NCBI GenBank assembly: GCA_001899145.1
Contig: MKVF01000018.1
Location: forward strand, 310,001 to 374,000
Direction: 5' to 3'
Length of the DNA: 64,000 nt
Source of the DNA: Flavobacteriia bacterium 40-80
GTDB taxonomy: Bacteria; Bacteroidota; Bacteroidia; Flavobacteriales_D; Crocinitomicaceae
The stretch's first letter is position 1. The number at the start of each line of letters is the position of its first letter. The translations under genes and the position numbers were made by a program. Below, one piece after another: positions 1 through 64,000 of the stretch. The notes beneath the pieces were generated by a model. That model had not been told where the DNA came from. It ran no database searches and saw nothing but the letters and a program-made list of their open reading frames with translations.

Positions 1-3000
1 AAAGGCCAGAACGGATTTGACGGTAAGGCAAACTGTGCTCCTGCAACTTCGACTTTGAGTTTAGCATTTAATAATGTACGTGCTGTTTTGAATACCAATG
101 GTGTGCTTTTCCGTGATTACCGTAACAACGGTAATGCCGGTTATGAAGTTCCGAAAGTGGATATTGGTATCAAGAGAAAAGCGATCTATGCGGCTGCTTT
201 ATGGATGGGAGGTACAGACGTAAATAAGCAATTGAAGTTGGCAGCAACTACTTTTGGTGAAGGTAATGACTTCTGGACAGGTCCGTTAACAGTTAATCAT
301 GGTACTGGTAATTATGATCCTACTCAACCTGTGGGACATAATGCTGTCCGGGATTATGGAGAGGCATCAATAACACCGGGTCAATGTGCGAAATACGATA
401 AATATTTCTCGATCTCTAAAGCTCAGGTAATTCAGTTTGTTACCTGGTGGGAGGTGAATAATGGCGTTGTACAGCCAGGAGCAGAGCCGGTAGCTGAACC
501 TTCTGCAGAAGCAATGGACAGAATTTTGAACTGGCCGGCACACGGTGATCCGACTTTTGGTCAGGATCATTATCTGGCTCCTTTTTACGACAGACCGGAG
601 CAAGGTTCTACTGTAGGAAACGGAACTTATGACGCTATGGTAGACGGTGACTACCCGTGGTACGATGATATTCTTGGAAGAGATGATATAACTTGTGGTA
701 GCGACCGCCGTATCTCATTATTCGGCGATGAAACTCACTGGTGGATTTTTAATGACAAAGGAAATATCCATACTTCTTCCAGTGGCGATCCTATCGGTAT
801 GGAAATTCGCGCACAGGCATTTGCTTTTACTACATCGGATGAGATCAATAATATGACGTTTTATAACTATGAAATGATTAACCGTGGTACGCAAACGTTG
901 TATAATACTTACTTCGCTCAATATGTGGATCCTGATGTGGGAGGCGGAATGGACGATTATATTGGTTGTGATGTTTCCCGTGGTTTGGGATATGCCTTCA
1001 ATGGTGATAATTACGATGACGATTATCAGGGAAATCCTGGTTATGGGGCTAATCCTCCGGCTATCGGTGTCGATTTCTTTGAAGGTCCTTACCAAGATCC
1101 GGATGGAAGAGATAACTACGGACCACATAAAGATACCACTACCGGACTGGATGTCCCTATGAGCGTTGCTTTGGCACTTGCTGATACAGGTATCGTATAT
1201 AAAGGTTTGGGTATTGGTTATAATGATGGTATCATTGATAACGAGCGTTTTGGTATGAAACGTTTTGCTTACTATATTAACGGGGCTGCTGCCAATAAGT
1301 CGGACCCCTCCACAGCTGCGCAGTTTTATAATTATATGCAGGGTAGATGGAGATATGGAGATCCGATGATCTACGGAGGAGACGGATTTGGAGTTGGTAT
1401 TTCCGCAGATTATATGTTCCCGGGAGATTCTGATCCTCTGAACTGGTCTACAAAAGGAGTTCAGCCTTCATTTGCTGATTGGAGAGAAAACAATACAGAT
1501 GGAAACGGTGGTAGTAACCAGCCAGGAGACCGTCGTTTTGTGCAGGCAGCAGGACCATTTAAATTAAAACCAGGTGCAATTAATAATATTACTGTAGGGG
1601 TTGTTTATGCACGTTCTCTTGATGGTGATTTATTTGCATCTGTAAGAGCATTGAAAGTTGCAGATACGAAGGCTCAGGCATTATTTGATAACTGTTTTGA
1701 GCTTTTGGACCCGCCAAATGCGCCGACACTGACTATTCAGGAGCTGGATAAAGAGTTGGTATTGATGTTATCTAACCCGGTTAACTCTAATAATAAAGGA
1801 GAGAAATATATTCAGGAAGATAAAATCAATATTGTTGATCCGGAAGACGGAGTGACAGTATATGACAAGAACTATCGTTTTGAAGGATACCAGATCTTCC
1901 AGTTAAAAGACGGTTCGGTTTCAATCGCTGATATCTTTGATACGGATAAATCCCGCTTAGTAGCTCAGTGTGACCTTAAAAATGAATATACCCGTTTGAT
2001 TAACCATGAATTGAATGAAGAATTAGGGATCACTATTGGTGAATTAAAAGTTACAGGAGCAAATCAGGGAATTAAACACTCATTTAAAATTACAGAGGAC
2101 CAATTTGCTCAAGGAGTCAGAACGTTGGTAAACCATAAGAAATATTACTATATTGCTGTTGCTTATGCGGTGAATATGTATAAGGAATATGATCAGAATG
2201 ATCCGACCAAGATCGATGGTCAGAAGATGCCGTATATTTCCTCACGTATTAATCCGGACGGAACATCTATTTCTTATGTAGAAGCGATCCCTCATAATCC
2301 GGCACCTGAGAACAATGGTTCTAAAATCAACAGCTCTTATGGAGATATTCCGGAAATAACTGTTATTGATGGCCACGGAAATGGCGGAGGTATTCTGCGT
2401 TTGACTCAAAACTCATTGAATACAATTCTGGCGAACGGATTTATTTCAGAGCCGACTTATCAAAAAGGTTATGGCCCGTTAGACGTAAAAATCATTGACC
2501 CGTTAAATGTTGTCGGAGGTTATTATGAAATTGAATTCAACAAATATAATCTGCCGGCTAATGCTGAAATTTATCTGAGAAACTATTATCAGACGGATAC
2601 GGCTTCCTGGACGATCAGAAGATATGAATCTAAAGGAGGTACCTTAATTGATGAAATTTCATCAGAGCAGACGATTGCTGTAGGAAATGAGCAGATTATT
2701 CCGGAATGGGGGATCTCTGTGAATATTCATCAGAATAAATATTATTTTGATGATGGCTCTACAAGTACATCTATGACACTTGAAATGCAGCGAACTACGG
2801 ATTTGATCTCTTCTACAATGAGTTTTTCCGATTCGACAAAACAATGGTTGACAGGAGTTTTTGATACAGAAGATTATTTCCCTACAAACTGGATTTTGTC
2901 AGGAACTAAAACATTGACTGCTGCTGAGCAAGCCGTAGTAGGGGATCCTGTCTATACTACTCCTAAGTATTATATTGATTTACCTGGAGATAAGAATCAG

Positions 3001-4125
3001 ATGTATGAGAAAGTGCTGGGAGGAATAATCGCGCCACATTGTTTTGTAAATACACAAAATCAGTTTGGTCCTGTAGCTCATCCTTCTCACTTATCAGGAA
3101 TAAGCACATCTCCTACATCAATGTTCAATAATTTACGTCCGAGCAGATTACCTAGCTTCAGATTGGTTATTACTGCTGATAAATCACTTTGGACCAAAGC
3201 TCCTGTATTTGAATTGAGCAGATACGATAATATGAGTATTGGCGGTGCGAAGGCAGGTATGTTGCGTAAATCTCCTAGTGTTGATAAAAACGGACAGTCT
3301 TTAAATGATGGGACTTATGGTATGGGATGGTTCCCGGGATATGCTATTGACCTCGAAACAGGTATGAGATTGAACATCGGTTTTGGTGAGAATTCATTCT
3401 TAGCTGCTGACGGTGGTTCTGATATGATCTGGAATCCTTCTGCAAGAACAAGAGATAACTCCGGAAATCCGGTAATGGGAGGTATGCAGCCGGTTTATAT
3501 CTTTGGTTATAATATTAATGGTTCAGGTTGTCCATACTATACGGAAGGAAATGACTGGATCTATAACCAAATGATGACAAACGTGGGGGCACAGGTGAAG
3601 AAAGTTTACGAATCTCTTGCCTGGGTTTACATGCCGCTTACTGTTGTCGGACAAGGTTATTTAGCTTCTGATGTGACTATTGATATCAATATCAATAAGG
3701 AATATCATGAGTTTACAAGAACCAACAGAAATAATTCTAAGCCATTATTTGGATTCTCATTGGATGGATATGCTCCGGTTATCGGAAGTGACAGAGAGAT
3801 GGCTGATGCATTAGATTTGATTAATGTTGTGCCGAATCCTTATTATGCATATTCTGCTTACGAGACATCCAGACTTGATACAAGAGTTAAGATCATTAAT
3901 TTGCCGGATAAATGTGATGTTAAGATTTACAATGTTAGCGGCAAGTTGATCAGAACGTATAAGAAAGATAGTCCTGTGACTTCAATTGAATGGGATTTAA
4001 AGAACAATAAAGGAATTCCGATTTCAAGTGGAGTATATTTGATTCATGTTGATGTTCCGAACGTAGGTGAAAAAGTCCTTAAGTTCTTTGGAGGTATGCG
4101 TCAGCCGGACATGGAGAATATCTAA
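1..4125 (+). CDS. Large T9SS-type surface protein, 5' end outside window
   Basis: The frame is open from the first base (it reads KGQNGFDGKANC before the TTG at 55), so the true start lies upstream and 55 is not a start. About 1,374 residues are visible. Most of the chain is Gly/Asn/Asp/Tyr-rich with no domain I recognise. The last ~100 residues contain VVPNPYYAYSAYE, then DVKIYNVSGKLIRTY and SSGVYLIHV, which is the layout of a FlgD-like or T9SS type A C-terminal domain, followed by a short tail. It is probably exported and displayed on the cell surface. A PorV/PorQ-type gene follows 25 nt downstream, probably in one operon, which fits a T9SS cargo. The specific role is unknown. Confidence 0.85.
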   Translation, partial: KGQNGFDGKANCAPATSTLSLAFNNVRAVLNTNGVLFRDYRNNGNAGYEVPKVDIGIKRKAIYAAALWMGGTDVNKQLKLAATTFGEGNDFWTGPLTVNHGTGNYDPTQPVGHNAVRDYGEASITPGQCAKYDKYFSISKAQVIQFVTWWEVNNGVVQPGAEPVAEPSAEAMDRILNWPAHGDPTFGQDHYLAPFYDRPEQGSTVGNGTYDAMVDGDYPWYDDILGRDDITCGSDRRISLFGDETHWWIFNDKGNIHTSSSGDPIGMEIRAQAFAFTTSDEINNMTFYNYEMINRGTQTLYNTYFAQYVDPDVGGGMDDYIGCDVSRGLGYAFNGDNYDDDYQGNPGYGANPPAIGVDFFEGPYQDPDGRDNYGPHKDTTTGLDVPMSVALALADTGIVYKGLGIGYNDGIIDNERFGMKRFAYYINGAAANKSDPSTAAQFYNYMQGRWRYGDPMIYGGDGFGVGISADYMFPGDSDPLNWSTKGVQPSFADWRENNTDGNGGSNQPGDRRFVQAAGPFKLKPGAINNITVGVVYARSLDGDLFASVRALKVADTKAQALFDNCFELLDPPNAPTLTIQELDKELVLMLSNPVNSNNKGEKYIQEDKINIVDPEDGVTVYDKNYRFEGYQIFQLKDGSVSIADIFDTDKSRLVAQCDLKNEYTRLINHELNEELGITIGELKVTGANQGIKHSFKITEDQFAQGVRTLVNHKKYYYIAVAYAVNMYKEYDQNDPTKIDGQKMPYISSRINPDGTSISYVEAIPHNPAPENNGSKINSSYGDIPEITVIDGHGNGGGILRLTQNSLNTILANGFISEPTYQKGYGPLDVKIIDPLNVVGGYYEIEFNKYNLPANAEIYLRNYYQTDTASWTIRRYESKGGTLIDEISSEQTIAVGNEQIIPEWGISVNIHQNKYYFDDGSTSTSMTLEMQRTTDLISSTMSFSDSTKQWLTGVFDTEDYFPTNWILSGTKTLTAAEQAVVGDPVYTTPKYYIDLPGDKNQMYEKVLGGIIAPHCFVNTQNQFGPVAHPSHLSGISTSPTSMFNNLRPSRLPSFRLVITADKSLWTKAPVFELSRYDNMSIGGAKAGMLRKSPSVDKNGQSLNDGTYGMGWFPGYAIDLETGMRLNIGFGENSFLAADGGSDMIWNPSARTRDNSGNPVMGGMQPVYIFGYNINGSGCPYYTEGNDWIYNQMMTNVGAQVKKVYESLAWVYMPLTVVGQGYLASDVTIDININKEYHEFTRTNRNNSKPLFGFSLDGYAPVIGSDREMADALDLINVVPNPYYAYSAYETSRLDTRVKIINLPDKCDVKIYNVSGKLIRTYKKDSPVTSIEWDLKNNKGIPISSGVYLIHVDVPNVGEKVLKFFGGMRQPDMENI

Positions 4126-4150
4126 TATTTAATCTTGAAAAGTCTAAAAG

Positions 4151-5281
4151 ATGAAAAGAAAAGAATTCAATATATTAAATTGGTTAGTAATAGGAGCAAC
4201 TGTATTTAGTTGCTCCATACTAAAGGCAGGAAATGAAGACCGTGTCGGCGCCGCTGGGGCTACTCAGTTATTGGTGAATCCGTGGGCAAGAAGTACTGCT
4301 GTCGGTGATGCAAGTGTTTCTTCCATCAACGGAATTGAAGCTACTTTTATTAATATCGCAGGTTTAGCAACAGTTGAAAAAACACAGATCAAGGCTAACT
4401 ATACGAATTGGCTTGGAAATGCAAAAATCAACTATATTTCTGCAGGTATTGCCCAAAAAATAGGTGATGCAGGAGTTATCAGCGTAGGATTGCAGGCGAT
4501 GAACTTTGGTGAGATTATGCGTACTACAGTAGATAACCCTGAAGGAGGTTTAGGTGTTTTTATTCCGAAAGTAAATGTATTTTCATTAGGATATGCGAAA
4601 ATGTTTACACCGAGTATTCACGGTGGTATTCAGATCAAAGTAATTAATGAGAGTATTGCCAATGCTTCATCTACCGGTATTGCGCTTGATGCAGGTGTTC
4701 GTTATCAGACAGGAAAGAATGACCGTTTGAAGATTGGTATTACTTTAAAGAATGTAGGGCCGGCAATGAAATACAAAGGTGATGGATTCCAGACACAGGC
4801 GGTTTATGTGGCTACAGGAGCAACAGGAAGTGTGCAGCAACGTTCTCAGGGATATGAGCTGCCGTCTTTGTTGAGCATGGGAGTTTCTTATGATATTTTC
4901 CTTGGACAAGCAAAAACAAAATCCAGCGCTAAATATGGAGAAGAATCAACAGGTGTTGCTAAGGAAGGTAAAGCACAACATATCCTGACTCCGATGTTTG
5001 CTTTCACAGCGAACTCATTTGGGAACGACCAGCTCAGAGTAGGATTAGATTATGGTTTTACAGCAACTAAAGTAGCTTTCAACCTGAGAGCAGGATATGT
5101 GTATGAGAAAAACATTTTGAATGTTGAGAACAGAACAAATGCTTTGACAGGTCTGACAGCAGGTTTCTCAGTTGATGCGATTACTAAATCCAAATCTGCT
5201 TTAGGTATTGAATATGCGGTAAGGTTATCCAGTCCGTTTGGTGTAATTCACACAGTTGGTTTAGCGATTAGCTTGAAATAA
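4151..5281 (+). CDS. PorV/PorQ family outer-membrane protein
   Basis: 376 residues with an N-terminal hydrophobic signal segment (residues ~10-26, ending near KAG). The opening of the mature part, GAAGATQLLVNPWARSTAVG followed by SSINGIEATFINIAGLA, is characteristic of the PorV/PorQ family of FadL-like beta-barrels. The rest alternates short polar and hydrophobic strands as expected of a barrel. PorV shuttles T9SS cargo to the attachment complex. Many Bacteroidota also carry PorV-like paralogs beside one giant surface protein, and that is the context here. I therefore call it a PorV-like partner of the upstream gene rather than PorV itself. The ATG at 4151 is preceded by no strong Shine-Dalgarno site, as is usual in this phylum. 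Confidence 0.88.
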   Translation: MKRKEFNILNWLVIGATVFSCSILKAGNEDRVGAAGATQLLVNPWARSTAVGDASVSSINGIEATFINIAGLATVEKTQIKANYTNWLGNAKINYISAGIAQKIGDAGVISVGLQAMNFGEIMRTTVDNPEGGLGVFIPKVNVFSLGYAKMFTPSIHGGIQIKVINESIANASSTGIALDAGVRYQTGKNDRLKIGITLKNVGPAMKYKGDGFQTQAVYVATGATGSVQQRSQGYELPSLLSMGVSYDIFLGQAKTKSSAKYGEESTGVAKEGKAQHILTPMFAFTANSFGNDQLRVGLDYGFTATKVAFNLRAGYVYEKNILNVENRTNALTGLTAGFSVDAITKSKSALGIEYAVRLSSPFGVIHTVGLAISLK

Positions 5282-5303
5282 TAAAATAAATTTTATATAT
5301 TTG
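5273..5303 (+). promoter_or_regulatory. Candidate promoter of greA
   Basis: TTG at 5273-5275, a 20-nt spacer and TATATTTG at 5296-5303 match the Bacteroidota pattern TTG-N19..21-TAnnTTTG. The predicted start near 5309 coincides with the first base of the following hairpin. Confidence 0.6.
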
Positions 5304-5308
5304 TATTA

Positions 5309-5341
5309 AACAAGAGGGTCATAAGGCTCTCTTGTTTTTTT
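5309..5341 (+). terminator. Intrinsic terminator between porV-like gene and greA
   Basis: AACAAGAG (5309-5316) pairs perfectly with CTCTTGTT (5329-5336), and a run of seven T follows (5335-5341). It can end the porV-like transcript. It also lies at the very start of the predicted greA transcript, so it may act as a leader attenuator. Confidence 0.75.
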
Positions 5342-5360
5342 GCATAAAAAAGGAATAATT

Positions 5361-5834
5361 ATGGCACAAATTAGTTATTACACAGAAGAGGGATTAAAGA
5401 AATTGAAAGATGAGCTGCACGAAATGAAAACAGTTCAGCGGCCAATGATTTCTAATCAGATCGCGGAGGCAAGAGACAAGGGAGATTTGTCAGAAAATGC
5501 GGAATACGACGCTGCCAAAGAGGCTCAGGGAATCCTTGAAATGAAAATAGCGAAGATGGAAGAAATTATTGCTAATGCCCGTGTTATTGATGATTCTGCG
5601 ATTGATAATTCCAAAGTTTTCATTTTGTCAAAGGTTAAGATTAAAAATATTCAAAACGGGATGATGATGGAATATACCTTAGTTGCCGAGAACGAAGCTG
5701 ATCTGAAAGAAAAGAAAATTTCTGTGGAATCACCTATCGGTAGAGGATTACTTGGTAAGCAGGCCGGTGAAATAGCCGATATTCAGACACCTGCCGGAGT
5801 GGTAAAATTTGAAATCATTGAAATTTCCAGATAA
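5361..5834 (+). CDS. greA: Transcription elongation factor GreA
   Basis: 157 residues from ATG 5361, the usual GreA length. The N-terminal coiled coil carries the family motif RDKGDLSENAEYDAAKEAQG, whose acidic loop enters the RNA polymerase secondary channel to stimulate cleavage of backtracked RNA. The C-terminal FKBP-like domain ends with SPIGRGLLGKQAGE. The frame extends upstream to 5340, but that would place the start inside the terminator T-run, so ATG 5361 is preferred. The HIT gene follows after 2 nt, so the two are probably co-transcribed. Possible attenuation by the leader hairpin is inference. Confidence 0.97.
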   Translation: MAQISYYTEEGLKKLKDELHEMKTVQRPMISNQIAEARDKGDLSENAEYDAAKEAQGILEMKIAKMEEIIANARVIDDSAIDNSKVFILSKVKIKNIQNGMMMEYTLVAENEADLKEKKISVESPIGRGLLGKQAGEIADIQTPAGVVKFEIIEISR

Positions 5835-5836
5835 TT

Positions 5837-6226
5837 ATGGCTTCGCTGTTTACTAAGATTATCAACAGGGAAATTCCGGCACATATAGTAGCTGAGAATG
5901 ATAATTGCCTTGCCTTTCTGGACATTATGCCTTTGACAAAAGGACACGTCCTTATTATTCCGAAAAAAGAAATCGATTATATTTTTGACGTGGATGACCG
6001 GCTGCTGGCTGAGCTGATGTCTTTTTCAAAGCAGGTGGCAGCTAAAATAAAGGTGGCTTTTCCGTGTAAGAAAGTCGGAATTTCAGTTGTTGGTCTGGAA
6101 GTTCCTCATGCGCATATTCATTTAATTCCACTGAATAACATCAGCGATATGGATTTTTCAAAGCCCAAGCTTCAGTTGTCGAATGAGGAGTTAGCGCTGA
6201 TTGCCCGGAAAATTAAAGAAGCATAA
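5837..6226 (+). CDS. HIT family (Hint-like) hydrolase
   Basis: 129 residues, typical for a Hint-type HIT protein. The signature HxHxHxx appears as HAHIHLI (His91, 93, 95), and the middle His is expected to be the nucleophile. The N-terminal half has the family pattern IINREIPAHIV ... CLAFLDIMPLTKGHVLIIPK. Members hydrolyse nucleoside phosphoramidates and similar nucleotidyl compounds in the cytoplasm. The gene starts 2 nt after greA, so it shares that transcript, and a weak terminator follows. Confidence 0.95.
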   Translation: MASLFTKIINREIPAHIVAENDNCLAFLDIMPLTKGHVLIIPKKEIDYIFDVDDRLLAELMSFSKQVAAKIKVAFPCKKVGISVVGLEVPHAHIHLIPLNNISDMDFSKPKLQLSNEELALIARKIKEA

Positions 6227-6245
6227 GTTTATTGTAACAAGCTAT

Positions 6246-6280
6246 AAAGCCATTTGTCTTCCTGATGAGTGGCTTTCTTT
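6246..6280 (+). terminator. Weak terminator after the HIT gene
   Basis: AAAGCCA (6246-6252) pairs with TGGCTTT (6270-6276) across a 17-nt loop, followed by CTTT. The stem spans the GTG at 6269, which argues against using that GTG as a start for the next gene. Confidence 0.45.
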
Positions 6281-6286
6281 GTGTGT

Positions 6287-8170
6287 ATGAGAACAGTTAT
6301 ATTTGGTATATTATTGCTCCTTGTTTCATCCTGCTCGTTGTACCAGGATGAAAACAAGAAAGAGAATTCAATTGTTGTGACAAACCATTCGTATGCGAAT
6401 ACGGATCAGGTTCGCTCGAAACATATCCGGCTGAACCTGCAGGTAGATTTCAGGAACCATATAATTTCCGGCGTTGTCCGCCACGAGATAGAACATTTGA
6501 ATAAATCCGGACATTTTATTCTGGATACAAAAAACCTGACTATTCTTAAAGTAACCAGGGGAGAAGACAATGAAACGGAAGTAGACTATGAGATCGGGAA
6601 CAGCGATTCTATTCTCGGTACTCCTTTGATTATAGACGTTGATAAGAAAGATAAATTTATTAACGTCTATTATAAGACGAGTCCTGACTCAGAAGCTTTA
6701 GGCTGGCTGGATTCCAGTCAGACAATGACGAAACAGCCGTTCTTATATACGCAGGGCGAAGCAATCCTGACCCGTTCCTGGATTCCTGTTCAGGATGTTC
6801 CTTCCAATAAGATCACTTTTGAAGCAAATATTGAGGTTCCTGGAAATTTGATGGCATTGATGGGAGCTGAAAATCCAACGGTAAAAAATGATCTTGGCAA
6901 ATATCAGTTTAAAATGGATCAGCCGATCCCGACTTACCTGATTGCTTTAGTTGTAGGAGATATTTCATATAGAAAGACAGGAAGCAATACAGGTGTTTAT
7001 GCGGAAACACCGTGGATAAATGAAGTCAGTTCTGAATTGTCGGATTTACCGCTAATGATAGAAAAAGCGGAGAAATTATGCGGGAAATATGTCTGGGGGC
7101 GTTACGATGTGATTGTCCTTCCTTATTCATTTCCTTTCGGAGGTATGGAAAATCCACGGCTGACATTTTTAAATCCCACAGTAATTGTGGGCGATAAAAG
7201 TCTGATTTCAGTAATTGCTCATGAACTGGCCCATTCCTGGTCGGGAAATTTAGTAACTAATCACACCTGGGAAGATTTCTGGCTGAATGAAGGATGGACT
7301 GTTTATATTGAGCATCGTATAATGGAAATGCTCCATGACCGGGAATTTTCTGATATGCTTTCCGTCATTGAATGGCATGAGTACATGATGGAAAAAGAGT
7401 ATTACGGAGAGCAGCATAAAGACTATCTGCTTTCGCTGAAAACAGATCTGAAAGGAAAAAATCCTGATGATGGGATGACTTCTGTTCCTTATGTCAGAGG
7501 AGCTTTTCTTTTTAAGACCATAGAAGAAAAGATCGGAAGAGTGAAATTTGACGCTTTTATCCGGAAATATTTTGAAGATTTTCGTTTCAGGACAGTTACT
7601 ACAGAATCGTTCTTAAACTATATCAGGAAAGAAATAAAGAATATTGACAAATTGGTCAAGCTGGATGAATGGATTTATGGAACGGATATTCCGGCAGATA
7701 TGTATCAGGCGGGGACAGAGCGTATGACAGAAATGGAAAAGCTGGCAGTGGCGATTTCGAATGCGAAATACCTGAAGGAGACGTTCGTTACAGATGGAAA
7801 AAAATACCTGTTAAAAAGGAATTCTTTTAATACTCAGGAATGGCTGCACTTACTGAGAAGCATGCCGAGAACGACTTCTCCCAAAATACTGGCTTATCTT
7901 GACCAGCTGATAGATTTTAATTCATGGCACAATGCAGAGATCCAGACAGAATGGTTCTTGCTGGCAATTGATGCGAATTATAAACCCGCTTTTCCTGCAT
8001 TGAAAACATTTTTAGGAAAAGTCGGAAGAAGGAAATATTTACAGCCATTATATGTGAAGCTGACAGAACGCCCGGAAAACAGAAAAATGGCAAAGCTGAT
8101 CTTTGAAGAAAGTAAAAATGTCTATCATAGTGTTGCTGTTTCAACAATTGAAGAAATTTTACAGGAATGA
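6287..8170 (+). CDS. M1 family aminopeptidase (LTA4H-like), lipoprotein
   Basis: 627 residues from ATG 6287. A lipoprotein signal peptide ends with the lipobox LVSSC, so the enzyme is probably periplasmic or outer-membrane anchored. The gluzincin motif HELAH (His312, His316) with the third ligand in NEGW (Glu335) and the substrate-binding loop GGMEN mark an M1 zinc metallopeptidase. The last ~110 residues, with RRKYLQPLY, match the helical C-terminal domain of leukotriene A4 hydrolase-type members. It would trim N-terminal residues from peptides. A GTG six codons upstream is in frame but lies within the preceding hairpin and would spoil the signal peptide. Confidence 0.93.
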   Translation: MRTVIFGILLLLVSSCSLYQDENKKENSIVVTNHSYANTDQVRSKHIRLNLQVDFRNHIISGVVRHEIEHLNKSGHFILDTKNLTILKVTRGEDNETEVDYEIGNSDSILGTPLIIDVDKKDKFINVYYKTSPDSEALGWLDSSQTMTKQPFLYTQGEAILTRSWIPVQDVPSNKITFEANIEVPGNLMALMGAENPTVKNDLGKYQFKMDQPIPTYLIALVVGDISYRKTGSNTGVYAETPWINEVSSELSDLPLMIEKAEKLCGKYVWGRYDVIVLPYSFPFGGMENPRLTFLNPTVIVGDKSLISVIAHELAHSWSGNLVTNHTWEDFWLNEGWTVYIEHRIMEMLHDREFSDMLSVIEWHEYMMEKEYYGEQHKDYLLSLKTDLKGKNPDDGMTSVPYVRGAFLFKTIEEKIGRVKFDAFIRKYFEDFRFRTVTTESFLNYIRKEIKNIDKLVKLDEWIYGTDIPADMYQAGTERMTEMEKLAVAISNAKYLKETFVTDGKKYLLKRNSFNTQEWLHLLRSMPRTTSPKILAYLDQLIDFNSWHNAEIQTEWFLLAIDANYKPAFPALKTFLGKVGRRKYLQPLYVKLTERPENRKMAKLIFEESKNVYHSVAVSTIEEILQE

Positions 8171-8196
8171 ACAGGTTTTATTCTTAAGTTTGAAAT

Positions 8197-9420
8197 ATGA
8201 AAACATTTGTAATCCCTGAATTTTATCGGTCACCCATTATAAGTGAAGTGAAGAAGATAAGAAAGGAAAGTGATCCGCGGAAGAAAGATTTTTCTCCTTC
8301 TGTTCTGGATTTTGGTGATTTACAACTGTTCATTCCAAGGCATTTCGGATTCTGCTATGGTGTTGAAAATGCCATCGAGAAATCATACAGAGCACTGGAT
8401 GAAAATCCCGGAAAAAGGATTTTTTTACTCAGCCAGATGATTCATAACCCTGCGGTGAATGAAGATCTTTTATCCCATGGGATTCGTTTTTTGCAGGATA
8501 CGAACGGAAAACAATTAATTCCCTGGGAAGAGCTTGCTCCGGAAGATATTGTTATTATTCCCGCTTTCGGGACAACGCTTGAAATTAAAGATAAATTGAA
8601 CGATCTCGGTATTGAGCATCAGACCTATAATACAACCTGTCCGTTTGTTGAAAAGGTATGGAATCGTTCCGAAAAGTTAGGAAGTGAGAATTACACGGTG
8701 ATTATTCATGGTAAAGCCAGTCATGAAGAGACGAGAGCAACTTTTTCACACAGCGCTTCCAGTTCGCCGTCATTGATTGTCAAGGATATGAAAGAAACGG
8801 AGTTGCTTAAAAAATTCATTTTAGGCGAACTGCCATTAGAAGAATTCGATTCTTATTTTTCAGGGAAATACTCGGAGGACTTTGATCCGGGGAAACATCT
8901 GGACAAAATAGGAGTGGTGAATCAGACAACGATGCTGGCAACGGAAACGCAGGCGATCGCTGATTTTTTAAAACAAACCATGATCGATAAGTTCGGAAAC
9001 GGACAACTTGCTGATCATTTTGCGGATACAAGAGATACTTTGTGTTACGCAACAAACGATAATCAATCTGCAACACTGGAACTACTGAATTATTCTTTGG
9101 ACGCAGCTTTTGTTATAGGCGGACATAATAGTTCTAATACAACACATCTGGTGGAAATCCTGGAGGAAAAATTCAAGACATTTTTTATCCGGGACGCAAA
9201 TAGTTTGAATGATGATTATTCAGTGGACAGTTTTGATATCTATTCCAAAGAAATACAGAAATCAAGACTGGATTTTTCCAATAAACCATTGAAGATAGCG
9301 GTTACTGCCGGAGCTTCCTGCCCGGATTCGATTGTCGATAGAGTGATTCAAAGAATCATAGAGCTAACCCGTCCGGAAAAATCACTGCAAGAAGCTTTGC
9401 AGATACTAAAGCAGCAATAA
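8197..9420 (+). CDS. ispH: 4-hydroxy-3-methylbut-2-enyl diphosphate reductase (IspH)
   Basis: 407 residues, the long Bacteroidota-type form rather than the ~310-residue enterobacterial one. It catalyses the last MEP-pathway step, giving IPP and DMAPP, with a [4Fe-4S] cluster. The three cluster cysteines are visible: Cys53 in FGFCYGV, Cys148 in TTCPFV and Cys375 in GASCPDS. Other family motifs are SQMIHNP, HGKASHEE and GGHNSSNT. The extra length lies before the first Cys and in the middle (EEFDSYFSGKYSEDF). The RluA-family gene follows after 1 nt, suggesting translational coupling. Confidence 0.96.
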   Translation: MKTFVIPEFYRSPIISEVKKIRKESDPRKKDFSPSVLDFGDLQLFIPRHFGFCYGVENAIEKSYRALDENPGKRIFLLSQMIHNPAVNEDLLSHGIRFLQDTNGKQLIPWEELAPEDIVIIPAFGTTLEIKDKLNDLGIEHQTYNTTCPFVEKVWNRSEKLGSENYTVIIHGKASHEETRATFSHSASSSPSLIVKDMKETELLKKFILGELPLEEFDSYFSGKYSEDFDPGKHLDKIGVVNQTTMLATETQAIADFLKQTMIDKFGNGQLADHFADTRDTLCYATNDNQSATLELLNYSLDAAFVIGGHNSSNTTHLVEILEEKFKTFFIRDANSLNDDYSVDSFDIYSKEIQKSRLDFSNKPLKIAVTAGASCPDSIVDRVIQRIIELTRPEKSLQEALQILKQQ

Positions 9421-9421
9421 A

Positions 9422-10102
9422 ATGAAAGATATATCGGTGATTTATGAGGACAATCATTTAATTGTTATCAATAAGAAACCATCTCAGATTGTTCAGGGAG
9501 ATAAAACAGGCGACGAAACATTGCCTGATATGATTAAATCCTACTTGAAAGAAAAATATAATAAGCCCGGAAATGTATTTTGCGGCGTTGTTCATCGTCT
9601 GGACAGGCCAACCAGCGGGATAGTTGTTTTCGCTAAAACTTCAAAAGCCCTTTCCAGGCTTAGTGAGCAGTTCAAATCCCGTGAAACAGAAAAGACCTAC
9701 TGGGCTGTTGTAGAAGATGCTCCGCCAAAGGATGAAGAAAAGTTAGAACATTATCTGCTGAAAAATGAAAAGCAGAACAAATCCTATATTGTAGCGGTGG
9801 ATAAGCCGGGAGCCAAAAAAGCTTCTTTACATTATAAGATGATCAAATCTTCTACCCGTTATCATTTGTTAGAAGTACAGCTATTTACCGGAAGACATCA
9901 TCAGATCCGTTGTCAGCTGGCGGGTATTGGTTGTGCTGTTAAAGGAGATTTAAAATACGGTGCGAAAAGATCAAATAAAGATGGTTCGATTCATCTGCAT
10001 GCGCGAAAATTAGTATTAACTCATCCGACCACTAAAGAAAGATTGCTGTTTGTTGCCCCGGTTCCTGATGATAATCTGTGGAAATTTTTCGAAGATTTAT
10101 AA
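9422..10102 (+). CDS. RluA-family RNA pseudouridine synthase
   Basis: 226 residues, with no S4 domain in front. The catalytic motif HRLDRPTSG contains the nucleophilic Asp61, and the family block GRHHQIRCQL is near residue 158. It isomerises uridine to pseudouridine in rRNA or tRNA. Without an S4 domain the exact target cannot be told from the sequence. The start ATG lies 1 nt after the ispH stop. The gene ends 14 nt before the first repeated box of the glnN promoter. Confidence 0.94.
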   Translation: MKDISVIYEDNHLIVINKKPSQIVQGDKTGDETLPDMIKSYLKEKYNKPGNVFCGVVHRLDRPTSGIVVFAKTSKALSRLSEQFKSRETEKTYWAVVEDAPPKDEEKLEHYLLKNEKQNKSYIVAVDKPGAKKASLHYKMIKSSTRYHLLEVQLFTGRHHQIRCQLAGIGCAVKGDLKYGAKRSNKDGSIHLHARKLVLTHPTTKERLLFVAPVPDDNLWKFFEDL

Positions 10103-10115
10103 ATTGAACCTATTT

Positions 10116-10185
10116 AAAATAGGGGGTGTTTTCGGATAAAATATATTTTTTTTAATTTTTTGATGAAAAATTAGGGGGTGTTTTC
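10116..10185 (+). promoter_or_regulatory. Two direct copies of TAGGGGGTGTTTTC upstream of glnN
   Basis: The 14-mer TAGGGGGTGTTTTC occurs at 10120-10133 and 10172-10185, exactly 52 bp apart (about five helical turns). The second copy directly abuts the -7 element at 10186. G-runs are rare in this AT-rich spacer, so this looks like a pair of binding sites for a nitrogen-responsive regulator. The regulator is unknown. Confidence 0.65.
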
Positions 10186-10193
10186 TATTTTTG
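10186..10193 (+). promoter_or_regulatory. glnN -7 promoter element
   Basis: TATTTTTG matches TAnnTTTG, 18 nt before the glnN ATG. No TTG lies at the ideal -33 distance (the nearest is at 10160-10162, 23 nt away), which fits a promoter that depends on an activator at the adjacent repeated boxes. Confidence 0.6.
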
Positions 10194-10211
10194 CATAAAA
10201 ATAGAGATATA

Positions 10212-12395
10212 ATGGCAACAGTTAGACACCAGGCTTACAATGATGTGCTGCATCGCACACCGAAACATGTGGAATTTCCTAAAAAAATATCTGAAGTTTT
10301 CGGAGAAAATGTTTTTCACCAGGAAGTAATGCGTGAATATTTACCGGAGAATGCGTACAAATCAATGATGGAATGTATTCAGAACGGTACACGATTGGAT
10401 CGTGAAATAGCAGATCAGGTTGCTTCAGCAATGAAAGACTGGGCGTTAACAAAAGGAGCTACTCATTATACACACTGGTTCCAGCCGCTGTCAGGTACAA
10501 CGGCAGAGAAGCATGATGCTTTCTTTAAGCCTGTCGGTCCCGGAAGAGCGATCGAACGCTTCAGTGGTGATTTATTGGTACAGCAGGAACCGGATGCATC
10601 TTCTTTTCCGAACGGAGGAATCAGAAATACATTCGAAGCACGCGGATATACTGCCTGGGACCCGTCTTCTCCCGCATTTGTTATTGGTAAAACACTTTGT
10701 ATTCCTACCATTTTCATCTCTTATACAGGCGAATCTTTAGACTTTAAAATGCCTTTGTTAAAGGCGCTTGCAGCTATTGATCACGCTGCCGTGGATGTTT
10801 GCCAGTACTTTGATAAAAACGTTACGAAAGTAATAGCGACTTTAGGTTGGGAACAGGAATATTTCCTGATTGATAAAGCACTATACAATGCGCGTCCGGA
10901 TATTATGATGACAGGAAGAGCCCTTGTCGGTTCTGCTCCTGCCAAAGGACAGCAGCTGGAAGACCATTATTTTGGTTCAATTCCTGAAAGAGTAACCGCC
11001 TTCATGAGAGAATTTGAATACGAATCTGTCCGTTTGGGGATTCCTGTTACGACACGTCACAATGAAGTGGCACCGAATCAGTTTGAATGTGCTCCTATTT
11101 TTGAAGAATGTAACCTGGCAAATGACCACAATCTATTATTGATGGATTTAATGGAGAAAATTGCTATTAAGCATGATTTTCGCATTCTACTTCATGAAAA
11201 ACCCTTTTCAGGAGTGAATGGATCCGGGAAACATAATAACTGGTCACTTTCTACAAATACAGGTATAAACTTATTGGCACCCGGGAAAAATCCTAAATCT
11301 AATTTACAGTTCCTGACATTTTTCGTAAATACTATAAAAGCAATCCACGATAATGCGGATTTGTTAAGAGCCTCTATTGCTTCAGCTTCAAACGATCACC
11401 GTTTGGGAGCAAATGAAGCACCACCGGCAATTATTTCCGTTTTCTTAGGATCTTATTTATCTTCCGTTTTAGACAGTTTGGAAGAAAATATCAAGAAAGG
11501 AAAGATGACACCGGAAGAAAAAACGGCGTTAAAGCTCGGAATAGGAAAAATTCCTGAAATCATTTTTGACAATACAGATAGAAACAGAACGTCACCATTT
11601 GCATTTACAGGAAATAAATTTGAATTCAGAGCAGTAGGATCTTCTGCAAATTGCTCAAAAGCAATGACTATTTTAAATTCAATTATTGCGAATCAATTGA
11701 TCCTGTTCAAGAAAAATGTAGATGCGAGAATCGAAAAGGGAGACTCTAAGGATGAAGCTATCTTCAAGGAAATCCAGCAAATGATCAAAGATTCCAAGAA
11801 AATTCGTTTCGAAGGAAACGGTTACGGAGAAGAATGGGTAAAAGAAGCTGAAAAAAGAGGATTGAGCAATTTCAAAGATACGCCAAGCGCGCTAAAAGTC
11901 TGGAGTAAAAAAGAAGCAGTGAAATTATTTGAAGATCTGAATGTGCTGACAAAAAGAGAGATCGAAGCCCGTCAGGAAATAGAATATGAGAATTACGTTT
12001 ACAAGCTGCAGATCGAAGCCCGTATTCTGGAAGATTTAGTGCAAAATAAAATTATCCCTTCAGTGATAGAATACCAAAATAAACTGATTGAAAATGTAAA
12101 AGGATTGAAAGATGTTTTTGGAGATAATTTTGAAAAAGCTGCCGATGCGCAGATCAAGTTGCTTCAAAAAATATCATTACACCTGAACAAAATGAAAGGT
12201 TATTGCGATGAGATGTTGCTGCAACGTAAGATTGCAAATAAAATTGAGCACATGGATGAAAGAGCGGCAGCTTATTGTGAAAAAGTGAAATCTTATTTTG
12301 ATGATATCAGATATCATGCGGATAAGCTGGAGCTATTAGTTGCAGATGAATTATGGCCATTGCCGAAATTCCGGGAAATGCTGTTTACAAGATAA
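10212..12395 (+). CDS. glnN: Glutamine synthetase type III
   Basis: 727 residues, the size of GSIII enzymes typical of Bacteroidota. Family features are the N-terminal block RTPKHVEFPKKISEVFGENV, the GSIII segment THYTHWFQPLSGTTAEKHD, and metal and substrate blocks such as GWEQEYFLID, NEVAPNQFE and GSGKHNNWS. It forms glutamine from glutamate, ammonium and ATP in the cytoplasm. An in-frame TTG at 10191 overlaps the -7 element, so the ATG at 10212 is the start. It is a single-gene unit with its own promoter and a strong terminator, and it is probably controlled by nitrogen through the repeated upstream boxes. Confidence 0.96.
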   Translation: MATVRHQAYNDVLHRTPKHVEFPKKISEVFGENVFHQEVMREYLPENAYKSMMECIQNGTRLDREIADQVASAMKDWALTKGATHYTHWFQPLSGTTAEKHDAFFKPVGPGRAIERFSGDLLVQQEPDASSFPNGGIRNTFEARGYTAWDPSSPAFVIGKTLCIPTIFISYTGESLDFKMPLLKALAAIDHAAVDVCQYFDKNVTKVIATLGWEQEYFLIDKALYNARPDIMMTGRALVGSAPAKGQQLEDHYFGSIPERVTAFMREFEYESVRLGIPVTTRHNEVAPNQFECAPIFEECNLANDHNLLLMDLMEKIAIKHDFRILLHEKPFSGVNGSGKHNNWSLSTNTGINLLAPGKNPKSNLQFLTFFVNTIKAIHDNADLLRASIASASNDHRLGANEAPPAIISVFLGSYLSSVLDSLEENIKKGKMTPEEKTALKLGIGKIPEIIFDNTDRNRTSPFAFTGNKFEFRAVGSSANCSKAMTILNSIIANQLILFKKNVDARIEKGDSKDEAIFKEIQQMIKDSKKIRFEGNGYGEEWVKEAEKRGLSNFKDTPSALKVWSKKEAVKLFEDLNVLTKREIEARQEIEYENYVYKLQIEARILEDLVQNKIIPSVIEYQNKLIENVKGLKDVFGDNFEKAADAQIKLLQKISLHLNKMKGYCDEMLLQRKIANKIEHMDERAAAYCEKVKSYFDDIRYHADKLELLVADELWPLPKFREMLFTR

Positions 12396-12405
12396 TAAGA
12401 CAAAC

Positions 12406-12434
12406 AAAAGCCACTTGAGAAAGTGGCTTTTTTA
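12406..12434 (+). terminator. glnN terminator
   Basis: AAAAGCCACTT (12406-12416) pairs perfectly with AAGTGGCTTTT (12421-12431) around a GAGA loop, and a T-run follows. Confidence 0.92.
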
Positions 12435-12470
12435 TTTTATTGGCTCAAGACCATAATTTATGCTTCTTTC

Positions 12471-12540
12471 AAAAAAAATCAGGAGGCAAGAATTATATTC
12501 TAAACCTCCTGATAAACTAATCAACCTAACCTACTACTAC
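12471..12540 (-). ncRNA. Candidate ~70-nt small RNA
   Basis: On the minus strand a full promoter (12545-12577) is followed at the expected start by GTAGTAGTAGG. About 30 nt later comes a hairpin in which ATCAGGAGG and CCTCCTGAT (12505-12513 and 12478-12486) pair perfectly, ending in eight T (complement of 12471-12478). The loop can form a second short stem (AGAAT/ATTCT). There is no ATG in the transcript. Promoter, short non-coding body and terminator make an independent sRNA gene likely. It could belong to a known flavobacterial RNA family; I cannot confirm that. It points away from the PhoB-like gene. Confidence 0.7.
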
Positions 12541-12544
12541 AAGG

Positions 12545-12577
12545 CAAATATAATAATGTTTTGTATATTGTGACAAA
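12545..12577 (-). promoter_or_regulatory. Promoter of the candidate small RNA
   Basis: Read on the minus strand: TTTG (12577-12574), 21-nt spacer, TATATTTG (12552-12545). This is a full match to the Bacteroidota promoter pattern, with the predicted start about 5 nt further on. Confidence 0.7.
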
Positions 12578-12613
12578 TTATAGATGTTAAAAAAATACAT
12601 AATTGTAAAATAA

Positions 12614-13294
12614 ATGAGAATTCTGATAATTGACGACGAGATTGATATATTAAATATTATTCAATATACACTTGTAAAACAAGGATTTGAAGTGGATATT
12701 TCAACTAATGGAAAAGAAGGGATAGACAAAGCAAAAAAAAATATTCCTGACCTTGTTATTTTAGATGTAATGATGCCGGAAATGGATGGAATTGAAGTCT
12801 GTGAAATTTTGAGATCTGACGCTAAGTTCGATCACACTGTTATCACTTTCCTGACGGCGAGAGGCGAGGATTTTTCTCAGATTGCCGGGCTTGATGCCGG
12901 AGCTGATGACTATATCACTAAACCAATAAAGCCTAATTTGCTGATCAGCAGGGTAAATGCGCTTTTAAGAAGAAAAATACAGGGAGAGGATGAAGGTACT
13001 AAAAATGATATCCTTGCATTTGGAGATTTAATTATTGACAAACAGAAATATCAGGTGAATAAGAACAAGGAGGAGCTGCATCTTCCTAAAAAAGAATTTG
13101 AATTGCTGTACTTACTGGCAACGAAGCCTAACTATGTTTTTGAAAGAGATTTTATATTGAATACGATTTGGGGGACAGACATTGTGGTAGGAGACAGGAC
13201 TATTGACGTTCACATAAGAAAATTAAGAGAAAAAATAGGGAGCCAGTTTATAAAAACAGTGAAAGGTATAGGATATAAGTTTGTAAGTGAGTAA
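12614..13294 (+). CDS. OmpR/PhoB-family response regulator
   Basis: 226 residues. The receiver domain (1-~120) has the acidic pair Asp7/Asp8, phosphoacceptor Asp51 (LVILDVMMPEMDG), Thr81 and Lys103. The C-terminal winged helix (~130-226) shows the OmpR pattern LHLPKKEFELLYLLATKPNYV and RTIDVHIRKLREKIG ... GIGYKF. No histidine kinase is adjacent. It lies just upstream of a DUF47 protein and a Pit phosphate transporter, so a PhoB-like role in phosphate sensing is plausible but inferred. The DUF47 gene has its own promoter-like element. Confidence 0.93.
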   Translation: MRILIIDDEIDILNIIQYTLVKQGFEVDISTNGKEGIDKAKKNIPDLVILDVMMPEMDGIEVCEILRSDAKFDHTVITFLTARGEDFSQIAGLDAGADDYITKPIKPNLLISRVNALLRRKIQGEDEGTKNDILAFGDLIIDKQKYQVNKNKEELHLPKKEFELLYLLATKPNYVFERDFILNTIWGTDIVVGDRTIDVHIRKLREKIGSQFIKTVKGIGYKFVSE

Positions 13295-13361
13295 GTTGTT
13301 TTCAAACATTATCTTTACGTTAACAATAGAACTCTCAAATTAAGTTCCTATGATTAAGTTT

Positions 13362-13369
13362 TACATTTG
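13362..13369 (+). promoter_or_regulatory. -7 element for the DUF47-Pit operon
   Basis: TACATTTG matches TAnnTTTG 23 nt before the ATG at 13393. No clear -33 TTG is present at the usual distance. Confidence 0.45.
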
Positions 13370-13392
13370 TGGCTGATTTAAAAAAATAAAAA

Positions 13393-14037
13393 ATGGCTTT
13401 AAATATTTTGAAATTTTTCATTCCTAAAGACAAGGTTTTCTACACTCTCTTTGAAAATGCAAGCTCGAATATTGAACAAATTGCAGTAAAGCTGGTAGAG
13501 CTGGTTCGGGAAACAGACTTTAATAAAAGAGCTTCTATTATTAAAGAAATGGAAGATTTGGAACATCAGAATGACGACATTACCCATGAAATTTTTGTAG
13601 AATTAGGTAAGAATTTCATTACGCCATTTGACCGGGAAGACATTCATAGCTTAGCATTGGCTTTAGATGATATTTGTGATCATATCTATGCTTCCGCTAA
13701 AAAAATTAACTTTTATAAAGTAGATCCTTCGGATCAGGGAATCCAAAAGCTTGCTGAAGTTATTTATGATAGTGTTCTTGCTGTAAATCAAGCAGTTCTG
13801 GAGCTGAGAAATCTTAAAAACACCAAGAAAATTGTTGATTGCGTTATAAAAATCAACAGCGCGGAAAATCAGGCAGATGACATTTTTGATTTAAGCATTG
13901 AACGCTTATTCGAGACGGAAAATGACGCGAAACAAGTGATCAAACGCCGGGAAATTTATCAGACATTGGAAAATGCGACTGATAAATGTGAAGATGCCGG
14001 TAATGTGATTGAATCAATAGTTGTAAAATACGCTTAA
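13393..14037 (+). CDS. DUF47 family PhoU-like protein
   Basis: 214 residues, all helical by appearance, with the family pattern ENASSNIEQIAVKLVELV, EMEDLEHQNDDITHEIF and the conserved FITPFDREDIHSLALALDDI, where acidic residues bind metal clusters in PhoU-like folds. DUF47 proteins are usually encoded next to Pit transporters and are thought to modulate phosphate uptake in the cytoplasm. Here the Pit gene starts 10 nt downstream, so the pair is an operon. Confidence 0.93.
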   Translation: MALNILKFFIPKDKVFYTLFENASSNIEQIAVKLVELVRETDFNKRASIIKEMEDLEHQNDDITHEIFVELGKNFITPFDREDIHSLALALDDICDHIYASAKKINFYKVDPSDQGIQKLAEVIYDSVLAVNQAVLELRNLKNTKKIVDCVIKINSAENQADDIFDLSIERLFETENDAKQVIKRREIYQTLENATDKCEDAGNVIESIVVKYA

Positions 14038-14047
14038 CTCCCCGAAG

Positions 14048-15496
14048 ATGTTTACTTTATTAATTGTTGTAATAGTCATCGCGCTATTATTCGATTTAGT
14101 CAATGGTTTTCATGATGCCGCAAATTCAATTGCGACAGTTGTTTCCACGAAAGTTCTGACACCATTTCAAGCTGTTTTATGGGCAGCTTTTTTCAATGTT
14201 TTAGCCTATTGGGTATTTGATATGAGCGTTGGAAATACTGTTGCTAAAACTGTGGATAACAACGCAATTGACTTATGGGTGATCCTGGCGGGATTGCTTG
14301 CGGCCACTTTCTGGAACTTACTGACCTGGTGGCTGGGAATTCCTTCCAGCTCTTCTCATACGCTGATCGGGGGCTTTGCAGGCGCAGCCGTTGCCCATGC
14401 CGGATTTGACGTGATTCAGTCGAAAGAGATCATGAAAATTGTTTTGTTTATCTTCCTGGCTCCGGTTATCGGAGGTCTGATCGCATTTTTCATTACATTG
14501 ATCACCATTACAAGAGGTTTTTGGAAACGAATCTTCTGGTGGACGTTGTCAGGTGGATTGGTGACCTATTTTATGCTGTATATGATTGAATATATGGACA
14601 TGAAACCTGTAATGATGTATATTATATTATCCATGTACGCTGTTTTCATTCTGTCCTTCATTTATTATCAGCTGGTACACGGTAAACGGCAAACAGCATA
14701 CAAGGAGTCTAATATGTATAAAAAGCTCCAGCTTCTTTCTTCTGCCGCGTTTTCTCTGGGGCATGGAGGTGCGGATTCCCAGAAAGTAATGGGAATTATC
14801 TGTGCGGCGCTGATCGTTTTTGGTAACGCTTACCGGGACGGGCAAGTGAAAGAAGATGTTCCGGATTTTCTTAAGATCTCTGAAGTAATGCAGGTAGAAT
14901 TTTCTGACGAAACCGGAAAATTGAAAAAAATCAAACCTGAATATGCCGATGGGAGCCATGTACACGTTTATACAAAAGGCGATACAATCTTTAATTTTGA
15001 CGATAATTCCTGGGTGTATGCCAATAAGCACCTTAATCCGGTTTACTACACTAAATTAAATGATGAATTTACCAATCAGTTTGTAGGTACGGAATTAAGA
15101 GAAGGATCAAAAATAAAAACAAAAGTGTTTCACGAAACGATGCCTACCTGGATTGCATTTTCATGCTATTTGATGATCGGTTTGGGAACCTTGATGGGAG
15201 GCTGGAAAATTGTGAAGACAATGGGCTCCAAAATTACCAAAGTGACTCCTTTAGAAGGCGTTTGCGCCGAAACGGCAGGTGCTTTAACTTTATTTACCGT
15301 TTCTCAGATGGGAATCCCTGTTTCCACAACACATACCATTACAGGATCCATTATTGGTGTGGGAGCGACTAAAAGGCTTTCAGCCGTGCGGTGGGGAGTT
15401 ACTATCAATTTGCTGTGGGCCTGGATTCTGACAATACCGGTGAGTGCTCTGATTGCTGCCGGGATTTATTATTTGATCCAGATGTTTATAAGTTAG
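14048..15496 (+). CDS. Inorganic phosphate transporter, Pit family
   Basis: 482 residues with about ten hydrophobic segments. The two duplicated PHO4 signatures are present: LVNGFHDAANSIATVVST near residue 17 and GIPVSTTHTITGSIIGVG near 422, with the partner motif GIPSSSSHTLIGG near 97. It is an inner-membrane, cation-coupled phosphate transporter. Between the two halves lies a polar insertion of about 100 residues (roughly 275-370, charged and containing HVHVYTKGD), common in the longer Bacteroidota forms. It is coupled to the DUF47 gene and followed by a terminator. Confidence 0.95.
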   Translation: MFTLLIVVIVIALLFDLVNGFHDAANSIATVVSTKVLTPFQAVLWAAFFNVLAYWVFDMSVGNTVAKTVDNNAIDLWVILAGLLAATFWNLLTWWLGIPSSSSHTLIGGFAGAAVAHAGFDVIQSKEIMKIVLFIFLAPVIGGLIAFFITLITITRGFWKRIFWWTLSGGLVTYFMLYMIEYMDMKPVMMYIILSMYAVFILSFIYYQLVHGKRQTAYKESNMYKKLQLLSSAAFSLGHGGADSQKVMGIICAALIVFGNAYRDGQVKEDVPDFLKISEVMQVEFSDETGKLKKIKPEYADGSHVHVYTKGDTIFNFDDNSWVYANKHLNPVYYTKLNDEFTNQFVGTELREGSKIKTKVFHETMPTWIAFSCYLMIGLGTLMGGWKIVKTMGSKITKVTPLEGVCAETAGALTLFTVSQMGIPVSTTHTITGSIIGVGATKRLSAVRWGVTINLLWAWILTIPVSALIAAGIYYLIQMFIS

Positions 15497-15523
15497 TCAG
15501 CCGATTTTTAAAATTATATTCAG

Positions 15524-15559
15524 CGCAGCTTTTACTTTTTGGAGTAAGCTGCGTTTTTT
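15524..15559 (+). terminator. Terminator of the DUF47-Pit operon
   Basis: CGCAGCTTTTACT (15524-15536) pairs with AGTAAGCTGCG (15543-15553) with two unpaired bases, then six T. A smaller GAGGT/ACCTC hairpin lies at 15574-15592. Confidence 0.8.
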
Positions 15560-15717
15560 GATTGATTTAAAACGAGGTAGAAGGAAAACCTCTTTATTTG
15601 AGTGCTTTTCGAAGCATAAGAGAGATAGGAGATGCCTGTTGCAGAGTTTTTAATCAGCGATCGTGTCATTTGACTCAATAAATGCGCTTTTGATTTTTAG
15701 AATTGAGAACCTTTTTT

Positions 15718-15725
15718 TATGTTTG
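15718..15725 (+). promoter_or_regulatory. Possible -7 element for the M43 protease gene
   Basis: TATGTTTG matches TAnnTTTG, ~95 nt before the start codon. No well-spaced -33 TTG is present, so this is weak. Nothing else stands out in 15593-15820. Confidence 0.3.
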
Positions 15726-15820
15726 GGTTGATAGAATGTTCTTAAGAAATAGTCCATAATTATTTTTATTGATTATTTTAGCGGAACTTTTGAAGTTGAA
15801 TTTTATTAAATTGATGTGAA

Positions 15821-17965
15821 ATGAGATTATATTTTTACTTATTGATTTCCTTTTTATGTATCGGAGTACTTCCTTCTGCCTGGGCGCAGGATACTCATTT
15901 CCGATGCGGGCATGATGAATATATGAAGAAAGTGTGGGCGTCAGACCCGCAATTGAAAGAAGATTATATTCAATTGTTTAACAGTGCTAAACAAGCTTCT
16001 TCTAATGGTTTTCAATCGAAAGCAGAGTTTGTTATTCCGGTTGTTTTCCACGTGCTTCATGAAAATGGGCCGGAAAACATTTCTGATGCTCAGATCTTTG
16101 ATGCTATGGAGGTTCTGAACCGTGATTATGCCATGTTGAATACTGATGTGAACAATGCTGTTGCAGGGTATGATACGCTGGCTGCTGCTGCGGGTATCAA
16201 GTTTAAACTTGCTGCAATAGACCCATGGGGAAACTGTACAAATGGTATTGAGCGTATTTATACGCACGAAACGAATGTCGGTGATAATTATTCCAAGTTA
16301 AATCAATGGCCGAGATCACGCTACCTGAATGTTTGGGTGGTGAAATCAATTTCCAGCGGAGCAGCTGGTTATTCCCAATATCCTACTTCAGTGGACGGAA
16401 GCTTGTTCTTCGCAGACGGAGTTATCCTGATCCACCAGTATATCGGAAGAACGAATACGGCAGCGGGCTGGACAGGAGTTGATTACAGATCCAGAGCACT
16501 GACGCATGAAGTAGGGCATTACCTTGCATTACCTCACGTTTGGGGAGATACAAATGACCCCGGAGTGGAATGTGGAGATGACGGTATAGCTGATACACCG
16601 AGAACAAAAGGATTTAATTTCTGCCCGAGCAATCCGAATCAGGCAAAAATTTGTACGGACTCTATCGTGGAGAACTATCAGAACTATATGGAATATTCGT
16701 ACTGCTCCATTATGTTCACAAAAGGGCAGGTTAATATCATGAGAAACGTTCTTCAGGGAGAATCAGGAAACAGAAATATGCTGGTAACAGACTCTGTTCA
16801 TACAATGACAGGAATTAATCTGGCAACAGTTCCACAGTGTGCTCCGGTTGCAGAATTTTCAGCTGCAAACCAAATTGTGTGTATCGGAAATAACATCACT
16901 TTTAAAGATCAGTCATGGAATGCTGTTGTAGATAGCAGAGAATGGACATTTCAGGATGCTTCTCCGTCAACATCTACAAGCGCGACCCCTTCAGTGACCT
17001 TTTCTTCTCCGGGTTGGAAAAAAGTTACGTTAACAGTTTCCAATGCTGTAGGTACAGATACAAAGACTGTTGAAAAAGCGATCTTTGTTTTTGGAGACTG
17101 GTCTGATGTAAGCGGCCCGAGAGCAGAGGATTTTGAGTCAAATACAGCTTATATGTTTACTCCTGTAAATCCTGAGCCTGAAAGTCCGGAATTCAAATTG
17201 CAGTGGAATAAAGGAAAAAACAATTCTACTTGCTATGGACTGATCAATTACAAAGATATCAGTTCTTCCATCCAATACTCAAATGACTATTTCTATAAAT
17301 TGAGAATGGGAGGCTCCAAAGATTATTTATACACTCCCTCTTATGACCTGAGATATACTAATTCTGCGACATTGACCTTTGATCTGGCTTATGCGTCTGA
17401 AGCTTTTGAAGAAGATCAGATTACGGAGACTTTAGTGATTTATTCTTCTACAAACTGCGGGAGTACCTGGATCCCTAGAAAAACCTTGTCAGGAGTTGAT
17501 TTGCTGACAGGAGGAAACTCTTCAAATGTGAATTTTGTTCCGACAGCTGCTCAGTGGAAGAATATCTCAGTAGATATCCCTGCAGCATTGAAACAGGCAA
17601 ATGTAATGTTCCGTTTCGAGTTTACGGCATCTGACTTATCCAATAACCTATACATTGATAATATCAATTTAAATGGTGTATTGATGACGCAGGACGAAGA
17701 ATTCGCTTCACTAAACGTAAATGTATATCCGAACCCTACAACTCCTTCTGAAGGTGTGTATGTTGAATATACAGCGAACGAGAAAGATGTGACGTTAGAG
17801 TTAACTGATCTTTCAGGAAAAGTGATTTCTTCTGAAGTTGTTACCGTTAAAAACGCGAACGTAACTCATAAAATGAATACGACAACAAATCTTACTTCTG
17901 GTGTTTACATGGTGAAAATTTCCCAGGGAGCGCACCAGTTAGTTAAGAAAGTAATTATCCTGTAA
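15821..17965 (+). CDS. Secreted M43 (pappalysin-type) metalloprotease with PKD domain and T9SS signal
   Basis: 714 residues. A Sec signal peptide ends at SAWAQ (~residue 23). The zinc site HEVGHYLALPH (His229, 233, 239) is the extended HExxHxxGxxH-type motif of M43, with downstream Cys residues typical of the family and a Met-turn region near NYMEY. A PKD-like domain follows at ~350-425 (DSREWTFQDASPSTS), then a jelly-roll-like region (~430-630), and finally a type A T9SS sorting domain starting NVYPNPTTPSEG and ending KKVIIL. It is therefore a cell-surface or released protease. The gene has its own terminator and looks monocistronic. Confidence 0.95.
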   Translation: MRLYFYLLISFLCIGVLPSAWAQDTHFRCGHDEYMKKVWASDPQLKEDYIQLFNSAKQASSNGFQSKAEFVIPVVFHVLHENGPENISDAQIFDAMEVLNRDYAMLNTDVNNAVAGYDTLAAAAGIKFKLAAIDPWGNCTNGIERIYTHETNVGDNYSKLNQWPRSRYLNVWVVKSISSGAAGYSQYPTSVDGSLFFADGVILIHQYIGRTNTAAGWTGVDYRSRALTHEVGHYLALPHVWGDTNDPGVECGDDGIADTPRTKGFNFCPSNPNQAKICTDSIVENYQNYMEYSYCSIMFTKGQVNIMRNVLQGESGNRNMLVTDSVHTMTGINLATVPQCAPVAEFSAANQIVCIGNNITFKDQSWNAVVDSREWTFQDASPSTSTSATPSVTFSSPGWKKVTLTVSNAVGTDTKTVEKAIFVFGDWSDVSGPRAEDFESNTAYMFTPVNPEPESPEFKLQWNKGKNNSTCYGLINYKDISSSIQYSNDYFYKLRMGGSKDYLYTPSYDLRYTNSATLTFDLAYASEAFEEDQITETLVIYSSTNCGSTWIPRKTLSGVDLLTGGNSSNVNFVPTAAQWKNISVDIPAALKQANVMFRFEFTASDLSNNLYIDNINLNGVLMTQDEEFASLNVNVYPNPTTPSEGVYVEYTANEKDVTLELTDLSGKVISSEVVTVKNANVTHKMNTTTNLTSGVYMVKISQGAHQLVKKVIIL

Positions 17966-17985
17966 TTATTTATCAGAGATATTTC

Positions 17986-18014
17986 AGGGGATGCCGGAAG
18001 GTATCCCCTTTTTT
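17986..18014 (+). terminator. M43 protease gene terminator
   Basis: AGGGGATGCC (17986-17995), GGAA loop, GGTATCCCCT (18000-18009) with one G-T pair, then a T-run to 18014. Confidence 0.9.
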
Positions 18015-18091
18015 ATTTAAATAATTCCTCTTTTTTAATGGCTTATCTCGTAAAAATTGTGAATTTTGCAGAAGCGCAAATTATTTAAGTT

Positions 18092-19159
18092 ATGAAATAT
18101 AATTTCGGAGCAGGTCCTTGTATCTTACCACAGGACGTTTTTAAACAGGCAGCCGATGCCGTTTTGGATTTCAACGGATTATCCATTTTGGAAGTTTCAC
18201 ATCGCCACAAAGATTATGTTGCGGTGATGGATGAAGCGATAGATTTAGTGAAAAAAGCATTGAATGTTCCGGAAGGATATTCAGTTGCTTATCTTCAGGG
18301 AGGAGCTACTCTGGGATTTACCATTGCAGCTCTGACAATGATGAGAGATACAAAAAAAGCGGCCTATATTAATACCGGCACCTGGGCTTCCGGAGCGATT
18401 AAGGAAGCTAAAAAAGTAGGGATTGATGTAAATGTGGTGGCGAGTTCGGAAGATAAAGGATTTACTTATATTCCAAAGAATTTTACTATTCCTTCCGGAT
18501 TGGATTATTTGCATTATACTTCGAATAATACGATTTACGGAACGCAGTTTCATCACGTGCCAAAGACGGATCTGCCTTTAGTGTGTGATATGTCATCTGA
18601 TATTTTCTCTCAGGAAATTCATGTTGCAGATTATGACCTGATTTACGCGGGAGCTCAGAAAAACCTGGGACCGGCAGGTGCAACACTGTACATTGTTAAA
18701 AATGATGTTTTAGGGAAATCCACATCTCCGTTCTTACCGACTTATTTAGATTTAAAACAACATATCGATAAAGATTCAATGCTGAATACACCTCCTGTAT
18801 ATTCGGTGTATGTGGCAATGTTGAATCTGAGACACCTTTTGGCAAACGGAGGTGTGGCTGCTAAAGAAAAAGAAAATAACGCGAAAGCGGCATTGTTATA
18901 CAGTGAAATCGATGCAAATCCTTTATTTACAGGAAATGTTGCTGTTGAAGACCGTTCAAAAATGAATGTAACATTTAAGCTTTCTGACGAATCTCTAACT
19001 GCTACTTTTGACGAAATGTGGAAAGGAGCCGGAATAGTAGGATTGAGCGGACACAGATCTGTCGGCGGATACAGAGCATCCTTATATAATGCGCTTCCAC
19101 TTTCAAGCGTACAGGTTTTGGTAGATGTGATGAAAGAATTTACAAAAAAGAACGGTTAA
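18092..19159 (+). CDS. serC: Phosphoserine aminotransferase
   Basis: 355 residues, the SerC length. The N-terminus MKYNFGAGPCILPQDV and the PLP lysine Lys190 in YAGAQKNLGPAG are diagnostic, as is the C-terminal GLSGHRSVGGYRASLYNA. It converts 3-phosphohydroxypyruvate to phosphoserine in serine synthesis, and may also serve pyridoxal synthesis. The next gene, encoding the preceding pathway enzyme, starts 1 nt after the stop. Confidence 0.97.
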   Translation: MKYNFGAGPCILPQDVFKQAADAVLDFNGLSILEVSHRHKDYVAVMDEAIDLVKKALNVPEGYSVAYLQGGATLGFTIAALTMMRDTKKAAYINTGTWASGAIKEAKKVGIDVNVVASSEDKGFTYIPKNFTIPSGLDYLHYTSNNTIYGTQFHHVPKTDLPLVCDMSSDIFSQEIHVADYDLIYAGAQKNLGPAGATLYIVKNDVLGKSTSPFLPTYLDLKQHIDKDSMLNTPPVYSVYVAMLNLRHLLANGGVAAKEKENNAKAALLYSEIDANPLFTGNVAVEDRSKMNVTFKLSDESLTATFDEMWKGAGIVGLSGHRSVGGYRASLYNALPLSSVQVLVDVMKEFTKKNG

Positions 19160-19160
19160 A

Positions 19161-20117
19161 ATGAAAGTATTAGCAAATGACGGTATTTCAGATGCCGGAA
19201 AAAAAATGTTGGTTGATGCGGGATATGAAGTAATTACAGACAAAGTAGCACAGGAAGAGCTGGCGAAAGCAGTAAACGAGCAGAATATTGAAATCATTCT
19301 TGTCCGCAGTGCGACGACTGTAAGAAAGGAGGTAATTGATGCCTGCCCGGGAATCAAAATGATTGGCCGTGGTGGCGTTGGTATGGACAATATTGATGTT
19401 GAATATGGACGTTCGAAAGGAATTCAGGTGGTAAATACACCGGCTTCTTCTTCACAGTCAGTTGCTGAGTTAGTGATGGGACACATGTTTGCTGAAGCCC
19501 GTTTCCTGAACGACTCCTACAAGAACATGGAAAACGGTGATTTTTCCGCATTGAAAAAGAAATACGGAAAAGGAACTGAACTGAGAGGTAAAACACTTTT
19601 GATAATCGGTTTGGGAAGAATCGGTCAAAGCCTGGCATCGTATGCCCTGGGCTGCGGAATGGATGTGATCGCTGTTGATTTTAGCACTTATACGGTTGAT
19701 ATTAAAATCCAAATCGGTAATGGCTATGAAGTGACAGTTCCGGTAACTACCGTGACAGATCTAAGATCTGTTCTCCCTAAAGCGGATTTCGTTTCGCTTC
19801 ACGTTCCGAAGCAGGAAGATGGAAGCGCGGTTATTTCCAGAGCGGAGATTGAGCTGATGAAACCATCTGCGTTTATTGTTAATGCAGCCCGCGGAGGAGT
19901 TGTTAATGAAGCTGATTTATTAGAAGCTTTAAATTCAGGGAGATTAGCGGGGGCAGGACTGGACGTTTTTGAAAATGAGCCTAATCCAAGAAAAGATTTA
20001 TTGTCAAATGCTAAAATTGCCACTACACCACACATCGGTGCGGCAACCGTGGAAGCACAGGATCGAATAGGAGAGGAATTAGCTTCCATTATCATTAATG
20101 CTTTCGGAAGAAAGTAA
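19161..20117 (+). CDS. serA: D-3-phosphoglycerate dehydrogenase-like 2-hydroxyacid dehydrogenase
   Basis: 318 residues, the short form without an ACT domain. It has the Rossmann NAD motif GLGRIGQSLASYA (~residue 153), the catalytic Arg in NAARGGVVNEADL, and the Glu/His pair with FENEPNP and TTPHIGAATVEAQ. Its position immediately after serC supports the first step of serine biosynthesis. Lacking the ACT domain, it is probably not regulated by serine in the classical way. A strong terminator follows, so the DUF1015 gene is transcribed separately or by readthrough. Confidence 0.92.
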   Translation: MKVLANDGISDAGKKMLVDAGYEVITDKVAQEELAKAVNEQNIEIILVRSATTVRKEVIDACPGIKMIGRGGVGMDNIDVEYGRSKGIQVVNTPASSSQSVAELVMGHMFAEARFLNDSYKNMENGDFSALKKKYGKGTELRGKTLLIIGLGRIGQSLASYALGCGMDVIAVDFSTYTVDIKIQIGNGYEVTVPVTTVTDLRSVLPKADFVSLHVPKQEDGSAVISRAEIELMKPSAFIVNAARGGVVNEADLLEALNSGRLAGAGLDVFENEPNPRKDLLSNAKIATTPHIGAATVEAQDRIGEELASIIINAFGRK

Positions 20118-20158
20118 TTAATTTTGAAATAAGAGTTCCATTTAGTGATAAGATAAAT

Positions 20159-20184
20159 GGCCGGATATATGTCCGGCCCTTTTT
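20159..20184 (+). terminator. serC-serA terminator
   Basis: GGCCGGA (20159-20165) pairs with TCCGGCC (20172-20178), then CTTTTT. An upstream stem CCATTTA/TAAATGG (20138-20144 and 20154-20160) shares two bases with it, so the two stems cannot both be complete. Confidence 0.9.
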
Positions 20185-20258
20185 ATGTTTCAAATTAACG
20201 TTCATAATTCCACAACGCTTATTATCTTTATGCCCACTAATCGATTTTCCCCAAAGTT

Positions 20259-21479
20259 ATGGCAGTTATAAAACCATTTAAAGCAATCAGGCCGACGAGA
20301 GATAAAGCACATTTGGTTGCTACGCGCCCTTTAGCCTCCTATAAGCCGAATGTTTTGAAAGCAAAGATGGAATCCAATCCATATACGTTCATTCATATCA
20401 TTCACCCTGATTTTTCCGAAGGAATAAAAACGAAGCCCAATTCAGAAAAACGTTTCCAGCTGGTGAGAAAAAGATTTGAGGAATTTTGTGGAAATGAAAT
20501 TTTAATCCAGGATCAGCAGGAGAGTCTGTATTTATACCGTCAATCTCATGATGGTTATGAATTCTTAGGGATCATAGGTGGCGCAAGTATTGAGGAATAT
20601 AATAAAGGCCTGATAAAAAAGCATGAGGCGACTTTGACATCCAGGGAAGAAATGTTTACGAATTACCTGGATCTTGTAGGATTTAATGCAGAGCCGGTAT
20701 TGCTATCTTACCCGAAAAATGTAAAGCTGGAGCAGCTGTATATGCGGATCATTCAGGAACGCCCGGAATATGAATTTTCAACTACGGATAAAGTAAAGCA
20801 TGAGCTTTGGATCTTGACACAACAGGAAGTTCTGGAGGTTCAGGAATATTTTAAAGCGATAGAAGCGACCTATATTGCAGACGGGCATCACCGTTCCGCG
20901 TCCTCTGCACGGCTGAGTAATATCGTGGAGGATAAGTTCGATAATAAAAATTACTTTTTGGCTTTTTTTATTGACGAATCACATATGCGTATCCTGGAAT
21001 TCAATCGTTTGGTGAAAAAAGTGCAGTTACCGACAGGAGAATTTCTTGAGAAAATAAAGAGCTCGTTCGAAATCGAAAAATTAAAAGAATCTCAGCTGCC
21101 GGCGCGTCAGCACGAAATGGTGATGAACCTGAGAGGAGAATGGTATTTATTAAAATGTAAACCGGGAGTTGCGGACGACACTTGCCCTGTTGCCAGCCTG
21201 GATACGGAAATCCTGACACGTTTCATTCTTGATCCTGTTTTGGGAATTAAAGATCTGAAAACAGATAAAAATATTGAATTTGTAAGCGGTAATTTAGGAA
21301 TTAAAGCAATTGAGAAAGCAATTTTAAAGAAAGAAGCCGAATTAGGTTTTGTACTGCATCCGCTGACAGTAGAACAAATCCGGAAAGTTGCCGACAACGA
21401 GATGATCATGCCGCCAAAATCAACTTGGGTAGAACCAAAGCTGAGAAGCGGAATGACAATTTATAATATTCGTGAATGA
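20259..21479 (+). CDS. DUF1015 family protein
   Basis: 406 residues. The N-terminus KPFKAIRPTRDKAHLVATRP and the block YIADGHHRSASSARL, with its conserved ADGHHR, are the DUF1015 signatures. The biochemical function is not established. In Bacteroidota the gene commonly follows serC and serA, as here, which suggests a link with serine or PLP metabolism, but that is inference. Its stop codon overlaps the start of the next gene (ATGA at 21476-21479), so the two are translationally coupled. Confidence 0.92.
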   Translation: MAVIKPFKAIRPTRDKAHLVATRPLASYKPNVLKAKMESNPYTFIHIIHPDFSEGIKTKPNSEKRFQLVRKRFEEFCGNEILIQDQQESLYLYRQSHDGYEFLGIIGGASIEEYNKGLIKKHEATLTSREEMFTNYLDLVGFNAEPVLLSYPKNVKLEQLYMRIIQERPEYEFSTTDKVKHELWILTQQEVLEVQEYFKAIEATYIADGHHRSASSARLSNIVEDKFDNKNYFLAFFIDESHMRILEFNRLVKKVQLPTGEFLEKIKSSFEIEKLKESQLPARQHEMVMNLRGEWYLLKCKPGVADDTCPVASLDTEILTRFILDPVLGIKDLKTDKNIEFVSGNLGIKAIEKAILKKEAELGFVLHPLTVEQIRKVADNEMIMPPKSTWVEPKLRSGMTIYNIRE

Positions 21480-22129
21480 TAGCAGAAAATCTAAAAGAAG
21501 TACTATCCGGAATTCCGGATCATGTGAAGTTGGTAGCGGTCAGCAAAATGAATCCCGTTGAACGTGTTATGGAAGCCTATGATGCCGGTCAACGGATTTT
21601 CGGTGAGAATAAAGTACAGGAGCTATTACCCAAATACGAAGCGCTTCCTAAGGATATAGAATGGCATTTGATCGGGCACCTACAAACCAATAAAGTAAAA
21701 TTCATCGCACCGTTCATTTCCATGATCCATTCGGTAGATTCGTTCCGGCTTCTGGAAGAAATTAATAAGCAGGCAAAGAAAAACAACCGAGTGATAGATG
21801 TTCTGCTCCAGTTCCATATTGCGGATGAGGAAACAAAGTATGGATTTGTGATGGAGGAAATCCGGGAGATGGTCAAAGAAAAATCCTTTTACGAAATGGA
21901 GAATGTGCGGATTTCAGGTGTGATGGGAATGGCTTCGAATACGGAGAACAGCGAGCAGGTTCGTTTTGAATTTATTGAATTGGCCAATATTTTTGAAACA
22001 TTGAAAAGCCATTTCTTTAAATTTAATGATGATTTCAAAGAAATTTCAATGGGAATGAGTGGTGATTATCAGCTGGCCATTGAAGAAGGAAGTACGATTG
22101 TTCGCGTGGGAAGTAAAATTTTTAAATAA
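21476..22129 (+). CDS. YggS/PLPBP family PLP-binding protein
   Basis: 217 residues. PLP Lys24 sits in KLVAVSKMNP, followed by FGENKVQEL, EWHLIGHLQTNKVK and the C-terminal SMGMSGDYQLAIEEGSTIVR, all canonical for the family. These fold-type III proteins carry no known catalytic activity and act in vitamin B6 and amino-acid homeostasis in the cytoplasm. Coupled by a 4-nt overlap to the DUF1015 gene. The serC-serA-DUF1015-yggS layout groups PLP-related functions. Confidence 0.95.
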   Translation: MIAENLKEVLSGIPDHVKLVAVSKMNPVERVMEAYDAGQRIFGENKVQELLPKYEALPKDIEWHLIGHLQTNKVKFIAPFISMIHSVDSFRLLEEINKQAKKNNRVIDVLLQFHIADEETKYGFVMEEIREMVKEKSFYEMENVRISGVMGMASNTENSEQVRFEFIELANIFETLKSHFFKFNDDFKEISMGMSGDYQLAIEEGSTIVRVGSKIFK

Positions 22130-22145
22130 AAATCGCTTTTATTTC

Positions 22146-22175
22146 TTGCAGAAAATAAATTTATGCCTATCTTTG
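22146..22175 (+). promoter_or_regulatory. tRNA-Asp promoter
   Basis: TTG (22146-22148), 19-nt spacer, TATCTTTG (22168-22175): a complete Bacteroidota promoter. The ~60-nt leader has a TTCAGCT/AGCTGAA hairpin (22206-22221). Confidence 0.8.
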
Positions 22176-22242
22176 TCCTCGCTTTAGGTAACACACAATT
22201 TCGAATTCAGCTTTAGCTGAAGACTTAAAGAGTTAGAAAATT

Positions 22243-22316
22243 GGTTTGGTAGTTCAGTTGGTTAGAATACATGCCTGTCACGCATGGGGTCGCGGGTTCG
22301 AGTCCCGTCCAGACCG
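22243..22316 (+). tRNA. tRNA-Asp (anticodon GTC)
   Basis: Cloverleaf of 74 nt. The acceptor stem GGTTTGG/CCAGACC has one G-T pair, the D-arm contains AGTTCAGTTGGTTAGAA, the anticodon loop CTGTCAC has GTC at 22277-22279, and the T-arm is CGGGTTCGAGTCCCG. The discriminator base is G and CCA is not encoded. It stands alone, with its own promoter and terminator. Confidence 0.98.
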
Positions 22317-22334
22317 CAAAATCCAAAAGCAGAG

Positions 22335-22361
22335 CCTTCCCAGAAATGGGAAGGTTTTTTT
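22335..22361 (+). terminator. tRNA-Asp terminator
   Basis: CCTTCCCA (22335-22342), GAAA loop, TGGGAAGG (22347-22354), then seven T. Confidence 0.93.
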
Positions 22362-22593
22362 GTTGCGGGAATTTTAATCTCATTTTTAATCACCTATGAA
22401 TTGAATACTTGTGTTCAATAATTCGTGCAATCAAACAGAGAGAAGTTTCACGAACATTAATCCTTGTATTTGTATTTAATCAAGTTCTCATCGCTATGAT
22501 GCCAATAGAACATTTCTCATTACATTTTCCCTGAATTTTTATTTCATTTCTAAAATTTTATTTAAAAAATATCACAGAATCAATTTCTGTTTT
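22362..22593. other. Intergenic stretch without recognised features
   Basis: AT-rich spacer between the tRNA terminator and the tetR promoter. I see no open frame, repeat or clear hairpin in it. Confidence 0.6.
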
Positions 22594-22626
22594 TACATTC
22601 GCACAGAATTTAACCATTTGGTTAAA
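22594..22626 (+). promoter_or_regulatory. tetR promoter with 18-bp palindromic operator
   Basis: TTTAACCA-TT-TGGTTAAA (22609-22626) is a perfect inverted repeat lying just downstream of a near-consensus -7 element TACATTCG (22594-22601) and 15 bp before the tetR ATG. It would cover the transcription start, the usual place for a self-repressing TetR operator. Confidence 0.75.
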
Positions 22627-22641
22627 CTATAAAATTAAACT

Positions 22642-23259
22642 ATGGGCTTAAAAGACCAAAGTACGGAAGCAAAAATCCTCAATGCAGCGAAAGAAGTGTT
22701 TATGAAATTCGGCTTGTATGGGGCAAGAATGCAGGATATTGCTGATCTGGCAGGAATTAACAAAGCACTTTTACACTATTATTTCAGAAATAAGGAGAAA
22801 TTGTTTAATGCGGTTTTTGAGAGCGCATTGGAAAAATACTTTCAGCAGGTGACTGTGATGGGAGATACTTCGATGTCCGTTGAGGAGCGTCTTTTCAAGT
22901 ATGTGGATAATGTCTTTGATTTTTTTGAGGAATATCCGCAAATGACCATGTTCATAATAAAAGAAGTCTCAATCAACCCGGAATTGTTCAAACAGAAAGT
23001 TAGTAAGCTGAAAGAGAACAAGCCTTTTGTTGTTCCGATGCTACAGCAGGCGATTGACAATAAGGAAATAGCAGAAATGGATCCGATTGTCTTTATTGTG
23101 AATTTGCATTCAATGTGTGCATATCCGTTTTTAGGAGCGCCGCTTTTCAGAGGAATGATGAAAAATAACGGATACGACTGGGATCAGGTAAAAAAAGAAA
23201 AAATAAAGGATGCAGTAAAAGAATTCATTTCATTCAAATTAAATCGTAAAGATGTATAA
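22642..23259 (+). CDS. TetR/AcrR family transcriptional regulator
   Basis: 205 residues. The N-terminal helix-turn-helix is classic: AAKEVFMKFGLYGARMQDIA then AGINKALLHYYFRNKEKLF. The C-terminal ligand domain is variable. It is the first gene of a tetR-tolC-emrA-emrB operon (the tolC start overlaps its end by 8 nt), and an 18-bp palindrome sits at its promoter. It is therefore probably a self-regulated repressor of the efflux pump. The inducer is unknown. Confidence 0.95.
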   Translation: MGLKDQSTEAKILNAAKEVFMKFGLYGARMQDIADLAGINKALLHYYFRNKEKLFNAVFESALEKYFQQVTVMGDTSMSVEERLFKYVDNVFDFFEEYPQMTMFIIKEVSINPELFKQKVSKLKENKPFVVPMLQQAIDNKEIAEMDPIVFIVNLHSMCAYPFLGAPLFRGMMKNNGYDWDQVKKEKIKDAVKEFISFKLNRKDV

Positions 23260-24514
23260 GAAAGTAAGTTTCATTCTGGCAATCATTTCAGCCGGTATAA
23301 GTTTTTCCCAATCAATTGTTTCCCTTGATTCCTGTATTGCCTGGGCAAAAGAAAATTATCCGCAGTTTAAGCAAAAAGAATTATCTGTCAGGCTTGCAGA
23401 ACAAAATGAGAAAGGAATCAGGGAAAACTGGTTGCCCAAACTTGGATTTTTAGCGCAGGCCACCTACAATACGGAGGTTGTGCAGTTTAACTTTCCGGGA
23501 ATGGATATTAAATTCCCACATGATGCTTATATGACAGGGTTAAGCCTGGAGCAGGTTATTGTTGACGGAGGCGGAACAAAAGCGCAAGGTACTATCGAAA
23601 AAGTAAATACGGAGATTTCACTTCAGCAAACAGAGGTGGAGCTGTATAAGCTGGTGGAACGGATCAATCAGTTATATATTAATATCCTGTTGGGAAGAGA
23701 AAATGTGAAAATTCTGAACTTATACAAGCAGGATCTGGAAAACAGAGCTAAAAATTTAAAAACAGGCGTTGATAACGGATTGGTTTTGCCAAGCGCTTTA
23801 GACGAATTGGAAGCTGAAATTTTGAAGACAGAACAAAATATTGTAGAATCAGAGTATCAGCTAAAAGGGCTGTATGCAACACTTTCAATCTATGCGGGAA
23901 GGGAAATAAATGAATCAATGACATTTTCAGAAGCGCCTCTTGGTGGTAATGTTGCACAGGAAGAAGTGAGCCGGCCGGAGATGCGCCTTTTTGATTTACA
24001 GGAAGAAATGCTGGAAGCACGGTATAAAATGACCAATGTCAGCGCAATTCCGAGGGTTACTGTTGGTGCCAACGGAAATTACGGGCGTCCCGGACCAAAT
24101 TTTATTAATCAGCAAATGCGCTTTTTTGCAAGTGCTAACATCACTTTACACTGGAATATCAGTTCACTTTACGGGTTGAAAAGAGAAAAAACAAAACTGG
24201 AAATCAATAAAAGCTGGATCGATCTTCAGAAAGAAGCTTTCTTATTAAATGTAAAGGCTTCGCTCAGCTCACAGACAACCCAGCTGGAAGCATTGAATAA
24301 AGTAATTGAGAAAGATGATGAGATCATTGATAAACGGCAACGGGTGACGGCTTCTGCTTCTTCACAAATGGAAAACGGGAAAATCACCGTAGTCAATTAT
24401 CTTTCACAGCTAAATGCTGAATTACAGGCAAAACTGAATAAAAAAGTTCATGAGATCAAAAAAATGAATGCGATCTCCACAATTAATGCGACTTCAGGAG
24501 CATTCAAATTTTAA
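23252..24514 (+). CDS. TolC family outer-membrane efflux protein
   Basis: 420 residues with a signal peptide (cut near SFSQ). Long heptad-like helices, the repeated pattern SLDSCIAWAKENYPQFKQKE and a related half in the C-terminal part are typical of the outer-membrane efflux protein family, which forms the trimeric exit duct. Encoded directly with an adaptor and an MFS pump, it completes a tripartite exporter across both membranes. The start overlaps tetR by 8 nt, indicating coupling. Confidence 0.93.
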   Translation: MYKKVSFILAIISAGISFSQSIVSLDSCIAWAKENYPQFKQKELSVRLAEQNEKGIRENWLPKLGFLAQATYNTEVVQFNFPGMDIKFPHDAYMTGLSLEQVIVDGGGTKAQGTIEKVNTEISLQQTEVELYKLVERINQLYINILLGRENVKILNLYKQDLENRAKNLKTGVDNGLVLPSALDELEAEILKTEQNIVESEYQLKGLYATLSIYAGREINESMTFSEAPLGGNVAQEEVSRPEMRLFDLQEEMLEARYKMTNVSAIPRVTVGANGNYGRPGPNFINQQMRFFASANITLHWNISSLYGLKREKTKLEINKSWIDLQKEAFLLNVKASLSSQTTQLEALNKVIEKDDEIIDKRQRVTASASSQMENGKITVVNYLSQLNAELQAKLNKKVHEIKKMNAISTINATSGAFKF

Positions 24515-24554
24515 GAATAAGTTGTTATAATCCATAAATATAAAATCATTTCAA

Positions 24555-25637
24555 ATGAAAAATAAAGATAAAAATAAAGGTTCGAAAAGGCTGAAAGTCA
24601 TTATTGGCGTTGTGGGATTAGCTATTGTTGGTGCTGTGGCAGTTTTTCTTTTGGGAGGAGGCGATGAATCTACGGACAACGCGCAGTTAGATGCAGATAT
24701 TGTTCCGATCCGTTCTTCTATTTCCGGGTACATTAAAGAAATTCATTTTGAGGATAACCAGGAAGTAAAAAAGGGCCAGCTTCTGATAACAATAGATGAT
24801 GTAGAGTGCAAGGCGAGACTGGCGCAGGCGGAAGCAGCTCTGGAAAACGCAAAAGCAAATCTTGCAGCTGTTAAAAATACTGCGATTGCTTCTAAGCAGA
24901 ATGTATCAGCTTCGATTTTCTCAACAGAATCATCTCAGGAATCTATCAACTCTGCGAAAGCAAGGTTGAACAAAGTAAAAGAAGATTTTAAACGGGTTCA
25001 GAATATGTATAATGCGCAGGCAGCGACGAAAGCAGAGTTAGACAATGTGACAGCAGAGCTGGAAGTGGCACAGGCGCAATATGATTCAGCTTTAAAACTG
25101 CTAAAAGTGGCGGAATCCCAGTCTGCCGGGGTCCAGTCACAGGCAATGAGCCAGCAGGCAATGATTTCCCTTGCGGAAGCAATGGTCCGTCAGCGTGAAG
25201 CCGAGTTAAAATTAGCACAAACCCAATTGGATTATGCGACTATCGAAGCTCCTTGTGATGGAATAGTATCAAAACGAAGCGTGGAAATAGGCCAGTTTAT
25301 TACGACCGGACAGCCCGTTTGCTCGGTGGTTGATAATATGAACTTGTGGGTAACTGCCAACTTTAAAGAAACCCAGCTGGAAAAGATGAAAATAGGTCAG
25401 CAGGTAGCGATTAAAATTGACGCATATCCGCATATCAAATTGAATGGAAAATTGAACTCCTTTGTAGGTGCTACCGGCGCTAAATTCTCATTGCTGCCTC
25501 CGGACAATGCAACAGGGAACTTTGTGAAGATTGTTCAGCGTGTTCCGGTTAAAATTACAATTGATAATTTGACAAAAGAACAAGCCAAAATATTATTTCC
25601 CGGTTTAAGTGCCTACGTTTCTGTTAAAGTAAAATAA
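24555..25637 (+). CDS. HlyD/EmrA-family membrane fusion protein
   Basis: 360 residues. One N-terminal transmembrane helix (~12-34) anchors it in the inner membrane. A biotinyl-lipoyl-like half (PIRSSISGYIKEIHFEDNQE, then VKKGQLLITIDD), a long coiled-coil hairpin (~90-215) and the second lipoyl half (ATIEAPCDGIVSKRSVEIGQ) follow, then a beta-barrel domain. The phrase ESTDNAQLDADIVPI resembles EmrA/HlyD proteins that work with MFS DHA2 pumps. It bridges the pump and TolC. Confidence 0.95.
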   Translation: MKNKDKNKGSKRLKVIIGVVGLAIVGAVAVFLLGGGDESTDNAQLDADIVPIRSSISGYIKEIHFEDNQEVKKGQLLITIDDVECKARLAQAEAALENAKANLAAVKNTAIASKQNVSASIFSTESSQESINSAKARLNKVKEDFKRVQNMYNAQAATKAELDNVTAELEVAQAQYDSALKLLKVAESQSAGVQSQAMSQQAMISLAEAMVRQREAELKLAQTQLDYATIEAPCDGIVSKRSVEIGQFITTGQPVCSVVDNMNLWVTANFKETQLEKMKIGQQVAIKIDAYPHIKLNGKLNSFVGATGAKFSLLPPDNATGNFVKIVQRVPVKITIDNLTKEQAKILFPGLSAYVSVKVK

Positions 25638-25642
25638 TTACC

Positions 25643-27220
25643 GTGGATACAGCAGCTTTAAAAGCACCCGTCGTCTATCCTGTTGGAGCTGAAAAATGGA
25701 TTTTAATTCTTACAGCAATCAGCTGCGCAATCCTGGAATTGCTGGATACAACCATTGTAAACGTCTCATTACGCGAAATCAGCGGAAGTGTGGGAGCAAC
25801 AACGACCGAGATCGCCTGGGTAGTTACTGCTTATGCGATCTCGAATGTCATTATCATTCCGCTGACCAGTATGCTGAGCGATTACTTCGGGCGCAGAAAT
25901 TACTTTACCGGCTCCGTAATCATTTTTACACTGGCGTCTTTGATGTGCGGATTATCTACCAGCCTTTGGACCATTGTTTTCTGGAGATTTGTCCAGGGAC
26001 TCGGTGGTGGTGGCTTACTTTCAACGGCACAATCTATTATCGTAGGAGCTTTTCCTCCGGAAAAAATATCAGTCGCAAATGCTATTTTCGGGATGGGATT
26101 GATTTTAGGGCCTACATTCGGACCAACGATCGGTGGTTATATCACGGATAATTTTTCCTGGCACTGGATCTTTTTTGTGAATATTCCGATCGGTATTGTT
26201 GCAACGATCCTGAGTTATACTTACGTAAAAGACCGTCCCGGAGCAACAAAACCGAAAAAAATAGACTGGTGGGGAATTATTTTCCTTGTTGTTTCGATCG
26301 GTTCGCTGCAGTATGTGCTGGAAGAAGGAACGGCAGATGACTGGTTTGAAAGCCACGAGATCACCGCCCTGTCAATTATTGCTGTTCTGGGGCTGATAGC
26401 TTTTATTATCCGGGAATTAAGCATCGACTATCCGGCAGTGAATATTCGTCTGTACGGCCATTATAATATGGCGATGGGTGCTATTATGAATTTCCTTCTG
26501 GGCCTGATGCTGTTTGGAACAGTATTTATCTTCCCTTTATTTGTCCAGATTTCATTGGGTTGGACAGCAACTCAGACAGGAGTATTTATGATTCCCGGTG
26601 CATTGTGCTCGGCTTTTGCGATGCCTTTAGTAGCCAAGCTGCTGGGCAAAGGCGTGAATCCGAAGGGCGTTATTATGTTTGGTATCGCGATGACCTTCTC
26701 GTTTGTGATGATGCTGGCATTCTCTTCTCCCGATTCATCGGAAAGAAATTTTTACCTGCCTTTTATATTGCGTGGGTTCGGGATGGCGTTCATGATGTCT
26801 CCGATTTTGTCACTGGCGGTTTCCGGCCTGAATCCGAAGGATATTCCGCAGGCAATCGGTTTGGCAAATATGATTCGCCAGCTGGGAGGTTCCGTAGGTA
26901 TCGCACTGATCAATGTATATCTGAGTCGTGCGAATGCCGTTACAAGAGGAAATATGATAGGGCACATCAATCAATATTCTGTTCAGACTTCTGAAAGAAT
27001 TCAGCTGTTAATTCAGAATTTCCTTTCAAAAGGATACTCCTCTACAGAAGCAGAGGCGATGGCAAACAGGACAATGGACGGCCTGCTGACAAAACAGCAG
27101 ATGATCGTGAGCTATAATCACGGATTTTTTATGATCGCCAGCCTGATATTAATTTGTGTTCCGGTTGTGTTGCTTATCCGCTATAAAAAAGGCGGAAAAG
27201 TGGTAGCAGCAGACCATTGA
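25643..27220 (+). CDS. DHA2 family MFS drug efflux transporter (EmrB-like)
   Basis: 525 residues, about 14 transmembrane segments as in the DHA2 (QacA/EmrB) family. Motif C-like LDTTIVNVSLREISG occurs in helix 1, motif A as SDYFGRRNYF, and GPTFGPTIGGYI in helix 5. Translation begins with GTG (GTG GAT ACA), 5 nt after the emrA-like stop. No ATG is available before the first helix. With the TolC and HlyD partners it should export hydrophobic compounds using the proton gradient; the substrate is unknown. Confidence 0.95.
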   Translation: MDTAALKAPVVYPVGAEKWILILTAISCAILELLDTTIVNVSLREISGSVGATTTEIAWVVTAYAISNVIIIPLTSMLSDYFGRRNYFTGSVIIFTLASLMCGLSTSLWTIVFWRFVQGLGGGGLLSTAQSIIVGAFPPEKISVANAIFGMGLILGPTFGPTIGGYITDNFSWHWIFFVNIPIGIVATILSYTYVKDRPGATKPKKIDWWGIIFLVVSIGSLQYVLEEGTADDWFESHEITALSIIAVLGLIAFIIRELSIDYPAVNIRLYGHYNMAMGAIMNFLLGLMLFGTVFIFPLFVQISLGWTATQTGVFMIPGALCSAFAMPLVAKLLGKGVNPKGVIMFGIAMTFSFVMMLAFSSPDSSERNFYLPFILRGFGMAFMMSPILSLAVSGLNPKDIPQAIGLANMIRQLGGSVGIALINVYLSRANAVTRGNMIGHINQYSVQTSERIQLLIQNFLSKGYSSTEAEAMANRTMDGLLTKQQMIVSYNHGFFMIASLILICVPVVLLIRYKKGGKVVAADH

Positions 27221-27248
27221 TCCCTACTACTAAAGTAAATTAAAATAT

Positions 27249-27284
27249 AAAGGCTATCCAGTAAAATATTACTGGATAGCCTTT
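27249..27284. terminator. Strong hairpin between convergent genes
   Basis: A 16-bp perfect stem (27249-27264 with 27269-27284) around AATA. The flanks are A-rich on the left and lack a T-run on the right, so it may serve the efflux operon and the minus-strand cystatin gene as a shared terminator. Confidence 0.75.
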
Positions 27285-27310
27285 GAGTGAATAGTGAAAA
27301 GGTGGTGTTG

Positions 27311-27613
27311 TTACAGTTCAGGAAAGATATGAGTGATAAACGGTTCTCCCTTCAATGGAGCATAAATCTGAATGATTACGTGATATCGTAATGGCTTAGG
27401 CGTTACTGTTGAAGCAATACACTTGAAACGGTAATTTGTGCCGCTGACTACTTGCTTTGATACCAGCTCGGGTGTGTATTGAACTCCCAAAAGTCCCCGG
27501 GTTGCTTCCTGGAATATTGCCTTTTCTTTTGCAGTTAATTTTTCATACGGAGACCATCCGCCGACGATACTTCCGAAATTAACGATCGCTTGTTTTTCTG
27601 TGCTTGTGCTCAT
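27311..27613 (-). CDS. Cystatin/stefin-like protein (predicted cysteine protease inhibitor)
   Basis: 100 residues, no signal peptide, no Cys pair. The three elements of the cystatin wedge appear in order: an N-terminal Gly-Gly before a helix (VGGWSPYE, ~17-24), the first hairpin loop QVVSGTNYRFKC (~54-65; animal stefins have QVVAGTNY) and a Pro-containing second loop near the end (APLKGEPFITHI). Length and order match type 1 cystatins (stefins, ~100 residues, cytoplasmic). The family inhibits papain-like cysteine proteases; that it does so here is inference. The gene stands alone on the minus strand, converging with the efflux operon. I see no clear promoter. Confidence 0.75.
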   Translation of the reverse strand: MSTSTEKQAIVNFGSIVGGWSPYEKLTAKEKAIFQEATRGLLGVQYTPELVSKQVVSGTNYRFKCIASTVTPKPLRYHVIIQIYAPLKGEPFITHIFPEL

Positions 27614-27834
27614 GTTGTGCTATTTTAGTTGTTTATCTGATCATAAGGCGTTTCAGTTTCTGCCTCCTGTTATTATACCTGAACAGGAACAGGCCGTTTT
27701 TTAACGTGGAGCTCCTCCACATTAGTGTTGGTTCTATAGTTGTCACAAAGATTGCAAGGAAGAAGAGGAATATAGAGAGGAGAAATACCTGATTTGTAAA
27801 AACAGGAGTATATCCCTACTTTTTATGTTGTTAA

Positions 27835-27876
27835 GTATTTATGCCTTATTTTGATTAGGTATTTATACCTTATTTT
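27835..27876 (+). repeat. Two 18-bp direct repeats with palindromic cores
   Basis: GTATTTATGCCTTATTTT (27835-27852) and GTATTTATACCTTATTTT (27859-27876) differ at one base and are 24 bp apart. The second copy contains the palindrome AGGTATTTATACCT. They lie 34 bp upstream of a -7-like element for the two-component cluster, so they may be operator sites. The rest of the 362-bp gap (27614-27834 and 27918-27975) shows nothing I can name. Confidence 0.55.
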
Positions 27877-27909
27877 ACATCTAATCAATGAATTTGAGTA
27901 TAAAATATA

Positions 27910-27917
27910 TAGATTTG
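27910..27917 (+). promoter_or_regulatory. -7-like element of the two-component cluster
   Basis: TAGATTTG matches TAnnTTTG, ~58 nt before the ATG at 27976. The nearest TTTG upstream (27893-27896) is only 13 nt away, so a standard -33 element is missing. Confidence 0.4.
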
Positions 27918-27975
27918 ATAAGGTCCCGGTTGTGGGGCAGCTATTCTTAATCTAAACTTTTAATACTTATTTATT

Positions 27976-28488
27976 ATGAGAAAAAGAACCTTTCTATTCG
28001 CTTCCCTTTTATTAAATGTTTTACTGGTGGTATTGCTGTTTATCAGCTATGAAAAACAAAAAAATCAGACTTATTCATTAAGTGATCCTTCTCAGTTCCC
28101 GCAGACATCAAGGCAGCACCCTTTCAAAGATGCAGAAATGGATGTTAAACATTACGTGGACCAGGTATCTGCGAGAGATACGGTCAGAAAACAAGGATTT
28201 GTCAGAGCCTTCACGATTTCCGCTATTGATATGCTGGAAGTTTTAGGTTTGGATACCACACAGGTTAATACCTGTAAATATAAAGCATGCAGAGCGTACC
28301 TGGGATTGAACAAAGAGAAGGATGAATTCAAACTATTCCTTACACCGATCAAAGGTGAAAAAGATATCTTTCTCAGACACGAGGGAGCGCCATCGGAAAA
28401 AATAGATAAATCAAGCTATGTGCTGAATCTGATAGCTCCATGCCCGAAAACCTGTGATTCTACAAGCCCTTTGTATAAGTTCAGATAG
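27976..28488 (+). CDS. Membrane-anchored protein of unknown function
   Basis: 170 residues. A single N-terminal hydrophobic helix (~5-25: FLFASLLLNVLLVVLLF) anchors or exports it, followed by a polar domain with four cysteines (CKYKAC near residue 100, CPKTC near 160). I do not recognise the family. It is the first gene of a cluster continuing with a multi-pass membrane protein, a histidine kinase and a LuxR-type regulator (gap of 11 nt to the next gene). An accessory or output role for that system is possible but not shown. Confidence 0.75.
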   Translation: MRKRTFLFASLLLNVLLVVLLFISYEKQKNQTYSLSDPSQFPQTSRQHPFKDAEMDVKHYVDQVSARDTVRKQGFVRAFTISAIDMLEVLGLDTTQVNTCKYKACRAYLGLNKEKDEFKLFLTPIKGEKDIFLRHEGAPSEKIDKSSYVLNLIAPCPKTCDSTSPLYKFR

Positions 28489-28499
28489 CTTCCGGATGA

Positions 28500-29144
28500 A
28501 TGTCCAGGTTACTGCTCATATTATCACACGTGCCGGTATTCGCAGCATTTATTTATTCTGTATCCGTTTATAGAAATGTAGGCAGCGAATTAAAACCATT
28601 GTCATGGTATTTGATCGCAACAGGAACTATTCATTGTATATCCCTTGCACTATGGTTTTTGCATCAGAATAATCTGCCTTTGCTGCATATACTTGTGCCG
28701 ATGAGGTTTGTATTGCTTGTTATGATGTATAGTAAAATACTGAGCGGTTATGTTTCCGCTGGTATAATGTATCTGCTGACAGGAACTTTTTTGATCTATT
28801 CACTGATTTCCTCATTGTTTTTTGAACAGATCGATACGTTTAATTCAAATGTAATGACAGTAGAAAACATATTGCTCATCATCTTGTCACTATCCACCTA
28901 TGTTCTTCTGATGGATAAAAGGCTTAATAAGCACTTGGGGAAATATATGAAATCTGTCGAATGGATGAATTCAGGTGTATTTTTATATCATTCTTCTTCA
29001 CTGATCCTGATGTATTTCGGAAAGCACATCATCCAGATATTAACCCCTGAATTCAACCGTTATATATGGGGAATTCATTCTCTTTTTATGAATGTCATGT
29101 ATTATTGCTTTTGGAGAGCATTATGGAAAAGGAATACCACATAA
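28500..29144 (+). CDS. Multi-pass membrane protein next to a sensor kinase
   Basis: 214 residues with about six to seven hydrophobic segments and short loops (residues ~1-20, 35-55, 62-80, 85-108, 118-138, 155-175, 185-205). No family is recognised with certainty. Its TAA stop overlaps the ATG of the histidine kinase gene (TAATG at 29142-29146), so the two are translationally coupled. The kinase itself has only one transmembrane helix and no extracellular sensor, so this protein may be its sensory partner. That is inference from gene order and overlap. Confidence 0.75.
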   Translation: MSRLLLILSHVPVFAAFIYSVSVYRNVGSELKPLSWYLIATGTIHCISLALWFLHQNNLPLLHILVPMRFVLLVMMYSKILSGYVSAGIMYLLTGTFLIYSLISSLFFEQIDTFNSNVMTVENILLIILSLSTYVLLMDKRLNKHLGKYMKSVEWMNSGVFLYHSSSLILMYFGKHIIQILTPEFNRYIWGIHSLFMNVMYYCFWRALWKRNTT

Positions 29145-29944
29145 TGTTAATGGAAACACTCTTACCTTTCTCAGGGATTATATTTCTGATTGCTTTGGGA
29201 GTAGTGGTGCTCACACAGCAATTTCGTAAAAATCTTTACAGAGAGCAATTAGAGAATGAAGAGTTGAAACGTTTTCACCAGATGGAGCTGGTCCGGTCGA
29301 GCATTTTGGTTCAGGAGCAGGAACGAAAACGGATAGCGCAGGATATACACGATGATCTGGGAGCAGTGTTGTCAATCATTAAAATGCACCTGCTACAGGC
29401 CGAACGCAAATATATTGATATCAATGCGCAGCTTCCTTTGGAAATTCAGAATATCAGGAAATTAACCGAAAATGTGATTGAAAATATGCGTCGTGTCAGC
29501 CATGAACTAATGCCGCCTCAGCTCGAAAAATTCGGTGTAGTACAGACCCTGGAGCAGATGTGCATTCAGCTGACTAATTCAGGCAAAATAAAATGTGAGT
29601 TCAGTGCTTCAGAAAATATGAATTCGGAATATTCCAATGATGAGCTCCTGCAGGTGACATTGTACAGGATTTGTATGGAACTGATAAATAATACAATTAA
29701 ACACGCAGAAGCAACTTTTTTGAGCCTCAGCATGACTTTTAGTGATTCTGAAATCAGGGTAGTATATCGGGATGATGGCAAGGGAGTCCTGCCGGAAAAT
29801 ACAACACATGGTACCGGATTAAAAAATATTCAGAGCAGGGTAAGCCTTTTGGAAGGGAATATTTTTCTGGAGGAAGGGCCCGGATTCAGCACTGTAATCC
29901 AAATCCCTTTCCATCTTAAAAATTCTTTGTTGGTCGGAAAATAG
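29144..29944 (+). CDS. NarL-type sensor histidine kinase
   Basis: 266 residues from ATG 29144. A single transmembrane helix (~8-24) is followed by a short coiled coil, then a HisKA_3 dimerisation domain with phosphoacceptor His69 in ERKRIAQDIHDDLGAVLSII. The HATPase_c domain shows the N-box ELINNTIKHA and the DDGKG box, with HGTGLKNIQSRV as G2 region. A longer reading frame begins at 29066, but that start lies inside the preceding gene. The 1-nt TAATG overlap supports 29144. Its partner regulator follows after 9 nt. Confidence 0.93.
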   Translation: MLMETLLPFSGIIFLIALGVVVLTQQFRKNLYREQLENEELKRFHQMELVRSSILVQEQERKRIAQDIHDDLGAVLSIIKMHLLQAERKYIDINAQLPLEIQNIRKLTENVIENMRRVSHELMPPQLEKFGVVQTLEQMCIQLTNSGKIKCEFSASENMNSEYSNDELLQVTLYRICMELINNTIKHAEATFLSLSMTFSDSEIRVVYRDDGKGVLPENTTHGTGLKNIQSRVSLLEGNIFLEEGPGFSTVIQIPFHLKNSLLVGK

Positions 29945-29953
29945 TAGCAGCTT

Positions 29954-30625
29954 ATGAAAAATGGTATAAAAGTAGGGTTGGTAGAAGACCAGCATTTATT
30001 CAGAGACGGTATAAAAGCTATCTTAAGTGCCTGGCAGGATATAGAAATCATTTTTGAGGCCGGAGAAGGTTTTTCGGTTGTGCAAACCCTTTTACAGTCG
30101 GAGCAGGTTCCGGATGTTATGCTGGTTGATTTATCTCTTCCTCCGAATGGCAGTACACCTTATTCAGGAGAGCAGCTGACCATTGATTTGACAGCCACTT
30201 TTCCTGAGATGAAAGTGTTGATCCTTTCCGGCCACCAGGATGAAAAATTTATTATTCGTTTGATTGAAGCAGGAGCACATGGTTATCTTGTGAAGGACAG
30301 TGATCCTCTGGAGGTATATCAGGCAATTGTGACAGCTTATGAAAAAGGAGCTTATATCAATGAGAGGGCATTAATGGCAATCCAGCAGAATATAGGTAAA
30401 AAGACAAAAGAAATTTTTAGATCAGATACAGACCTGACCTGGAGAGAGCTGGAAGTTCTGGAACTGATCTGCCGGCAGCATACAGCGGAAGAGATTGGAG
30501 AAAAGCTTTTTATCAGCGTAAAGACCGTTAACGGACACCGATCTAACCTTTTGTTGAAGACTGCGTCACGAAATGTCGCGGGACTTGTGATGTATGCGGT
30601 TAAGAATGGACTGGTGAACATCTGA
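29954..30625 (+). CDS. LuxR/NarL-family response regulator
   Basis: 223 residues. The receiver domain has acidic Glu11/Asp12, phosphoacceptor Asp59 (DVMLVDLSLPPNG) and Lys at LVKDSDP. The C-terminal GerE helix-turn-helix reads LTWRELEVLELICRQHTAEE and KLFISVKTVNGHRSNLLLK. It is the cognate partner of the upstream kinase and a DNA-binding regulator. The paired palindromic repeats at 27835-27876 are candidate targets for self-regulation. Confidence 0.95.
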   Translation: MKNGIKVGLVEDQHLFRDGIKAILSAWQDIEIIFEAGEGFSVVQTLLQSEQVPDVMLVDLSLPPNGSTPYSGEQLTIDLTATFPEMKVLILSGHQDEKFIIRLIEAGAHGYLVKDSDPLEVYQAIVTAYEKGAYINERALMAIQQNIGKKTKEIFRSDTDLTWRELEVLELICRQHTAEEIGEKLFISVKTVNGHRSNLLLKTASRNVAGLVMYAVKNGLVNI

Positions 30626-30650
30626 TTCATGGGATGCGCTGAAGGAGATG

Positions 30651-30681
30651 TTTGATTTTTAAATATACTTCATTAAATTTG
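30651..30681 (+). promoter_or_regulatory. Promoter of the crotonase gene
   Basis: TTTG (30651-30654), 19-nt spacer, TAAATTTG (30674-30681): full Bacteroidota promoter, 19 nt before the ATG. Confidence 0.75.
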
Positions 30682-30700
30682 GGCAACTAAAAATCAAAAA

Positions 30701-31474
30701 ATGTCAGAAGCTATTAATCAGGGTCATGTGAATTATACTATTTCTGAAAATGGAATAGCAACAATTGAATTCGGTCATCCGTTAAGTAACTCCCTTCCGG
30801 GTAAGATTTTACAAAAACTTGCAGATACAATTACAGAAGTAAGTAATAATATACAAACAAAGGTGATTATACTGCGATCAGCAGGCGAGAAAGCCTTTTG
30901 CGCCGGAGCAAGCTTTGATGAGCTGATTTCTATCAAGGATCTTGAAACAGGAAAAGTATTTTTCTCAGGCTTTGCCAAAGTAATAAACGCGTGCCGTAAA
31001 TCACCGAAGTTAATTATCGGGCGGGTACAGGGTAAAGCAGTCGGGGGCGGAGTCGGAATGGCGTCGGCAGTAGATTATTGTTACGCGACGACCGGAGCAG
31101 CTGTAAAATTGAGCGAGCTGGCAGTGGGGATTGGTCCTTTTGTTGTTGGTCCTGCCGTGGAACGAAAAATAGGTGTTTCAGCGATGAGCCAGCTGGCAAT
31201 TGACGCAACAGAATGGCGTTCTGCACAGTGGGCATACGATCGCGGCTTGTATGCGGAGCTTTTTGAAACAGTGGAAGGAATGGATATTGCTATTGACAGG
31301 TTAGCAAATAAGCTGGCGGCTTCTAACCCGGAAGCAATGACGATGTTAAAACAGATTTTCTGGCAGGGAACGGAGAATTGGGATGAATTATTACCGGAAC
31401 GCGCAGGAATGAGCGGAAAACTAGTCCTGTCTGATTTCACTGTGAATGCGATCAATTCATTTAAATCAAAATAA
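30701..31474 (+). CDS. Enoyl-CoA hydratase/isomerase (crotonase) family protein
   Basis: 257 residues, the normal length. The crotonase signatures are present: AFCAGASFDEL (oxyanion-hole loop near residue 66) and GRVQGKAVGGGVGMASAVDY (~108). The residue equivalent to the second catalytic Glu is in KLSELAVGIGPFV, so an acid is near the active site. Exact substrate cannot be assigned; a degradative acyl-CoA role is likely. It has its own promoter and terminator. The thioesterase downstream is separated by an independent promoter and riboswitch-like leader. Confidence 0.9.
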   Translation: MSEAINQGHVNYTISENGIATIEFGHPLSNSLPGKILQKLADTITEVSNNIQTKVIILRSAGEKAFCAGASFDELISIKDLETGKVFFSGFAKVINACRKSPKLIIGRVQGKAVGGGVGMASAVDYCYATTGAAVKLSELAVGIGPFVVGPAVERKIGVSAMSQLAIDATEWRSAQWAYDRGLYAELFETVEGMDIAIDRLANKLAASNPEAMTMLKQIFWQGTENWDELLPERAGMSGKLVLSDFTVNAINSFKSK

Positions 31475-31506
31475 GACAATTGATTAAAACAAGATAATAA
31501 AATTTA

Positions 31507-31530
31507 AAAACCGGAGCGATCCGGTTTTTT
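31507..31530 (+). terminator. Crotonase gene terminator
   Basis: AAAACCGGA (31507-31515), GCGA loop, TCCGGTTTT (31520-31528) followed by further T. Confidence 0.92.
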
Positions 31531-31560
31531 GTTTTTTATGATAACGAAGCATTTTAATTC

Positions 31561-31568
31561 TATCTTTG
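31561..31568 (+). promoter_or_regulatory. -7 element of the riboswitch-thioesterase transcript
   Basis: TATCTTTG matches TAnnTTTG. The predicted start falls at about 31573, the first base of the P1 stem of the following RNA. Confidence 0.65.
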
Positions 31569-31572
31569 TCAC

Positions 31573-31667
31573 GCTTAAGAATGGAATCAGGTGAGAATCC
31601 TGAGCTGTCGCGCAACTGTATTGAGAAATTCTCTGAGTCAGGTCTTTTTTTAAGCATAAAAATGCTT
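31573..31667 (+). ncRNA. Compact cobalamin-riboswitch-like leader RNA
   Basis: The segment GGAATCAGGTGAGAATCC followed by GCTGTCGCGCAACTGTA, and then GAGTCAGG, follows the conserved core of cobalamin riboswitches (usual form: GGGAA, GGTG-AA-TCC, CTG-CCCGCAACTGT, then GAGYCAGG). Helices: P1 GCTTAA (31573-31578) with TTAAGC (31650-31655); TCAGG (31587-31591) with CCTGA (31599-31603); GAGAA/TTCTC (31623-31633). AAGCAT (31652-31657) can pair instead with ATGCTT (31662-31667), giving a switch that competes with P1. The 5' peripheral domain of classical cobalamin riboswitches is missing, and the 3' box lacks the usual AGACCTGCC. The downstream gene is a thioesterase. Confidence 0.7.
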
Positions 31668-31731
31668 TCGCGATCGAAGCTGAAAACTTCTTTTAGGAAG
31701 CATGGTTTATTGTAGAATATAACTATGCAAA

Positions 31732-32151
31732 ATGATGAGTGAACAAAAAGAGCAGAAAACAGATTTAGAACAGTACCGGCAGCAGATTGATAATTCCAAG
31801 GTGGTGGTTTATAAAGCTGTATTTCCCGGTGATACGAATCACCACAATACGATGTTTGGTGGAAATGTGATGAGTATGATGGATGAGGTGGCGTTTCTGA
31901 CCGCAACAAGATTTTCCCGGAAACCGATTGTAACGGTAAGCAGCAACAAGATTAATTTCACCAACCCGATTCCAAGTGGAACAATTATCAAACTGGAAGG
32001 AAAAGTTATCCGTGTGGGGAGGACAAGTGTGGACGTCCAGGTGGATATCTGGATAGAGAGCATGTACAGAGACGGACAGGATCATGCAATTGTCGGAACC
32101 TTCACATTGGTGGCGATTAATGAAAACAGAAAGGCGGTTTCTATTCTTTAG
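31732..32151 (+). CDS. Acyl-CoA thioesterase, hotdog fold
   Basis: 139 residues (138 if translation begins at the second ATG, 31735). It is a single hotdog domain of the YciA/BACH type, with VFPGDTNHHNTMFGGNVMSMMDEVAFLTA around the active-site Asn/Asp and VTVSSNKINFTNPIPSG and GRTSVDVQVDIW further on. It hydrolyses acyl-CoA to free acid and CoA in the cytoplasm. Its leader carries a cobalamin-riboswitch-like RNA, so expression may follow vitamin B12 status. That would make sense if it relieves acyl-CoA build-up when B12-dependent mutase is limiting (inference). Confidence 0.92.
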   Translation: MMSEQKEQKTDLEQYRQQIDNSKVVVYKAVFPGDTNHHNTMFGGNVMSMMDEVAFLTATRFSRKPIVTVSSNKINFTNPIPSGTIIKLEGKVIRVGRTSVDVQVDIWIESMYRDGQDHAIVGTFTLVAINENRKAVSIL

Positions 32152-32184
32152 ACCATCTGATTTTAATCTATTTTCAAATATCGC

Positions 32185-32215
32185 TTGTTAATAAAATCTA
32201 TTTGTTATATCTTTG
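32185..32215 (+). promoter_or_regulatory. rplM operon promoter
   Basis: TTG (32185-32187), 20-nt spacer, TATCTTTG (32208-32215). The leader contains CCCAAATTGGG (32220-32230), a short stem that might serve ribosomal-protein feedback. Confidence 0.8.
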
Positions 32216-32261
32216 CCCTCCCAAATTGGGGTAAAATGTCTTATTTAAATTATTAATTATT

Positions 32262-32717
32262 GTGGATACACTAAGTTACAAAACAAAATCTGCGAATACC
32301 GAGACTTCTGGTAAGAAGTGGGTATTGGTTGATGCTGAAGGCCATACGGTAGGTCGTTTGGCTAGTGAAGTGGCTAGTATAATTCGCGGAAAACGCAAGC
32401 CAAATTATACGCCACATGCTGATTGCGGTGACAATGTTATCGTGATCAATGCAGAAAAAGCTGTTTTTACAGGTAACAAGTTGACGGACAAACAGTACAT
32501 CCGTTTCACTGGATACCCTGGAGGACAAAGATCTTTGACTGCACAGGAAGTATTGGAAAAACATCCGGAAAGAGTTTTGGAAAAAGCGATTAAAGGAATG
32601 TTGCCAAAAAACAAATTAGGCAGACAGCTGCATACAAACCTTAGAGTTTATGCGGGTGTTGAGCACAAACAAGAAGCTCAAAAGCCGGAAGTAATTACTT
32701 TAAAAACTAAAAATTAA
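32262..32717 (+). CDS. rplM: 50S ribosomal protein L13
   Basis: 151 residues, start codon GTG at 32262. Diagnostic segments are [34 protein letters not shown] and [21 protein letters not shown]. It is an early-assembly component of the large subunit. It is the first gene of rplM-rpsI, and rpsI begins 2 nt after its stop. Confidence 0.98.
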
Positions 32718-32719
32718 TT

Positions 32720-33106
32720 ATGGAAGTGATCAATTCATTAGGAAGAAGAAAGACTTCTGTTGCTAGAGTTTACTTGAAAAAAGGTTCAGGTAATATTACA
32801 GTGAACAAAAAGGATTACAAAGAAGTTTTTCCGATTGCATTATTGCAAAATAAACTTCATCGTCCATTCGAATTAACTGAGACAGTTAATGAATATGATG
32901 TGGTAGTAAATGTTCTTGGAGGTGGAATTAACGGTCAGGCTGAAGCAATTCGTTTAGGTATTGCAAGAGCATTGGTTGAAGTTAATCCGGAATACAAAGC
33001 AGCTTTGAAAGGAGAAGGTTTAATGACGCGTGACCCGAGAATGGTAGAGCGTAAAAAACCGGGACAACCGAAAGCTCGTAAGAAATTCCAGTTCTCTAAA
33101 CGTTAA
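32720..33106 (+). CDS. rpsI: 30S ribosomal protein S9
   Basis: 128 residues ending with the invariant basic tail KKFQFSKR, which reaches the P-site tRNA. The start [20 protein letters not shown] and the block [19 protein letters not shown] are typical. It is co-transcribed with rplM. The 117-nt gap to rpsB holds a possible regulatory hairpin. Confidence 0.98.
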
Positions 33107-33156
33107 TATATTAAAATATTTTTGGCGGTTGTTTAGTATCCAAGCGTTAAGTACTG

Positions 33157-33171
33157 TCAGTCCGAGACTGA
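33157..33171 (+). promoter_or_regulatory. Hairpin in the rpsB leader
   Basis: TCAGTC (33157-33162), CGA loop, GACTGA (33166-33171), 52 nt before rpsB, with no T-run after it. This is a possible S2 feedback site; no terminator is visible between rpsI and rpsB. Confidence 0.4.
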
Positions 33172-33223
33172 TCCCTTGATTGCTGCTGTTACTAAGGAAC
33201 GTAAACAATTAAAAAAAAGAAAA

Positions 33224-33961
33224 ATGTTAAAAATAGGATTTCAAGATTTATTAGACGCAGGTGTTCACTTCGGACACCAAAAAAGAAAATGGAACCCTGC
33301 TATGGCTCCATATATCTTTGCTGAGAATAAAGGTATTCACATAATTGATTTAAATAAGACATTAGCTCATTTAGAGCAAGCTTGTGCAGCGGTGAACCAA
33401 ATCGCTAAATCAGGTAAAAAAATCTTGTTCGTTGCAACGAAAAAACAAGCAAAGGAAATCGTTGCTGAACGAGTAAAAACAATTAACATGCCTTATGTTA
33501 CTGAAAGATGGACAGGTGGTATGTTAACAAACTTTCAGACAACCCGTAAATCTATCCGTAAAATGTCTTCTATCGACAAAATGAAAACGGATGGTACTTG
33601 GGAAACTTTGTCTAAAAGAGAACGTTTGTTCAAAACTCGTCAAAGAGAAAAATTAGAGAAAAACTTCGGCTCAATCGCTGATATGACACGTCAGCCTGCG
33701 GCTATCTTTATTGTTGATATTCTGAAAGAGAAAATCGCTTTAAATGAAGCTAAAAGACTGAACGTTCCGGTTTTTGCAATGGTGGATACAAATACTAATC
33801 CTAAACTGGTTGACTTCCCTATCCCTGCAAATGACGATGCAACAAAATCTATTACAATCATTTTAGATGCGGTTGTTGACTCTATCAAAGCTGGTTTGGA
33901 AGAGCGTAAAAGTGTAAAAGAAAAAGCTTCTGATAAAGAAGAAACAACTGAAGCAAAATAA
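33224..33961 (+). CDS. rpsB: 30S ribosomal protein S2
   Basis: 245 residues from ATG 33224 (MLKIGFQDLLDAGVHFGHQ, the standard S2 N-terminus). The frame is open upstream to 33176, but that part is leader sequence. Typical blocks are HFGHQKRKWNPAMAPYIF and VTERWTGGMLTNFQT, and NVPVFAMVDTNTNPKLVDFP. The tail is rich in Lys and Glu. tsf follows 22 nt later, the near-universal rpsB-tsf pair. Confidence 0.98.
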   Translation: MLKIGFQDLLDAGVHFGHQKRKWNPAMAPYIFAENKGIHIIDLNKTLAHLEQACAAVNQIAKSGKKILFVATKKQAKEIVAERVKTINMPYVTERWTGGMLTNFQTTRKSIRKMSSIDKMKTDGTWETLSKRERLFKTRQREKLEKNFGSIADMTRQPAAIFIVDILKEKIALNEAKRLNVPVFAMVDTNTNPKLVDFPIPANDDATKSITIILDAVVDSIKAGLEERKSVKEKASDKEETTEAK

Positions 33962-33983
33962 TTATTTTAAAGAAATAAGAATT

Positions 33984-34814
33984 ATGGCAATTACAGCTGC
34001 TGATGTAAATAAATTGCGCCAACAAACAGGTGCAGGAATGATGGATTGTAAAAATGCTTTGACTGAAGCTAACGGTGATTTTGAAGCTGCAATCGATATC
34101 CTAAGAAAAAAAGGCCAGAAAATCGCTGCTAAACGTGGTGAGAACGAAGCAAGAGAAGGCTTGATCGTTGCTGAAGCAACTAAAGATGGTAAAGTAGGGA
34201 TTATCCTTACTTTGAACTGTGAGACAGACTTCGTGGCACGTAATGAAAATTATGTGAACTTCGTTCAATCATTGGTGAACATTGCTTTGGATAAATTACC
34301 GGCTAATATTGATGAGCTGTTAGCGCTTCCTTACGATGATAAATTGACTGTTGCGGAAAAAATTACGGAACAGGTTGGTGTTATCGGTGAGAAGCTGGAT
34401 TTATCTAAATATGCTGTTGTTAAGGGAGAATTGGTTGTTGCTTACAACCACCCTGGAAACCAACTGGCTACTTTAGTAGGTCTAAATAAAGCCGGAGCAA
34501 ATATTGAAGATGCAGGAAAACAGGTTGCTATGCAGGTAGCAGCGATGGCTCCTTTAGCATTGAACAAAGACGGTATTGATCAAAATACAATCGACAGAGA
34601 AATCGAGATCGGTAAAGAATTAGCGATTCAGGAAGGTAAACCGGCTGATATGGCTGAGAAAATATCTTTGGGTCGTTTGAATAAATTCTTCCAGGAAAAT
34701 ACATTGTTAAGTCAGGCGTTTGTCAGAGATAACAAAGTAACAGTGGAAGAATTTTTGAACCAGACTGAAAAAGGTTTGACAGTTACTGCTTTCGAAAGAT
34801 TCTCTATGAGATAA
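33984..34814 (+). CDS. tsf: Elongation factor Ts
   Basis: 276 residues. The UBA-like N-terminus with LRQQTGAGMMDCKNALTEAN and the EF-Tu-contact motif LNCETDFVARNENYVNF are diagnostic. It is the guanine nucleotide exchange factor for EF-Tu. It is the last gene of the ribosomal cluster and is followed by a terminator. Confidence 0.98.
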   Translation: MAITAADVNKLRQQTGAGMMDCKNALTEANGDFEAAIDILRKKGQKIAAKRGENEAREGLIVAEATKDGKVGIILTLNCETDFVARNENYVNFVQSLVNIALDKLPANIDELLALPYDDKLTVAEKITEQVGVIGEKLDLSKYAVVKGELVVAYNHPGNQLATLVGLNKAGANIEDAGKQVAMQVAAMAPLALNKDGIDQNTIDREIEIGKELAIQEGKPADMAEKISLGRLNKFFQENTLLSQAFVRDNKVTVEEFLNQTEKGLTVTAFERFSMR

Positions 34815-34840
34815 TCGAAATTAGATTATTCCGAATATAA

Positions 34841-34867
34841 AAAGTCAGGCAAAGCCTGGCTTTTTTT
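34841..34867 (+). terminator. rpsB-tsf terminator
   Basis: AAAGTCAGGC (34841-34850), AAA loop, GCCTGGCTTT (34854-34863) with one T-G pair, T-run to 34867. Confidence 0.9.
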
Positions 34868-34929
34868 GTTTTTCTTGTTTTATTCTGAAAAATTATTAAA
34901 TTGGTGCTACACTACTAATTTTTTTGAAC

Positions 34930-35208
34930 ATGGAGTTAATGGATTGCCAACTGGTGGAGAAAGAATCTTTATCTTCCTCTCACTTTAAGTCTGTACTTAA
35001 AATAAAACAGGATCCTTTGCTTAAGAAACAGATAGAACAAGCTGCGATCCTGGGTAATATTCATCACTCAAAAGTGAATATTTTTTTCATGGATGATGAA
35101 GGATATAAACGTGTGAATACAACTATTTGGGCATATGGAGATAGTTTTATTCTATTAAAAGGAGGCATTTTTATCCCGATTGATCACATTGTGAGGATTG
35201 AAGTGTGA
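34930..35208 (+). CDS. Small cytoplasmic protein of unknown function
   Basis: 92 residues from ATG 34930. It has no signal peptide or membrane segment and is a mixed alpha/beta chain with a hydrophobic C-terminal half (FILLKGGIFIPIDHIVRIEV). No family is recognised. The C-terminal pattern resembles small beta-sheet domains such as YolD-like or Hfq-like folds, but this is too weak to use. It stands alone between the tsf terminator and the dsbD pair. A TTG at 34924 is also in frame. Confidence 0.65.
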   Translation: MELMDCQLVEKESLSSSHFKSVLKIKQDPLLKKQIEQAAILGNIHHSKVNIFFMDDEGYKRVNTTIWAYGDSFILLKGGIFIPIDHIVRIEV

Positions 35209-35280
35209 GTTTTAACGAGTTGTTAAGAGGGGAAACGCTATATTTTTTATTCTTTTGGCAGATTCGAAAAGTGATCACTC

Positions 35281-35724
35281 ATGAAAATTTTCAGAAATCT
35301 GCCATTTTTGTTTTTAGCTGTTTTTATTTCCTGCTGGAGCTTAGGACAGGAAAAAGTACAATGGACCTTTAATTTTGATGCAGATTCCTCTTATATCTTA
35401 ATGAATGCACAAATGAGCGAGGGGTGGCATGTGTATTCCCAGTTTGTTGCGCCCGATGCCGGGCCGGTTCCTACCGAATTTGAATTTCAGGATAACCCGA
35501 ATGTACGCCTGATCGGCAAAGTTCAGGAGGCTGTTCCTGTTAAGGTGTATGATGCTAATTTCGGAGCGGAAGTTTTATATTTCGGTGGAGAAACGACATT
35601 TAAGCAAAAAATAGAATTGAAAAAGGCAACGATTTTAAAAGGAAGCGTTGTTTACATGGTGTGTAACGATGAAATGTGCCTGCCGCCTACAGAAAAAAAG
35701 TTCGAAATTAAGTTAGCGAAATAA
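35281..35724 (+). CDS. Periplasmic stand-alone DsbD N-terminal-type domain protein
   Basis: 147 residues with a signal peptide (cut near SLGQ). The mature part is one immunoglobulin-like DsbD-alpha domain: GWHVYSQFVAPDAGPVPTEF followed by the active Cys pair in VCNDEMCLPP. It should exchange electrons with the thiol pair of the membrane DsbD protein encoded next. The stop codon overlaps the start of that gene (TAATG), so it is a coupled pair. This looks like a second, separate electron acceptor in addition to the same domain within the next protein. Confidence 0.9.
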   Translation: MKIFRNLPFLFLAVFISCWSLGQEKVQWTFNFDADSSYILMNAQMSEGWHVYSQFVAPDAGPVPTEFEFQDNPNVRLIGKVQEAVPVKVYDANFGAEVLYFGGETTFKQKIELKKATILKGSVVYMVCNDEMCLPPTEKKFEIKLAK

Positions 35725-37778
35725 TGAAATTCTTAAGTTTACTCTTCACATTCTTTTTATCAGCGATTGTTTTTTCTCAGCCATGGAAAGACTATCTGAA
35801 TCTTTCTTTTTCTACAGAAAAAATTGATGATCAGTCTGCTTATCTGGTAATTGAGGCTAAAATTGCAAATGGATGGCATATCTTTTCAAAAAATCATGAT
35901 CCGAATAAGTCTGATTTTATAGGTTTACCTACCGTAATGGTAGTTAAGAACAATAAAGATGCTGTTAGTATCGGTTCTTTTTCAGAAAGCCCAAAAGCAA
36001 AAGAACATCATGATGAATTCGGCTTGTCGCTGATCTTTGAGAAAAAAGCGGTTTTTAAGCAGAAAGTCAGTCTGAAGAATAAAGAAGCAAAAGGTATTGT
36101 TCTCATCGAAGGACAAGTGTGTCATGATGAAATGGGATGTATTCCTTTTGACAGAGAATTCAATTTTGAATTGACAGGGTATCTGAAAGATCAGCCGGAG
36201 TCAGTTGGTATTGGTGAATCCTCTACTCAGATTCAGGAGGTAGTTTTGGAAAATACAGATACGGTTGTTCCCGCTGCAGAGAAAGAAAAAATAGAAGAAT
36301 TAGTATTGCAGGAATCTCAATTGACGCAGGAAGAAGATTCTGGCTGGGTTATTTTCTTTCTCGGTTTTGGAGGAGGATTAATTGCACTTTTAACGCCCTG
36401 CGTATTTCCGATGATCCCCATGACAGTTTCATTCTTCACGAAGCAATCCGGAAGCAGAAGAAAAGCGATCATGAATGCTTTGATTTACGGGATTTCCATT
36501 ATCATTATTTATGTAACGATCGGATTGCTTATTACAGGCTTACTTGGTAAAACCGGACTGAATGACCTTTCGACGAATATCTGGATGAACCTGGTGTTCT
36601 TTGCTATTTTTGTTGTTTTTGCATTTTCCTTTTTAGGAGCTTTTGAAATTCGCTTACCGAGCAAATGGGTTAACAGTGCGGACAGAAATGCGGATAAAGG
36701 AGGCTTGGTGGGGATTTTCTTTATGGCTTTCACTTTAGGACTGGTTTCTTTTTCATGTACAGGGCCGATCATAGGAACATTAATTGTGGAATCCTCTCAG
36801 TCAGGTTTGTTTGGTCCGGCTGTCGGGATGCTGGGATTTTCTGTTGCCCTGGCCTTTCCTTTCACATTGTTCGCTATTTTTCCCGGTTGGCTGAACTCAA
36901 TGCCGCAGTCAGGAGGCTGGTTGAATTCTGTAAAAGTGGTTTTAGGCCTTCTGGAATTAGCTCTGTCACTTAAATTTTTGTCAGGAGTAGATCTGGCTTA
37001 TCATTGGGGAATTCTTACCAGAGAGATCTTTATTGCCTTGTGGATTGTGATTTTTGCAGTGATTGGTATTTACCTGCTGGGAAAAATCCGTTTTTCTCAT
37101 GATTCTCCTGTAGAGCGCTTGTCTGTAACGCGCTTTATGTTCGCGCTGTTAAGCTTAACGTTTACCATTTATCTGGTTCCCGGGATGTTCGGTGCTCCTT
37201 TAAAATTAATTGATGGTGTAGCTCCTCCTCGCTCTCATTCTGAGGATCATTTCAAATTTGTTACAGGTTATGGCAGCTCTTCGGTAAATAATACCGGAAA
37301 CGATACGCTTACCCGTTTTACTTCTCAGTTACATGAAGTAGATGGAGGAATAAAAGTATTTCATGACCTGAAAACAGGGCAGGAGTATGCCCGGATTGTA
37401 GGAAAACCGATCCTTTTGGATTTTACAGGATACAATTGCGCGAATTGCCGTAGAACGGAATCAACAGTATGGACAAATGATAAAATCCGTACTAAATTGG
37501 TAAATGATTTTGTGATTATATCTCTGTATGTGGACGATAAGACGCCGTTACCACAATCAGAACAGGTATATTCAAAAGTATTAGATGCTAAAAAACGATA
37601 TGTAGGCCACAACTGGTCAGAGCTCCAGATCGAAAAATACAATCAGGTTTCTCAGCCTTTATACATTATAACGGATACAGAAGGAAAAGACCTGACAAGA
37701 CCTATCGGATATACACCTGATATAGATGCATATCACGGCTTCCTTCAGGAAGGGTTGAATAAGTTTAAAACCAGATGA
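35724..37778 (+). CDS. dsbD: Thiol:disulfide interchange protein DsbD
   Basis: 684 residues with all three DsbD parts. A periplasmic alpha domain has Cys pair CHDEMGC (~residues 132-138). The beta domain has eight transmembrane helices with the redox cysteines in LLTPCVFPMIPM and SFSCTGPIIGT. The C-terminal thioredoxin-like gamma domain has CANC in YNCANCRRTE (~570). It passes electrons from cytoplasmic thioredoxin to periplasmic partners, for example for cytochrome c maturation. A Glu-rich linker (~165-205) separates alpha from beta. Confidence 0.95.
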   Translation: MKFLSLLFTFFLSAIVFSQPWKDYLNLSFSTEKIDDQSAYLVIEAKIANGWHIFSKNHDPNKSDFIGLPTVMVVKNNKDAVSIGSFSESPKAKEHHDEFGLSLIFEKKAVFKQKVSLKNKEAKGIVLIEGQVCHDEMGCIPFDREFNFELTGYLKDQPESVGIGESSTQIQEVVLENTDTVVPAAEKEKIEELVLQESQLTQEEDSGWVIFFLGFGGGLIALLTPCVFPMIPMTVSFFTKQSGSRRKAIMNALIYGISIIIIYVTIGLLITGLLGKTGLNDLSTNIWMNLVFFAIFVVFAFSFLGAFEIRLPSKWVNSADRNADKGGLVGIFFMAFTLGLVSFSCTGPIIGTLIVESSQSGLFGPAVGMLGFSVALAFPFTLFAIFPGWLNSMPQSGGWLNSVKVVLGLLELALSLKFLSGVDLAYHWGILTREIFIALWIVIFAVIGIYLLGKIRFSHDSPVERLSVTRFMFALLSLTFTIYLVPGMFGAPLKLIDGVAPPRSHSEDHFKFVTGYGSSSVNNTGNDTLTRFTSQLHEVDGGIKVFHDLKTGQEYARIVGKPILLDFTGYNCANCRRTESTVWTNDKIRTKLVNDFVIISLYVDDKTPLPQSEQVYSKVLDAKKRYVGHNWSELQIEKYNQVSQPLYIITDTEGKDLTRPIGYTPDIDAYHGFLQEGLNKFKTR

Positions 37779-37786
37779 TTATCATG

Positions 37787-37814
37787 AATCCCGATTAATT
37801 GATCGGGATTTTTT
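37787..37814 (+). terminator. dsbD operon terminator
   Basis: AATCCCGAT (37787-37795), TAATTG loop, ATCGGGATT (37802-37810), then a T-run that touches the stop codon of the convergent MFS gene. Confidence 0.9.
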
Positions 37815-38994
37815 AATTATAGTTTGCCAATCGCTTCCCATCTTTCACGTAGCTCAGCATGTAGATCAATGCCAGCGAAGTTAATGCGGCGATGAAAAAG
37901 AAAATGTAAGGAATCTTCGACAGCTCATCTCCATAGAAAGTTCCTGCGAGCAACGCTCCTCCGCCGATTCCGATCTCTAAAGCAATGTACATAGTGGCCA
38001 CGGCTTTTCCTCTGTGTTGCGGGTGACTTAGATCAATGGTCCATGCGTTGAGTGCCGGAGATAGTATTCCCATTGATAATCCATAGAAAATACCGCCAAG
38101 TGTGAAGGTGAAAACAGTGTCGGCAAATCCGATAAATATAATAGTGAATGTAACAGCTGTCAAGCCAAGATTGATCACTTTGATCCGCCCGTACTTATCT
38201 GATACTTTTCCTGCAATGAAGCGCGCAGCTAACGAGGAAAGTGTAAATAGGATAAAGAATAATCCTTTATTATCAATTCCTATCTGTGTTGTTCTGTCCG
38301 GGATCAATGTGAGGATAGTTCCGTAAGACAAATAAGCGAAAACAACCACAATTCCGGCAGGGATGGCGTTCCTGTCGATGATTTCATTTTTTTTGATCTT
38401 TAAAAGTGAAAATTTGAATCGTTCTCTTTTGACCAATGTTTCTTTCAATTGAATAATGATAACAACAGAAAGGAGAGCAATCAGCGAGGAAGCATGGAAC
38501 AGTGTTTCGATGGAATATATTTTAGTGATATAGCTGCCCAATGCCGGCCCCATTGCCTGACCGAGGCTGAATGCCATCCCATGCAAGCCTACTGCTTCTC
38601 CCCAACGCTGCCTGGGAATAATGTCCGCAATGTAAGCGGCTGTTGCGGTGGGTTTAAAGCCGGTTGAAAACCCATGAATAAGTCGCAGAAATAAAAAACC
38701 GGATACAGTTGTCAGTACCGGATATAAGAAACCACAGATAAGACAAACCATGGAACCGACAATCATCACAGGAATTCTTCCTATTCTGTCGGTTAACTTT
38801 CCGGAAAAGGGCCTGGAAATGCCAGCAGTTAAAGTAAATAACGCGATAATGAATCCTTTGTATTCAGCACCTCCGAGCCCGGAAAGATATTCAGGTAAAT
38901 CCGGGATAAGCATATTGAAGCTCGCAGCAAATAACAGAGAGCTAAGACACATTAAAATAAACGGCTTGGTATAAATGCTTTTTTCGGATTCCAT
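37813..38994 (-). CDS. Major facilitator superfamily transporter
   Basis: 393 residues, 12 transmembrane segments. Motif A occurs as GKLTDRIGRIPVMIVGS in loop 2-3, and a related motif in the second half is GKVSDKYGRIKVINLG. The sequence GEAVGLHGMAFSLGQAMGPALG fits drug:proton antiporter-type (DHA1) exporters, but the substrate cannot be told. It is monocistronic on the minus strand. Its 5' end faces the repeat array of the ATPase gene. Confidence 0.92.
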   Translation of the reverse strand: MESEKSIYTKPFILMCLSSLLFAASFNMLIPDLPEYLSGLGGAEYKGFIIALFTLTAGISRPFSGKLTDRIGRIPVMIVGSMVCLICGFLYPVLTTVSGFLFLRLIHGFSTGFKPTATAAYIADIIPRQRWGEAVGLHGMAFSLGQAMGPALGSYITKIYSIETLFHASSLIALLSVVIIIQLKETLVKRERFKFSLLKIKKNEIIDRNAIPAGIVVVFAYLSYGTILTLIPDRTTQIGIDNKGLFFILFTLSSLAARFIAGKVSDKYGRIKVINLGLTAVTFTIIFIGFADTVFTFTLGGIFYGLSMGILSPALNAWTIDLSHPQHRGKAVATMYIALEIGIGGGALLAGTFYGDELSKIPYIFFFIAALTSLALIYMLSYVKDGKRLANYN

Positions 38995-39010
38995 TGTTTT
39001 TCAGATGGCG

Positions 39011-39018
39011 CAAAATTA
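39011..39018 (-). promoter_or_regulatory. -7 element of the MFS gene
   Basis: On the minus strand TAATTTTG matches TAnnTTTG, ~16 nt before the ATG. No clear -33 TTG is present. Confidence 0.45.
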
Positions 39019-39111
39019 CCTTTTATTTTCTTTTCATCTTTTGTGAAAGGTTTGTTTTGTGAAAAAAATAGCTTTTTTTTATATCTGTTTGTGAATCAGC
39101 TTTATTTATTC

Positions 39112-39287
39112 TGTAAATTCAAAATAATATACTTGTAATTTTAAAATTAATATCATGTTTTTTCAAAATAATAATTATGTAATTTCAAAATTTTTTATTT
39201 GATATTTGAATATACTATTTATATAAATTCAAAAAATATTTTTTGTTATTTTAAAATTTTATTACTGTAATTTCAAAATTTAATTTT
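39112..39287 (+). repeat. Eight tandem 22-bp repeats (iteron-like operator array)
   Basis: The core TGTAATTTCAAAAT recurs with an exact 22-bp period at 39112, 39134, 39156, 39178, 39200, 39222, 39244 and 39266. The copies at 39178 and 39266 match the core exactly, most others differ at one or two positions, and 39200 is the most diverged. The 8-nt spacers are variable and AT-rich. The period is about two helical turns, so all copies face the same side. The last copy overlaps where the -33 element of the ATPase gene would be. No rep or dnaA gene is near. Confidence 0.85.
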
Positions 39288-39294
39288 ATTTTTG
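39287..39294 (+). promoter_or_regulatory. -7 element of the AAA/DUF4143 ATPase gene
   Basis: TATTTTTG matches TAnnTTTG directly after the last repeat. The TTG at 39292 lies inside it and cannot be the start codon. Confidence 0.6.
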
Positions 39295-39306
39295 ACTGTA
39301 AAACAA

Positions 39307-40479
39307 GTGATTGTGTTTATAAATAGAAATATATTTTTTCCGGTCAAATTACTGCTGACAAAATACCCGATTGTTACTATCACAGGTCCGAGACAATCAG
39401 GAAAAACTACATTTCTGAAAACAATGTTTTCGGATTATCGCTATGTTAATCTGGAAAATCCGGATATGCGGTTGTATGCTACCAACGATCCGAATGGGTT
39501 TCTGAATGAATACGATCAAAAGGTGATTCTGGACGAAGTACAACGTGTTCCCCTGTTGTTTTCTTATTTGCAGGATAAAGTGGATCAATCAGGAATAATG
39601 GGGCAGTATATCCTTTCCGGTTCCCAGAATTTTCACCTGATGGAAAACATTACCCAAAGTCTTGCGGGGCGTGTGGCGATCTTTAAATTGTTCCCTTTGG
39701 ATTTTCAGGAGATGCGTTCCCAAAACTGGTTAGATGAATCGGATTATCTTAAAAATCTGATCCGTGGATTTTATCCTGCGATTTATGACCGGGATATCCC
39801 ATCTAAGGATTTTTATGGTAATTATATCCAGACGTATATTCAGCGTGATATCACGACACTTATTAATATCCGGGATATGCGCGCATTTCAGAATTTTCTG
39901 TCGCTATGTGCTACGCGTGCAGGCCAGTTGTTGAATTTGAATTCGCTTGCGAATGAATGTGGGATCACCCAGCCGACAGCGAAGGCATGGCTTTCGGCAC
40001 TCGAAAACAGCTTTATTGTTTTTCAGCTCCATCCTTATTATAAGAATTTTAGCAAGCGGATAGTGAAAACACCGAAGCTTTATTTTTATGATACAGGCTT
40101 GTTGTGCCATCTGCTGAAAATAAAAGATGCTTATAAATTGCAGACGGACCCCATGAAGGGAATGCTGTTTGAAAATATGATGATAGCGGAGTATGTAAAA
40201 CAAATGCACCATCATAATGATCTGAGAGATATATGGTTCTGGAGAGATGCTTCAGGAAATGAGATAGATCTGCTGGTGGAAAGCGAAAATGGAGTTACTA
40301 TTGCTGAATTTAAAGCTTCCATGACAATAATGCCTGATATGTTCAAAGGCCTGACCCATTTTGAAGCAATTTCCGGTTGGAAAGATCTGAATAAGCAATT
40401 GGTTTATGGGGGGGATGCGGAGCAGAACAGGACGGCCGGGAAAGTAATTTCCTGGAAATCATTTGGGATTGCTGAATAA
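39307..40479 (+). CDS. AAA ATPase of the AAA_14/DUF4143 family
   Basis: About 390 residues from GTG 39307 (GTG 39313 is equally possible; no ATG is available). Walker A is TGPRQSGKTTF (~26-36) and Walker B VILDEVQRVP. The DUF4143 half contains a winged-helix-like segment (NLNSLANECGITQPTAKAWL) and ends in a restriction-endonuclease-type core: GNEIDLLVE with EFK shortly after, like PD-(D/E)xK folds. The family is widespread, often multi-copy, and its function is unsettled. Here it is a single gene behind eight 22-bp repeats, and its own winged helix could bind them (inference). Confidence 0.9.
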   Translation: MIVFINRNIFFPVKLLLTKYPIVTITGPRQSGKTTFLKTMFSDYRYVNLENPDMRLYATNDPNGFLNEYDQKVILDEVQRVPLLFSYLQDKVDQSGIMGQYILSGSQNFHLMENITQSLAGRVAIFKLFPLDFQEMRSQNWLDESDYLKNLIRGFYPAIYDRDIPSKDFYGNYIQTYIQRDITTLINIRDMRAFQNFLSLCATRAGQLLNLNSLANECGITQPTAKAWLSALENSFIVFQLHPYYKNFSKRIVKTPKLYFYDTGLLCHLLKIKDAYKLQTDPMKGMLFENMMIAEYVKQMHHHNDLRDIWFWRDASGNEIDLLVESENGVTIAEFKASMTIMPDMFKGLTHFEAISGWKDLNKQLVYGGDAEQNRTAGKVISWKSFGIAE

Positions 40480-40591
40480 AACCAACATTCCTGTTTCCTG
40501 CCTGAAAATTGAGTAAATTTGTGAAAAGAAAATACTTGTAATTTAGTGATAATTATACACGGTTTTTAATCTCTATAAAAAAGAATAAAAA

Positions 40592-42625
40592 ATGAGTAAG
40601 AATAGCTTAAGTCAACCATTTTTAACACCGTATGATACGGCTCCATTTTCTAAGATAAAAAACGAAGATTATCTTCCTGCATTTGACAGCGCGATAGCTT
40701 TGGCGAAGGGAGAATTCAGGAATATTGTTGAAAATAGGGAGCTCCCGACTTTTGAAAATACATTGGAAGCAATGGCGTTTTCAGGAATGGAATTAGAGCG
40801 GATTTCATCTGTTTTCTTCAACTTACATTCTGCTGAAACAAATGATGAGCTGGAAAAAATTGCACAGGAAGCAGCACCTAAACTCTCGGAGTTTGCCAAT
40901 GATATTACTCTCAATCCGGGTTTGTTTCAACGGATCAAAGCCGTGTATGATAAAAAGGAAGAGCTGAATTTATCGCCTGAACAGCAAACCTTGCTGGACA
41001 CGACCTACAAATCGTTTGTCCGTAATGGTGCATTGCTGGATGAGGAAGCGAAACAAAAATTAAGAGCTTTGGATGCAGAGCTTTCTGTCCTTAAATTGAA
41101 ATTTGGTGAAAACCTGCTTGCGGATCAAAATGCTTACCGTTTACATCTGACTAAAAAAGAGGATCTGGAGGGCTTACCGCAAGGAGTGATAGAAGCTGCT
41201 GCAGAATTAGCCAAATCAGAGGGAAAAGAAGGCTGGATGTTCTCGCTGGATTATCCGAGCTATATTCCATTTATGACCTATGCTAAAAACCGGGAATTGC
41301 GAAAAGAATTAGCGATAGCAAACGGTAAAAAAGGATTTCAGAAAAATGATAATAATAATGAGGATGTGGCGATTAAAATCGCGCAATTGCGTTACCAGCG
41401 TGCAAAGTTGTTAGGATATGAATCTCATGCACATTTTGTACTGGAAGAACGAATGGCAAAATCTCCGGAAGAAGTCAGACGCTTTTTGAACAATTTACTG
41501 GAGAAAGCAAGGCCGGCTGCCGAAAAAGAATTCAAAGAGCTGGAAGCTTTCGCCCAAAAGCTGGATGGAATTGACCGGCTGGAGAAATGGGACGGGAGCT
41601 ATTATTCTGAAAAATTGAAGCAGGAACTGTTTTCACTGGACGATGAGCTGTTAAAGCCGTATTTCATGCTGGAAAATGTTCTGAACGGAGTGTTTGAAGC
41701 TGCGCGTCGTCTGTATGGAATCAATTTCAGAAAAGTAGATACTATTGATAAATACCACGAGGAAGTAGAAACGTATGAGGTAGTTGACGAAAACGTTGAA
41801 TTTGTGGCTGTTTTTTATACGGATTTTTTCCCGAGAAAAGGAAAAAGAAATGGTGCGTGGATGACGTCTTTCAAGCCACAATATATCAAAGATGGAAAAA
41901 ACGAGCGGCCGCATGTTTCCATTGTCTGTAACTTCACTCCTCCGACAGCTACCAAACCATCTCTGCTGACCTTCAACGAGGTAACGACTTTGTTTCATGA
42001 ATTCGGTCACGCTTTACATGGAATGCTGGCCAATACGACCTATCCGAACCTTTCAGGAACTTCCGTTTTCTGGGATTTTGTGGAATTGCCTTCCCAGATT
42101 CTGGAAAACTGGTGTTACGAAAAAGAAACACTGGAATTATTTGCAAGGCACTACGAAACGGGGGAGTTGATCCCAATGGAATATGTTGAGCGGATTAAGA
42201 AGAGCGCGAATTTCCAGGAAGGATTGGCAACTATCCGTCAATTGTCTTTCGGAATGCTGGATATGGGCTGGCACGGGCAGGATCCGTCTGGAATTAATGA
42301 TTTGAAAGCATTCGAAATCGTTCAGTTCGCGCCGACACAACTGTATCCGGATGTAGAAGAAAATGCGATGAGCACTTCGTTCTCTCATATTTTCAACGGA
42401 GGTTATTCTTCCGGTTATTATTCTTACAAATGGGCGGAAGTTCTGGATGCGGATGCCTTTGAATATTTTAAGGCAAACGGAATTTTTAACAGAGCGATCG
42501 CAGATAAGTTCAAAGACAATATACTTTCAAAAGGCGGAACGGAACATCCGATGGAGCTATACAAACGATTCCGGGGTCAGGAACCGACACCTGATGCGCT
42601 TTTAAAAAGAGCGGGACTGTTGTAA
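40592..42625 (+). CDS. dcp: M3 family peptidase (Dcp/oligopeptidase A type)
   Basis: 677 residues, the full length of M3A enzymes. The zinc motif FHEFGHALHGML (His469, His473) and the following LSGTSVFWDFVELPSQI match peptidyl-dipeptidase Dcp and oligopeptidase A. No signal peptide, so cytoplasmic; it degrades short peptides. A TAAATTTG at 40514-40521 may be its -7 element. Whether it cuts dipeptides or acts as an endopeptidase cannot be decided by eye. Confidence 0.93.
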   Translation: MSKNSLSQPFLTPYDTAPFSKIKNEDYLPAFDSAIALAKGEFRNIVENRELPTFENTLEAMAFSGMELERISSVFFNLHSAETNDELEKIAQEAAPKLSEFANDITLNPGLFQRIKAVYDKKEELNLSPEQQTLLDTTYKSFVRNGALLDEEAKQKLRALDAELSVLKLKFGENLLADQNAYRLHLTKKEDLEGLPQGVIEAAAELAKSEGKEGWMFSLDYPSYIPFMTYAKNRELRKELAIANGKKGFQKNDNNNEDVAIKIAQLRYQRAKLLGYESHAHFVLEERMAKSPEEVRRFLNNLLEKARPAAEKEFKELEAFAQKLDGIDRLEKWDGSYYSEKLKQELFSLDDELLKPYFMLENVLNGVFEAARRLYGINFRKVDTIDKYHEEVETYEVVDENVEFVAVFYTDFFPRKGKRNGAWMTSFKPQYIKDGKNERPHVSIVCNFTPPTATKPSLLTFNEVTTLFHEFGHALHGMLANTTYPNLSGTSVFWDFVELPSQILENWCYEKETLELFARHYETGELIPMEYVERIKKSANFQEGLATIRQLSFGMLDMGWHGQDPSGINDLKAFEIVQFAPTQLYPDVEENAMSTSFSHIFNGGYSSGYYSYKWAEVLDADAFEYFKANGIFNRAIADKFKDNILSKGGTEHPMELYKRFRGQEPTPDALLKRAGLL

Positions 42626-42779
42626 AACATTTTTTGAGTTGCTTGATTTTTCCGGATAACAGCTTTTTCTGTTAAACTAAAACTCAATTTTTGAAAACTT
42701 AAGCACGTAATTGAAACTTTTTTGTTAACTTGCTCGTCTAATCTGTAGTATTTAAAGTCTATAGTAAACTAACGAAGCT

Positions 42780-43205
42780 ATGAATAGAATCCTTATTCTC
42801 CTCGCAGGAGTTATTTTAATGAGTTTGAATTTCAGTTCTGATAACCTTGGGATCTGGAAAACGTTACATGATGATAATTCCGTAAAAATCGAGTCATCCG
42901 TAAAAAATTGTGATGACGTAAAAAACGGGACAGATAACAACTATAATACCTTTAAGTTTACAAATAAAACAGATAAAAAAGTTAAAGTTTCATTTCAATA
43001 CAAAATCTGGTCCGGGGGAACATGCTCCGGATGTGAGGAGTCCGGTTCAGCCGAAAAAATTAAAAGTGTTGAATTAGAACCGAATTCCGTTAAAGAAACT
43101 TCATGTAGTGATCGTTCCTTAAACATTTTTCACAGCAGTAAGAGTGGAACGATAAAACCAATAGAACGGTTTGAAATTTATAATGTTAAAACAGAAAATA
43201 TCTAA
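42780..43205 (+). CDS. Small secreted Cys-rich protein, first of a tandem pair
   Basis: 141 residues with a hydrophobic N-terminal signal (~3-18). The mature part carries four cysteines in the order C, CxGC, C (KNCDD; TCSGCEE; TSCSDR), shared with the next gene. The pattern KVKVSFQYKIWSGGTC and ERFEIYNVKTENI aligns with the neighbour, so they are diverged tandem duplicates. The family is not known to me. They lie directly upstream of a T9SS type B adhesin gene, and the position suggests an envelope role. Confidence 0.8.
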   Translation: MNRILILLAGVILMSLNFSSDNLGIWKTLHDDNSVKIESSVKNCDDVKNGTDNNYNTFKFTNKTDKKVKVSFQYKIWSGGTCSGCEESGSAEKIKSVELEPNSVKETSCSDRSLNIFHSSKSGTIKPIERFEIYNVKTENI

Positions 43206-43212
43206 CTGGCTT

Positions 43213-43635
43213 ATGAAAAAAATAATACTATTTTTTGGTGCTGTATTTGGAATGACTCACGTTGCAAGTTCTCAGGTAACTTCAGGCAAAGAGCATAATC
43301 TGATTTCAAATTCAAAGGTAGAAATATCATATATTGACGGAGCATGTGAAGTAGAACCCGGAAAGCTGCCTCATCAGTACGCTTTTTTAAAAATTAAAAA
43401 CCTGACCAATAATAAGCTGGAACTGGGATTTAATATTGCAGTTCAATATAAAGAAGGTTGTAACGGCTGTAATGGCAGCGACGAATCCAGGTATTATATT
43501 AATCTGGGGGCTAATCAAACGTATGTGGCTACGTGCGAATCTGATGATAAATCGTTGATTTATATTAAAAACCCTTATTTTTCCGGGGCCTGGAATTTTG
43601 AAGAAATCCGGATTGAAAATATATCTGTCAAATAA
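43213..43635 (+). CDS. Small secreted Cys-rich protein, second of a tandem pair
   Basis: 140 residues from ATG 43213, giving a clean signal peptide (MKKIILFFGAVFGMTHVASS). Upstream in-frame starts (43171) overlap the preceding gene and would add a poor N-terminus. It shares the Cys order C, CxGC, C (GACEVEP; GCNGCNG; ATCESD) and the C-terminal pattern (FEEIRIENI) with the upstream protein. Starts 7 nt after the first copy and ends 18 nt before the adhesin gene, so the three genes probably form one operon. Confidence 0.8.
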   Translation: MKKIILFFGAVFGMTHVASSQVTSGKEHNLISNSKVEISYIDGACEVEPGKLPHQYAFLKIKNLTNNKLELGFNIAVQYKEGCNGCNGSDESRYYINLGANQTYVATCESDDKSLIYIKNPYFSGAWNFEEIRIENISVK

Positions 43636-43653
43636 TCACTTAAATATCAAAAG

Positions 43654-46122
43654 ATGAAGTGTATTTTATCCTCTATATTTATTCTGTTTCTGTTTAGTGC
43701 ATTGAACGCCCAGATGCAGATGAATTCCTGTGAAGTGACTATCAGTGGTCCAAGTCAGGTTTGTCCCGGCGTTCCAAATACTTGGGCAGGAACCGGTATT
43801 CTCACTCAGGCCAATCAGGGATTTGACTTTAATAATTCTCAGATTCCTGCGGGCTGGCAGTCTTCCGGTGGTACAAACTACGGTGTATATTGTGTTCCAT
43901 CCCCTGATAATACGCCTTTTTTCTGGGCCTCAACATCAAGCGGGACTCCGCATATTACAACAGCAGGGTTTGATGTTTGCTCCGGAGGAACGATTGATTT
44001 TCAAATGCGTTATGCTATTCAGGGACAAGCTTCTCCATGTGAGGGCCCTGATGAAAAAGACGAGGGTGTTTCTCTTCAATACAGTGTTAACAATGGTCCT
44101 TGGGTAGATATTATCTATTACAGTCCCGGAGGTTTTACTTTACCTTCAAATCCGGGAGGAAATCAATCTATTGCCAGCGGAAACACAGCTTATACGGTTT
44201 GGAACAATTTTTCTGTTCCTATTCCTCCGGGAGCAATAAGCACCAACACAAAGTTCAGATGGATCCAGACCCAATCTTCCGGAGGGTGCTGTGATAACTG
44301 GGGGCTGGACAACGTATATATTCAGGCAGGACCATGTCTGAATGGAAATATCGGATGGGACGGAAACGGATCCAACACTGCTTCAACAGATAATATCACA
44401 CTTCCTATATACAGCGATACTGTTCTGACAGCAATACTTTATGATGATAACGGAGATTCACTGTGCCAGTCTCAGCCATTTACCGTAACAGTTTTTAACC
44501 CTTACATCAATGGTGGTGCAGATCAGACGGTATGTTACGGACAAAGCGTAACATTATCCGCTTCCCAAGGAACGAACTTTACGTGGAATAACAATGTTAC
44601 AAACGGAGTGGCTTTTAACCCTACTTCGACTGCCACCTACATTGTAAACGGGATAGATAATAATGGCTGTGCCGCGAAGGATACGGTGATAGTGAATGTA
44701 AATCCACTCATTAATTATACCTTAACCTATCCAAACGGGGCATTTTGTATTGACGGAAATGATCCTTATCCGACTTTATCGGAAACATTAAACGGATCTT
44801 TCAGTATCTCACCGACAACTGTATCAATTGATCCTGTGACCGGAATTGTAGATTTGTCCACGAGTACAACGAATACGACGCAAACATACACTGTTTCCTA
44901 TACGCCTACAAATGCTTGCTACGCTACCGCCACAGCTCAATTTTCAATCAGCGTAGCTCCGACGGTTGCAGGTGGTCCTGACCAGATTATCTGTAGGAAT
45001 GACCAGGTTACATTAAGCGCTACCGGTGCAAACAGCTACCAATGGACGGGAGGAGTAGTCAACAATACGCCTTTCGCTCCGACTGCAACTGCCCAATATA
45101 TCGTTACCGGTTTTAACCAATACGGATGTACAGATACGGATACGGTATTAGTTACTGTTAATCAGCTTCCTCCGGTAGTTGCCATTAACGATGTTGCTAT
45201 CTGCCGGGGAGATTCCACTGTACTTCTGGCGACAGGAGCACCTAGTTACACCTGGACAGGAGGAATTCAAAATGGAGATTACGTGAGTCCTTCTCAGACA
45301 ACTACTTATTATGTTACGGGTACAGCTGCTAACGGCTGTAAAAAGACAGATTCCGTGCTGGTATTTGTGCATCAGCTTCCGATGATTGATGCAGGCCCTG
45401 AAACGACTATCTGCCTGGGCTTCCCTTATGTTCCAAAAGGAGCATACGGCGTTCAGTACGAATGGTCGCATAATGCAACAAATGATCAGCCAATTTCGTT
45501 GCCTCTGGGTGACAACTGGATGTATGTTATCGGAACAGATGCTAACGGATGCTCTAATACGGATTCTGTTTTAGTCCACGTAATAAAACCTCCGGTGACT
45601 CACTTCACTCCGGATAAATACGTGGGATATCCCGGAACGGTATTTACATTTACAAACAACTCCGAAAACGCTAATTCCTACTACTGGGATTTTGCGAACG
45701 GATCAAATACAACGACCCACAGCGTAACACAGGATGTAACGAGCCAGTACTCTGCTGAAGGAGATTATATTGTTGTATTGACAGCGGACAACGGCGTATG
45801 TAAATACCCTTATCAGGATACGGTCCACATTATTCCTTTCCCGGATCCGACCATCTTCGTGCCGAATGTCTTCACTCCAAACAATGACGGAGCAAATGAC
45901 CGGTTCTTCCTGACAGTAGAATGGGGAAAACAAATTGAGGTAATCATTCTTAACCGCTGGGGAAATCACATGGCTACAATTACAGATTTCAACCAGGGCT
46001 GGGACGGAAGAACAATGAACGGGCAGGAAGCTACGGAAGGAGTTTATTTTTACAAGTATGAAATCCTGGGATTCAACAATAAAACGTATACCGGACACGG
46101 TTTCGTAACCTTAGAGAGATAA
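43654..46122 (+). CDS. T9SS type B surface adhesin with Ig-like repeats
   Basis: 822 residues. A signal peptide ends near LNAQ. An N-terminal lectin/jelly-roll-like region (~20-225) contains many Cys. Then come at least four Ig-like repeats with the recurring pattern GG/AGxDQxxCxGxxVTLxA ... YxVxGxDxxGCxxxDTVxVxV (~285-630), and a PKD-like domain (~650-730). The last ~90 residues, FVPNVFTPNNDGANDRFFL and ILNRWGN ... WDGRTMNG, are the gliding-motility-associated type B sorting domain. It is secreted by T9SS and held at the cell surface; adhesion is inferred from the repeat domains. Confidence 0.93.
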   Translation: MKCILSSIFILFLFSALNAQMQMNSCEVTISGPSQVCPGVPNTWAGTGILTQANQGFDFNNSQIPAGWQSSGGTNYGVYCVPSPDNTPFFWASTSSGTPHITTAGFDVCSGGTIDFQMRYAIQGQASPCEGPDEKDEGVSLQYSVNNGPWVDIIYYSPGGFTLPSNPGGNQSIASGNTAYTVWNNFSVPIPPGAISTNTKFRWIQTQSSGGCCDNWGLDNVYIQAGPCLNGNIGWDGNGSNTASTDNITLPIYSDTVLTAILYDDNGDSLCQSQPFTVTVFNPYINGGADQTVCYGQSVTLSASQGTNFTWNNNVTNGVAFNPTSTATYIVNGIDNNGCAAKDTVIVNVNPLINYTLTYPNGAFCIDGNDPYPTLSETLNGSFSISPTTVSIDPVTGIVDLSTSTTNTTQTYTVSYTPTNACYATATAQFSISVAPTVAGGPDQIICRNDQVTLSATGANSYQWTGGVVNNTPFAPTATAQYIVTGFNQYGCTDTDTVLVTVNQLPPVVAINDVAICRGDSTVLLATGAPSYTWTGGIQNGDYVSPSQTTTYYVTGTAANGCKKTDSVLVFVHQLPMIDAGPETTICLGFPYVPKGAYGVQYEWSHNATNDQPISLPLGDNWMYVIGTDANGCSNTDSVLVHVIKPPVTHFTPDKYVGYPGTVFTFTNNSENANSYYWDFANGSNTTTHSVTQDVTSQYSAEGDYIVVLTADNGVCKYPYQDTVHIIPFPDPTIFVPNVFTPNNDGANDRFFLTVEWGKQIEVIILNRWGNHMATITDFNQGWDGRTMNGQEATEGVYFYKYEILGFNNKTYTGHGFVTLER

Positions 46123-46147
46123 CGAGAATATTTTTCAAATAATAATA

Positions 46148-46186
46148 AAAAAGGCTGTCAATGTTTAAAAACAAGACAGCCTTTTT
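46148..46186. terminator. Bidirectional terminator between adhesin and ppa
   Basis: AAAAAGGCTGTC (46148-46159) pairs perfectly with GACAGCCTTTTT (46175-46186). T-runs occur on both strands, serving the adhesin gene and the minus-strand ppa gene. Confidence 0.92.
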
Positions 46187-46203
46187 CTTTTACAGAATAT
46201 TAA

Positions 46204-46890
46204 TTACTTGCAGGCTTCAATCAACGCTTCCGCTAATTGCTTATTGATGTCGCTGTATTTGGCATCGTAATCCGCTGCTGCCAGCTCTATTACTTTCAGT
46301 GCTTCTTCACGGCCGTAAACATGCGTAATTTCCACATTTTTAGCACTGCCATCCAGATCTTTGTAGGTTAAGAAGAAATGACGTACACGGTCAATTACCA
46401 TTTTAGGCATTTCAGAGATGTCGTTGAATTCTCCGTATGCCTGATCACCTTTTAATACAGCGATAATTTTATCATCTGCTTCGCCTCCGTCAATCATTCG
46501 GAAACCTCCGATAACTTTTGCTTCGCAAAGGATGTTATTGTGAAGGTAATTTCTTTCAGAAAGTACACAAATGTCAAGAGGATCGTTATCTCCGGTAATG
46601 TCCGTTCTGCCGGTTTTCTGGTTGGCAAAAGCCGCAACACCTTTATCACATAGTGTTTTAGGAACGAATCCATATAAACAAGGCATGTTATTAGACAGTT
46701 TCTGAGGTCTGTCCACGATGATAAAACCAGAAGGCTTATCAATTTCATATTTGATGGCATCAGCAGGAATGATCTCAATGAAAGCATTCACAATAGCTGG
46801 CGCTTTCTCTCCGATCTCTATTCCATGCCAGGGATGAGAAACAAAACGCTTGCTTAATAATTCTAAAACTTTTGATACTTTTTCTTCCAT
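46204..46890 (-). CDS. ppa: Inorganic pyrophosphatase (family I)
   Basis: 228 residues from the ATG at 46890. Family I signatures are IKYEIDKPSGFIIVDRPQ, LYGFVPKTL and the metal-binding DNDPLDICVL. It hydrolyses pyrophosphate in the cytoplasm with Mg. The frame extends to 46923, but that would start upstream of the TATCTTTG promoter element, so the internal ATG is chosen. Confidence 0.96.
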   Translation of the reverse strand: MEEKVSKVLELLSKRFVSHPWHGIEIGEKAPAIVNAFIEIIPADAIKYEIDKPSGFIIVDRPQKLSNNMPCLYGFVPKTLCDKGVAAFANQKTGRTDITGDNDPLDICVLSERNYLHNNILCEAKVIGGFRMIDGGEADDKIIAVLKGDQAYGEFNDISEMPKMVIDRVRHFFLTYKDLDGSAKNVEITHVYGREEALKVIELAAADYDAKYSDINKQLAEALIEACK

Positions 46891-46911
46891 TTTTGTTGGT
46901 ATTAACGTGTA

Positions 46912-46940
46912 CAAAGATAACACTGAGGGCTATATTTCAA
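46912..46940 (-). promoter_or_regulatory. ppa promoter
   Basis: On the minus strand TTG (46940-46938), 18-nt spacer, TATCTTTG (46919-46912), 21 nt before the ATG. Confidence 0.65.
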
Positions 46941-46969
46941 AACGTTGAAATAAATTTTCCGCCAAATGT

Positions 46970-47932
46970 CTATTGGTATTCGAATACGGTGACCTTTTTC
47001 ATTTGAGGTACCTCGGTGTTTTTGTAGATTTTTACCGGGCGGCCAATAGCATCTTGTTGGATGATGGTACGTCCTGAACGAATTAAATAATTGTCACTGA
47101 ACACTTTTTCAATGAAACCACTGATATATCCGTTGGAGCTATAGAGTACCCTGCGTTCTTTTTTGCTGGAGTTCTGCCTGTAGCTATAGCTTAACAGATT
47201 TCCGGGAGGATCATACCGGAATTCCAGTACGTTAGATTCCAGTATTTTATTTTGAACACTATAGATCTTTCGGGGCTTATAAAAATCAGGAAAAATCAGG
47301 ACATCATTTGGAGCAGGAGAAAGCATTGTGTCGATAGTAATGGGGCTTGTCAGTGCTGTATTATGTACGAAAAAAAGACGCTGTGATTTCGTCGGATTGT
47401 AGAGCGAAGTATAATTCCGGTTTTTTTTATCCTGCAGATATTGTTCCTCACTGTGTTTGGAAATAACAACGGAATCAGCAAGATTGTTACCTGATACGGA
47501 ATCTTTCTGAGTAATAATAGGCAGATAATGGATCTCCGCATCAAATTGATCAGCCGCATAACGGAAGATCTTCTTTTTATAGACGAAATTGTCATGAAGG
47601 CCTTCCCATTCCATCCGGATGATTTTTCCCTGATCATCGAAATAATAGGTTTTGATCTCATCAGGAGAAAGTAAATCTAAATTGACATTTTGAATAGTGC
47701 TGTAGTTTTCAAAGTACGTTTTCTGACAGATTTTATGAATATGATTTTTTGCCAGCAGTGAGTCGTCGAACCAGTAAGGAAAATTATAAAGATCATTTAA
47801 TTCGGAAATCCACAGATTCGGTTTAATCCATTGACGCTGAAAATGTGACGGGGCTCCTTCTTTAACCTTCGGCTGTGTACAGGACACGAGGGAAAAAAAA
47901 CTCAAAAAAAACAGATAAATCCGATAATTCAT
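46970..47932 (-). CDS. Lipoprotein of unknown function
   Basis: 320 residues with a lipoprotein signal (lipobox LVSC at ~15-18), so exported and lipid-anchored. The C-terminal half has short repeating units with YxxxNKILESNVLEFRYDPPG, GNLLSYSY and DAIGRPVKIYKN, loosely like YD/RHS or MORN-type beta repeats (aligning with phrases such as DDQGKIIRMEWEG). The family is not recognised. It is divergent from the sensor kinase gene, 78 nt away. Confidence 0.8.
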   Translation of the reverse strand: MNYRIYLFFLSFFSLVSCTQPKVKEGAPSHFQRQWIKPNLWISELNDLYNFPYWFDDSLLAKNHIHKICQKTYFENYSTIQNVNLDLLSPDEIKTYYFDDQGKIIRMEWEGLHDNFVYKKKIFRYAADQFDAEIHYLPIITQKDSVSGNNLADSVVISKHSEEQYLQDKKNRNYTSLYNPTKSQRLFFVHNTALTSPITIDTMLSPAPNDVLIFPDFYKPRKIYSVQNKILESNVLEFRYDPPGNLLSYSYRQNSSKKERRVLYSSNGYISGFIEKVFSDNYLIRSGRTIIQQDAIGRPVKIYKNTEVPQMKKVTVFEYQ

Positions 47933-47991
47933 GTTTCTAAATTAGATAATCCCATTAAATTTAGCTCAAGTTACAATAAAAAATCAATTCA

Positions 47992-47999
47992 TAAGTTTG
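47992..47999 (+). promoter_or_regulatory. -7 element of the sensor kinase gene
   Basis: TAAGTTTG matches TAnnTTTG only 11 nt before the ATG at 48011. The transcript would have a very short leader and the GTG at 48005 would lie at its start. Confidence 0.45.
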
Positions 48000-48010
48000 T
48001 ATCTGTGCAG

Positions 48011-49567
48011 ATGAATCTTTATTCGAATAAACAAAAATGGAAAATCTTCCTGCTTTTTATCGCTCTTCTTCTGATGGGAATTTCTATTTATTTTTCCAAT
48101 TCCATTGTAGATAAAGTTCGGATCAGAGAGCGCGAACGAGCCAAAAACTGGGCAGATGCGATTAAGAAAAAAGCAGAATTAGTACAATTGACCAATCATT
48201 CTTTTTCTGAATTGAAAAATAAGGAAAAAGAAGAAATGGAACTATGGATCGAAGCAACAATCAGTATTTCCCGCCCTACCGCTTTGGAGCAGGATATGGA
48301 TTACGAATTTCCGTTGAAAATTATTTCCAAGAATAAGAAGATCCCCGTAATTGTAACAGATCAGTTTGGAAATGTCGCATCGCACATCAATTTAAAATTT
48401 GATGAGAATTCATTGCAGGAACAACATCCAGAATGGTCGAAAAAAGAAGTTAAAAGAATTTTTCAGGATTCTCTGAAGAAACTGAGTAAAAACTGGATCA
48501 GATCACGCCGTTCATTTACAATTGAAGTCTATGATGACCTGTTCATGACGTATGCGTACGGTAACTCATTTAATATTGAACGACTTGAATTTGAGAGAGA
48601 TTCGTTGATTCAGGCATTTAATCAGGAGCTGATTCAAAATAAGAATTTAGTTCCGATCCTGCTGGTTGATAAGGAAGCAGATACTATTATAGCAACCAAT
48701 CTTCCGACAGAAAAAACTACAAAAAGCCGTCTCCAACAAACAAAGTCGGAGCTGAGCGGAGCCAACACACCCATTGAGCTTGTTTTCTCGAATGCACAAA
48801 ACAGCGTATTGTATTATGATAAAAGTTTTGAGCTGAAGCAGTTACAATATTATCCTTACATTCAGTTCAGCATTATCGGACTGTTTATCTTTATCGCGTA
48901 TCTGATCTTCAGCACATTCCGGAAAGCAGAGCAAAACCAGGTTTGGGCAGGGATGGCGAAGGAAACGGCACATCAGCTGGGCACACCTTTATCTTCTCTG
49001 ATTGCCTGGGTGGAGCTGCTCGATGCACAGGGTGTTGATGAAAGTATTGTAAAAGAAATGCGGAAGGATGTGGTTCGCCTGGAAACAGTAACCAATCGTT
49101 TCTCAAAGATCGGTTCTGAAACTTTGCTGGATGAAACGAATATTATTACGACTGTCAGAAATACATTTGATTATATTCAGAACAGAGTGTCGAGTAAAAT
49201 AGCATTTCATTTTTCCGCTTCTTCAGACGATATCCAGATACCACATAACCGCCCGCTGATGGAATGGGTGGTGGAAAATGTTATAAAAAACGCGGTTGAT
49301 GCCATGCGTGCCAGCGGAAGAATAGATGTTCACCTTTCACAGGAAGGAAAAAGTGTTTACATCGATATTTCAGATACGGGCAAAGGTATTTTACAGAAGG
49401 ATATAAAAAATATTTTCAAGCCGGGCTTTACGACTAAAAAACGAGGCTGGGGATTGGGCTTGTCGCTGGTGAAACGTATTATTACAGAATATCATAAAGG
49501 GAAAATTTCTGTATTGAAAACAGAGGTAGATAAAGGCACAACTTTCAGGATTATTCTGTACAAATAA
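48011..49567 (+). CDS. Membrane sensor histidine kinase (orphan)
   Basis: 518 residues. Transmembrane helices at ~11-28 and ~284-302 frame a ~250-residue extracytoplasmic sensor of no recognised family. The H-box is AKETAHQLGTPLSSLIAW with His321, a variant common in Flavobacteriia, followed by a HATPase domain (N-box VENVIKNAVDAM, DTGKGI, RGWGLGLSLVKRI). No response regulator is adjacent. The gene appears monocistronic, transcribed away from the minus-strand lipoprotein gene. Confidence 0.92.
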   Translation: MNLYSNKQKWKIFLLFIALLLMGISIYFSNSIVDKVRIRERERAKNWADAIKKKAELVQLTNHSFSELKNKEKEEMELWIEATISISRPTALEQDMDYEFPLKIISKNKKIPVIVTDQFGNVASHINLKFDENSLQEQHPEWSKKEVKRIFQDSLKKLSKNWIRSRRSFTIEVYDDLFMTYAYGNSFNIERLEFERDSLIQAFNQELIQNKNLVPILLVDKEADTIIATNLPTEKTTKSRLQQTKSELSGANTPIELVFSNAQNSVLYYDKSFELKQLQYYPYIQFSIIGLFIFIAYLIFSTFRKAEQNQVWAGMAKETAHQLGTPLSSLIAWVELLDAQGVDESIVKEMRKDVVRLETVTNRFSKIGSETLLDETNIITTVRNTFDYIQNRVSSKIAFHFSASSDDIQIPHNRPLMEWVVENVIKNAVDAMRASGRIDVHLSQEGKSVYIDISDTGKGILQKDIKNIFKPGFTTKKRGWGLGLSLVKRIITEYHKGKISVLKTEVDKGTTFRIILYK

Positions 49568-49675
49568 CAACCCGATACCGCACTCCTCGCTGGAGCTCCT
49601 GTTCTGCGGTTCATAATTTTGGATCTTCAATTCTTAATGTTTAAGCAGAACTAGGTGAATCCAAACACTTTTCCG

Positions 49676-49683
49676 TAACTTTG
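49676..49683 (+). promoter_or_regulatory. -7 element of rlmN
   Basis: TAACTTTG matches TAnnTTTG and ends only 7 nt before the rlmN ATG, so the mRNA would be leaderless or nearly so. Confidence 0.5.
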
Positions 49684-49690
49684 TTCAACC

Positions 49691-50773
49691 ATGGAGAGCA
49701 CAAAAAAAGAAAACATTCGGAATTTTGACTTTGAGGCGTTAAAAGCAACGCTGGAAGGCCTGAACGAAAAAGCATTTCGGGCAAAGCAGGTTTACGAATG
49801 GCTGTGGGTAAAAAATGCAGGTTCATTTGAAGAAATGACAAACCTGGGAAAGGATTTACGCGCTAAATTAGAGCGTCATTTTTTTATTGATAAAATTTCC
49901 CTGAAAGATCAGCAGATTTCCAATGATAAGACGATCAAATGCGCTTTTGAAGTGGAAGAAAATAAAGTGGTGGAAGGAGTGCTTATACCAACCACTTCAC
50001 GTATGACTGCCTGTATTTCTTCTCAGGTTGGATGCAGCTTGTCGTGTACATTTTGCGCTACAGGAAGGCTGAAATTAATGCGGAACCTGACTGCGGGAGA
50101 AATCGTGGATCAGGTGGTATATCTTAAAAATCAGTCAGAGAACCGTTATCAGCAAAACTTATCCAATATCGTTTATATGGGAATGGGAGAGCCTTTGCTT
50201 AATTATAAAAATGTTCTCCGTTCCATAGAGCTGATCACTTCGGAAAATGGCCTGGGAATGTCACCTAAGCGAATCACGGTATCCACAGCAGGAATTGCGA
50301 AGATGATCCGAAAGCTGGGAGATGATGACGTGAAATTCAATCTGGCGCTTTCTCTTCACGCTGCGAATGACAAAAAACGCCGCCGGATAATGGATATAAA
50401 TGATACTAATAACCTGGAAGAGCTGAGTGAAGCATTAAAGTATTTTCATGAAAAAACAGGTGCGAGAGTAACTTTTGAATACATTATTTTCCGTGATTTT
50501 AATGATGCCATTGAAGACGCCCAAGAGCTGGCAGCTTTTGCAAAATGCGTTCCCTGTAAAATCAATATTATCGAATACAACCCTATTGATGACGGAGAAT
50601 TTCAGCAGGCACGCCCTGAAAAGGTCAATGCGTTTGCGGCGTACCTGGAATCAAAAAACCTGATCGTAAATATCCGCCGCAGCAGAGGAAAAGATATTGA
50701 TGCTGCCTGCGGACAATTGGCAAATAAAAACAAAGCAATAGCGAAAGAAGAACGAGTGCTGAAATCAGTATGA
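49691..50773 (+). CDS. rlmN: Dual-specificity 23S rRNA/tRNA adenine C2-methyltransferase RlmN
   Basis: 360 residues. The radical SAM cluster motif CSLSCTFC supplies Cys115, 119 and 122. The conserved YMGMGEPLLN and the C-terminal Cys340 (AACGQL), which carries the methyl in the mechanism, are present. It methylates A2503 of 23S rRNA and A37 of some tRNAs. The very short distance between promoter element and ATG suggests a leaderless transcript. Confidence 0.97.
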   Translation: MESTKKENIRNFDFEALKATLEGLNEKAFRAKQVYEWLWVKNAGSFEEMTNLGKDLRAKLERHFFIDKISLKDQQISNDKTIKCAFEVEENKVVEGVLIPTTSRMTACISSQVGCSLSCTFCATGRLKLMRNLTAGEIVDQVVYLKNQSENRYQQNLSNIVYMGMGEPLLNYKNVLRSIELITSENGLGMSPKRITVSTAGIAKMIRKLGDDDVKFNLALSLHAANDKKRRRIMDINDTNNLEELSEALKYFHEKTGARVTFEYIIFRDFNDAIEDAQELAAFAKCVPCKINIIEYNPIDDGEFQQARPEKVNAFAAYLESKNLIVNIRRSRGKDIDAACGQLANKNKAIAKEERVLKSV

Positions 50774-50923
50774 AATGAATCGTAAGACAAATAATTACGT
50801 ACTAATCTTTATTATCAGTAAATGTTGTTAGCTATCAAACAAATAACGGATTATATTTTGTCACATAGATTTTAGGTATCAAAACAGTGAAGATACCGTA
50901 AGCAAAAACAATTGTTTGAGCGT

Positions 50924-51025
50924 AGCTAGTTTTGTTTCTGCAGGCAGCAAACGCATTTTGGTGATTATAAAATCTTTGGTGACTAGCTTTTTTTGGTTCT
51001 TTTTTAAGCAATGTAAAAAAAGAAC
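50924..51025. repeat. Intergenic element with two nested inverted repeats
   Basis: In the 317-bp gap after rlmN, AGCTAGT (50924-50930) pairs with ACTAGCT (50982-50988), and GTTCTTTTTT (50996-51005) pairs with AAAAAAGAAC (51016-51025) across a 10-nt loop. The style (GGTTCTTTTTT-loop-AAAAAAGAAC next to TTTGGTGACT) recalls dispersed intergenic repeats of Bacteroidota genomes. It may also act as a terminator. Nothing else is seen in 50774-51090. Confidence 0.4.
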
Positions 51026-51090
51026 GAGTAATTTTCAGTGATTATTGGAGAATAACTACCCTGATAAGCATAAAAATAAATTGTGTACGG

Positions 51091-51258
51091 ATGAAAGGTG
51101 CCTTATTAATTGCTGTAATTCCCGCAATTGTAATCGGGATTATTAATGGAGCTTACTGGAAGAAACAAGGATACAGCCAGCTGCAATATACCATTCTGGG
51201 AACATTCATAGCTTATGCACTTCTGGTCAAAGCAATTGATTTTTTCTGGAGCAGATGA
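51091..51258 (+). CDS. Small two-helix membrane protein
   Basis: 55 residues, MKGALLIAVIPAIVIGIING then a short polar loop (YWKKQGYSQLQ) and a second hydrophobic helix (TILGTFIAYALLVKAIDFFW). Its TGA overlaps the ATG of the next membrane protein gene (ATGA at 51255-51258), a classic coupled arrangement, which is the main support for it being real. Function unknown. Confidence 0.75.
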   Translation: MKGALLIAVIPAIVIGIINGAYWKKQGYSQLQYTILGTFIAYALLVKAIDFFWSR

Positions 51259-51971
51259 GAGTTGTTGATGATTATGTAAAAGCAGTATCCGGATTGACCA
51301 AATTCATATTCAGAGCGGATGTTTTAGTTTTTTTGATTCCTGCTTTAGCTATCAGCCTGTTTTTCAGTGTTCTGTTTTTATTGTTGAACCTGGCAGGAAG
51401 TATTTTTTCGATAGTTACATTTATACCTTTTATCGGAGAGATTTTAAATGAGGCCTTTACCTGGATCGTTACGATTTCCGGAAATATTGTCTATTATTTT
51501 TACGCTTTTGTAATTCTGACATTGCTTTCACCGGTAAACAATCTACTGTCGGCAAAATGTGATTCTTTGCTCACAGGATCGAACTATAAGCTTAGTTTGT
51601 TTGAATTTCTTTCAGATTTATGGAGAGCATTGAAGATCAATGTTGCCTTATTATTTTTCTATGGACTGACAAGTATCTTTATTTCCCTTTTCCTTTCAGT
51701 TACAAAACTTGACTTTTTAGATAACAGCCTGTATTTCCTCGCCTCGTCCTTTTATTTCGGTTTTTCCTTTTTTGATTATAATTTTGAGCGCTTCCGGATG
51801 AAGATATCGGAAACGTTCGGCAGAGGAATCCGGAACTGGCAGTACGTGCTATTGGGAGGGATCATTTTCAACGGGTTGTATCTGATTCCTTATTTGGGAT
51901 TGATTATCAGTTCGTTTATAACAACAATTCTTACAACCCAGGTATTTTTACTGCGAAATAAGTTTCAGTGA
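51255..51971 (+). CDS. EI24/CysZ-like membrane protein
   Basis: 238 residues with about five to six long hydrophobic segments. The pattern ILTLLSPVNNLLSAKCDSLL followed by a helical loop and SFYFGFSFFDYNFERFRMKI resembles the EI24 (CysZ) domain, where the conserved P-x-N/D segment precedes the amphipathic loop. CysZ members import sulfate, but in Bacteroidota the role of EI24 proteins is not established. It is coupled to the small upstream membrane protein. Confidence 0.82.
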   Translation: MRVVDDYVKAVSGLTKFIFRADVLVFLIPALAISLFFSVLFLLLNLAGSIFSIVTFIPFIGEILNEAFTWIVTISGNIVYYFYAFVILTLLSPVNNLLSAKCDSLLTGSNYKLSLFEFLSDLWRALKINVALLFFYGLTSIFISLFLSVTKLDFLDNSLYFLASSFYFGFSFFDYNFERFRMKISETFGRGIRNWQYVLLGGIIFNGLYLIPYLGLIISSFITTILTTQVFLLRNKFQ

Positions 51972-51999
51972 TTGGATTTTACCTTTTCCTGAAAAATGC

Positions 52000-52007
52000 T
52001 AAATTTG
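52000..52007 (+). promoter_or_regulatory. -7 element of the methylmalonyl-CoA mutase gene
   Basis: TAAATTTG matches TAnnTTTG, 45 nt before the ATG. No TTG at the standard distance. No cobalamin riboswitch is seen in this leader. Confidence 0.5.
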
Positions 52008-52052
52008 ACCTGCTAATTGTATAATCCGGATTACATCCAAAATTGACGGAAA

Positions 52053-55000
52053 ATGATAAACTTATCAGGAGAATTTGAAAAGCCGACCAAAGAGCAGTGG
52101 TTAAGCATTTTGACAAAAGAATTAAAAGGAGAAAGCATTGAATCGCAGCTGATCAAACATAACGAGACCGAACAACTATCTTATCCTTCATTTTTTCACC
52201 AGACAGATGCACCGGCTATATCTCCGGAGTTAAACGAATTGTTTATTGCAGGAAGAGCAAACAGAAATAATAACGATTGGGACGTCTATTCCTGCATTGT
52301 CGTTACAGACGAAGCGCAGGCAAATAAAAAGGCACTTGAATTTCTGGGAAATGGAGTGTCCGCACTTTATTTTAAGCTGGAAAGACCGGTTGATTTAGAC
52401 AGGCTATTGAAAGCTATTGAAGTCAATTATATTACTGTCATTTTTAAAAGTAACCCGGAATATGTTCCTGCTATTAAGGCTTGGTTTGACGCAAAGAACC
52501 TGAAGCAGCCGTTTTTTAGCAGTGAAATAATTTCTTCTTATGAGCTGCACAGCGCAGGTGCAAATGCCATTCAGGAAGTAGCTTTTTTACTGAATGAATT
52601 TGAAAAATCCCCTGCAACGGTAATTGAAGCAGGGATCGGCAGCCAGTTTTTAATTGAAATCGCCAAATTCAGAGCATTACGGATTTTATTGCAGAATAAT
52701 TTCGGAGCACAGCCCTATATTCTGGCAAAAACAGGCTTTGTGAATAAGTCATTAAAAGATCCTTATACGAATTTACTTCGCCAGACGACCGAAGCGGCAT
52801 CGGCTGCCATTGGTGGTGTGGATGGCCTGCTGGTTCTTCCTTATGATACATGGTCAACAAAAGGAGCAGCTGCATTTACGGAAAGAATGGCAAAAAACAT
52901 TTCTCTGTTATTAAAAGAGGAATCTTTTCTGGACAAAGTAATTGATGCGGCAGCGGGAAGCTATTCTTTGGATTACCTGACAAAACAAATCATTGAGAAA
53001 GCGACGGGTTTAGCACATAAATGGAAAAATGAACCGGTTGAAACAATTGCCGGTGAAGTATCAAAAATCGCCTCCTTACGAATTCAGTCCTTTAAAGAAA
53101 ATAAGGAGATTTTAATCGGAGTCAATAAGTTCCCGAATCCTGATAAAAGCAGCTTAATTTGGGATATTCCTTCAGAAAACAAAATGTTTAAACCGTTGGT
53201 CATTGAAGAAGCAATTGAGAGAGATGCTGCTGTTTCAGAAACGGAAAAAATAGAAGGAGAAACAGTTGAATTAAAAAAAGAAACACCTTCTTTCAGGCAG
53301 GAAAATATTTTTGAAACAGCTGAAAAAATTGAAATCAGAAATTTCTATACGATAAAAGATAAAGAAGGCTTGCCGCAAATCGGATATGTGTCGGGAATCG
53401 CTCCGTTTTTGAGCGGCCCTTACGGTTCGATGTACGCGATCAAACCGTGGACGATCCGTCAGTATGCGGGTTTCTCTACAGCAGAGGAATCCAATGCTTT
53501 TTACCGCAGAAACTTAGCTGCAGGCCAGAAAGGACTTTCCGTTGCGTTTGACCTTGCGACACACAGAGGATACGATTCGGATCATGAACGCGTGGTTGGT
53601 GATGTCGGAAAAGCAGGTGTAGCGATAGATTCTGTGCTGGACATGAAAATCCTGTTCGACCAGATTCCTTTGGACCAGATGTCTGTTTCCATGACAATGA
53701 ATGGTGCGGTTATTCCTATACTGGCTTTTTATATCGTTGCGGCGGAAGAACAGGGAGTAAAGCAGGAGCTGCTTTCCGGAACCATCCAGAATGATATTCT
53801 TAAAGAATTCATGGTGCGTAACACCTATATTTATCCGCCCTTGCCTTCAATGAAAATTATCTCGGATATTTTTGAATATACGTCGAAGAACATGCCGAAG
53901 TTCAATTCTATTTCGATTTCCGGCTATCACATGCAGGAAGCAGGCGCAACCAATACCATTGAGCTGGCTTATACGCTTGCAGATGGACTGGAATACCTGC
54001 GGACAGGAATTGAGGCGGGAATGGATGTGGATACCTTCGCTCCACGCCTGAGCTTCTTCTGGGCGATCGGGATGAATCCGTTCATGGAAATCGCTAAGAT
54101 GAGAGCAGGACGGCTGCTTTGGGCAAAGCTGGTAAATCAGTTTAAACCTAAAAATCCAAAATCACTTGCGCTGAGAACACATTCCCAGACTTCAGGCTGG
54201 AGTCTTACAGAGCAGGATCCGTTTAACAATGTAGCGAGAACGTGTATCGAGGCGCTGGCTTCTGCTTTTGGCGGGACGCAGTCTTTACACACGAATGCAC
54301 TGGACGAAGCAATTGCGCTTCCGACAGATTTCTCTGCACGGATTGCCCGGAATACACAGATTTACCTCCAGGAAGAAACAGGAATCACTTCTGTTATCGA
54401 TCCGTGGGCCGGCAGCAATTACATAGAAACACTTACTGCCCAGATTGCAGATGAAGCATGGAAATTGATTGAAGAGGTGGAAAAGCTCGGAGGAATGGCG
54501 AAAGCGATTGAGACGGGAATTCCGAAAATGAGAATTGAAGAAGCTGCGGCAAGGAAGCAGGCACGTATTGACTCAGGAAAAGATGTGATCGTCGGAGTAA
54601 ATCAATACGTGGTAGAAGACGATACACAGCTGGATATTCTGGATATTGATAATACGAAAGTACGCCTGTCTCAGATTGAACGCCTGAACAAGCTGAAAGC
54701 AGAAAGAAATGAAGCGGATGTAGAGGCGTCTCTGGCAAAATTATCACAGGCAGCACAATCAGGAAAAGGAAATCTGCTGGAAATTGCTGTGGAATGTGCA
54801 AGGAACAGAGCTTCATTAGGCGAAATCTCCAGTGCGATGGAAAAACATTTCGGACGTTACAAAGCAACGATCCGCTCGATTCAGGGCGTTTATTCAGCAG
54901 AGAGTATGAAAGATAAGGATTTTGAAAAAGCAATCGAGCTGGCAGATCAGTTCGCGAAGCTGGAAGGGCGACGTCCTCGGATCATGATTGCAAAAATGGG

Positions 55001-55367
55001 ACAGGACGGACATGACCGCGGAGCGAAAGTGATTGCGACTTCTTTTGCGGATATAGGCTTTGACGTTGATATGGGGCCGTTGTTCCAGACACCGGCTGAG
55101 GCAGCGAGACAAGCCGTTGAAAATGACGTGCACATCCTGGGAGTTTCATCGCTTGCCGCGGGACATAAAACGTTGGTTCCACAGGTAATTGAAGAGCTGA
55201 AAAAGCTGGGGAGAGAAGATATTATGGTAATTGCAGGAGGAGTGATTCCGCAGCAGGATTATGATTTTCTTTACGATGCAGGAGTTTTCGGCGTATTTGG
55301 TCCCGGGACAAAAATTCCTTCAGCAGCGATAAAAATTTTGGAACTTTTGATCAAAAGTTACGAATAA
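52053..55367 (+). CDS. mutB: Methylmalonyl-CoA mutase, MutA-like and MutB-like parts in one chain
   Basis: 1,104 residues. Residues ~1-375 resemble the catalytic barrel of the small subunit ([20 protein letters not shown] at the start) without a B12 domain. A Glu/Lys-rich linker spans ~380-428. From ~430 on it is a full large subunit: [40 protein letters not shown], and finally the C-terminal B12 domain with DGHDRG (His987 as cobalt ligand). It interconverts methylmalonyl-CoA and succinyl-CoA. It is not IcmF, where the B12 domain is N-terminal and a GTPase lies between. Two subunits are normally separate genes. Confidence 0.94.
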
Positions 55368-55436
55368 TACATATAATAACGATTTAATTTATAACTTAGG
55401 CACAGTTATTGAACTATGCTGCTTAAATTTTGAACT

Positions 55437-56159
55437 ATGAAAAAGTACGTTTTATTATTCTTGTCTTTATACAGTTTTTCGTTTATCGGAAAGGCGCAGC
55501 CGCCGAATTACGATGACCTGACCATTTTATACGCGGACGGGAAGTTTGAAAAGCTGATTGAAGAATGTTTGAAATACAACGAAAAAGAATCAACATCAAA
55601 AGATCCTTTGCCGTATTTATTGCTTTCGAAAGCATATTATGGAATGTCTCAGAAAGGAGACAGAGGTCCGGAGTATAAAAACGCGTTTAAAGATGCTGTT
55701 TCAGCTTTAGGAAAGTTCATCAAGAAAGATAAAACACAATCCCTGATCGGAGAGAACGAGGAGTATATTGAGATGTTGAAGATGGCGGCAGCTGAAAATG
55801 TAATCAATGAGTACGAAGGGAAAAATTACAAAAAGGTTTCAGGTGCGGTTTCTTCTTATCTGAAAGCTTCTCCGGATAACCTGGGTGCAAAATTTTTGGA
55901 TGGAGCAACTAAGTACATGCTGAATGACAAATCCACTGCGACAGCAGTATGGAGAGATGCGGAGAAAGCATTTCTTGCAATGAAAGATCTGGGAACGACC
56001 TCTGAAGCGGATGTCAGAATTTATAAAACAGGAGTCCTTGCTACGGCAGAATGCCTGATCAAATCCAAGCAGACCGATAGGGCGAGAGCTTTACTGAAAA
56101 AAGCGCAGGACCTGATCCAGGAAGAAGACTTCAAAAAACAGTGTAACGCACTTCTTTAA
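55437..56159 (+). CDS. Secreted TPR-like helical protein
   Basis: 240 residues with a signal peptide (cut near GKAQP). The mature chain is a series of paired helices with TPR-like spacing (PYLLLSKAYYGMSQKGD; NYKKVSGAVSSYLKASPDNL; ARALLKKAQDLI). No catalytic motif is seen, so a periplasmic protein-binding role is the most that can be said. A perfect terminator follows, which separates it from the toxin-like region. Confidence 0.82.
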   Translation: MKKYVLLFLSLYSFSFIGKAQPPNYDDLTILYADGKFEKLIEECLKYNEKESTSKDPLPYLLLSKAYYGMSQKGDRGPEYKNAFKDAVSALGKFIKKDKTQSLIGENEEYIEMLKMAAAENVINEYEGKNYKKVSGAVSSYLKASPDNLGAKFLDGATKYMLNDKSTATAVWRDAEKAFLAMKDLGTTSEADVRIYKTGVLATAECLIKSKQTDRARALLKKAQDLIQEEDFKKQCNALL

Positions 56160-56165
56160 AATATG

Positions 56166-56189
56166 AAAACCCGGATTTCCGGGTTTTTT
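56166..56189 (+). terminator. Terminator before the toxin-like region
   Basis: AAAACCCGGA (56166-56175), TT loop, TCCGGGTTTT (56178-56187), then further T. Confidence 0.9.
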
Positions 56190-56331
56190 GTTTATAACCA
56201 GCTATTTCACAAATACTTCTTTTAAATAAAAGTCTTCCGGAATATTTTTATTCTTTTATCCGCTGTTTTTTTTGGAGTATTAAAAAAATCTGTTAATTTC
56301 ACAGATAGGTAACAGAAAAGAGAAGTCAGAA

Positions 56332-57838
56332 ATGAAAGTATTGTTTCTTTACTATAATTACTTTGTGAAGAGAAGTATTGTTCTTCGGTGCAGGTGCATT
56401 GTCCTGCATTTTTTTGCGGATGGTAAAGTAAAACGTCTGTTGCTTTTGTTCAGTTTTTATTTTGTATTTTTCAGATGTGACGGACAGGAAAATCTGATTC
56501 CCCGTAATACAGGCCTAACAGATCGCGATTTGAAGGAACAGCTGTATCGTACTATAGAAAAGCAGATGGGACACTATGTTTACCGTTCGGAGCTAACACC
56601 GGAAGAAAATCAAAAACAAATGCAGCAGTTTATAATGGATGAGCTGCACAAAAGGCCGGAATACAGCAGACCATCTGCCGGAAATGGGTTTAATCAGTCA
56701 TCTCCGCAAATAAATTTTGAAAAAGAAATGACAAAACTACTGGAAGAAAGCTATCAAAAAAATACTATCACAACGGAAAGAAAATATTACAATTCGTCCT
56801 ATTATAACAGCGATCTTACGAATTATCTCAATGCAAAGCAGCTGATTACAGACATGCTTTCAGGAAAGCGGGAACTGTCTGTTAAAGATGCGTACTACTT
56901 TTCGGAAGCAGCTTACGGAAATCTGCATCTGACGTATGCAGAATACGATGAGGTCATCCGGTATAACAGCGAATTTATCCGCTCCTGGCTTCGAGAAAAT
57001 AATTATAACCTTTCCGGAAGCTTTACACCTGGGGATTCAGAAATTCATGTCGGATACACTTTATATCAACAGGAATGGAAAAACACAGGGGCATATTCCC
57101 TATTATTACGATTATATTGACGCATTGGGAGAAAAAGACAGAAGAAATTATTTTGTGACCAAGACGCTGGCTACAGGAAGCGGCCAGTGTCATACGTTTC
57201 CCGTGACGTATCTCATCCTGGCGGAAGCGCTCGGAGCAGAAGCAAGTCTTGCTTATAACCCGATGCATTCTTTTATCCGTTTCAGGAATAACCGTGGGAC
57301 GGCCGTTAATTACGAAACAACAGTGGACCGCTACCTGCCGAATTCATTTTACATTGAAACGCTTCCGGTCATGGCAGAAGCCCAGCGGAATGACCTGTAT
57401 GTTACTGATCTCAGCAGAAAGCAGGTGGTGGCGACCGTACTGTTTGATCTGGCGGTTAACTTCATAGAAGAGCACTGGCTTTCCGATAAGAAGTTTGTCT
57501 TAGACTGCATTCATATCGCAGAGCCTTTTTTCTATGGAAAAGAATTTGTCAATACAACCTGTAATTACCTTTATAAACGATTATATGCGGATGAGCTGAA
57601 CAACAAAGTACAGGAAAAAGGAATACGAAGCCTTGCGGAAATTCAGAAATATCCCGATGTTTTACAAGTATACAACGAATACCACAATTATATGGAGCGT
57701 ATCAGCAAGCTGGGAATCCAGGATTTTCCAGAAAGTGAATACCTGAAAATGCTGGAATATTATGATCGCAAAGGCAAGCTGCAAACAGCCAGAGATATGA
57801 AAGAGAAAACGAAACGATCTCTATTTACAAATGAATAA
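56332..57838 (+). pseudogene. Transglutaminase-like secreted protein, frameshifted
   Basis: Two overlapping frames make one protein of about 500 residues. Frame 1 (56332-57120) ends with the meaningless TGAYSLLLRLY, while frame 2 (stop at 57838) continues sensibly from about 57065 (YINRNGKTQGHIPYYYDYID). One extra base, perhaps in GGAAAAAC near 57078-57085, would explain it. The C-terminal half has the transglutaminase-like triad pattern GSGQCHTFP, NPMHSFIRF and NYETTVD. It is a diverged paralog of the next gene (QVVATVLFDLAVNFIEEHW against QSIGLCLVNLAKSYEHRFG). The N-terminus is uncertain; a hydrophobic stretch (RLLLLFSFYFVFF) suggests export. It could be a real frameshift, a recoding site or an assembly error. 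Confidence 0.7.
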
Positions 57839-57848
57839 TATTGTCAGT

Positions 57849-58979
57849 ATGAAGAACTATACTCCTGTTATTTTTCTGTTTTTACTCGCACTGCTTAGTG
57901 CCTGTCATACCGTTAAAAGAGGGCTGTCGGAGGATCCTGTTGAGCCGGATACAGGGCCGAAAGGTGTTTTTTCGGAAGTACTTCCGGCCGCTCCTGAGGA
58001 TACGGTAAAAGAAGCGTACCCGCAAGGTATGTCAGCAGGTACGATTTCTGAGAAAGTCATGTATGAGCAGGCTTTCGAAGAATTGAAAAGGATGCTGCAG
58101 GGAATAAAAGCGCCGGATTTCGAACGGGCGGTCTTTATCAGTGAAAACCCTTATTACGCAACTAATTATTTGTATGAAGATTTTCAGGTAAACATTGATG
58201 TTCATGAATACATGATCCGGCAGCTGATGCAGGCGAATAATAAAAGCGACAGCATGGATTTTGACGTGGCAGTAAATCAGTACGGGCGTTTTAATATAGA
58301 TGCTATCCGCTTTTTACCGGCGGAACGGAAGGAACTGTACCGTCAAGCACTCGCCAATTGGGCGATTTTCACCTATATAACCGATACAATCGCTGTTTAT
58401 CCGTATGATCATTTCCCTTATACCTACGCAACACACGACCCGTTTGGTATCAAAGACTGGCAGAATTCACAAGTTCTCCACCTGCTTTCGTCAGAAGATC
58501 AGAAAGGTAACTGTTTTGCGCTGACAGCTTTTTTTAAGATCCTTTCAAATCGCTTAAAATCGGATGCCCGGATTTGTACCGCACCGCAGCATATTTATAT
58601 CCAGCACCGGGATCCGAAAGGAGATTATTACAATGTGGAGCTGGCTACCGCAGGACATCCCGGAGACGGCACGATCCAGACCCTGACATACACGACAACG
58701 GAAGCCATCAAAAACGGTATTGCGCTGAGAAGTTATGATGAAAGACAGAGTATCGGCCTGTGCCTCGTGAACCTTGCAAAAAGCTATGAACACCGCTTTG
58801 GTGTGAAGAATGCTGATTTTATCTTACAGTGTGCGGAATTGGTACTGCAATATGATACTAAGAACCTGAGTGCCTTATTGCTGAAGCAGCAGGTACTGGA
58901 CGAACGATTGAGAAAGGAGGCATTACAGCTGAAAAGCGCCGATCCGGTTGTACTCCGGGTACAACCAGAAGCAGGGTAG
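57849..58979 (+). CDS. Transglutaminase-like lipoprotein, ended by in-frame TAG
   Basis: 376 residues from ATG 57849 (ATG 57831 is also in frame). The signal peptide ends in lipobox LLSAC. The core has a transglutaminase-like layout with Cys in QKGNCFALTAFF, His in PQHIYIQH and an acidic residue in YYNVELAT. It is paralogous to the upstream gene. The TAG at 58977 lies in the same frame as the RHS-core reading frame that follows. The 15 or so residues after the TAG (YELGYRQMPYD) align with the C-terminal end of the upstream paralog (SKLGIQDFPES). The gene therefore probably once continued through the TAG into the RHS part. Confidence 0.75.
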   Translation: MKNYTPVIFLFLLALLSACHTVKRGLSEDPVEPDTGPKGVFSEVLPAAPEDTVKEAYPQGMSAGTISEKVMYEQAFEELKRMLQGIKAPDFERAVFISENPYYATNYLYEDFQVNIDVHEYMIRQLMQANNKSDSMDFDVAVNQYGRFNIDAIRFLPAERKELYRQALANWAIFTYITDTIAVYPYDHFPYTYATHDPFGIKDWQNSQVLHLLSSEDQKGNCFALTAFFKILSNRLKSDARICTAPQHIYIQHRDPKGDYYNVELATAGHPGDGTIQTLTYTTTEAIKNGIALRSYDERQSIGLCLVNLAKSYEHRFGVKNADFILQCAELVLQYDTKNLSALLLKQQVLDERLRKEALQLKSADPVVLRVQPEAG

Positions 58980-59021
58980 GCAATAACCGGGCTGGAACAG
59001 CACCTTGCTCTGCTGTATGAA

Positions 59022-60098
59022 TTGGGCTACCGGCAGATGCCTTACGATATGCAGGAAGTGATCATGACTGGAAAGCAGCCGGAAACTTATGAAGATAAGA
59101 ACGAAAGCCCGTTTACGACCATTGACCCGAAGGATGAGCACCGGAAATCGTTTAAGACCTTATACGGAGGTCTGTTCCGGGAAGTATTCGAAAAAAAGGA
59201 GCTGGAAACTTACGGAAGCGTTACGTTTAATACGGTTACCAAACGTATTACAGCTGTTGATACAGCAGCAGTGGAAGGCTTTTTGATTGATCCGGTTGCT
59301 TTTGCCTATGATTTTGGAGCAAGGATGTATGACGCACGGTTGGGGAGATTCCTTTCGATTGACATGTATGCTGATAAATTTGTTTATCAGTCACCTTATA
59401 TTTTTGCAGGGAATACACCAATAATGGCAATTGATGTTAACGGAGATAGTATTCGTATAGCAAAGGCAATATATAGGTCCACTATGTCGGCACTTAAAAT
59501 TATGGCTTATACTGAACTTGGTGCAAAACTATATACATATTATCAATCAAATAATCACGAACATATTAATATATATGCTTTTGACAAAAATAAGAACGAG
59601 AATGATATGGGCTGGGCAGAAACTAATAGTTTTTACCGAGTTAAAATAAACAAAGGAGAGGTCACGGTTTTAAATAAAGATTCGAAAAGTAATCAGGATT
59701 ATATTAATGCTTCAGGATTTAGATTAAGACAGGGAGATATTAATCATTTTGTTGGTCGTAATTTTACAAATAATAAGCATATCGATTTAGATGAGTATGA
59801 CTTAGCATTTATATTATATCATGAAATGAAATCTCATATACAAGATAGAACGGAATCTGTAGACGGAGATCATGATAAATTTGGAAATAAGCGTTATATA
59901 CAGGGAATGGGATTGTGGTATTTTGATGAATGGGATAATACGAAAAAAATGGTGGTAAATTATGGGACTGATTCTTGGAATATATTTAAGCAAATTCTCG
60001 AAAAGAAGATTAATGATGGAAAAGGCTCAGATCAAAATATTAAAGACTTCAAATACATGAATAGCTATGAAAAAGAACAAGAGAATGGAAAAAAATAA
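59022..60098 (+). CDS. RHS-core protein with C-terminal toxin-like domain
   Basis: The frame is open from 58980, directly after the TAG of the preceding gene and in phase with it. Start candidates are TTG 59022 and ATG 59037, 59049 or 59064. The RHS core, ending a typical polymorphic toxin backbone, is clear: AYDFGARMYDARLGRFLSID, then QSPYIFAGNTPIMAIDVNGD, ending at ~59450. No YD repeats precede it. From ~59451 the DNA becomes distinctly AT-rich and a new domain begins, with HEMKSH (59820-59837) and downstream GDHDKFG (59868-59888), a possible HExxxH metal site. It overlaps a lipoprotein gene by 32 nt, the usual place of an immunity gene. Confidence 0.8.
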   Translation: MGYRQMPYDMQEVIMTGKQPETYEDKNESPFTTIDPKDEHRKSFKTLYGGLFREVFEKKELETYGSVTFNTVTKRITAVDTAAVEGFLIDPVAFAYDFGARMYDARLGRFLSIDMYADKFVYQSPYIFAGNTPIMAIDVNGDSIRIAKAIYRSTMSALKIMAYTELGAKLYTYYQSNNHEHINIYAFDKNKNENDMGWAETNSFYRVKINKGEVTVLNKDSKSNQDYINASGFRLRQGDINHFVGRNFTNNKHIDLDEYDLAFILYHEMKSHIQDRTESVDGDHDKFGNKRYIQGMGLWYFDEWDNTKKMVVNYGTDSWNIFKQILEKKINDGKGSDQNIKDFKYMNSYEKEQENGKK

Positions 60099-60634
60099 GT
60101 ATTTCTTTATAATATATATAACTCTTCTATTGCTGATGTATAGTTGTAGTACTGTAGATTACAGTGTAAAATCTAATCCTGATTTTGGAAGTTTGGCAAG
60201 TTTTGAAGTTTATAAAGAAGTAGATGGTAGGTATAAAATAAACTTTGATAAAGTTAATGGTGGATTTTTATTACTGAATAAAGATACTGTTTTCATCGTT
60301 TTGAATAATGATAGAAATAAAACTAAAATTCCTTTTTTTATACAAGATAACCTTTTGGAAAGCCAAGATACTTTGTTGTTAGATTCTACAGTTGCTGAAA
60401 CCGTAATAATTCGGAGGAATGTCGGGTTATTTTCTGAGAAAATTTGTTATGCTGACATTATTTTCACATCGGAAATTGAACATAGTTCGGGATATCGAAT
60501 TTGGTTTTCATTTGATAGAGGAATCATTCAGATTCTGACTAAAGATATTGTTTGCGTAGAAGTATTGACATTTTTTCCAGATTTAAAATATAGAATAATT
60601 AAAAAGGATAAAAATGCAGGGTATTTATAGTTTT
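59946..60634 (+). repeat. Duplication unit, copy 1 (toxin tail plus lipoprotein)
   Basis: The last 49 codons of the toxin-like gene plus the next lipoprotein gene recur, diverged, at 61612-62291. Both copies end with GGGTATTTATAGTTT. Similarity stops at both ends of the unit, which shows the segment was duplicated as a module. Confidence 0.85.
60067..60630 (+). CDS. Candidate immunity lipoprotein 1
   Basis: 187 residues (181 if started at ATG 60085). A lipoprotein signal with lipobox LLMYSC is followed by a beta-rich domain with KIPFFIQDN, ICYADI and GYRIWFSFDRGIIQI, ending LKYRIIKKDKNAGYL. It overlaps the 3' end of the toxin-like gene. Two diverged copies follow downstream. The position, the overlap and the lipoprotein anchor fit a periplasmic immunity protein for the RHS-tip toxin. 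No direct evidence of that is in the sequence. Confidence 0.8.
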   Translation: MKKNKRMEKNKYFFIIYITLLLLMYSCSTVDYSVKSNPDFGSLASFEVYKEVDGRYKINFDKVNGGFLLLNKDTVFIVLNNDRNKTKIPFFIQDNLLESQDTLLLDSTVAETVIIRRNVGLFSEKICYADIIFTSEIEHSSGYRIWFSFDRGIIQILTKDIVCVEVLTFFPDLKYRIIKKDKNAGYL

Positions 60635-60675
60635 TATGACTTGTAGAATATCTTAAGAACAATAAATATCAGCGG

Positions 60676-61158
60676 ATGCGAAGAATAATCAATATTAAAA
60701 CTGTGGTTTTATTTGTATTAATATTATTTAATAATATTTCTTTCTCGCAGATCAGCATAAGTAATAGTGAGAAGGCAGATTCGAAAGGTGATATGCTTTG
60801 TACTGTTTTTATATCAAGTGGTTTTGAGAATGATACTTGTGATATTATTAGTAATGAATGTATTTTGTATAAGAATGTAATTTTAAAAAGCGATGATTAT
60901 TCTGGTTTGACGGGATACATTATAGAGATAGATTCAGGTTTTAACTTCCATCTGGTTCAAGAAGGAAAAAGAAATAGTGCAACTTTGAACACATTAGATA
61001 AACAATGTGATAGTGATAATTTATCGATAGGTATTTTAATTAACAATAAAAGCTACCTATATCGTATAAATACTGATGTTGATAAATATATTGTAATCTA
61101 CAAGAGAGGCGAAGATATATTTTTTGAGAGTTTTCAGAAACGACCAGGTTTTGAATAA
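60676..61158 (+). CDS. Small secreted protein in the immunity array
   Basis: 160 residues with a signal peptide (cut near SFSQ). The mature part has Cys residues in MLCTV, DTCDI, NECIL and KQCDS and is otherwise unremarkable. No family is recognised. It lies between immunity-like copies 1 and 2 in strongly AT-rich DNA, so it may be an orphan immunity gene for a different toxin tip, or a cargo gene of the array. Confidence 0.7.
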   Translation: MRRIINIKTVVLFVLILFNNISFSQISISNSEKADSKGDMLCTVFISSGFENDTCDIISNECILYKNVILKSDDYSGLTGYIIEIDSGFNFHLVQEGKRNSATLNTLDKQCDSDNLSIGILINNKSYLYRINTDVDKYIVIYKRGEDIFFESFQKRPGFE

Positions 61159-61213
61159 GAGCATAATACTAGGTTAGCAATTTGAAAAGTGGAGAAGTAA
61201 TGTTCAATATAAA

Positions 61214-61621
61214 ATGGGAACAGATAAAGTAACTAAACATATTTTTAGTAGAAATACGATTATTAAAATGCTATGTTTTTACTTGATATACGCTATAGTT
61301 ATTTATGTTATAAATAGGGCAATAAATAACTATAATATGCAGTTTTACAAGGGTAAAGACGATGGTTTTTTTGTAAGAATAGAATCAATTTTGATTTTTA
61401 GTATAATCTTCTTTGCACTGACTCCCCAAAAGCTCTTTTTTTCAAATTTTATTTTAGGGTTTTTCTACGGACTGTTGTGTGTAATTATTGGCTATTTTAT
61501 ATGGTTTAAATTATTTGATGATGATGGAATCTCATTTCATGTGCTCAGTTCTGTATTCATTTTTATTTTTTATTTAGTGCATCACAAATTTATTCGTCCT
61601 CATAATACTGAGAAATGGTAG
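61214..61621 (+). CDS. Four-helix membrane protein in the immunity array
   Basis: 135 residues with four hydrophobic segments (~16-35, 53-70, 75-100, 108-126), so an inner-membrane protein. Its last codons run into the start of the duplicated toxin-tail fragment (both share AAATGGT.GTAAATTATGG around 61613). A membrane protein of this size could be an immunity protein for a pore-forming or membrane-acting toxin; this is speculation from context. Confidence 0.65.
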   Translation: MGTDKVTKHIFSRNTIIKMLCFYLIYAIVIYVINRAINNYNMQFYKGKDDGFFVRIESILIFSIIFFALTPQKLFFSNFILGFFYGLLCVIIGYFIWFKLFDDDGISFHVLSSVFIFIFYLVHHKFIRPHNTEKW

Positions 61622-61758
61622 TAAATTATGGTACTGATTCTTGGAATATATTTAAACAAATTCTTGAAAAGAAGATAAATGATGGAAAAGGCTCCGAACA
61701 AAATATTAAAGATTTAAAATACATGAAAGAATATGAAGCAGGCCAAGAGAAAAAATAA
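61615..61758 (+). pseudogene. Fragment of the toxin 3' end (47 codons)
   Basis: In frame from ATG 61615 it reads MVVNYGTDSWNIFKQILEKK and continues to a TAA at 61756. This matches the last 49 codons of the toxin-like gene almost residue for residue (toxin: MVVNYGTDSWNIFKQILEKK). It has no frameshift and no start signal of its own. It is the stump left by a duplicated or displaced toxin tip, as seen in polymorphic-toxin arrays. Confidence 0.85.
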
Positions 61759-62287
61759 TTATTTGTTTTACTTGTCAATCTTATTTCTGTTATTACACTC
61801 TTGCAGGGAAAAGATAAACTATGAGGTGAGTGCTTCTCCTGATATGGGTAATTTAAGTGAATTTAAAATAAGTAAAACAAATATAAAAAATGAATATAAT
61901 ATTCAATTTAGTGAGCGAAATAATGCTGTTTTACATATAACTGATTCTATTGTTTTTATCTCTTTTTCATCAGAGAATAATGAAGAAAAAAGGATTCTCT
62001 TTAAAAAAGATAGCTTTTCTTTTGAAAATGATACGTTATCCAATAAATATGACGATAAAATCATTATCAAGAAGTTCCCTGGATTAGTATTGGATGATAT
62101 ATGCAGGGCTGATATTCTTTTTGACTATGATAGTGCTATTATGAGACCATATATTCTTTGGTTTTCATTTCAGAAAGGATTTGTGCAAGTGATAACAGGA
62201 GATATTGTTTGTGTAGAAATATTGACATTTCTTCCAGACTTAAAATATAGAATGATTAGAAAGGATAAAAATGCAGGGTATTTATAG
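61733..62287 (+). CDS. Candidate immunity lipoprotein 2
   Basis: 184 residues, a paralog of candidate immunity lipoprotein 1. Lipobox LLLHSC, then a core with ICRADI and FSFQKGFVQVI, ending LKYRMIRKDKNAGYL against LKYRIIKKDKNAGYL in copy 1. It overlaps the toxin-tail fragment by 26 nt, the same arrangement as copy 1 with the full toxin. Many substitutions in the central part suggest a different or changed specificity. Confidence 0.8.
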   Translation: MKQAKRKNNYLFYLSILFLLLHSCREKINYEVSASPDMGNLSEFKISKTNIKNEYNIQFSERNNAVLHITDSIVFISFSSENNEEKRILFKKDSFSFENDTLSNKYDDKIIIKKFPGLVLDDICRADILFDYDSAIMRPYILWFSFQKGFVQVITGDIVCVEILTFLPDLKYRMIRKDKNAGYL

Positions 62288-62393
62288 TTTCTCAAGATTA
62301 TAAAACGTCTGGAATTAATAAAAACAAAGATTTGGAATTAAGTTGAACAGATTTTATATTTTGTAGAAATGTGATATAAATCTATTTTGGTTA

Positions 62394-62947
62394 ATGAGCT
62401 ATTTATATATTAAAATCAGGACTTTTTATCTTGCGATTATCTTTCTACTGCTGACTTATAGTTGTGGTAAAACAGACTATACTTTAAAAATTAGTTCAGA
62501 AAAGTTTCCGGAAGAAGCGTCAGAATTTCAGTTTTATAAGACAGGTAATAATCTGTATAAAATGAAGCTTGATACTCTTATTCAGGGACAAGTACACTTT
62601 GAGAATGATTCATTTGCATATATTGTGTTTGATAACTTTAAGGATAGAAAAATCCCTTTTTTTATACGCAATAATTTCATTGTTACGTCAGATACGATTA
62701 AAGACACCCTAAATAATATTGAATTTGTGTAAGCCAAAAAGAAGGAGTGGCTTATGAGGAAATTTCTAATGTAGTGATCAGGTACAAAAAGTCGGTCGTG
62801 TTTGGAGAGTATAATGTTTGGTTTTCTTTCAAAAAAGGAATCTTGCAGATTATTTATTTTGATGGTATTGTAAAAGGTTATACTATTTTTTATCCCCAGG
62901 AAAAATATTACAGTAAGATTGTTGATTCATCATGTGTTAGGATTTGA
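62394..62947 (+). pseudogene. Candidate immunity lipoprotein 3, frameshifted
   Basis: The frame from 62394 encodes a lipoprotein (lipobox LTYSC) with KIPFFIRNN and TSDTIKDTL as in the other copies, and stops after NNIEFV (62732). The remaining part lies in another frame from ~62723, with VWFSFKKGILQII matching IWFSFDRGIIQIL of copy 1. A one-base deletion near 62722-62730 explains this. It has no adjacent toxin fragment. Confidence 0.75.
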
Positions 62948-62990
62948 ATGAAAGGAAAAGATAATAGTATTTTATTTGTTATAAATAGGT

Positions 62991-63122
62991 GTGTGTGATG
63001 CTGTCCTTTTTTTCATAAAGATAGACAAGGTTTATATAATTGATAGATTCTATTCATACAAACCAGTGGTAATATCTCTGAAAAATATTGATAGTAGAAT
63101 CTTTAAGGAATTAGTAAGATAG
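62991..63122 (+). other. Short open frame, possible gene fragment
   Basis: A GTG-started frame of 43 codons (MCDAVLFFIKIDKVYIIDRF, then YSYKPVVISLKNIDSRIFKELVR) reads like protein rather than random sequence. It has no clear start signal. It could be a remnant of another array gene; the evidence is weak. Confidence 0.25.
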
Positions 63123-63160
63123 AATGAGAAGGAGTATTCATAATAAAAATGGACTAAACA

Positions 63161-63451
63161 ATGAATGAAGACGAACAAATATTACTTTTTAGTTATCTCC
63201 TTTTTTGGACGACGTTTGCTTTTTTACTTATAAAGAATAAGTATAATAAACAGATATTAATAATTAACCTGACAATTCATGTAATTTATAGCTCTTATTT
63301 TTTACACTGTCTATTTTATCGGTCATATGGAAACGGGACAGCATTAGCATGGTGGTTTTACCTTTTGCTATTACTTTGGACTCATTGTATTATTAACCTA
63401 GGGCAACTGATTCATTTAATTATCAAGGCGAAAAAGCAAAAGATAAATTGA
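63161..63451 (+). CDS. Small three-helix membrane protein
   Basis: 96 residues with three hydrophobic segments (~8-24, 31-50, 60-88) and a basic tail (KAKKQKIN). No family is recognised. It is the last gene of the AT-rich region; like the four-helix protein above it, it may be an immunity-type membrane protein or an unrelated insertion. Confidence 0.6.
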   Translation: MNEDEQILLFSYLLFWTTFAFLLIKNKYNKQILIINLTIHVIYSSYFLHCLFYRSYGNGTALAWWFYLLLLLWTHCIINLGQLIHLIIKAKKQKIN

Positions 63452-63508
63452 CATAATTAAAAACCCAACGAACACTTGGATAACGCTAAAAATTATTCAA
63501 CACATATC

Positions 63509-64000
63509 TTAATATTGTATCTCTCTTTCAACTCGTTCAATCTGCGCCATGTGCCGTATAATATGATTGATCACAAAGTGAAAAGTATCACCTAACTTCA
63601 GGCGGAGCAGGGGAGAAATAGACGTTTTAATCCGTATGCGGTTGAGATTTGCACCTTTTGCTTCGTTCAGCAATTCCAGCAATTCGTGTTGCTGCCCGAT
63701 AAATACCGCAATAATCTCTTTCGTCAGTGGAGCGTGCAGGTTCATCGGATCTTTGTCTTTGAACGTTTTCATCTTATTCAGCTTCTCTTTCGGAAGCATG
63801 CTCTTTGCAAAGTAATTCCCCAGCCATCCCGGTTTGACATTCGTATCGGGAGCTGCAGTTGATCGCCGGATTGCTTTCCTGATTTCAGGAAGATAATAAT
63901 CACCGTAAAGATTCAGGTGCTCCAGGCACTCAAGGATACTCCATGATTCAGTATTGCTTTTCCATGTCAGATAATTAAGATCTTTTGCATTGAGCTTTTC
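63509..64000 (-). CDS. DinB superfamily protein, 5' end outside window
   Basis: The frame is open to the right edge, so the start lies beyond 64000; the ATG at 63799 is internal. About 163 residues are visible. They contain WSILECLEHLNLYGDYYLPE and, near the end, LGDTFHFVINHIIRHMAQIERV, the helical bundle and the C-terminal His-x3-His pattern of DinB-like metal-binding proteins. In the family these are thiol-dependent transferases or of unknown function. Base composition returns to normal here, marking the right end of the AT-rich island. Confidence 0.85.
   Translation of the reverse strand, partial: EKLNAKDLNYLTWKSNTESWSILECLEHLNLYGDYYLPEIRKAIRRSTAAPDTNVKPGWLGNYFAKSMLPKEKLNKMKTFKDKDPMNLHAPLTKEIIAVFIGQQHELLELLNEAKGANLNRIRIKTSISPLLRLKLGDTFHFVINHIIRHMAQIERVEREIQY

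Follow-up and report, generated by a model that had tools for sequence, protein, structure and literature searches.

A phased 22-bp repeat array at the promoter of an AAA_14-DUF4143 ATPase-nuclease gene: a likely self-recognised operator

The locus described here lies in a stretch of 64,000 nucleotides from Flavobacteriia bacterium 40-80 (hereafter the window). It carries an AAA_14-DUF4143 ATPase-nuclease gene whose neighbours are an MFS gene and an M3 peptidase gene. A repeat array is placed between the DUF4143 gene and the MFS gene, which are divergent. The features are collected in Table 1; start codons are predicted. The mechanical start of the open reading frame, a TTG at 39292, falls inside the −7 promoter box and homologues align from a GTG further downstream. 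For both reasons the gene start was corrected to this GTG.

Table 1. Coordinates of the gene, its protein motifs and the upstream elements, in window positions.
Feature	Position	Strand	Remark
Repeat array, eight direct 22-bp units, consensus TGTAATTTCAAAATATTATTTT	39112..39287	+	Proposed operator of the downstream DUF4143 gene
Last array core (TGTAATTTCAAAAT)	39266..39279	+	Lies downstream of the expected −33 position and upstream of the −7 box
Bacteroidota −7 box TAnnTTTG (TATTTTTG)	39287..39294	+	General Bacteroidota consensus; the box also follows the array in relatives
AAA_14-DUF4143 ATPase-nuclease gene (PADLOC PDC-S01), 388 aa	39313..40479	+	Start GTG 39313
Walker A GPRQSGKTT, aa 25-33	39385..39411	+	Invariant
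Helix-turn-helix, aa 209-232	39937..40008	+	Predicted recognition helix 220-232 starts at Q220-P221, residues covarying with the repeat
PD-(D/E)XK nuclease motif E287, D319, E332-x-K334, aa 287-334	40171..40314	+	Conserved residues, alpha-beta-beta-beta-alpha layout

The initial annotation had claimed, from sequence alone, eight repeats at an exact 22-bp period which end where the promoter begins. Both claims held, though only two copies of the core are exact. The units start at 39112, 39134, 39156, 39178, 39200, 39222, 39244 and 39266, and match the core TGTAATTTCAAAAT at 13, 13, 12, 14, 10, 11, 12 and 14 of 14 positions, units 5 and 6 being decayed. The self-identity of the array is 0.62 at lag 22 and 0.71 at lag 44. 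In 3000 Markov shuffles which kept the composition, identity at lag 22 was 0.42 ± 0.04 (maximum 0.57) and did not exceed 0.595 at any lag. Downstream of the array stands TATTTTTG, which we take to be the Bacteroidota −7 promoter box; it begins 7 bp past the end of the last core.

The encoded protein matches the Pfam profiles PF13635 (7e-49) and PF13173 (1e-28), giving an AAA_14 plus DUF4143 arrangement, and the PDC-S01 model PDLC04790 of PADLOC (E 5e-98). Membership of the PDC-S01/AAA_14-DUF4143 family, judged by profile, is met across the protein. Like the Walker A motif, Walker B (D74-E75) and the residue R120 are invariant. Among the nuclease residues, D319 and E332 are invariant in 69 sequences, while E287 and K334 are kept in at least 90% of them. 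In the structure model, which is confident (mean pLDDT 94.7), an AAA+ core is followed by a helix-turn-helix formed by helices 209-216 and 220-232, and a PD-(D/E)XK fold is present. The conserved Walker A/B and nuclease residues and the confident model agree with the family's fusion of an AAA+ ATPase and a PD-(D/E)XK domain. The assignment made earlier, an AAA_14/DUF4143 protein with a winged helix and a nuclease-like C-terminal core, is upheld by profiles, alignment and structure model. The best fold match is an archaeal Walker ATPase (2qen, TM 0.41); weaker matches comprise Orc1/Cdc6 (2qby, whole-chain TM 0.25), RuvB and clamp loaders. A single-sequence search of the PDB with the window protein returned no relative, and a profile search one insignificant match.

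This ATPase-nuclease family is very common in bacteria yet uncharacterised. A published account (PMC12988326) ranks PDC-S01 fourth in frequency among the defences of prokaryotes and describes it as a fusion of an ATPase and a PD-(D/E)XK domain, with experimental validation pending for most candidates of this kind. The window protein matches the PDC-S01 models (AAA_14 plus DUF4143 ATPases), but PDC-S01 remains a phage-defence candidate only in the literature and its antiphage activity is unproven. A role in defence or mobility, raised as a possibility in the initial annotation, was not established. In the literature searched, we found no regulatory DNA, ligand or regulation of PDC-S01, and DUF4143 appeared by name only in an expression study.

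Homologues lacking any upstream repeats would have spoken against a link between array and gene. This check was run and did not refute it, as homologues carry gene-specific phased repeats. Significant direct or inverted repeats were detected upstream of 79/112 Bacteroidota relatives (70.5%). A second set, drawn from a different collection and with some members of other phyla, gave 64 of 76 upstream regions (84%). The corresponding figures were 9/117 for control genes (7.7%), 0/71 for the same loci at −700 to −500 (0%) and 12% for the 3′ flanks of relatives. Fisher p values against the control genes (3e-24 for the set of 112, 1e-28 for the set of 76) are inflated by related sequences. In some 16-30% of the relatives, the upstream region lacks a significant repeat. 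Upstream repeats are thus a property of the AAA_14-DUF4143 family and not of the window gene alone.

The periods and forms of these repeats vary. Direct periods group around 22/23 and 32/33 bp, which is nearly two and three turns of the helix, and periods of 37/38 and 44 bp are also seen. Nearly all relatives with at least 54% identity possess a 22/23-bp array of the window type, in genera which include Flavobacterium, Algoriphagus, Mucilaginibacter, Pedobacter, Dyadobacter and Chryseobacterium. At least two cores occur in 32 of the 40 members with a QPTAK/R helix, at intervals of 22 bp (69) or 23 bp (20). In three relatives (L013, L037, L039) the half-site is reversed within a 22-bp tandem. 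Other relatives use palindromes at 32/33 bp or a single inverted pair on the promoter, and a paralogue in the own genome (L055) has palindromes 32 bp apart.

Across these forms, the sites remain tied to the promoter. The distance from the last core to the −7 box is 5-7 bp in 26 of the 27 measurable QPTAK/R relatives. Several inverted pairs have the −7 box within their right half-site or immediately behind it (26% versus 2% expected); an exact TAnnTTTG box is missing from the 120 bp nearest the start in 48 of 84 inverted-pair members. In many relatives the half-sites overlap the −33/−7 spacer, the −7 box or bases adjoining the start codon. One mark of an autoregulated operator is a set of sites which overlap the promoter of their own gene in a fixed register, and this mark is present.

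The repeat also proved to be specific to the gene. The initial annotation had proposed that the same repeat scattered through the genome, independent of this gene, would refute the link; the check covered the own genome, 396 phylum genomes and 59 relatives and did not refute it. In the own genome, the paired array motif was not found outside the array of the window's DUF4143 gene. Allowing at most 2 mismatches, it occurred in none of the 395 other genomes of the phylum set. An array-first search of the 59 relatives with at most 3 mismatches returned matches in the own genome (G000) and in G001, G009 and G013, each beside a QP-clade orthologue. The sole match away from an orthologue, an isolated one with 3 mismatches in G014, is probably due to chance. 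Furthermore, paralogues within one genome carry different repeats, as seen for five of six own-genome copies and for six copies of the genus-mate G023. The 32-bp unit of L055 occurs, within the own genome, only in L055's own array.

The five further DUF4143 genes of the own genome lie at C9:87319, C9:18354, C29:21626, C21:280037 and C18:474028. Four have visible private repeats (22, 32 or ~23 bp) and the C29 copy shows none. Paralogue expansion is strong in two relatives, with 13 matches to the window protein in G001 and 18 in G023, in genomes of ~3 Mb.

The second mark of an autoregulated operator, a site sequence which covaries with the protein's own recognition helix, is met as well. Residues 220-221 pair with the repeat word: QP with CAAAAT, xK with GGAAT and HN with GTAAT. 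The operator class (CAAA, GGAAT or GTAAT) was read from the DNA, which gave 55 non-redundant members with a label. P221 ranked first and Q220 second of about 370 columns in excess mutual information with this class. The classes were set after examples had been seen and the ranking is not fully independent; for this reason the following two tests outweigh it. The first, a label-free comparison of protein pairs, uses shared repeated words corrected for overall protein identity; it placed Q220 at rank 2 and P221 at rank 4 of 372 columns. The second uses a tree built without the helix-turn-helix columns, on which the operator class changes 8 times versus 27 in shuffles. The p values of the pairings (1e-19 for QP-CAAA, 2e-11 for xK-GGAAT and 8e-8 for HN-GTAAT) are not corrected for phylogeny.

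Four HN/GTAAT members (L173, L177, L185, L187) are nested in the QP/CAAA clade, which represents a co-switch of helix and repeat inside the window's own clade. The HN/GTAAT pairing recurs in other phyla (L195, L196, L201, L204). Two plasmid copies were judged by eye: one from Ruminococcus albus combines a QP helix with CTTTGAA repeats, and one from Bosea combines a D.K helix with GGAATT in an upstream pair which is not significant in the shuffle test. The other two of the label-free top four columns, residues 313 and 314, are located in the nuclease region outside the helix-turn-helix. They stand just before the nuclease residue D319 (window 40249-40254), and their covariation might reflect a second DNA contact or a clade effect. 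The self-binding which the initial annotation held possible gains support from the covariation of repeat and recognition helix, and we consider it likely, in the absence of binding data.

We propose that the array is the DUF4143 gene's own operator, probably bound by the encoded protein and most likely as an autorepressor; binding, the sign of regulation and function are inferred. The array, its promoter register, its gene specificity, the recurrence across the family, the recognition-helix covariation and the conserved nuclease motif are shown. In this model, the winged helix of the AAA+/PD-(D/E)XK protein would read a half-site of 14-17 bp. Several protomers would sit side by side on one DNA face, two helical turns apart at 22 bp, an arrangement which we infer from the fixed phasing. 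Cooperative binding on one face had been suggested earlier; cooperativity was not established. The bound protomers would cover the −33 to −7 spacer of their own promoter. Transcription would most likely be repressed until the protein is titrated, its nucleotide state changes or the real trigger is met. We favour autorepression by inference, because the sites fill the −33/−7 spacer or overlap the −7 box. Lastly, a private half-site for each paralogue would keep the copies of one cell from repressing one another. Direct binding, cooperativity, the negative sign and insulation between paralogues all rest on inference, without binding or expression data.

The alternative which survives best also regards the array as the protein's own site, but of an activating or switch type, in which oligomers recruit RNA polymerase and expression is bistable and high. 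The last site stands at a fixed distance from the −7 box, and a fixed register at the promoter could also suit an activator. In addition, a Thermus relative is up 6.6-fold with a plasmid present, only in Argonaute-containing cells (PMC4406477). The literature searched yielded no other published data on expression; this result shows regulated expression without showing how. Against activation, the half-sites of many relatives overlap promoter elements or start-codon-adjacent bases in a manner which usually blocks polymerase. We judge this alternative unlikely.

A second alternative sees the array as a cis substrate of the nuclease, similar to an origin, a transposon end or a homing site, with gene and array forming a mobile or replicating element. 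An AAA+ protein with a winged helix beside its own repeats recalls archaeal Orc1/Cdc6, and there is the weak fold match to Orc1/Cdc6 on origin DNA. Relatives occur on 376 plasmid records, and other DUF4143 loci showed neither neighbour of the window gene in their flanks. One relative, L190 (Chryseobacterium koreense), carries unit copies both upstream and downstream of its gene. However, half-sites are essentially absent from 3′ flanks, where QP-clade genes have no arrays, and the repeats keep the promoter register. Next to the window copy we identified neither a replication gene nor a transposase gene. Nor could an empty site be resolved: in G013, which has the best relative of the M3 peptidase (79%), the 1.5-kb flank contains neither the MFS gene nor DUF4143, and an insertion is unresolvable. 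This reading seems very improbable to us.

Even less appealing is the view that the repeats are sites of another host regulator, shared for example with the divergent MFS gene. The position of the array between divergent genes would suit it. Against it, relatives with different neighbour genes still keep the array, paralogues of one genome have different repeats and the repeat class tracks the protein's own recognition helix. Finally, the region is 82% AT, and in such AT-rich DNA tandem units could arise by chance or by mutational duplication; the shuffle tests, the control genes and the conservation across families and phyla all but exclude this.

Further candidates were rejected. An RNA hairpin or element does not fit arrays which lie upstream of the −7 box with the half-site in both orientations; RNA structure remains conceivable in relatives whose only inverted repeat touches the start codon. 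A transposon end array would require repeats at both ends, and the 3′ flanks of QP-clade genes lack arrays; L190 is the single exception. An iteron replicon was dismissed, no Rep gene being beside the repeats. Viruses carrying the array as a decoy or trigger received no support, since viral contigs contained no exact match to the array pattern.

The proposed operator can be related to known systems. Controllers of toxin-antitoxin, restriction-modification and prophage modules bind operators which overlap their own promoters, and related modules have different operators. The likeness lies in a module-encoded protein and promoter-overlapping operators which differ between related modules. Here, in contrast, the proposed regulator is the AAA+ nuclease itself, and long phased arrays are possible instead of one or two palindromes. 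Archaeal Orc1/Cdc6 proteins combine AAA+ with a winged helix and bind repeats near their own genes; the window protein shares the AAA+ plus winged-helix layout but adds a PD-(D/E)XK domain, its proposed sites lie on a promoter and, over the whole chain, the folds match only weakly. Plasmid iterons, to which the repeats had been likened in the initial annotation, are direct repeats of ~22 bp bound by an encoded protein, as is proposed for the window protein. This resemblance gained no support: the locus has no Rep gene and many relatives use inverted or 32-bp forms.

If the array is an operator, every PDC-S01 member has its own DNA ligand beside the gene, which would open binding, regulation and nuclease control to direct tests. 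A recognition-helix code would make binding sites predictable from the protein sequence. Private operators would also explain how paralogues can be numerous within a genome (as many as 18 matches in a relative) without cross-repression. The repeat sequence, changing in step with the helix, indicates on which DNA each protein should be tested. A bolder reading, which we regard as no more than possible, is an evolvable self-recognition code: each PDC-S01-type copy would have a private DNA address, read by its own winged helix through residues 220-221. This address would silence the gene and serve as an assembly platform which holds the AAA+ nuclease inactive until displaced. It would furthermore set compatibility between copies, as do plasmid incompatibility or phage immunity groups.

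Some minor observations complete the picture. The unit copies found 3′ of the L190 gene, the single exception among relatives, may be a duplicated or displaced array. The plasmid carriers include Rhizobium and Agrobacterium plasmids, 36 Moraxella records, a Wolbachia plasmid and an archaeal plasmid. Plasmid copies with strong upstream repeats were seen in Treponema, Moraxella and Sulfitobacter (plasmid set L234-L241, L243-L248). Two more short tandem repeats are present in the window, at 27823-27876 and 31453-31504, with units of ~23-24 bp in just over two copies.

Follow-up and report, generated by a model that had tools for sequence, protein, structure and literature searches.

What kind of system is encoded where an RHS core without YD repeats stands behind two transglutaminase-like genes and ahead of a run of small lipoprotein, secreted and membrane genes? 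In the window (the whole stretch of 64,000 nucleotides of Flavobacteriia bacterium 40-80 DNA that was analysed), such a locus is probably a decaying copy of a polymorphic toxin–immunity system with an undescribed three-gene carrier, in which the toxicity of the tip, the immunity function of the small genes and the role of the first two genes, A and B, are putative (Table 1). The gene order and overlaps reported in the first-pass annotation were reproduced, and the RHS core that it had read without YD repeats is a TIGR03696 match (31.3 bits in one search and 35.3 in another; cut-off 32.5), again with no YD repeats. The abrupt switch to AT-rich DNA is also found, the GC fraction falling from about 0.46–0.50 (59000–59300) to 0.30 from about 59450, where the tip starts. 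The useful yield of Pfam and NCBIfam searches with the window proteins was limited to the RHS core and a transglutaminase signal below threshold.

Table 1. Features of the locus, in coordinates of the window
Feature	Position	Strand	Remarks
Gene A, exported transglutaminase-like and helical-repeat protein, frameshifted	56332..57838	+	Both halves match one protein of 435-497 aa in relatives
Gene B, transglutaminase-like lipoprotein, LLSAC lipobox	57831..58979	+	In-frame TAG at 58977-58979; homology runs on past the stop
Gene B C-terminus, detached, in the frame of gene B	58980..59100	+	ELGYRQMPYDMQ, the counterpart of the GYREMPxxMY terminus that B has in relatives
Pre-core segment of the protein C type, lacking a signal peptide of its own	59101..59285	+	Aligned with C proteins of L005 and L031-L034
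RHS core with the additional canonical half of YD-repeat RHS proteins (YDFGARMYDARLGRF)	59286..59444	+	TIGR03696
AT-rich toxin-like tip with a HEMKSH motif (59820-59837) that may be a zinc-peptidase helix	59445..60098	+	
Lipoprotein 1, candidate immunity gene	60067..60630	+	32-base overlap with the 3' end of the tip
Small secreted protein, candidate orphan immunity gene	60676..61158	+	No Pfam or NCBIfam family
Small membrane protein, candidate orphan immunity gene	61214..61621	+	No Pfam or NCBIfam family
Tip 3' end, duplicated	61602..61768	+	84% DNA identity to 59935-60108; 48 aa, 81%
Lipoprotein 2, paralogous to lipoprotein 1 and overlapping the tip-tail duplicate	61733..62287	+	
Lipoprotein 3, broken paralog	62394..62947	+	62394-62732, with a remnant at 62747-62947 in a different frame
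Small membrane protein closing the AT-rich stretch	63161..63451	+	No Pfam family

The locus belongs, in decayed form, to a gene module that is conserved in Bacteroidota and made up of A, B and a short RHS-core protein, C. Gene A is a single gene read in frame 1 to about 57010–57045 and in frame 2 thereafter, with its Cys and His (GQCH, PMHS) and N-x-E motifs kept; gene B likewise retains its Cys-His-Glu residues (GNCF, PQHI, NVE). The two transglutaminase-like genes ahead of the RHS core were placed in the right order by the first-pass annotation, but A is frameshifted and B is stopped by the TAG. The open stretch 58980–60098 shares the frame of gene B, starts with the C-terminal end that gene B lacks and runs on into the RHS core and the toxin-like tip; homology searches align across the stop without a break, as '1 TAG'. 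The carrier was nonetheless wrongly taken for one open protein, since gene B ends at the stop. In homologs, B and the RHS-core protein are usually separate. It could still be argued that the copy is a live toxin, B and C forming one long lipoprotein-anchored protein and the frameshift and the TAG being assembly errors or bypassed in translation, as would fit the common frame of gene B and the RHS/tip part, the catalytic-type residues retained in A and B and the natural open B–C fusion of 778 aa found in G128. Such a scenario is unlikely, given that three separate lesions (in A, B and lipoprotein 3) are clustered within 7 kb while the remaining protein-coding genes of the window appear intact, as judged from the assembly sequence alone, and that a stop-containing copy of B is also found in another relative (G249:C38). 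The window copy does not have the form of an intact exported toxin: the frame of the tip, too, is without a signal peptide. Because A and B are broken and the export signal of the tip is lost, the copy is probably a relic that, if retained at all, would serve as an array of antidotes.

Elsewhere in the same genome, an intact paralogous locus encodes A and B together with C, in this case a short secreted RHS-core protein ending in a zinc-peptidase-like tip, and has paralogous genes for secreted proteins. In named genomes, a scan recovered 80 loci, and this set, minus duplicates and with same-family genomes added, forms the 83 gene-B loci considered here; C is present at 75 of these and A at 72, and the eight loci without C in the available stretch include some at contig ends. 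The prevailing gene orders are A-B-C-i and A-C-i-B. Within the searches made the module is confined to Bacteroidota, where it is spread over many genera, the cultured ones including Chitinophaga, Hymenobacter, Dysgonomonas and Sediminibacterium. A phage-borne system is unlikely, as only 3 matches came from scanning viral contigs for gene B. At nearly every locus, gene B and the RHS-core protein are encoded separately, fusion being confined to G128 and, interrupted by the stop, the window; what had been described as a transglutaminase-like N-terminal part of the toxin usually corresponds to two separate exported proteins. Being conserved, modular and present in cultured genera, the module represents a possible new delivery class open to direct testing.

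Cys, His and Glu are invariant across 68 A and 81 B proteins, the third residue being an invariant Glu where Asp is expected. Pfam gives a generic transglutaminase-like signal only, in 16 of 80 B proteins. The predicted structure of B (pLDDT 84.8) finds menin, a scaffold of the transglutaminase-like/TPR kind, in the 23 best PDB matches, all weak (best E 2.5e-3, TM about 0.4), and points to a bacterial menin-like fold, a transglutaminase-like domain with helical repeats, that keeps a possible active site; the likeness is one of fold only, and PDB sequence searches with the gene B protein gave no match to menin, an uninformative result. The AlphaFold model of protein C has a pLDDT of 52. From linkage and predicted fold, we infer a part for A and B in toxin delivery. 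It seems improbable that they are ordinary surface or peptidoglycan-processing proteins lying beside RHS tip cassettes: the generic Pfam signal and the eight loci where B has no nearby C would agree with this, but C accompanies B at all the others, and permuted orders still keep A, B and C together across many Bacteroidota genera. More tentatively, A and B may constitute a dedicated, Bacteroidota-specific apparatus for toxin export and activation, in which the two, as menin-like transglutaminase/TPR proteins whose Cys-His-Glu active site is unusual, would recognise the half-RHS part that is constant in C and, at the cell surface, attach the toxin covalently, clip it or transfer it, by a route distinct from T5SS, T6SS, T7SS and Maf; we regard this as possible rather than likely.

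Complete C proteins are about 280–400 aa long (typically about 340 aa) and carry a signal peptide, with about 120 aa ahead of the tip and no YD repeats. TIGR03696 (NCBIfam) matches 81 of 84 C sequences at E<=0.01, and what is conserved is the second half of the RHS core only, its first half being missing from 88 of 90 homologous C genes; outside the window copy, the extra half is found in the other two, both at L111. The N-terminal part of C is alike in 3389 of 3403 pairs of proteins and the tips in 57 of 3403, the tips falling into 48 clusters. Where C genes stand in tandem at a single locus, they have as much as 91% of the N-terminal part in common and only 17–27% of the tip. Known toxin families matched by the tips are TNT, Tox-REase-7, Ntox21, Toxin-JAB1, TseH, Peptidase_M91 (6 members) and Hydrolase_2, and 30 of 81 tips carry an HE motif. 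A small gene lies directly behind C in 81 of 83 cases, and all 14 similar pairs of such downstream genes stand behind similar tips (Fisher test, p 5e-26, with non-independent pairs counted as independent). The rule used to call signal peptides is a crude one based on hydrophobicity, by which the downstream partner of an HE-motif tip is exported in 30 of 30 cases; leaderless partners accompany REase-7 and Ntox21 tips.

A constant N-terminal part with exchangeable tips and a covarying downstream gene are both among the criteria for polymorphic toxins (Zhang et al. 2012) and are both found here; such tip exchange and covariation are what toxins and antidotes of bacterial rivalry would be expected to show. 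Polymorphic toxins determine which bacteria can live side by side in dense communities, and the module yields dozens of candidate tip–antidote pairs, many unlike any Pfam family. Since the candidate antidotes are mostly exported or membrane-bound, most tips probably act in the envelope. It is very unlikely that the module is instead a kit of secreted peptidases and hydrolases with dedicated inhibitors, used in feeding or host interaction and not in killing rivals, for although the many zinc-peptidase-like tips and the mostly exported downstream proteins, reminiscent of protease inhibitors, would suit it, TNT, Tox-REase-7 and Ntox21 tips are without a known feeding role, the partners of the latter two are leaderless, and tip turnover on a constant N-terminal part is a hallmark of polymorphic toxins.

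As a toxin–immunity system, the intact module would work as follows. A and B would be exported proteins combining transglutaminase-like domains with helical repeats, B sometimes being lipid-anchored, and C a short Sec-exported protein in which a constant pre-core and half RHS core carry a toxic tip of about 200 aa that can be exchanged. The antidote would be the product of the gene that follows C directly, mostly exported or membrane-bound, with a minority leaderless and paired with nuclease-type tips. Possibly, A and B bind the constant part of C and, at the cell surface, present the toxin, clip it or pass it on, in a role like that of MafA towards MafB in Neisseria, and the tip then attacks neighbours without the matching antidote. 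Recombination in the core would swap tip and antidote as a cassette, and swapped-out tails may stay behind with their antidotes, for example at 61602–62287.

The lipoproteins of the window are consistent with such an origin. The three paralogs first described are indeed related (42% and 36% identity to the first), but the third is broken. The duplicated toxin tail was confirmed in an alignment of 176 columns, and a match of 84% (134 columns) also links the ends of lipoproteins 1 and 2; the tip tail and the lipoprotein have been duplicated together as one unit. Position, paralogy and the duplicated tail make the lipoproteins candidate immunity proteins. A profile search across this genome found no lipoproteins of this type beyond the three, and no relative of the window tip was found in 346 genomes of the phylum or in the plasmid collection, nor any match in a PDB sequence search; the pairing of this tip with the lipoproteins is therefore putative. 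Other HExxxH tips (L065, L079) have a layout similar to that of the window tip and no significant match to it, so that 'zinc peptidase' is a motif-level guess here. Across Bacteroidota, the transglutaminase-like pair and the short RHS-core protein recur with varied tips, each with a different small gene behind it, as the first-pass annotation had anticipated; neither an RHS core always joined to YD repeats nor, within this genome, lipoproteins lying mostly away from RHS tips, the outcomes it had set against its own reading, was found.

Delivery as a T6SS Rhs effector was rejected, VipB being present in 1 of 17 gene-B-bearing genomes and absent from that of the window, and the module bears on how Bacteroidota without a T6SS deliver toxins. 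SprA (T9SS) is found in 17 of 17 gene-B-bearing genomes and in 268 of 346 genomes of the phylum sample, the clades not being balanced in this comparison. The nearest precedent is the class of inactive-transglutaminase RHS toxins, in which a signal peptide, an N-terminal transglutaminase domain that has lost catalytic residues and RHS repeats that follow it reside in the same protein (Zhang et al. 2012; PMC3482391). The three-gene carrier is undescribed, but a related idea is not new: both systems tie a signal peptide, a transglutaminase-like domain and RHS sequences to exchangeable toxin domains. Here, however, the transglutaminase-like domain is encoded by two genes of its own, repeats are absent, and whereas the inactive class is defined by loss of at least one of Cys, His and Asp, Cys and His are invariant, with Glu, also invariant, in place of Asp. 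In the MafA-MafB-MafI system of Neisseria, MafA is an outer-membrane protein and the dedicated partner of the toxin, and a conserved exported N-terminal part, variable tips, a dedicated partner gene and multi-toxin genomic islands are common ground (PMC7738311; PMC3482391, section 37); a transglutaminase-like partner and an RHS core are not described there, and the likeness is one of architecture alone. TANFOR toxins share Bacteroidetes specificity, a signal peptide, variable tips with a downstream immunity gene and T9SS-bearing hosts, but are large proteins with a TIGR02542 domain (PMC7073777); membership was rejected, as TIGR02542 is not among the NCBIfam matches of the 84 C sequences or the window proteins. 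Canonical YD-repeat RHS toxins likewise have an RHS core ahead of the tip and a small gene behind it; C differs in that such repeats are absent and the core is limited to its second half, to which the window copy adds the first. A conventional YD-repeat carrier was rejected because so short a segment precedes the tip in C, with no repeat array. Canonical YD-repeat RHS toxins are also encoded in the genome of the window (L007, L008 and L009).

Judged by its evolution, protein C, the short RHS-core protein encoded beside the exported transglutaminase-like proteins A and B, is a polymorphic toxin. Pairwise comparison of 83 complete C proteins (3403 pairs) gives a single cluster for the N-terminal part, with similarity in 3389 pairs, but 48 clusters for the C-terminal tips, with similarity in only 57. 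Nine of the 12 tandem C pairs within one locus share 59-91% of the N-terminal part and only 17-23% of the tip, the level of unrelated sequences. Family matches of the tips comprise Peptidase_M91 (6 members), TNT, Tox-REase-7, Ntox21, Toxin-JAB1, TseH, Tox-MPTase3 and a cell-wall hydrolase. Of 84 C sequences scanned, that of the window among them, 81 show an RHS-associated core. The C proteins are too short to hold YD repeats, and 76 of the 83 carry a hydrophobic leader.

At the sequence level, the gene behind C shows the behaviour expected of an antidote. A small same-strand gene other than A, B or C follows C in 81 of 83 cases, mostly overlapping it or starting no more than a few tens of bases away. 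Diversity is greater among these genes than among the tips, and similar pairs lie behind similar tips in 14 of 14 cases (Fisher p = 5e-26 for covariation of neighbour and tip, a value that is overstated, the pairs not being independent). All 30 neighbours of tips with an HE motif have a leader; leaderless neighbours occur behind 11 of the 51 other tips, these tips being nuclease-type wherever a family could be named. Such a pattern would be expected if the antidote resides at the tip's site of action. On contig C5 of the window's own genome, two paralogous exported proteins of about 210 aa (L011:80-712 and L014:72-701), each behind an ordinary RHS-core tip, carry a peptidase-like HExxH-type motif (HEMKH and HEQVH), unusual in the antidote position.

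Scanning named genomes with the gene B alignment gave 176 relatives, and the 80 loci kept belong, according to their titles, to Bacteroidota and near kin (Chitinophaga, Hymenobacter, Sediminibacterium, Dysgonomonas, Prevotellaceae, Cytophagales, Balneola and others). With duplicates dropped and same-family loci added, 83 gene B loci were obtained, with C present in 75 of them and A in 72. The most frequent orders are A-B-C (n = 29) and A-C-i-B (n = 21; i is the small gene behind C), and tandem C-i-C-i forms also occur. The distribution of the module is patchy: it occurs in 5 of 200 family genomes, 11 of 399 at the level of the order and 7 of 346 at that of the phylum. In Dysgonomonas sp. PF1-14 (L111:6849-12140), a 1763-aa RHS protein shares its locus with A, B and C and is possibly a link between two carrier types. 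In another genome (G140), the A-B-C locus adjoins a tyrosine-recombinase-like gene and excisionase-like genes (L033:9646-10947), suggesting a mobile island. Three IMG/VR contigs classed as viral (L146, L147 and L148) also encode gene B, either as prophage cargo or as misassigned host DNA.

Of 80 B proteins, 16 give a Pfam match to a transglutaminase-like domain. A Cys and a His are invariant across 68 A and 81 B proteins, as is a Glu, which, in our reading, would occupy the place of the transglutaminase Asp. When a model of B (L005:9558-10763; pLDDT 84.8) was compared with the PDB, menin accounted for the 23 best matches (best E 2.5e-3, TM about 0.4); a sequence search gave no match between B and menin. 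In menin, a transglutaminase-like domain is packed against helical repeats that bind peptides. As modelled, the B fold resembles that of human menin, yet the invariant Cys-His-Glu is kept, and B is possibly a bacterial counterpart of the menin fold. A and B would bind C and present or process it. The closest working precedent for this role is MafA, without which MafB does not cross the outer membrane (PMC7738311). The nearest known systems are the inactive-transglutaminase RHS toxins, the TANFOR toxins (PMC7073777) and Maf. However, the 'inactive transglutaminase' domains of Zhang et al. (2012; PMC3482391) have lost their catalytic residues and stand at the head of the toxin itself, whereas A and B keep Cys-His with Glu. 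No description of the A-B-C module was found in the open-access literature, although single members may figure in the supplement of Zhang et al. As to delivery, T6SS was rejected as a general route because VipB is present in only one of 17 genomes; T9SS occurs in all 17, compared with 268 of the 346 genomes sampled from the phylum, a link that is suggestive only.

Searching the window's own genome with gene B revealed an intact locus (L005, contig C29), in which A has 466 aa, B has 401 aa and a lipobox, and C is a separate 351-aa protein with a signal peptide, a pre-core segment, the second half of the RHS core and a tip with HEVGHTLGILH. Behind C, and extending to the contig end, come three paralogous secreted genes or fragments, which we read as an antidote array in the making. 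The A-B-C order with different tips also occurs in same-family genomes; in one (G128), a single 778-aa frame encodes a B-C fusion, a natural counterpart of the B/C arrangement in the window.

The features described in the first-pass annotation are all present in the window: the gene order and overlaps, the fall in GC, the paralogy and the duplicated tail. The RHS core of the window copy carries a canonical first half (YDFGARMYDARLGRF). Among 90 C genes this half recurs just twice, both times in L111, and it is common among the other RHS proteins of the window's genome; because of this the window copy looks like a chimera that arose by recombination within the core. The tip contains HEMKSH, in a layout similar to the HExxxH tips of two retrieved loci (L065 and L079), a similarity that is not significant. 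A unit made up of the last 48 codons of the tip and the lipoprotein that follows occurs twice, separated by two unrelated small genes, an arrangement that would be expected of a displaced toxin-tail/antidote cassette. Since no relative of the tip was found among 346 phylum genomes, and none of the lipoproteins elsewhere in their own genome, the proposed pairing of the two rests on linkage and duplication.

Features of the window locus and of the intact locus in the same genome
Feature	Position	Strand	Remark
Gene A	56332-57838	+	single gene, frameshifted
Gene B	57831-58979	+	ends at in-frame TAG
RHS core	59286-59444	+	inside open stretch 58980-60098
Secreted-protein paralogs behind intact locus	L005:11815-13276		one complete, one truncated, one cut off by contig edge

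Compared with its relatives, the first half of gene A lies in frame 1 and the remainder in frame 2, from about 57010-57045. The open stretch behind gene B shares its frame and contains, in order, B's missing C-terminus, the pre-core segment, the RHS core and the tip. Lipoprotein 3 is likewise broken. We read the locus as probably decaying, because A, B and lipoprotein 3 are broken while the remaining protein-coding genes of the window appear intact; alternatively, the breaks could be an assembly error. Another copy of gene B (G249:C38:2579-3754) has three stops inside (one TGA and two TAA), so that decay of such loci is not unique to the window.
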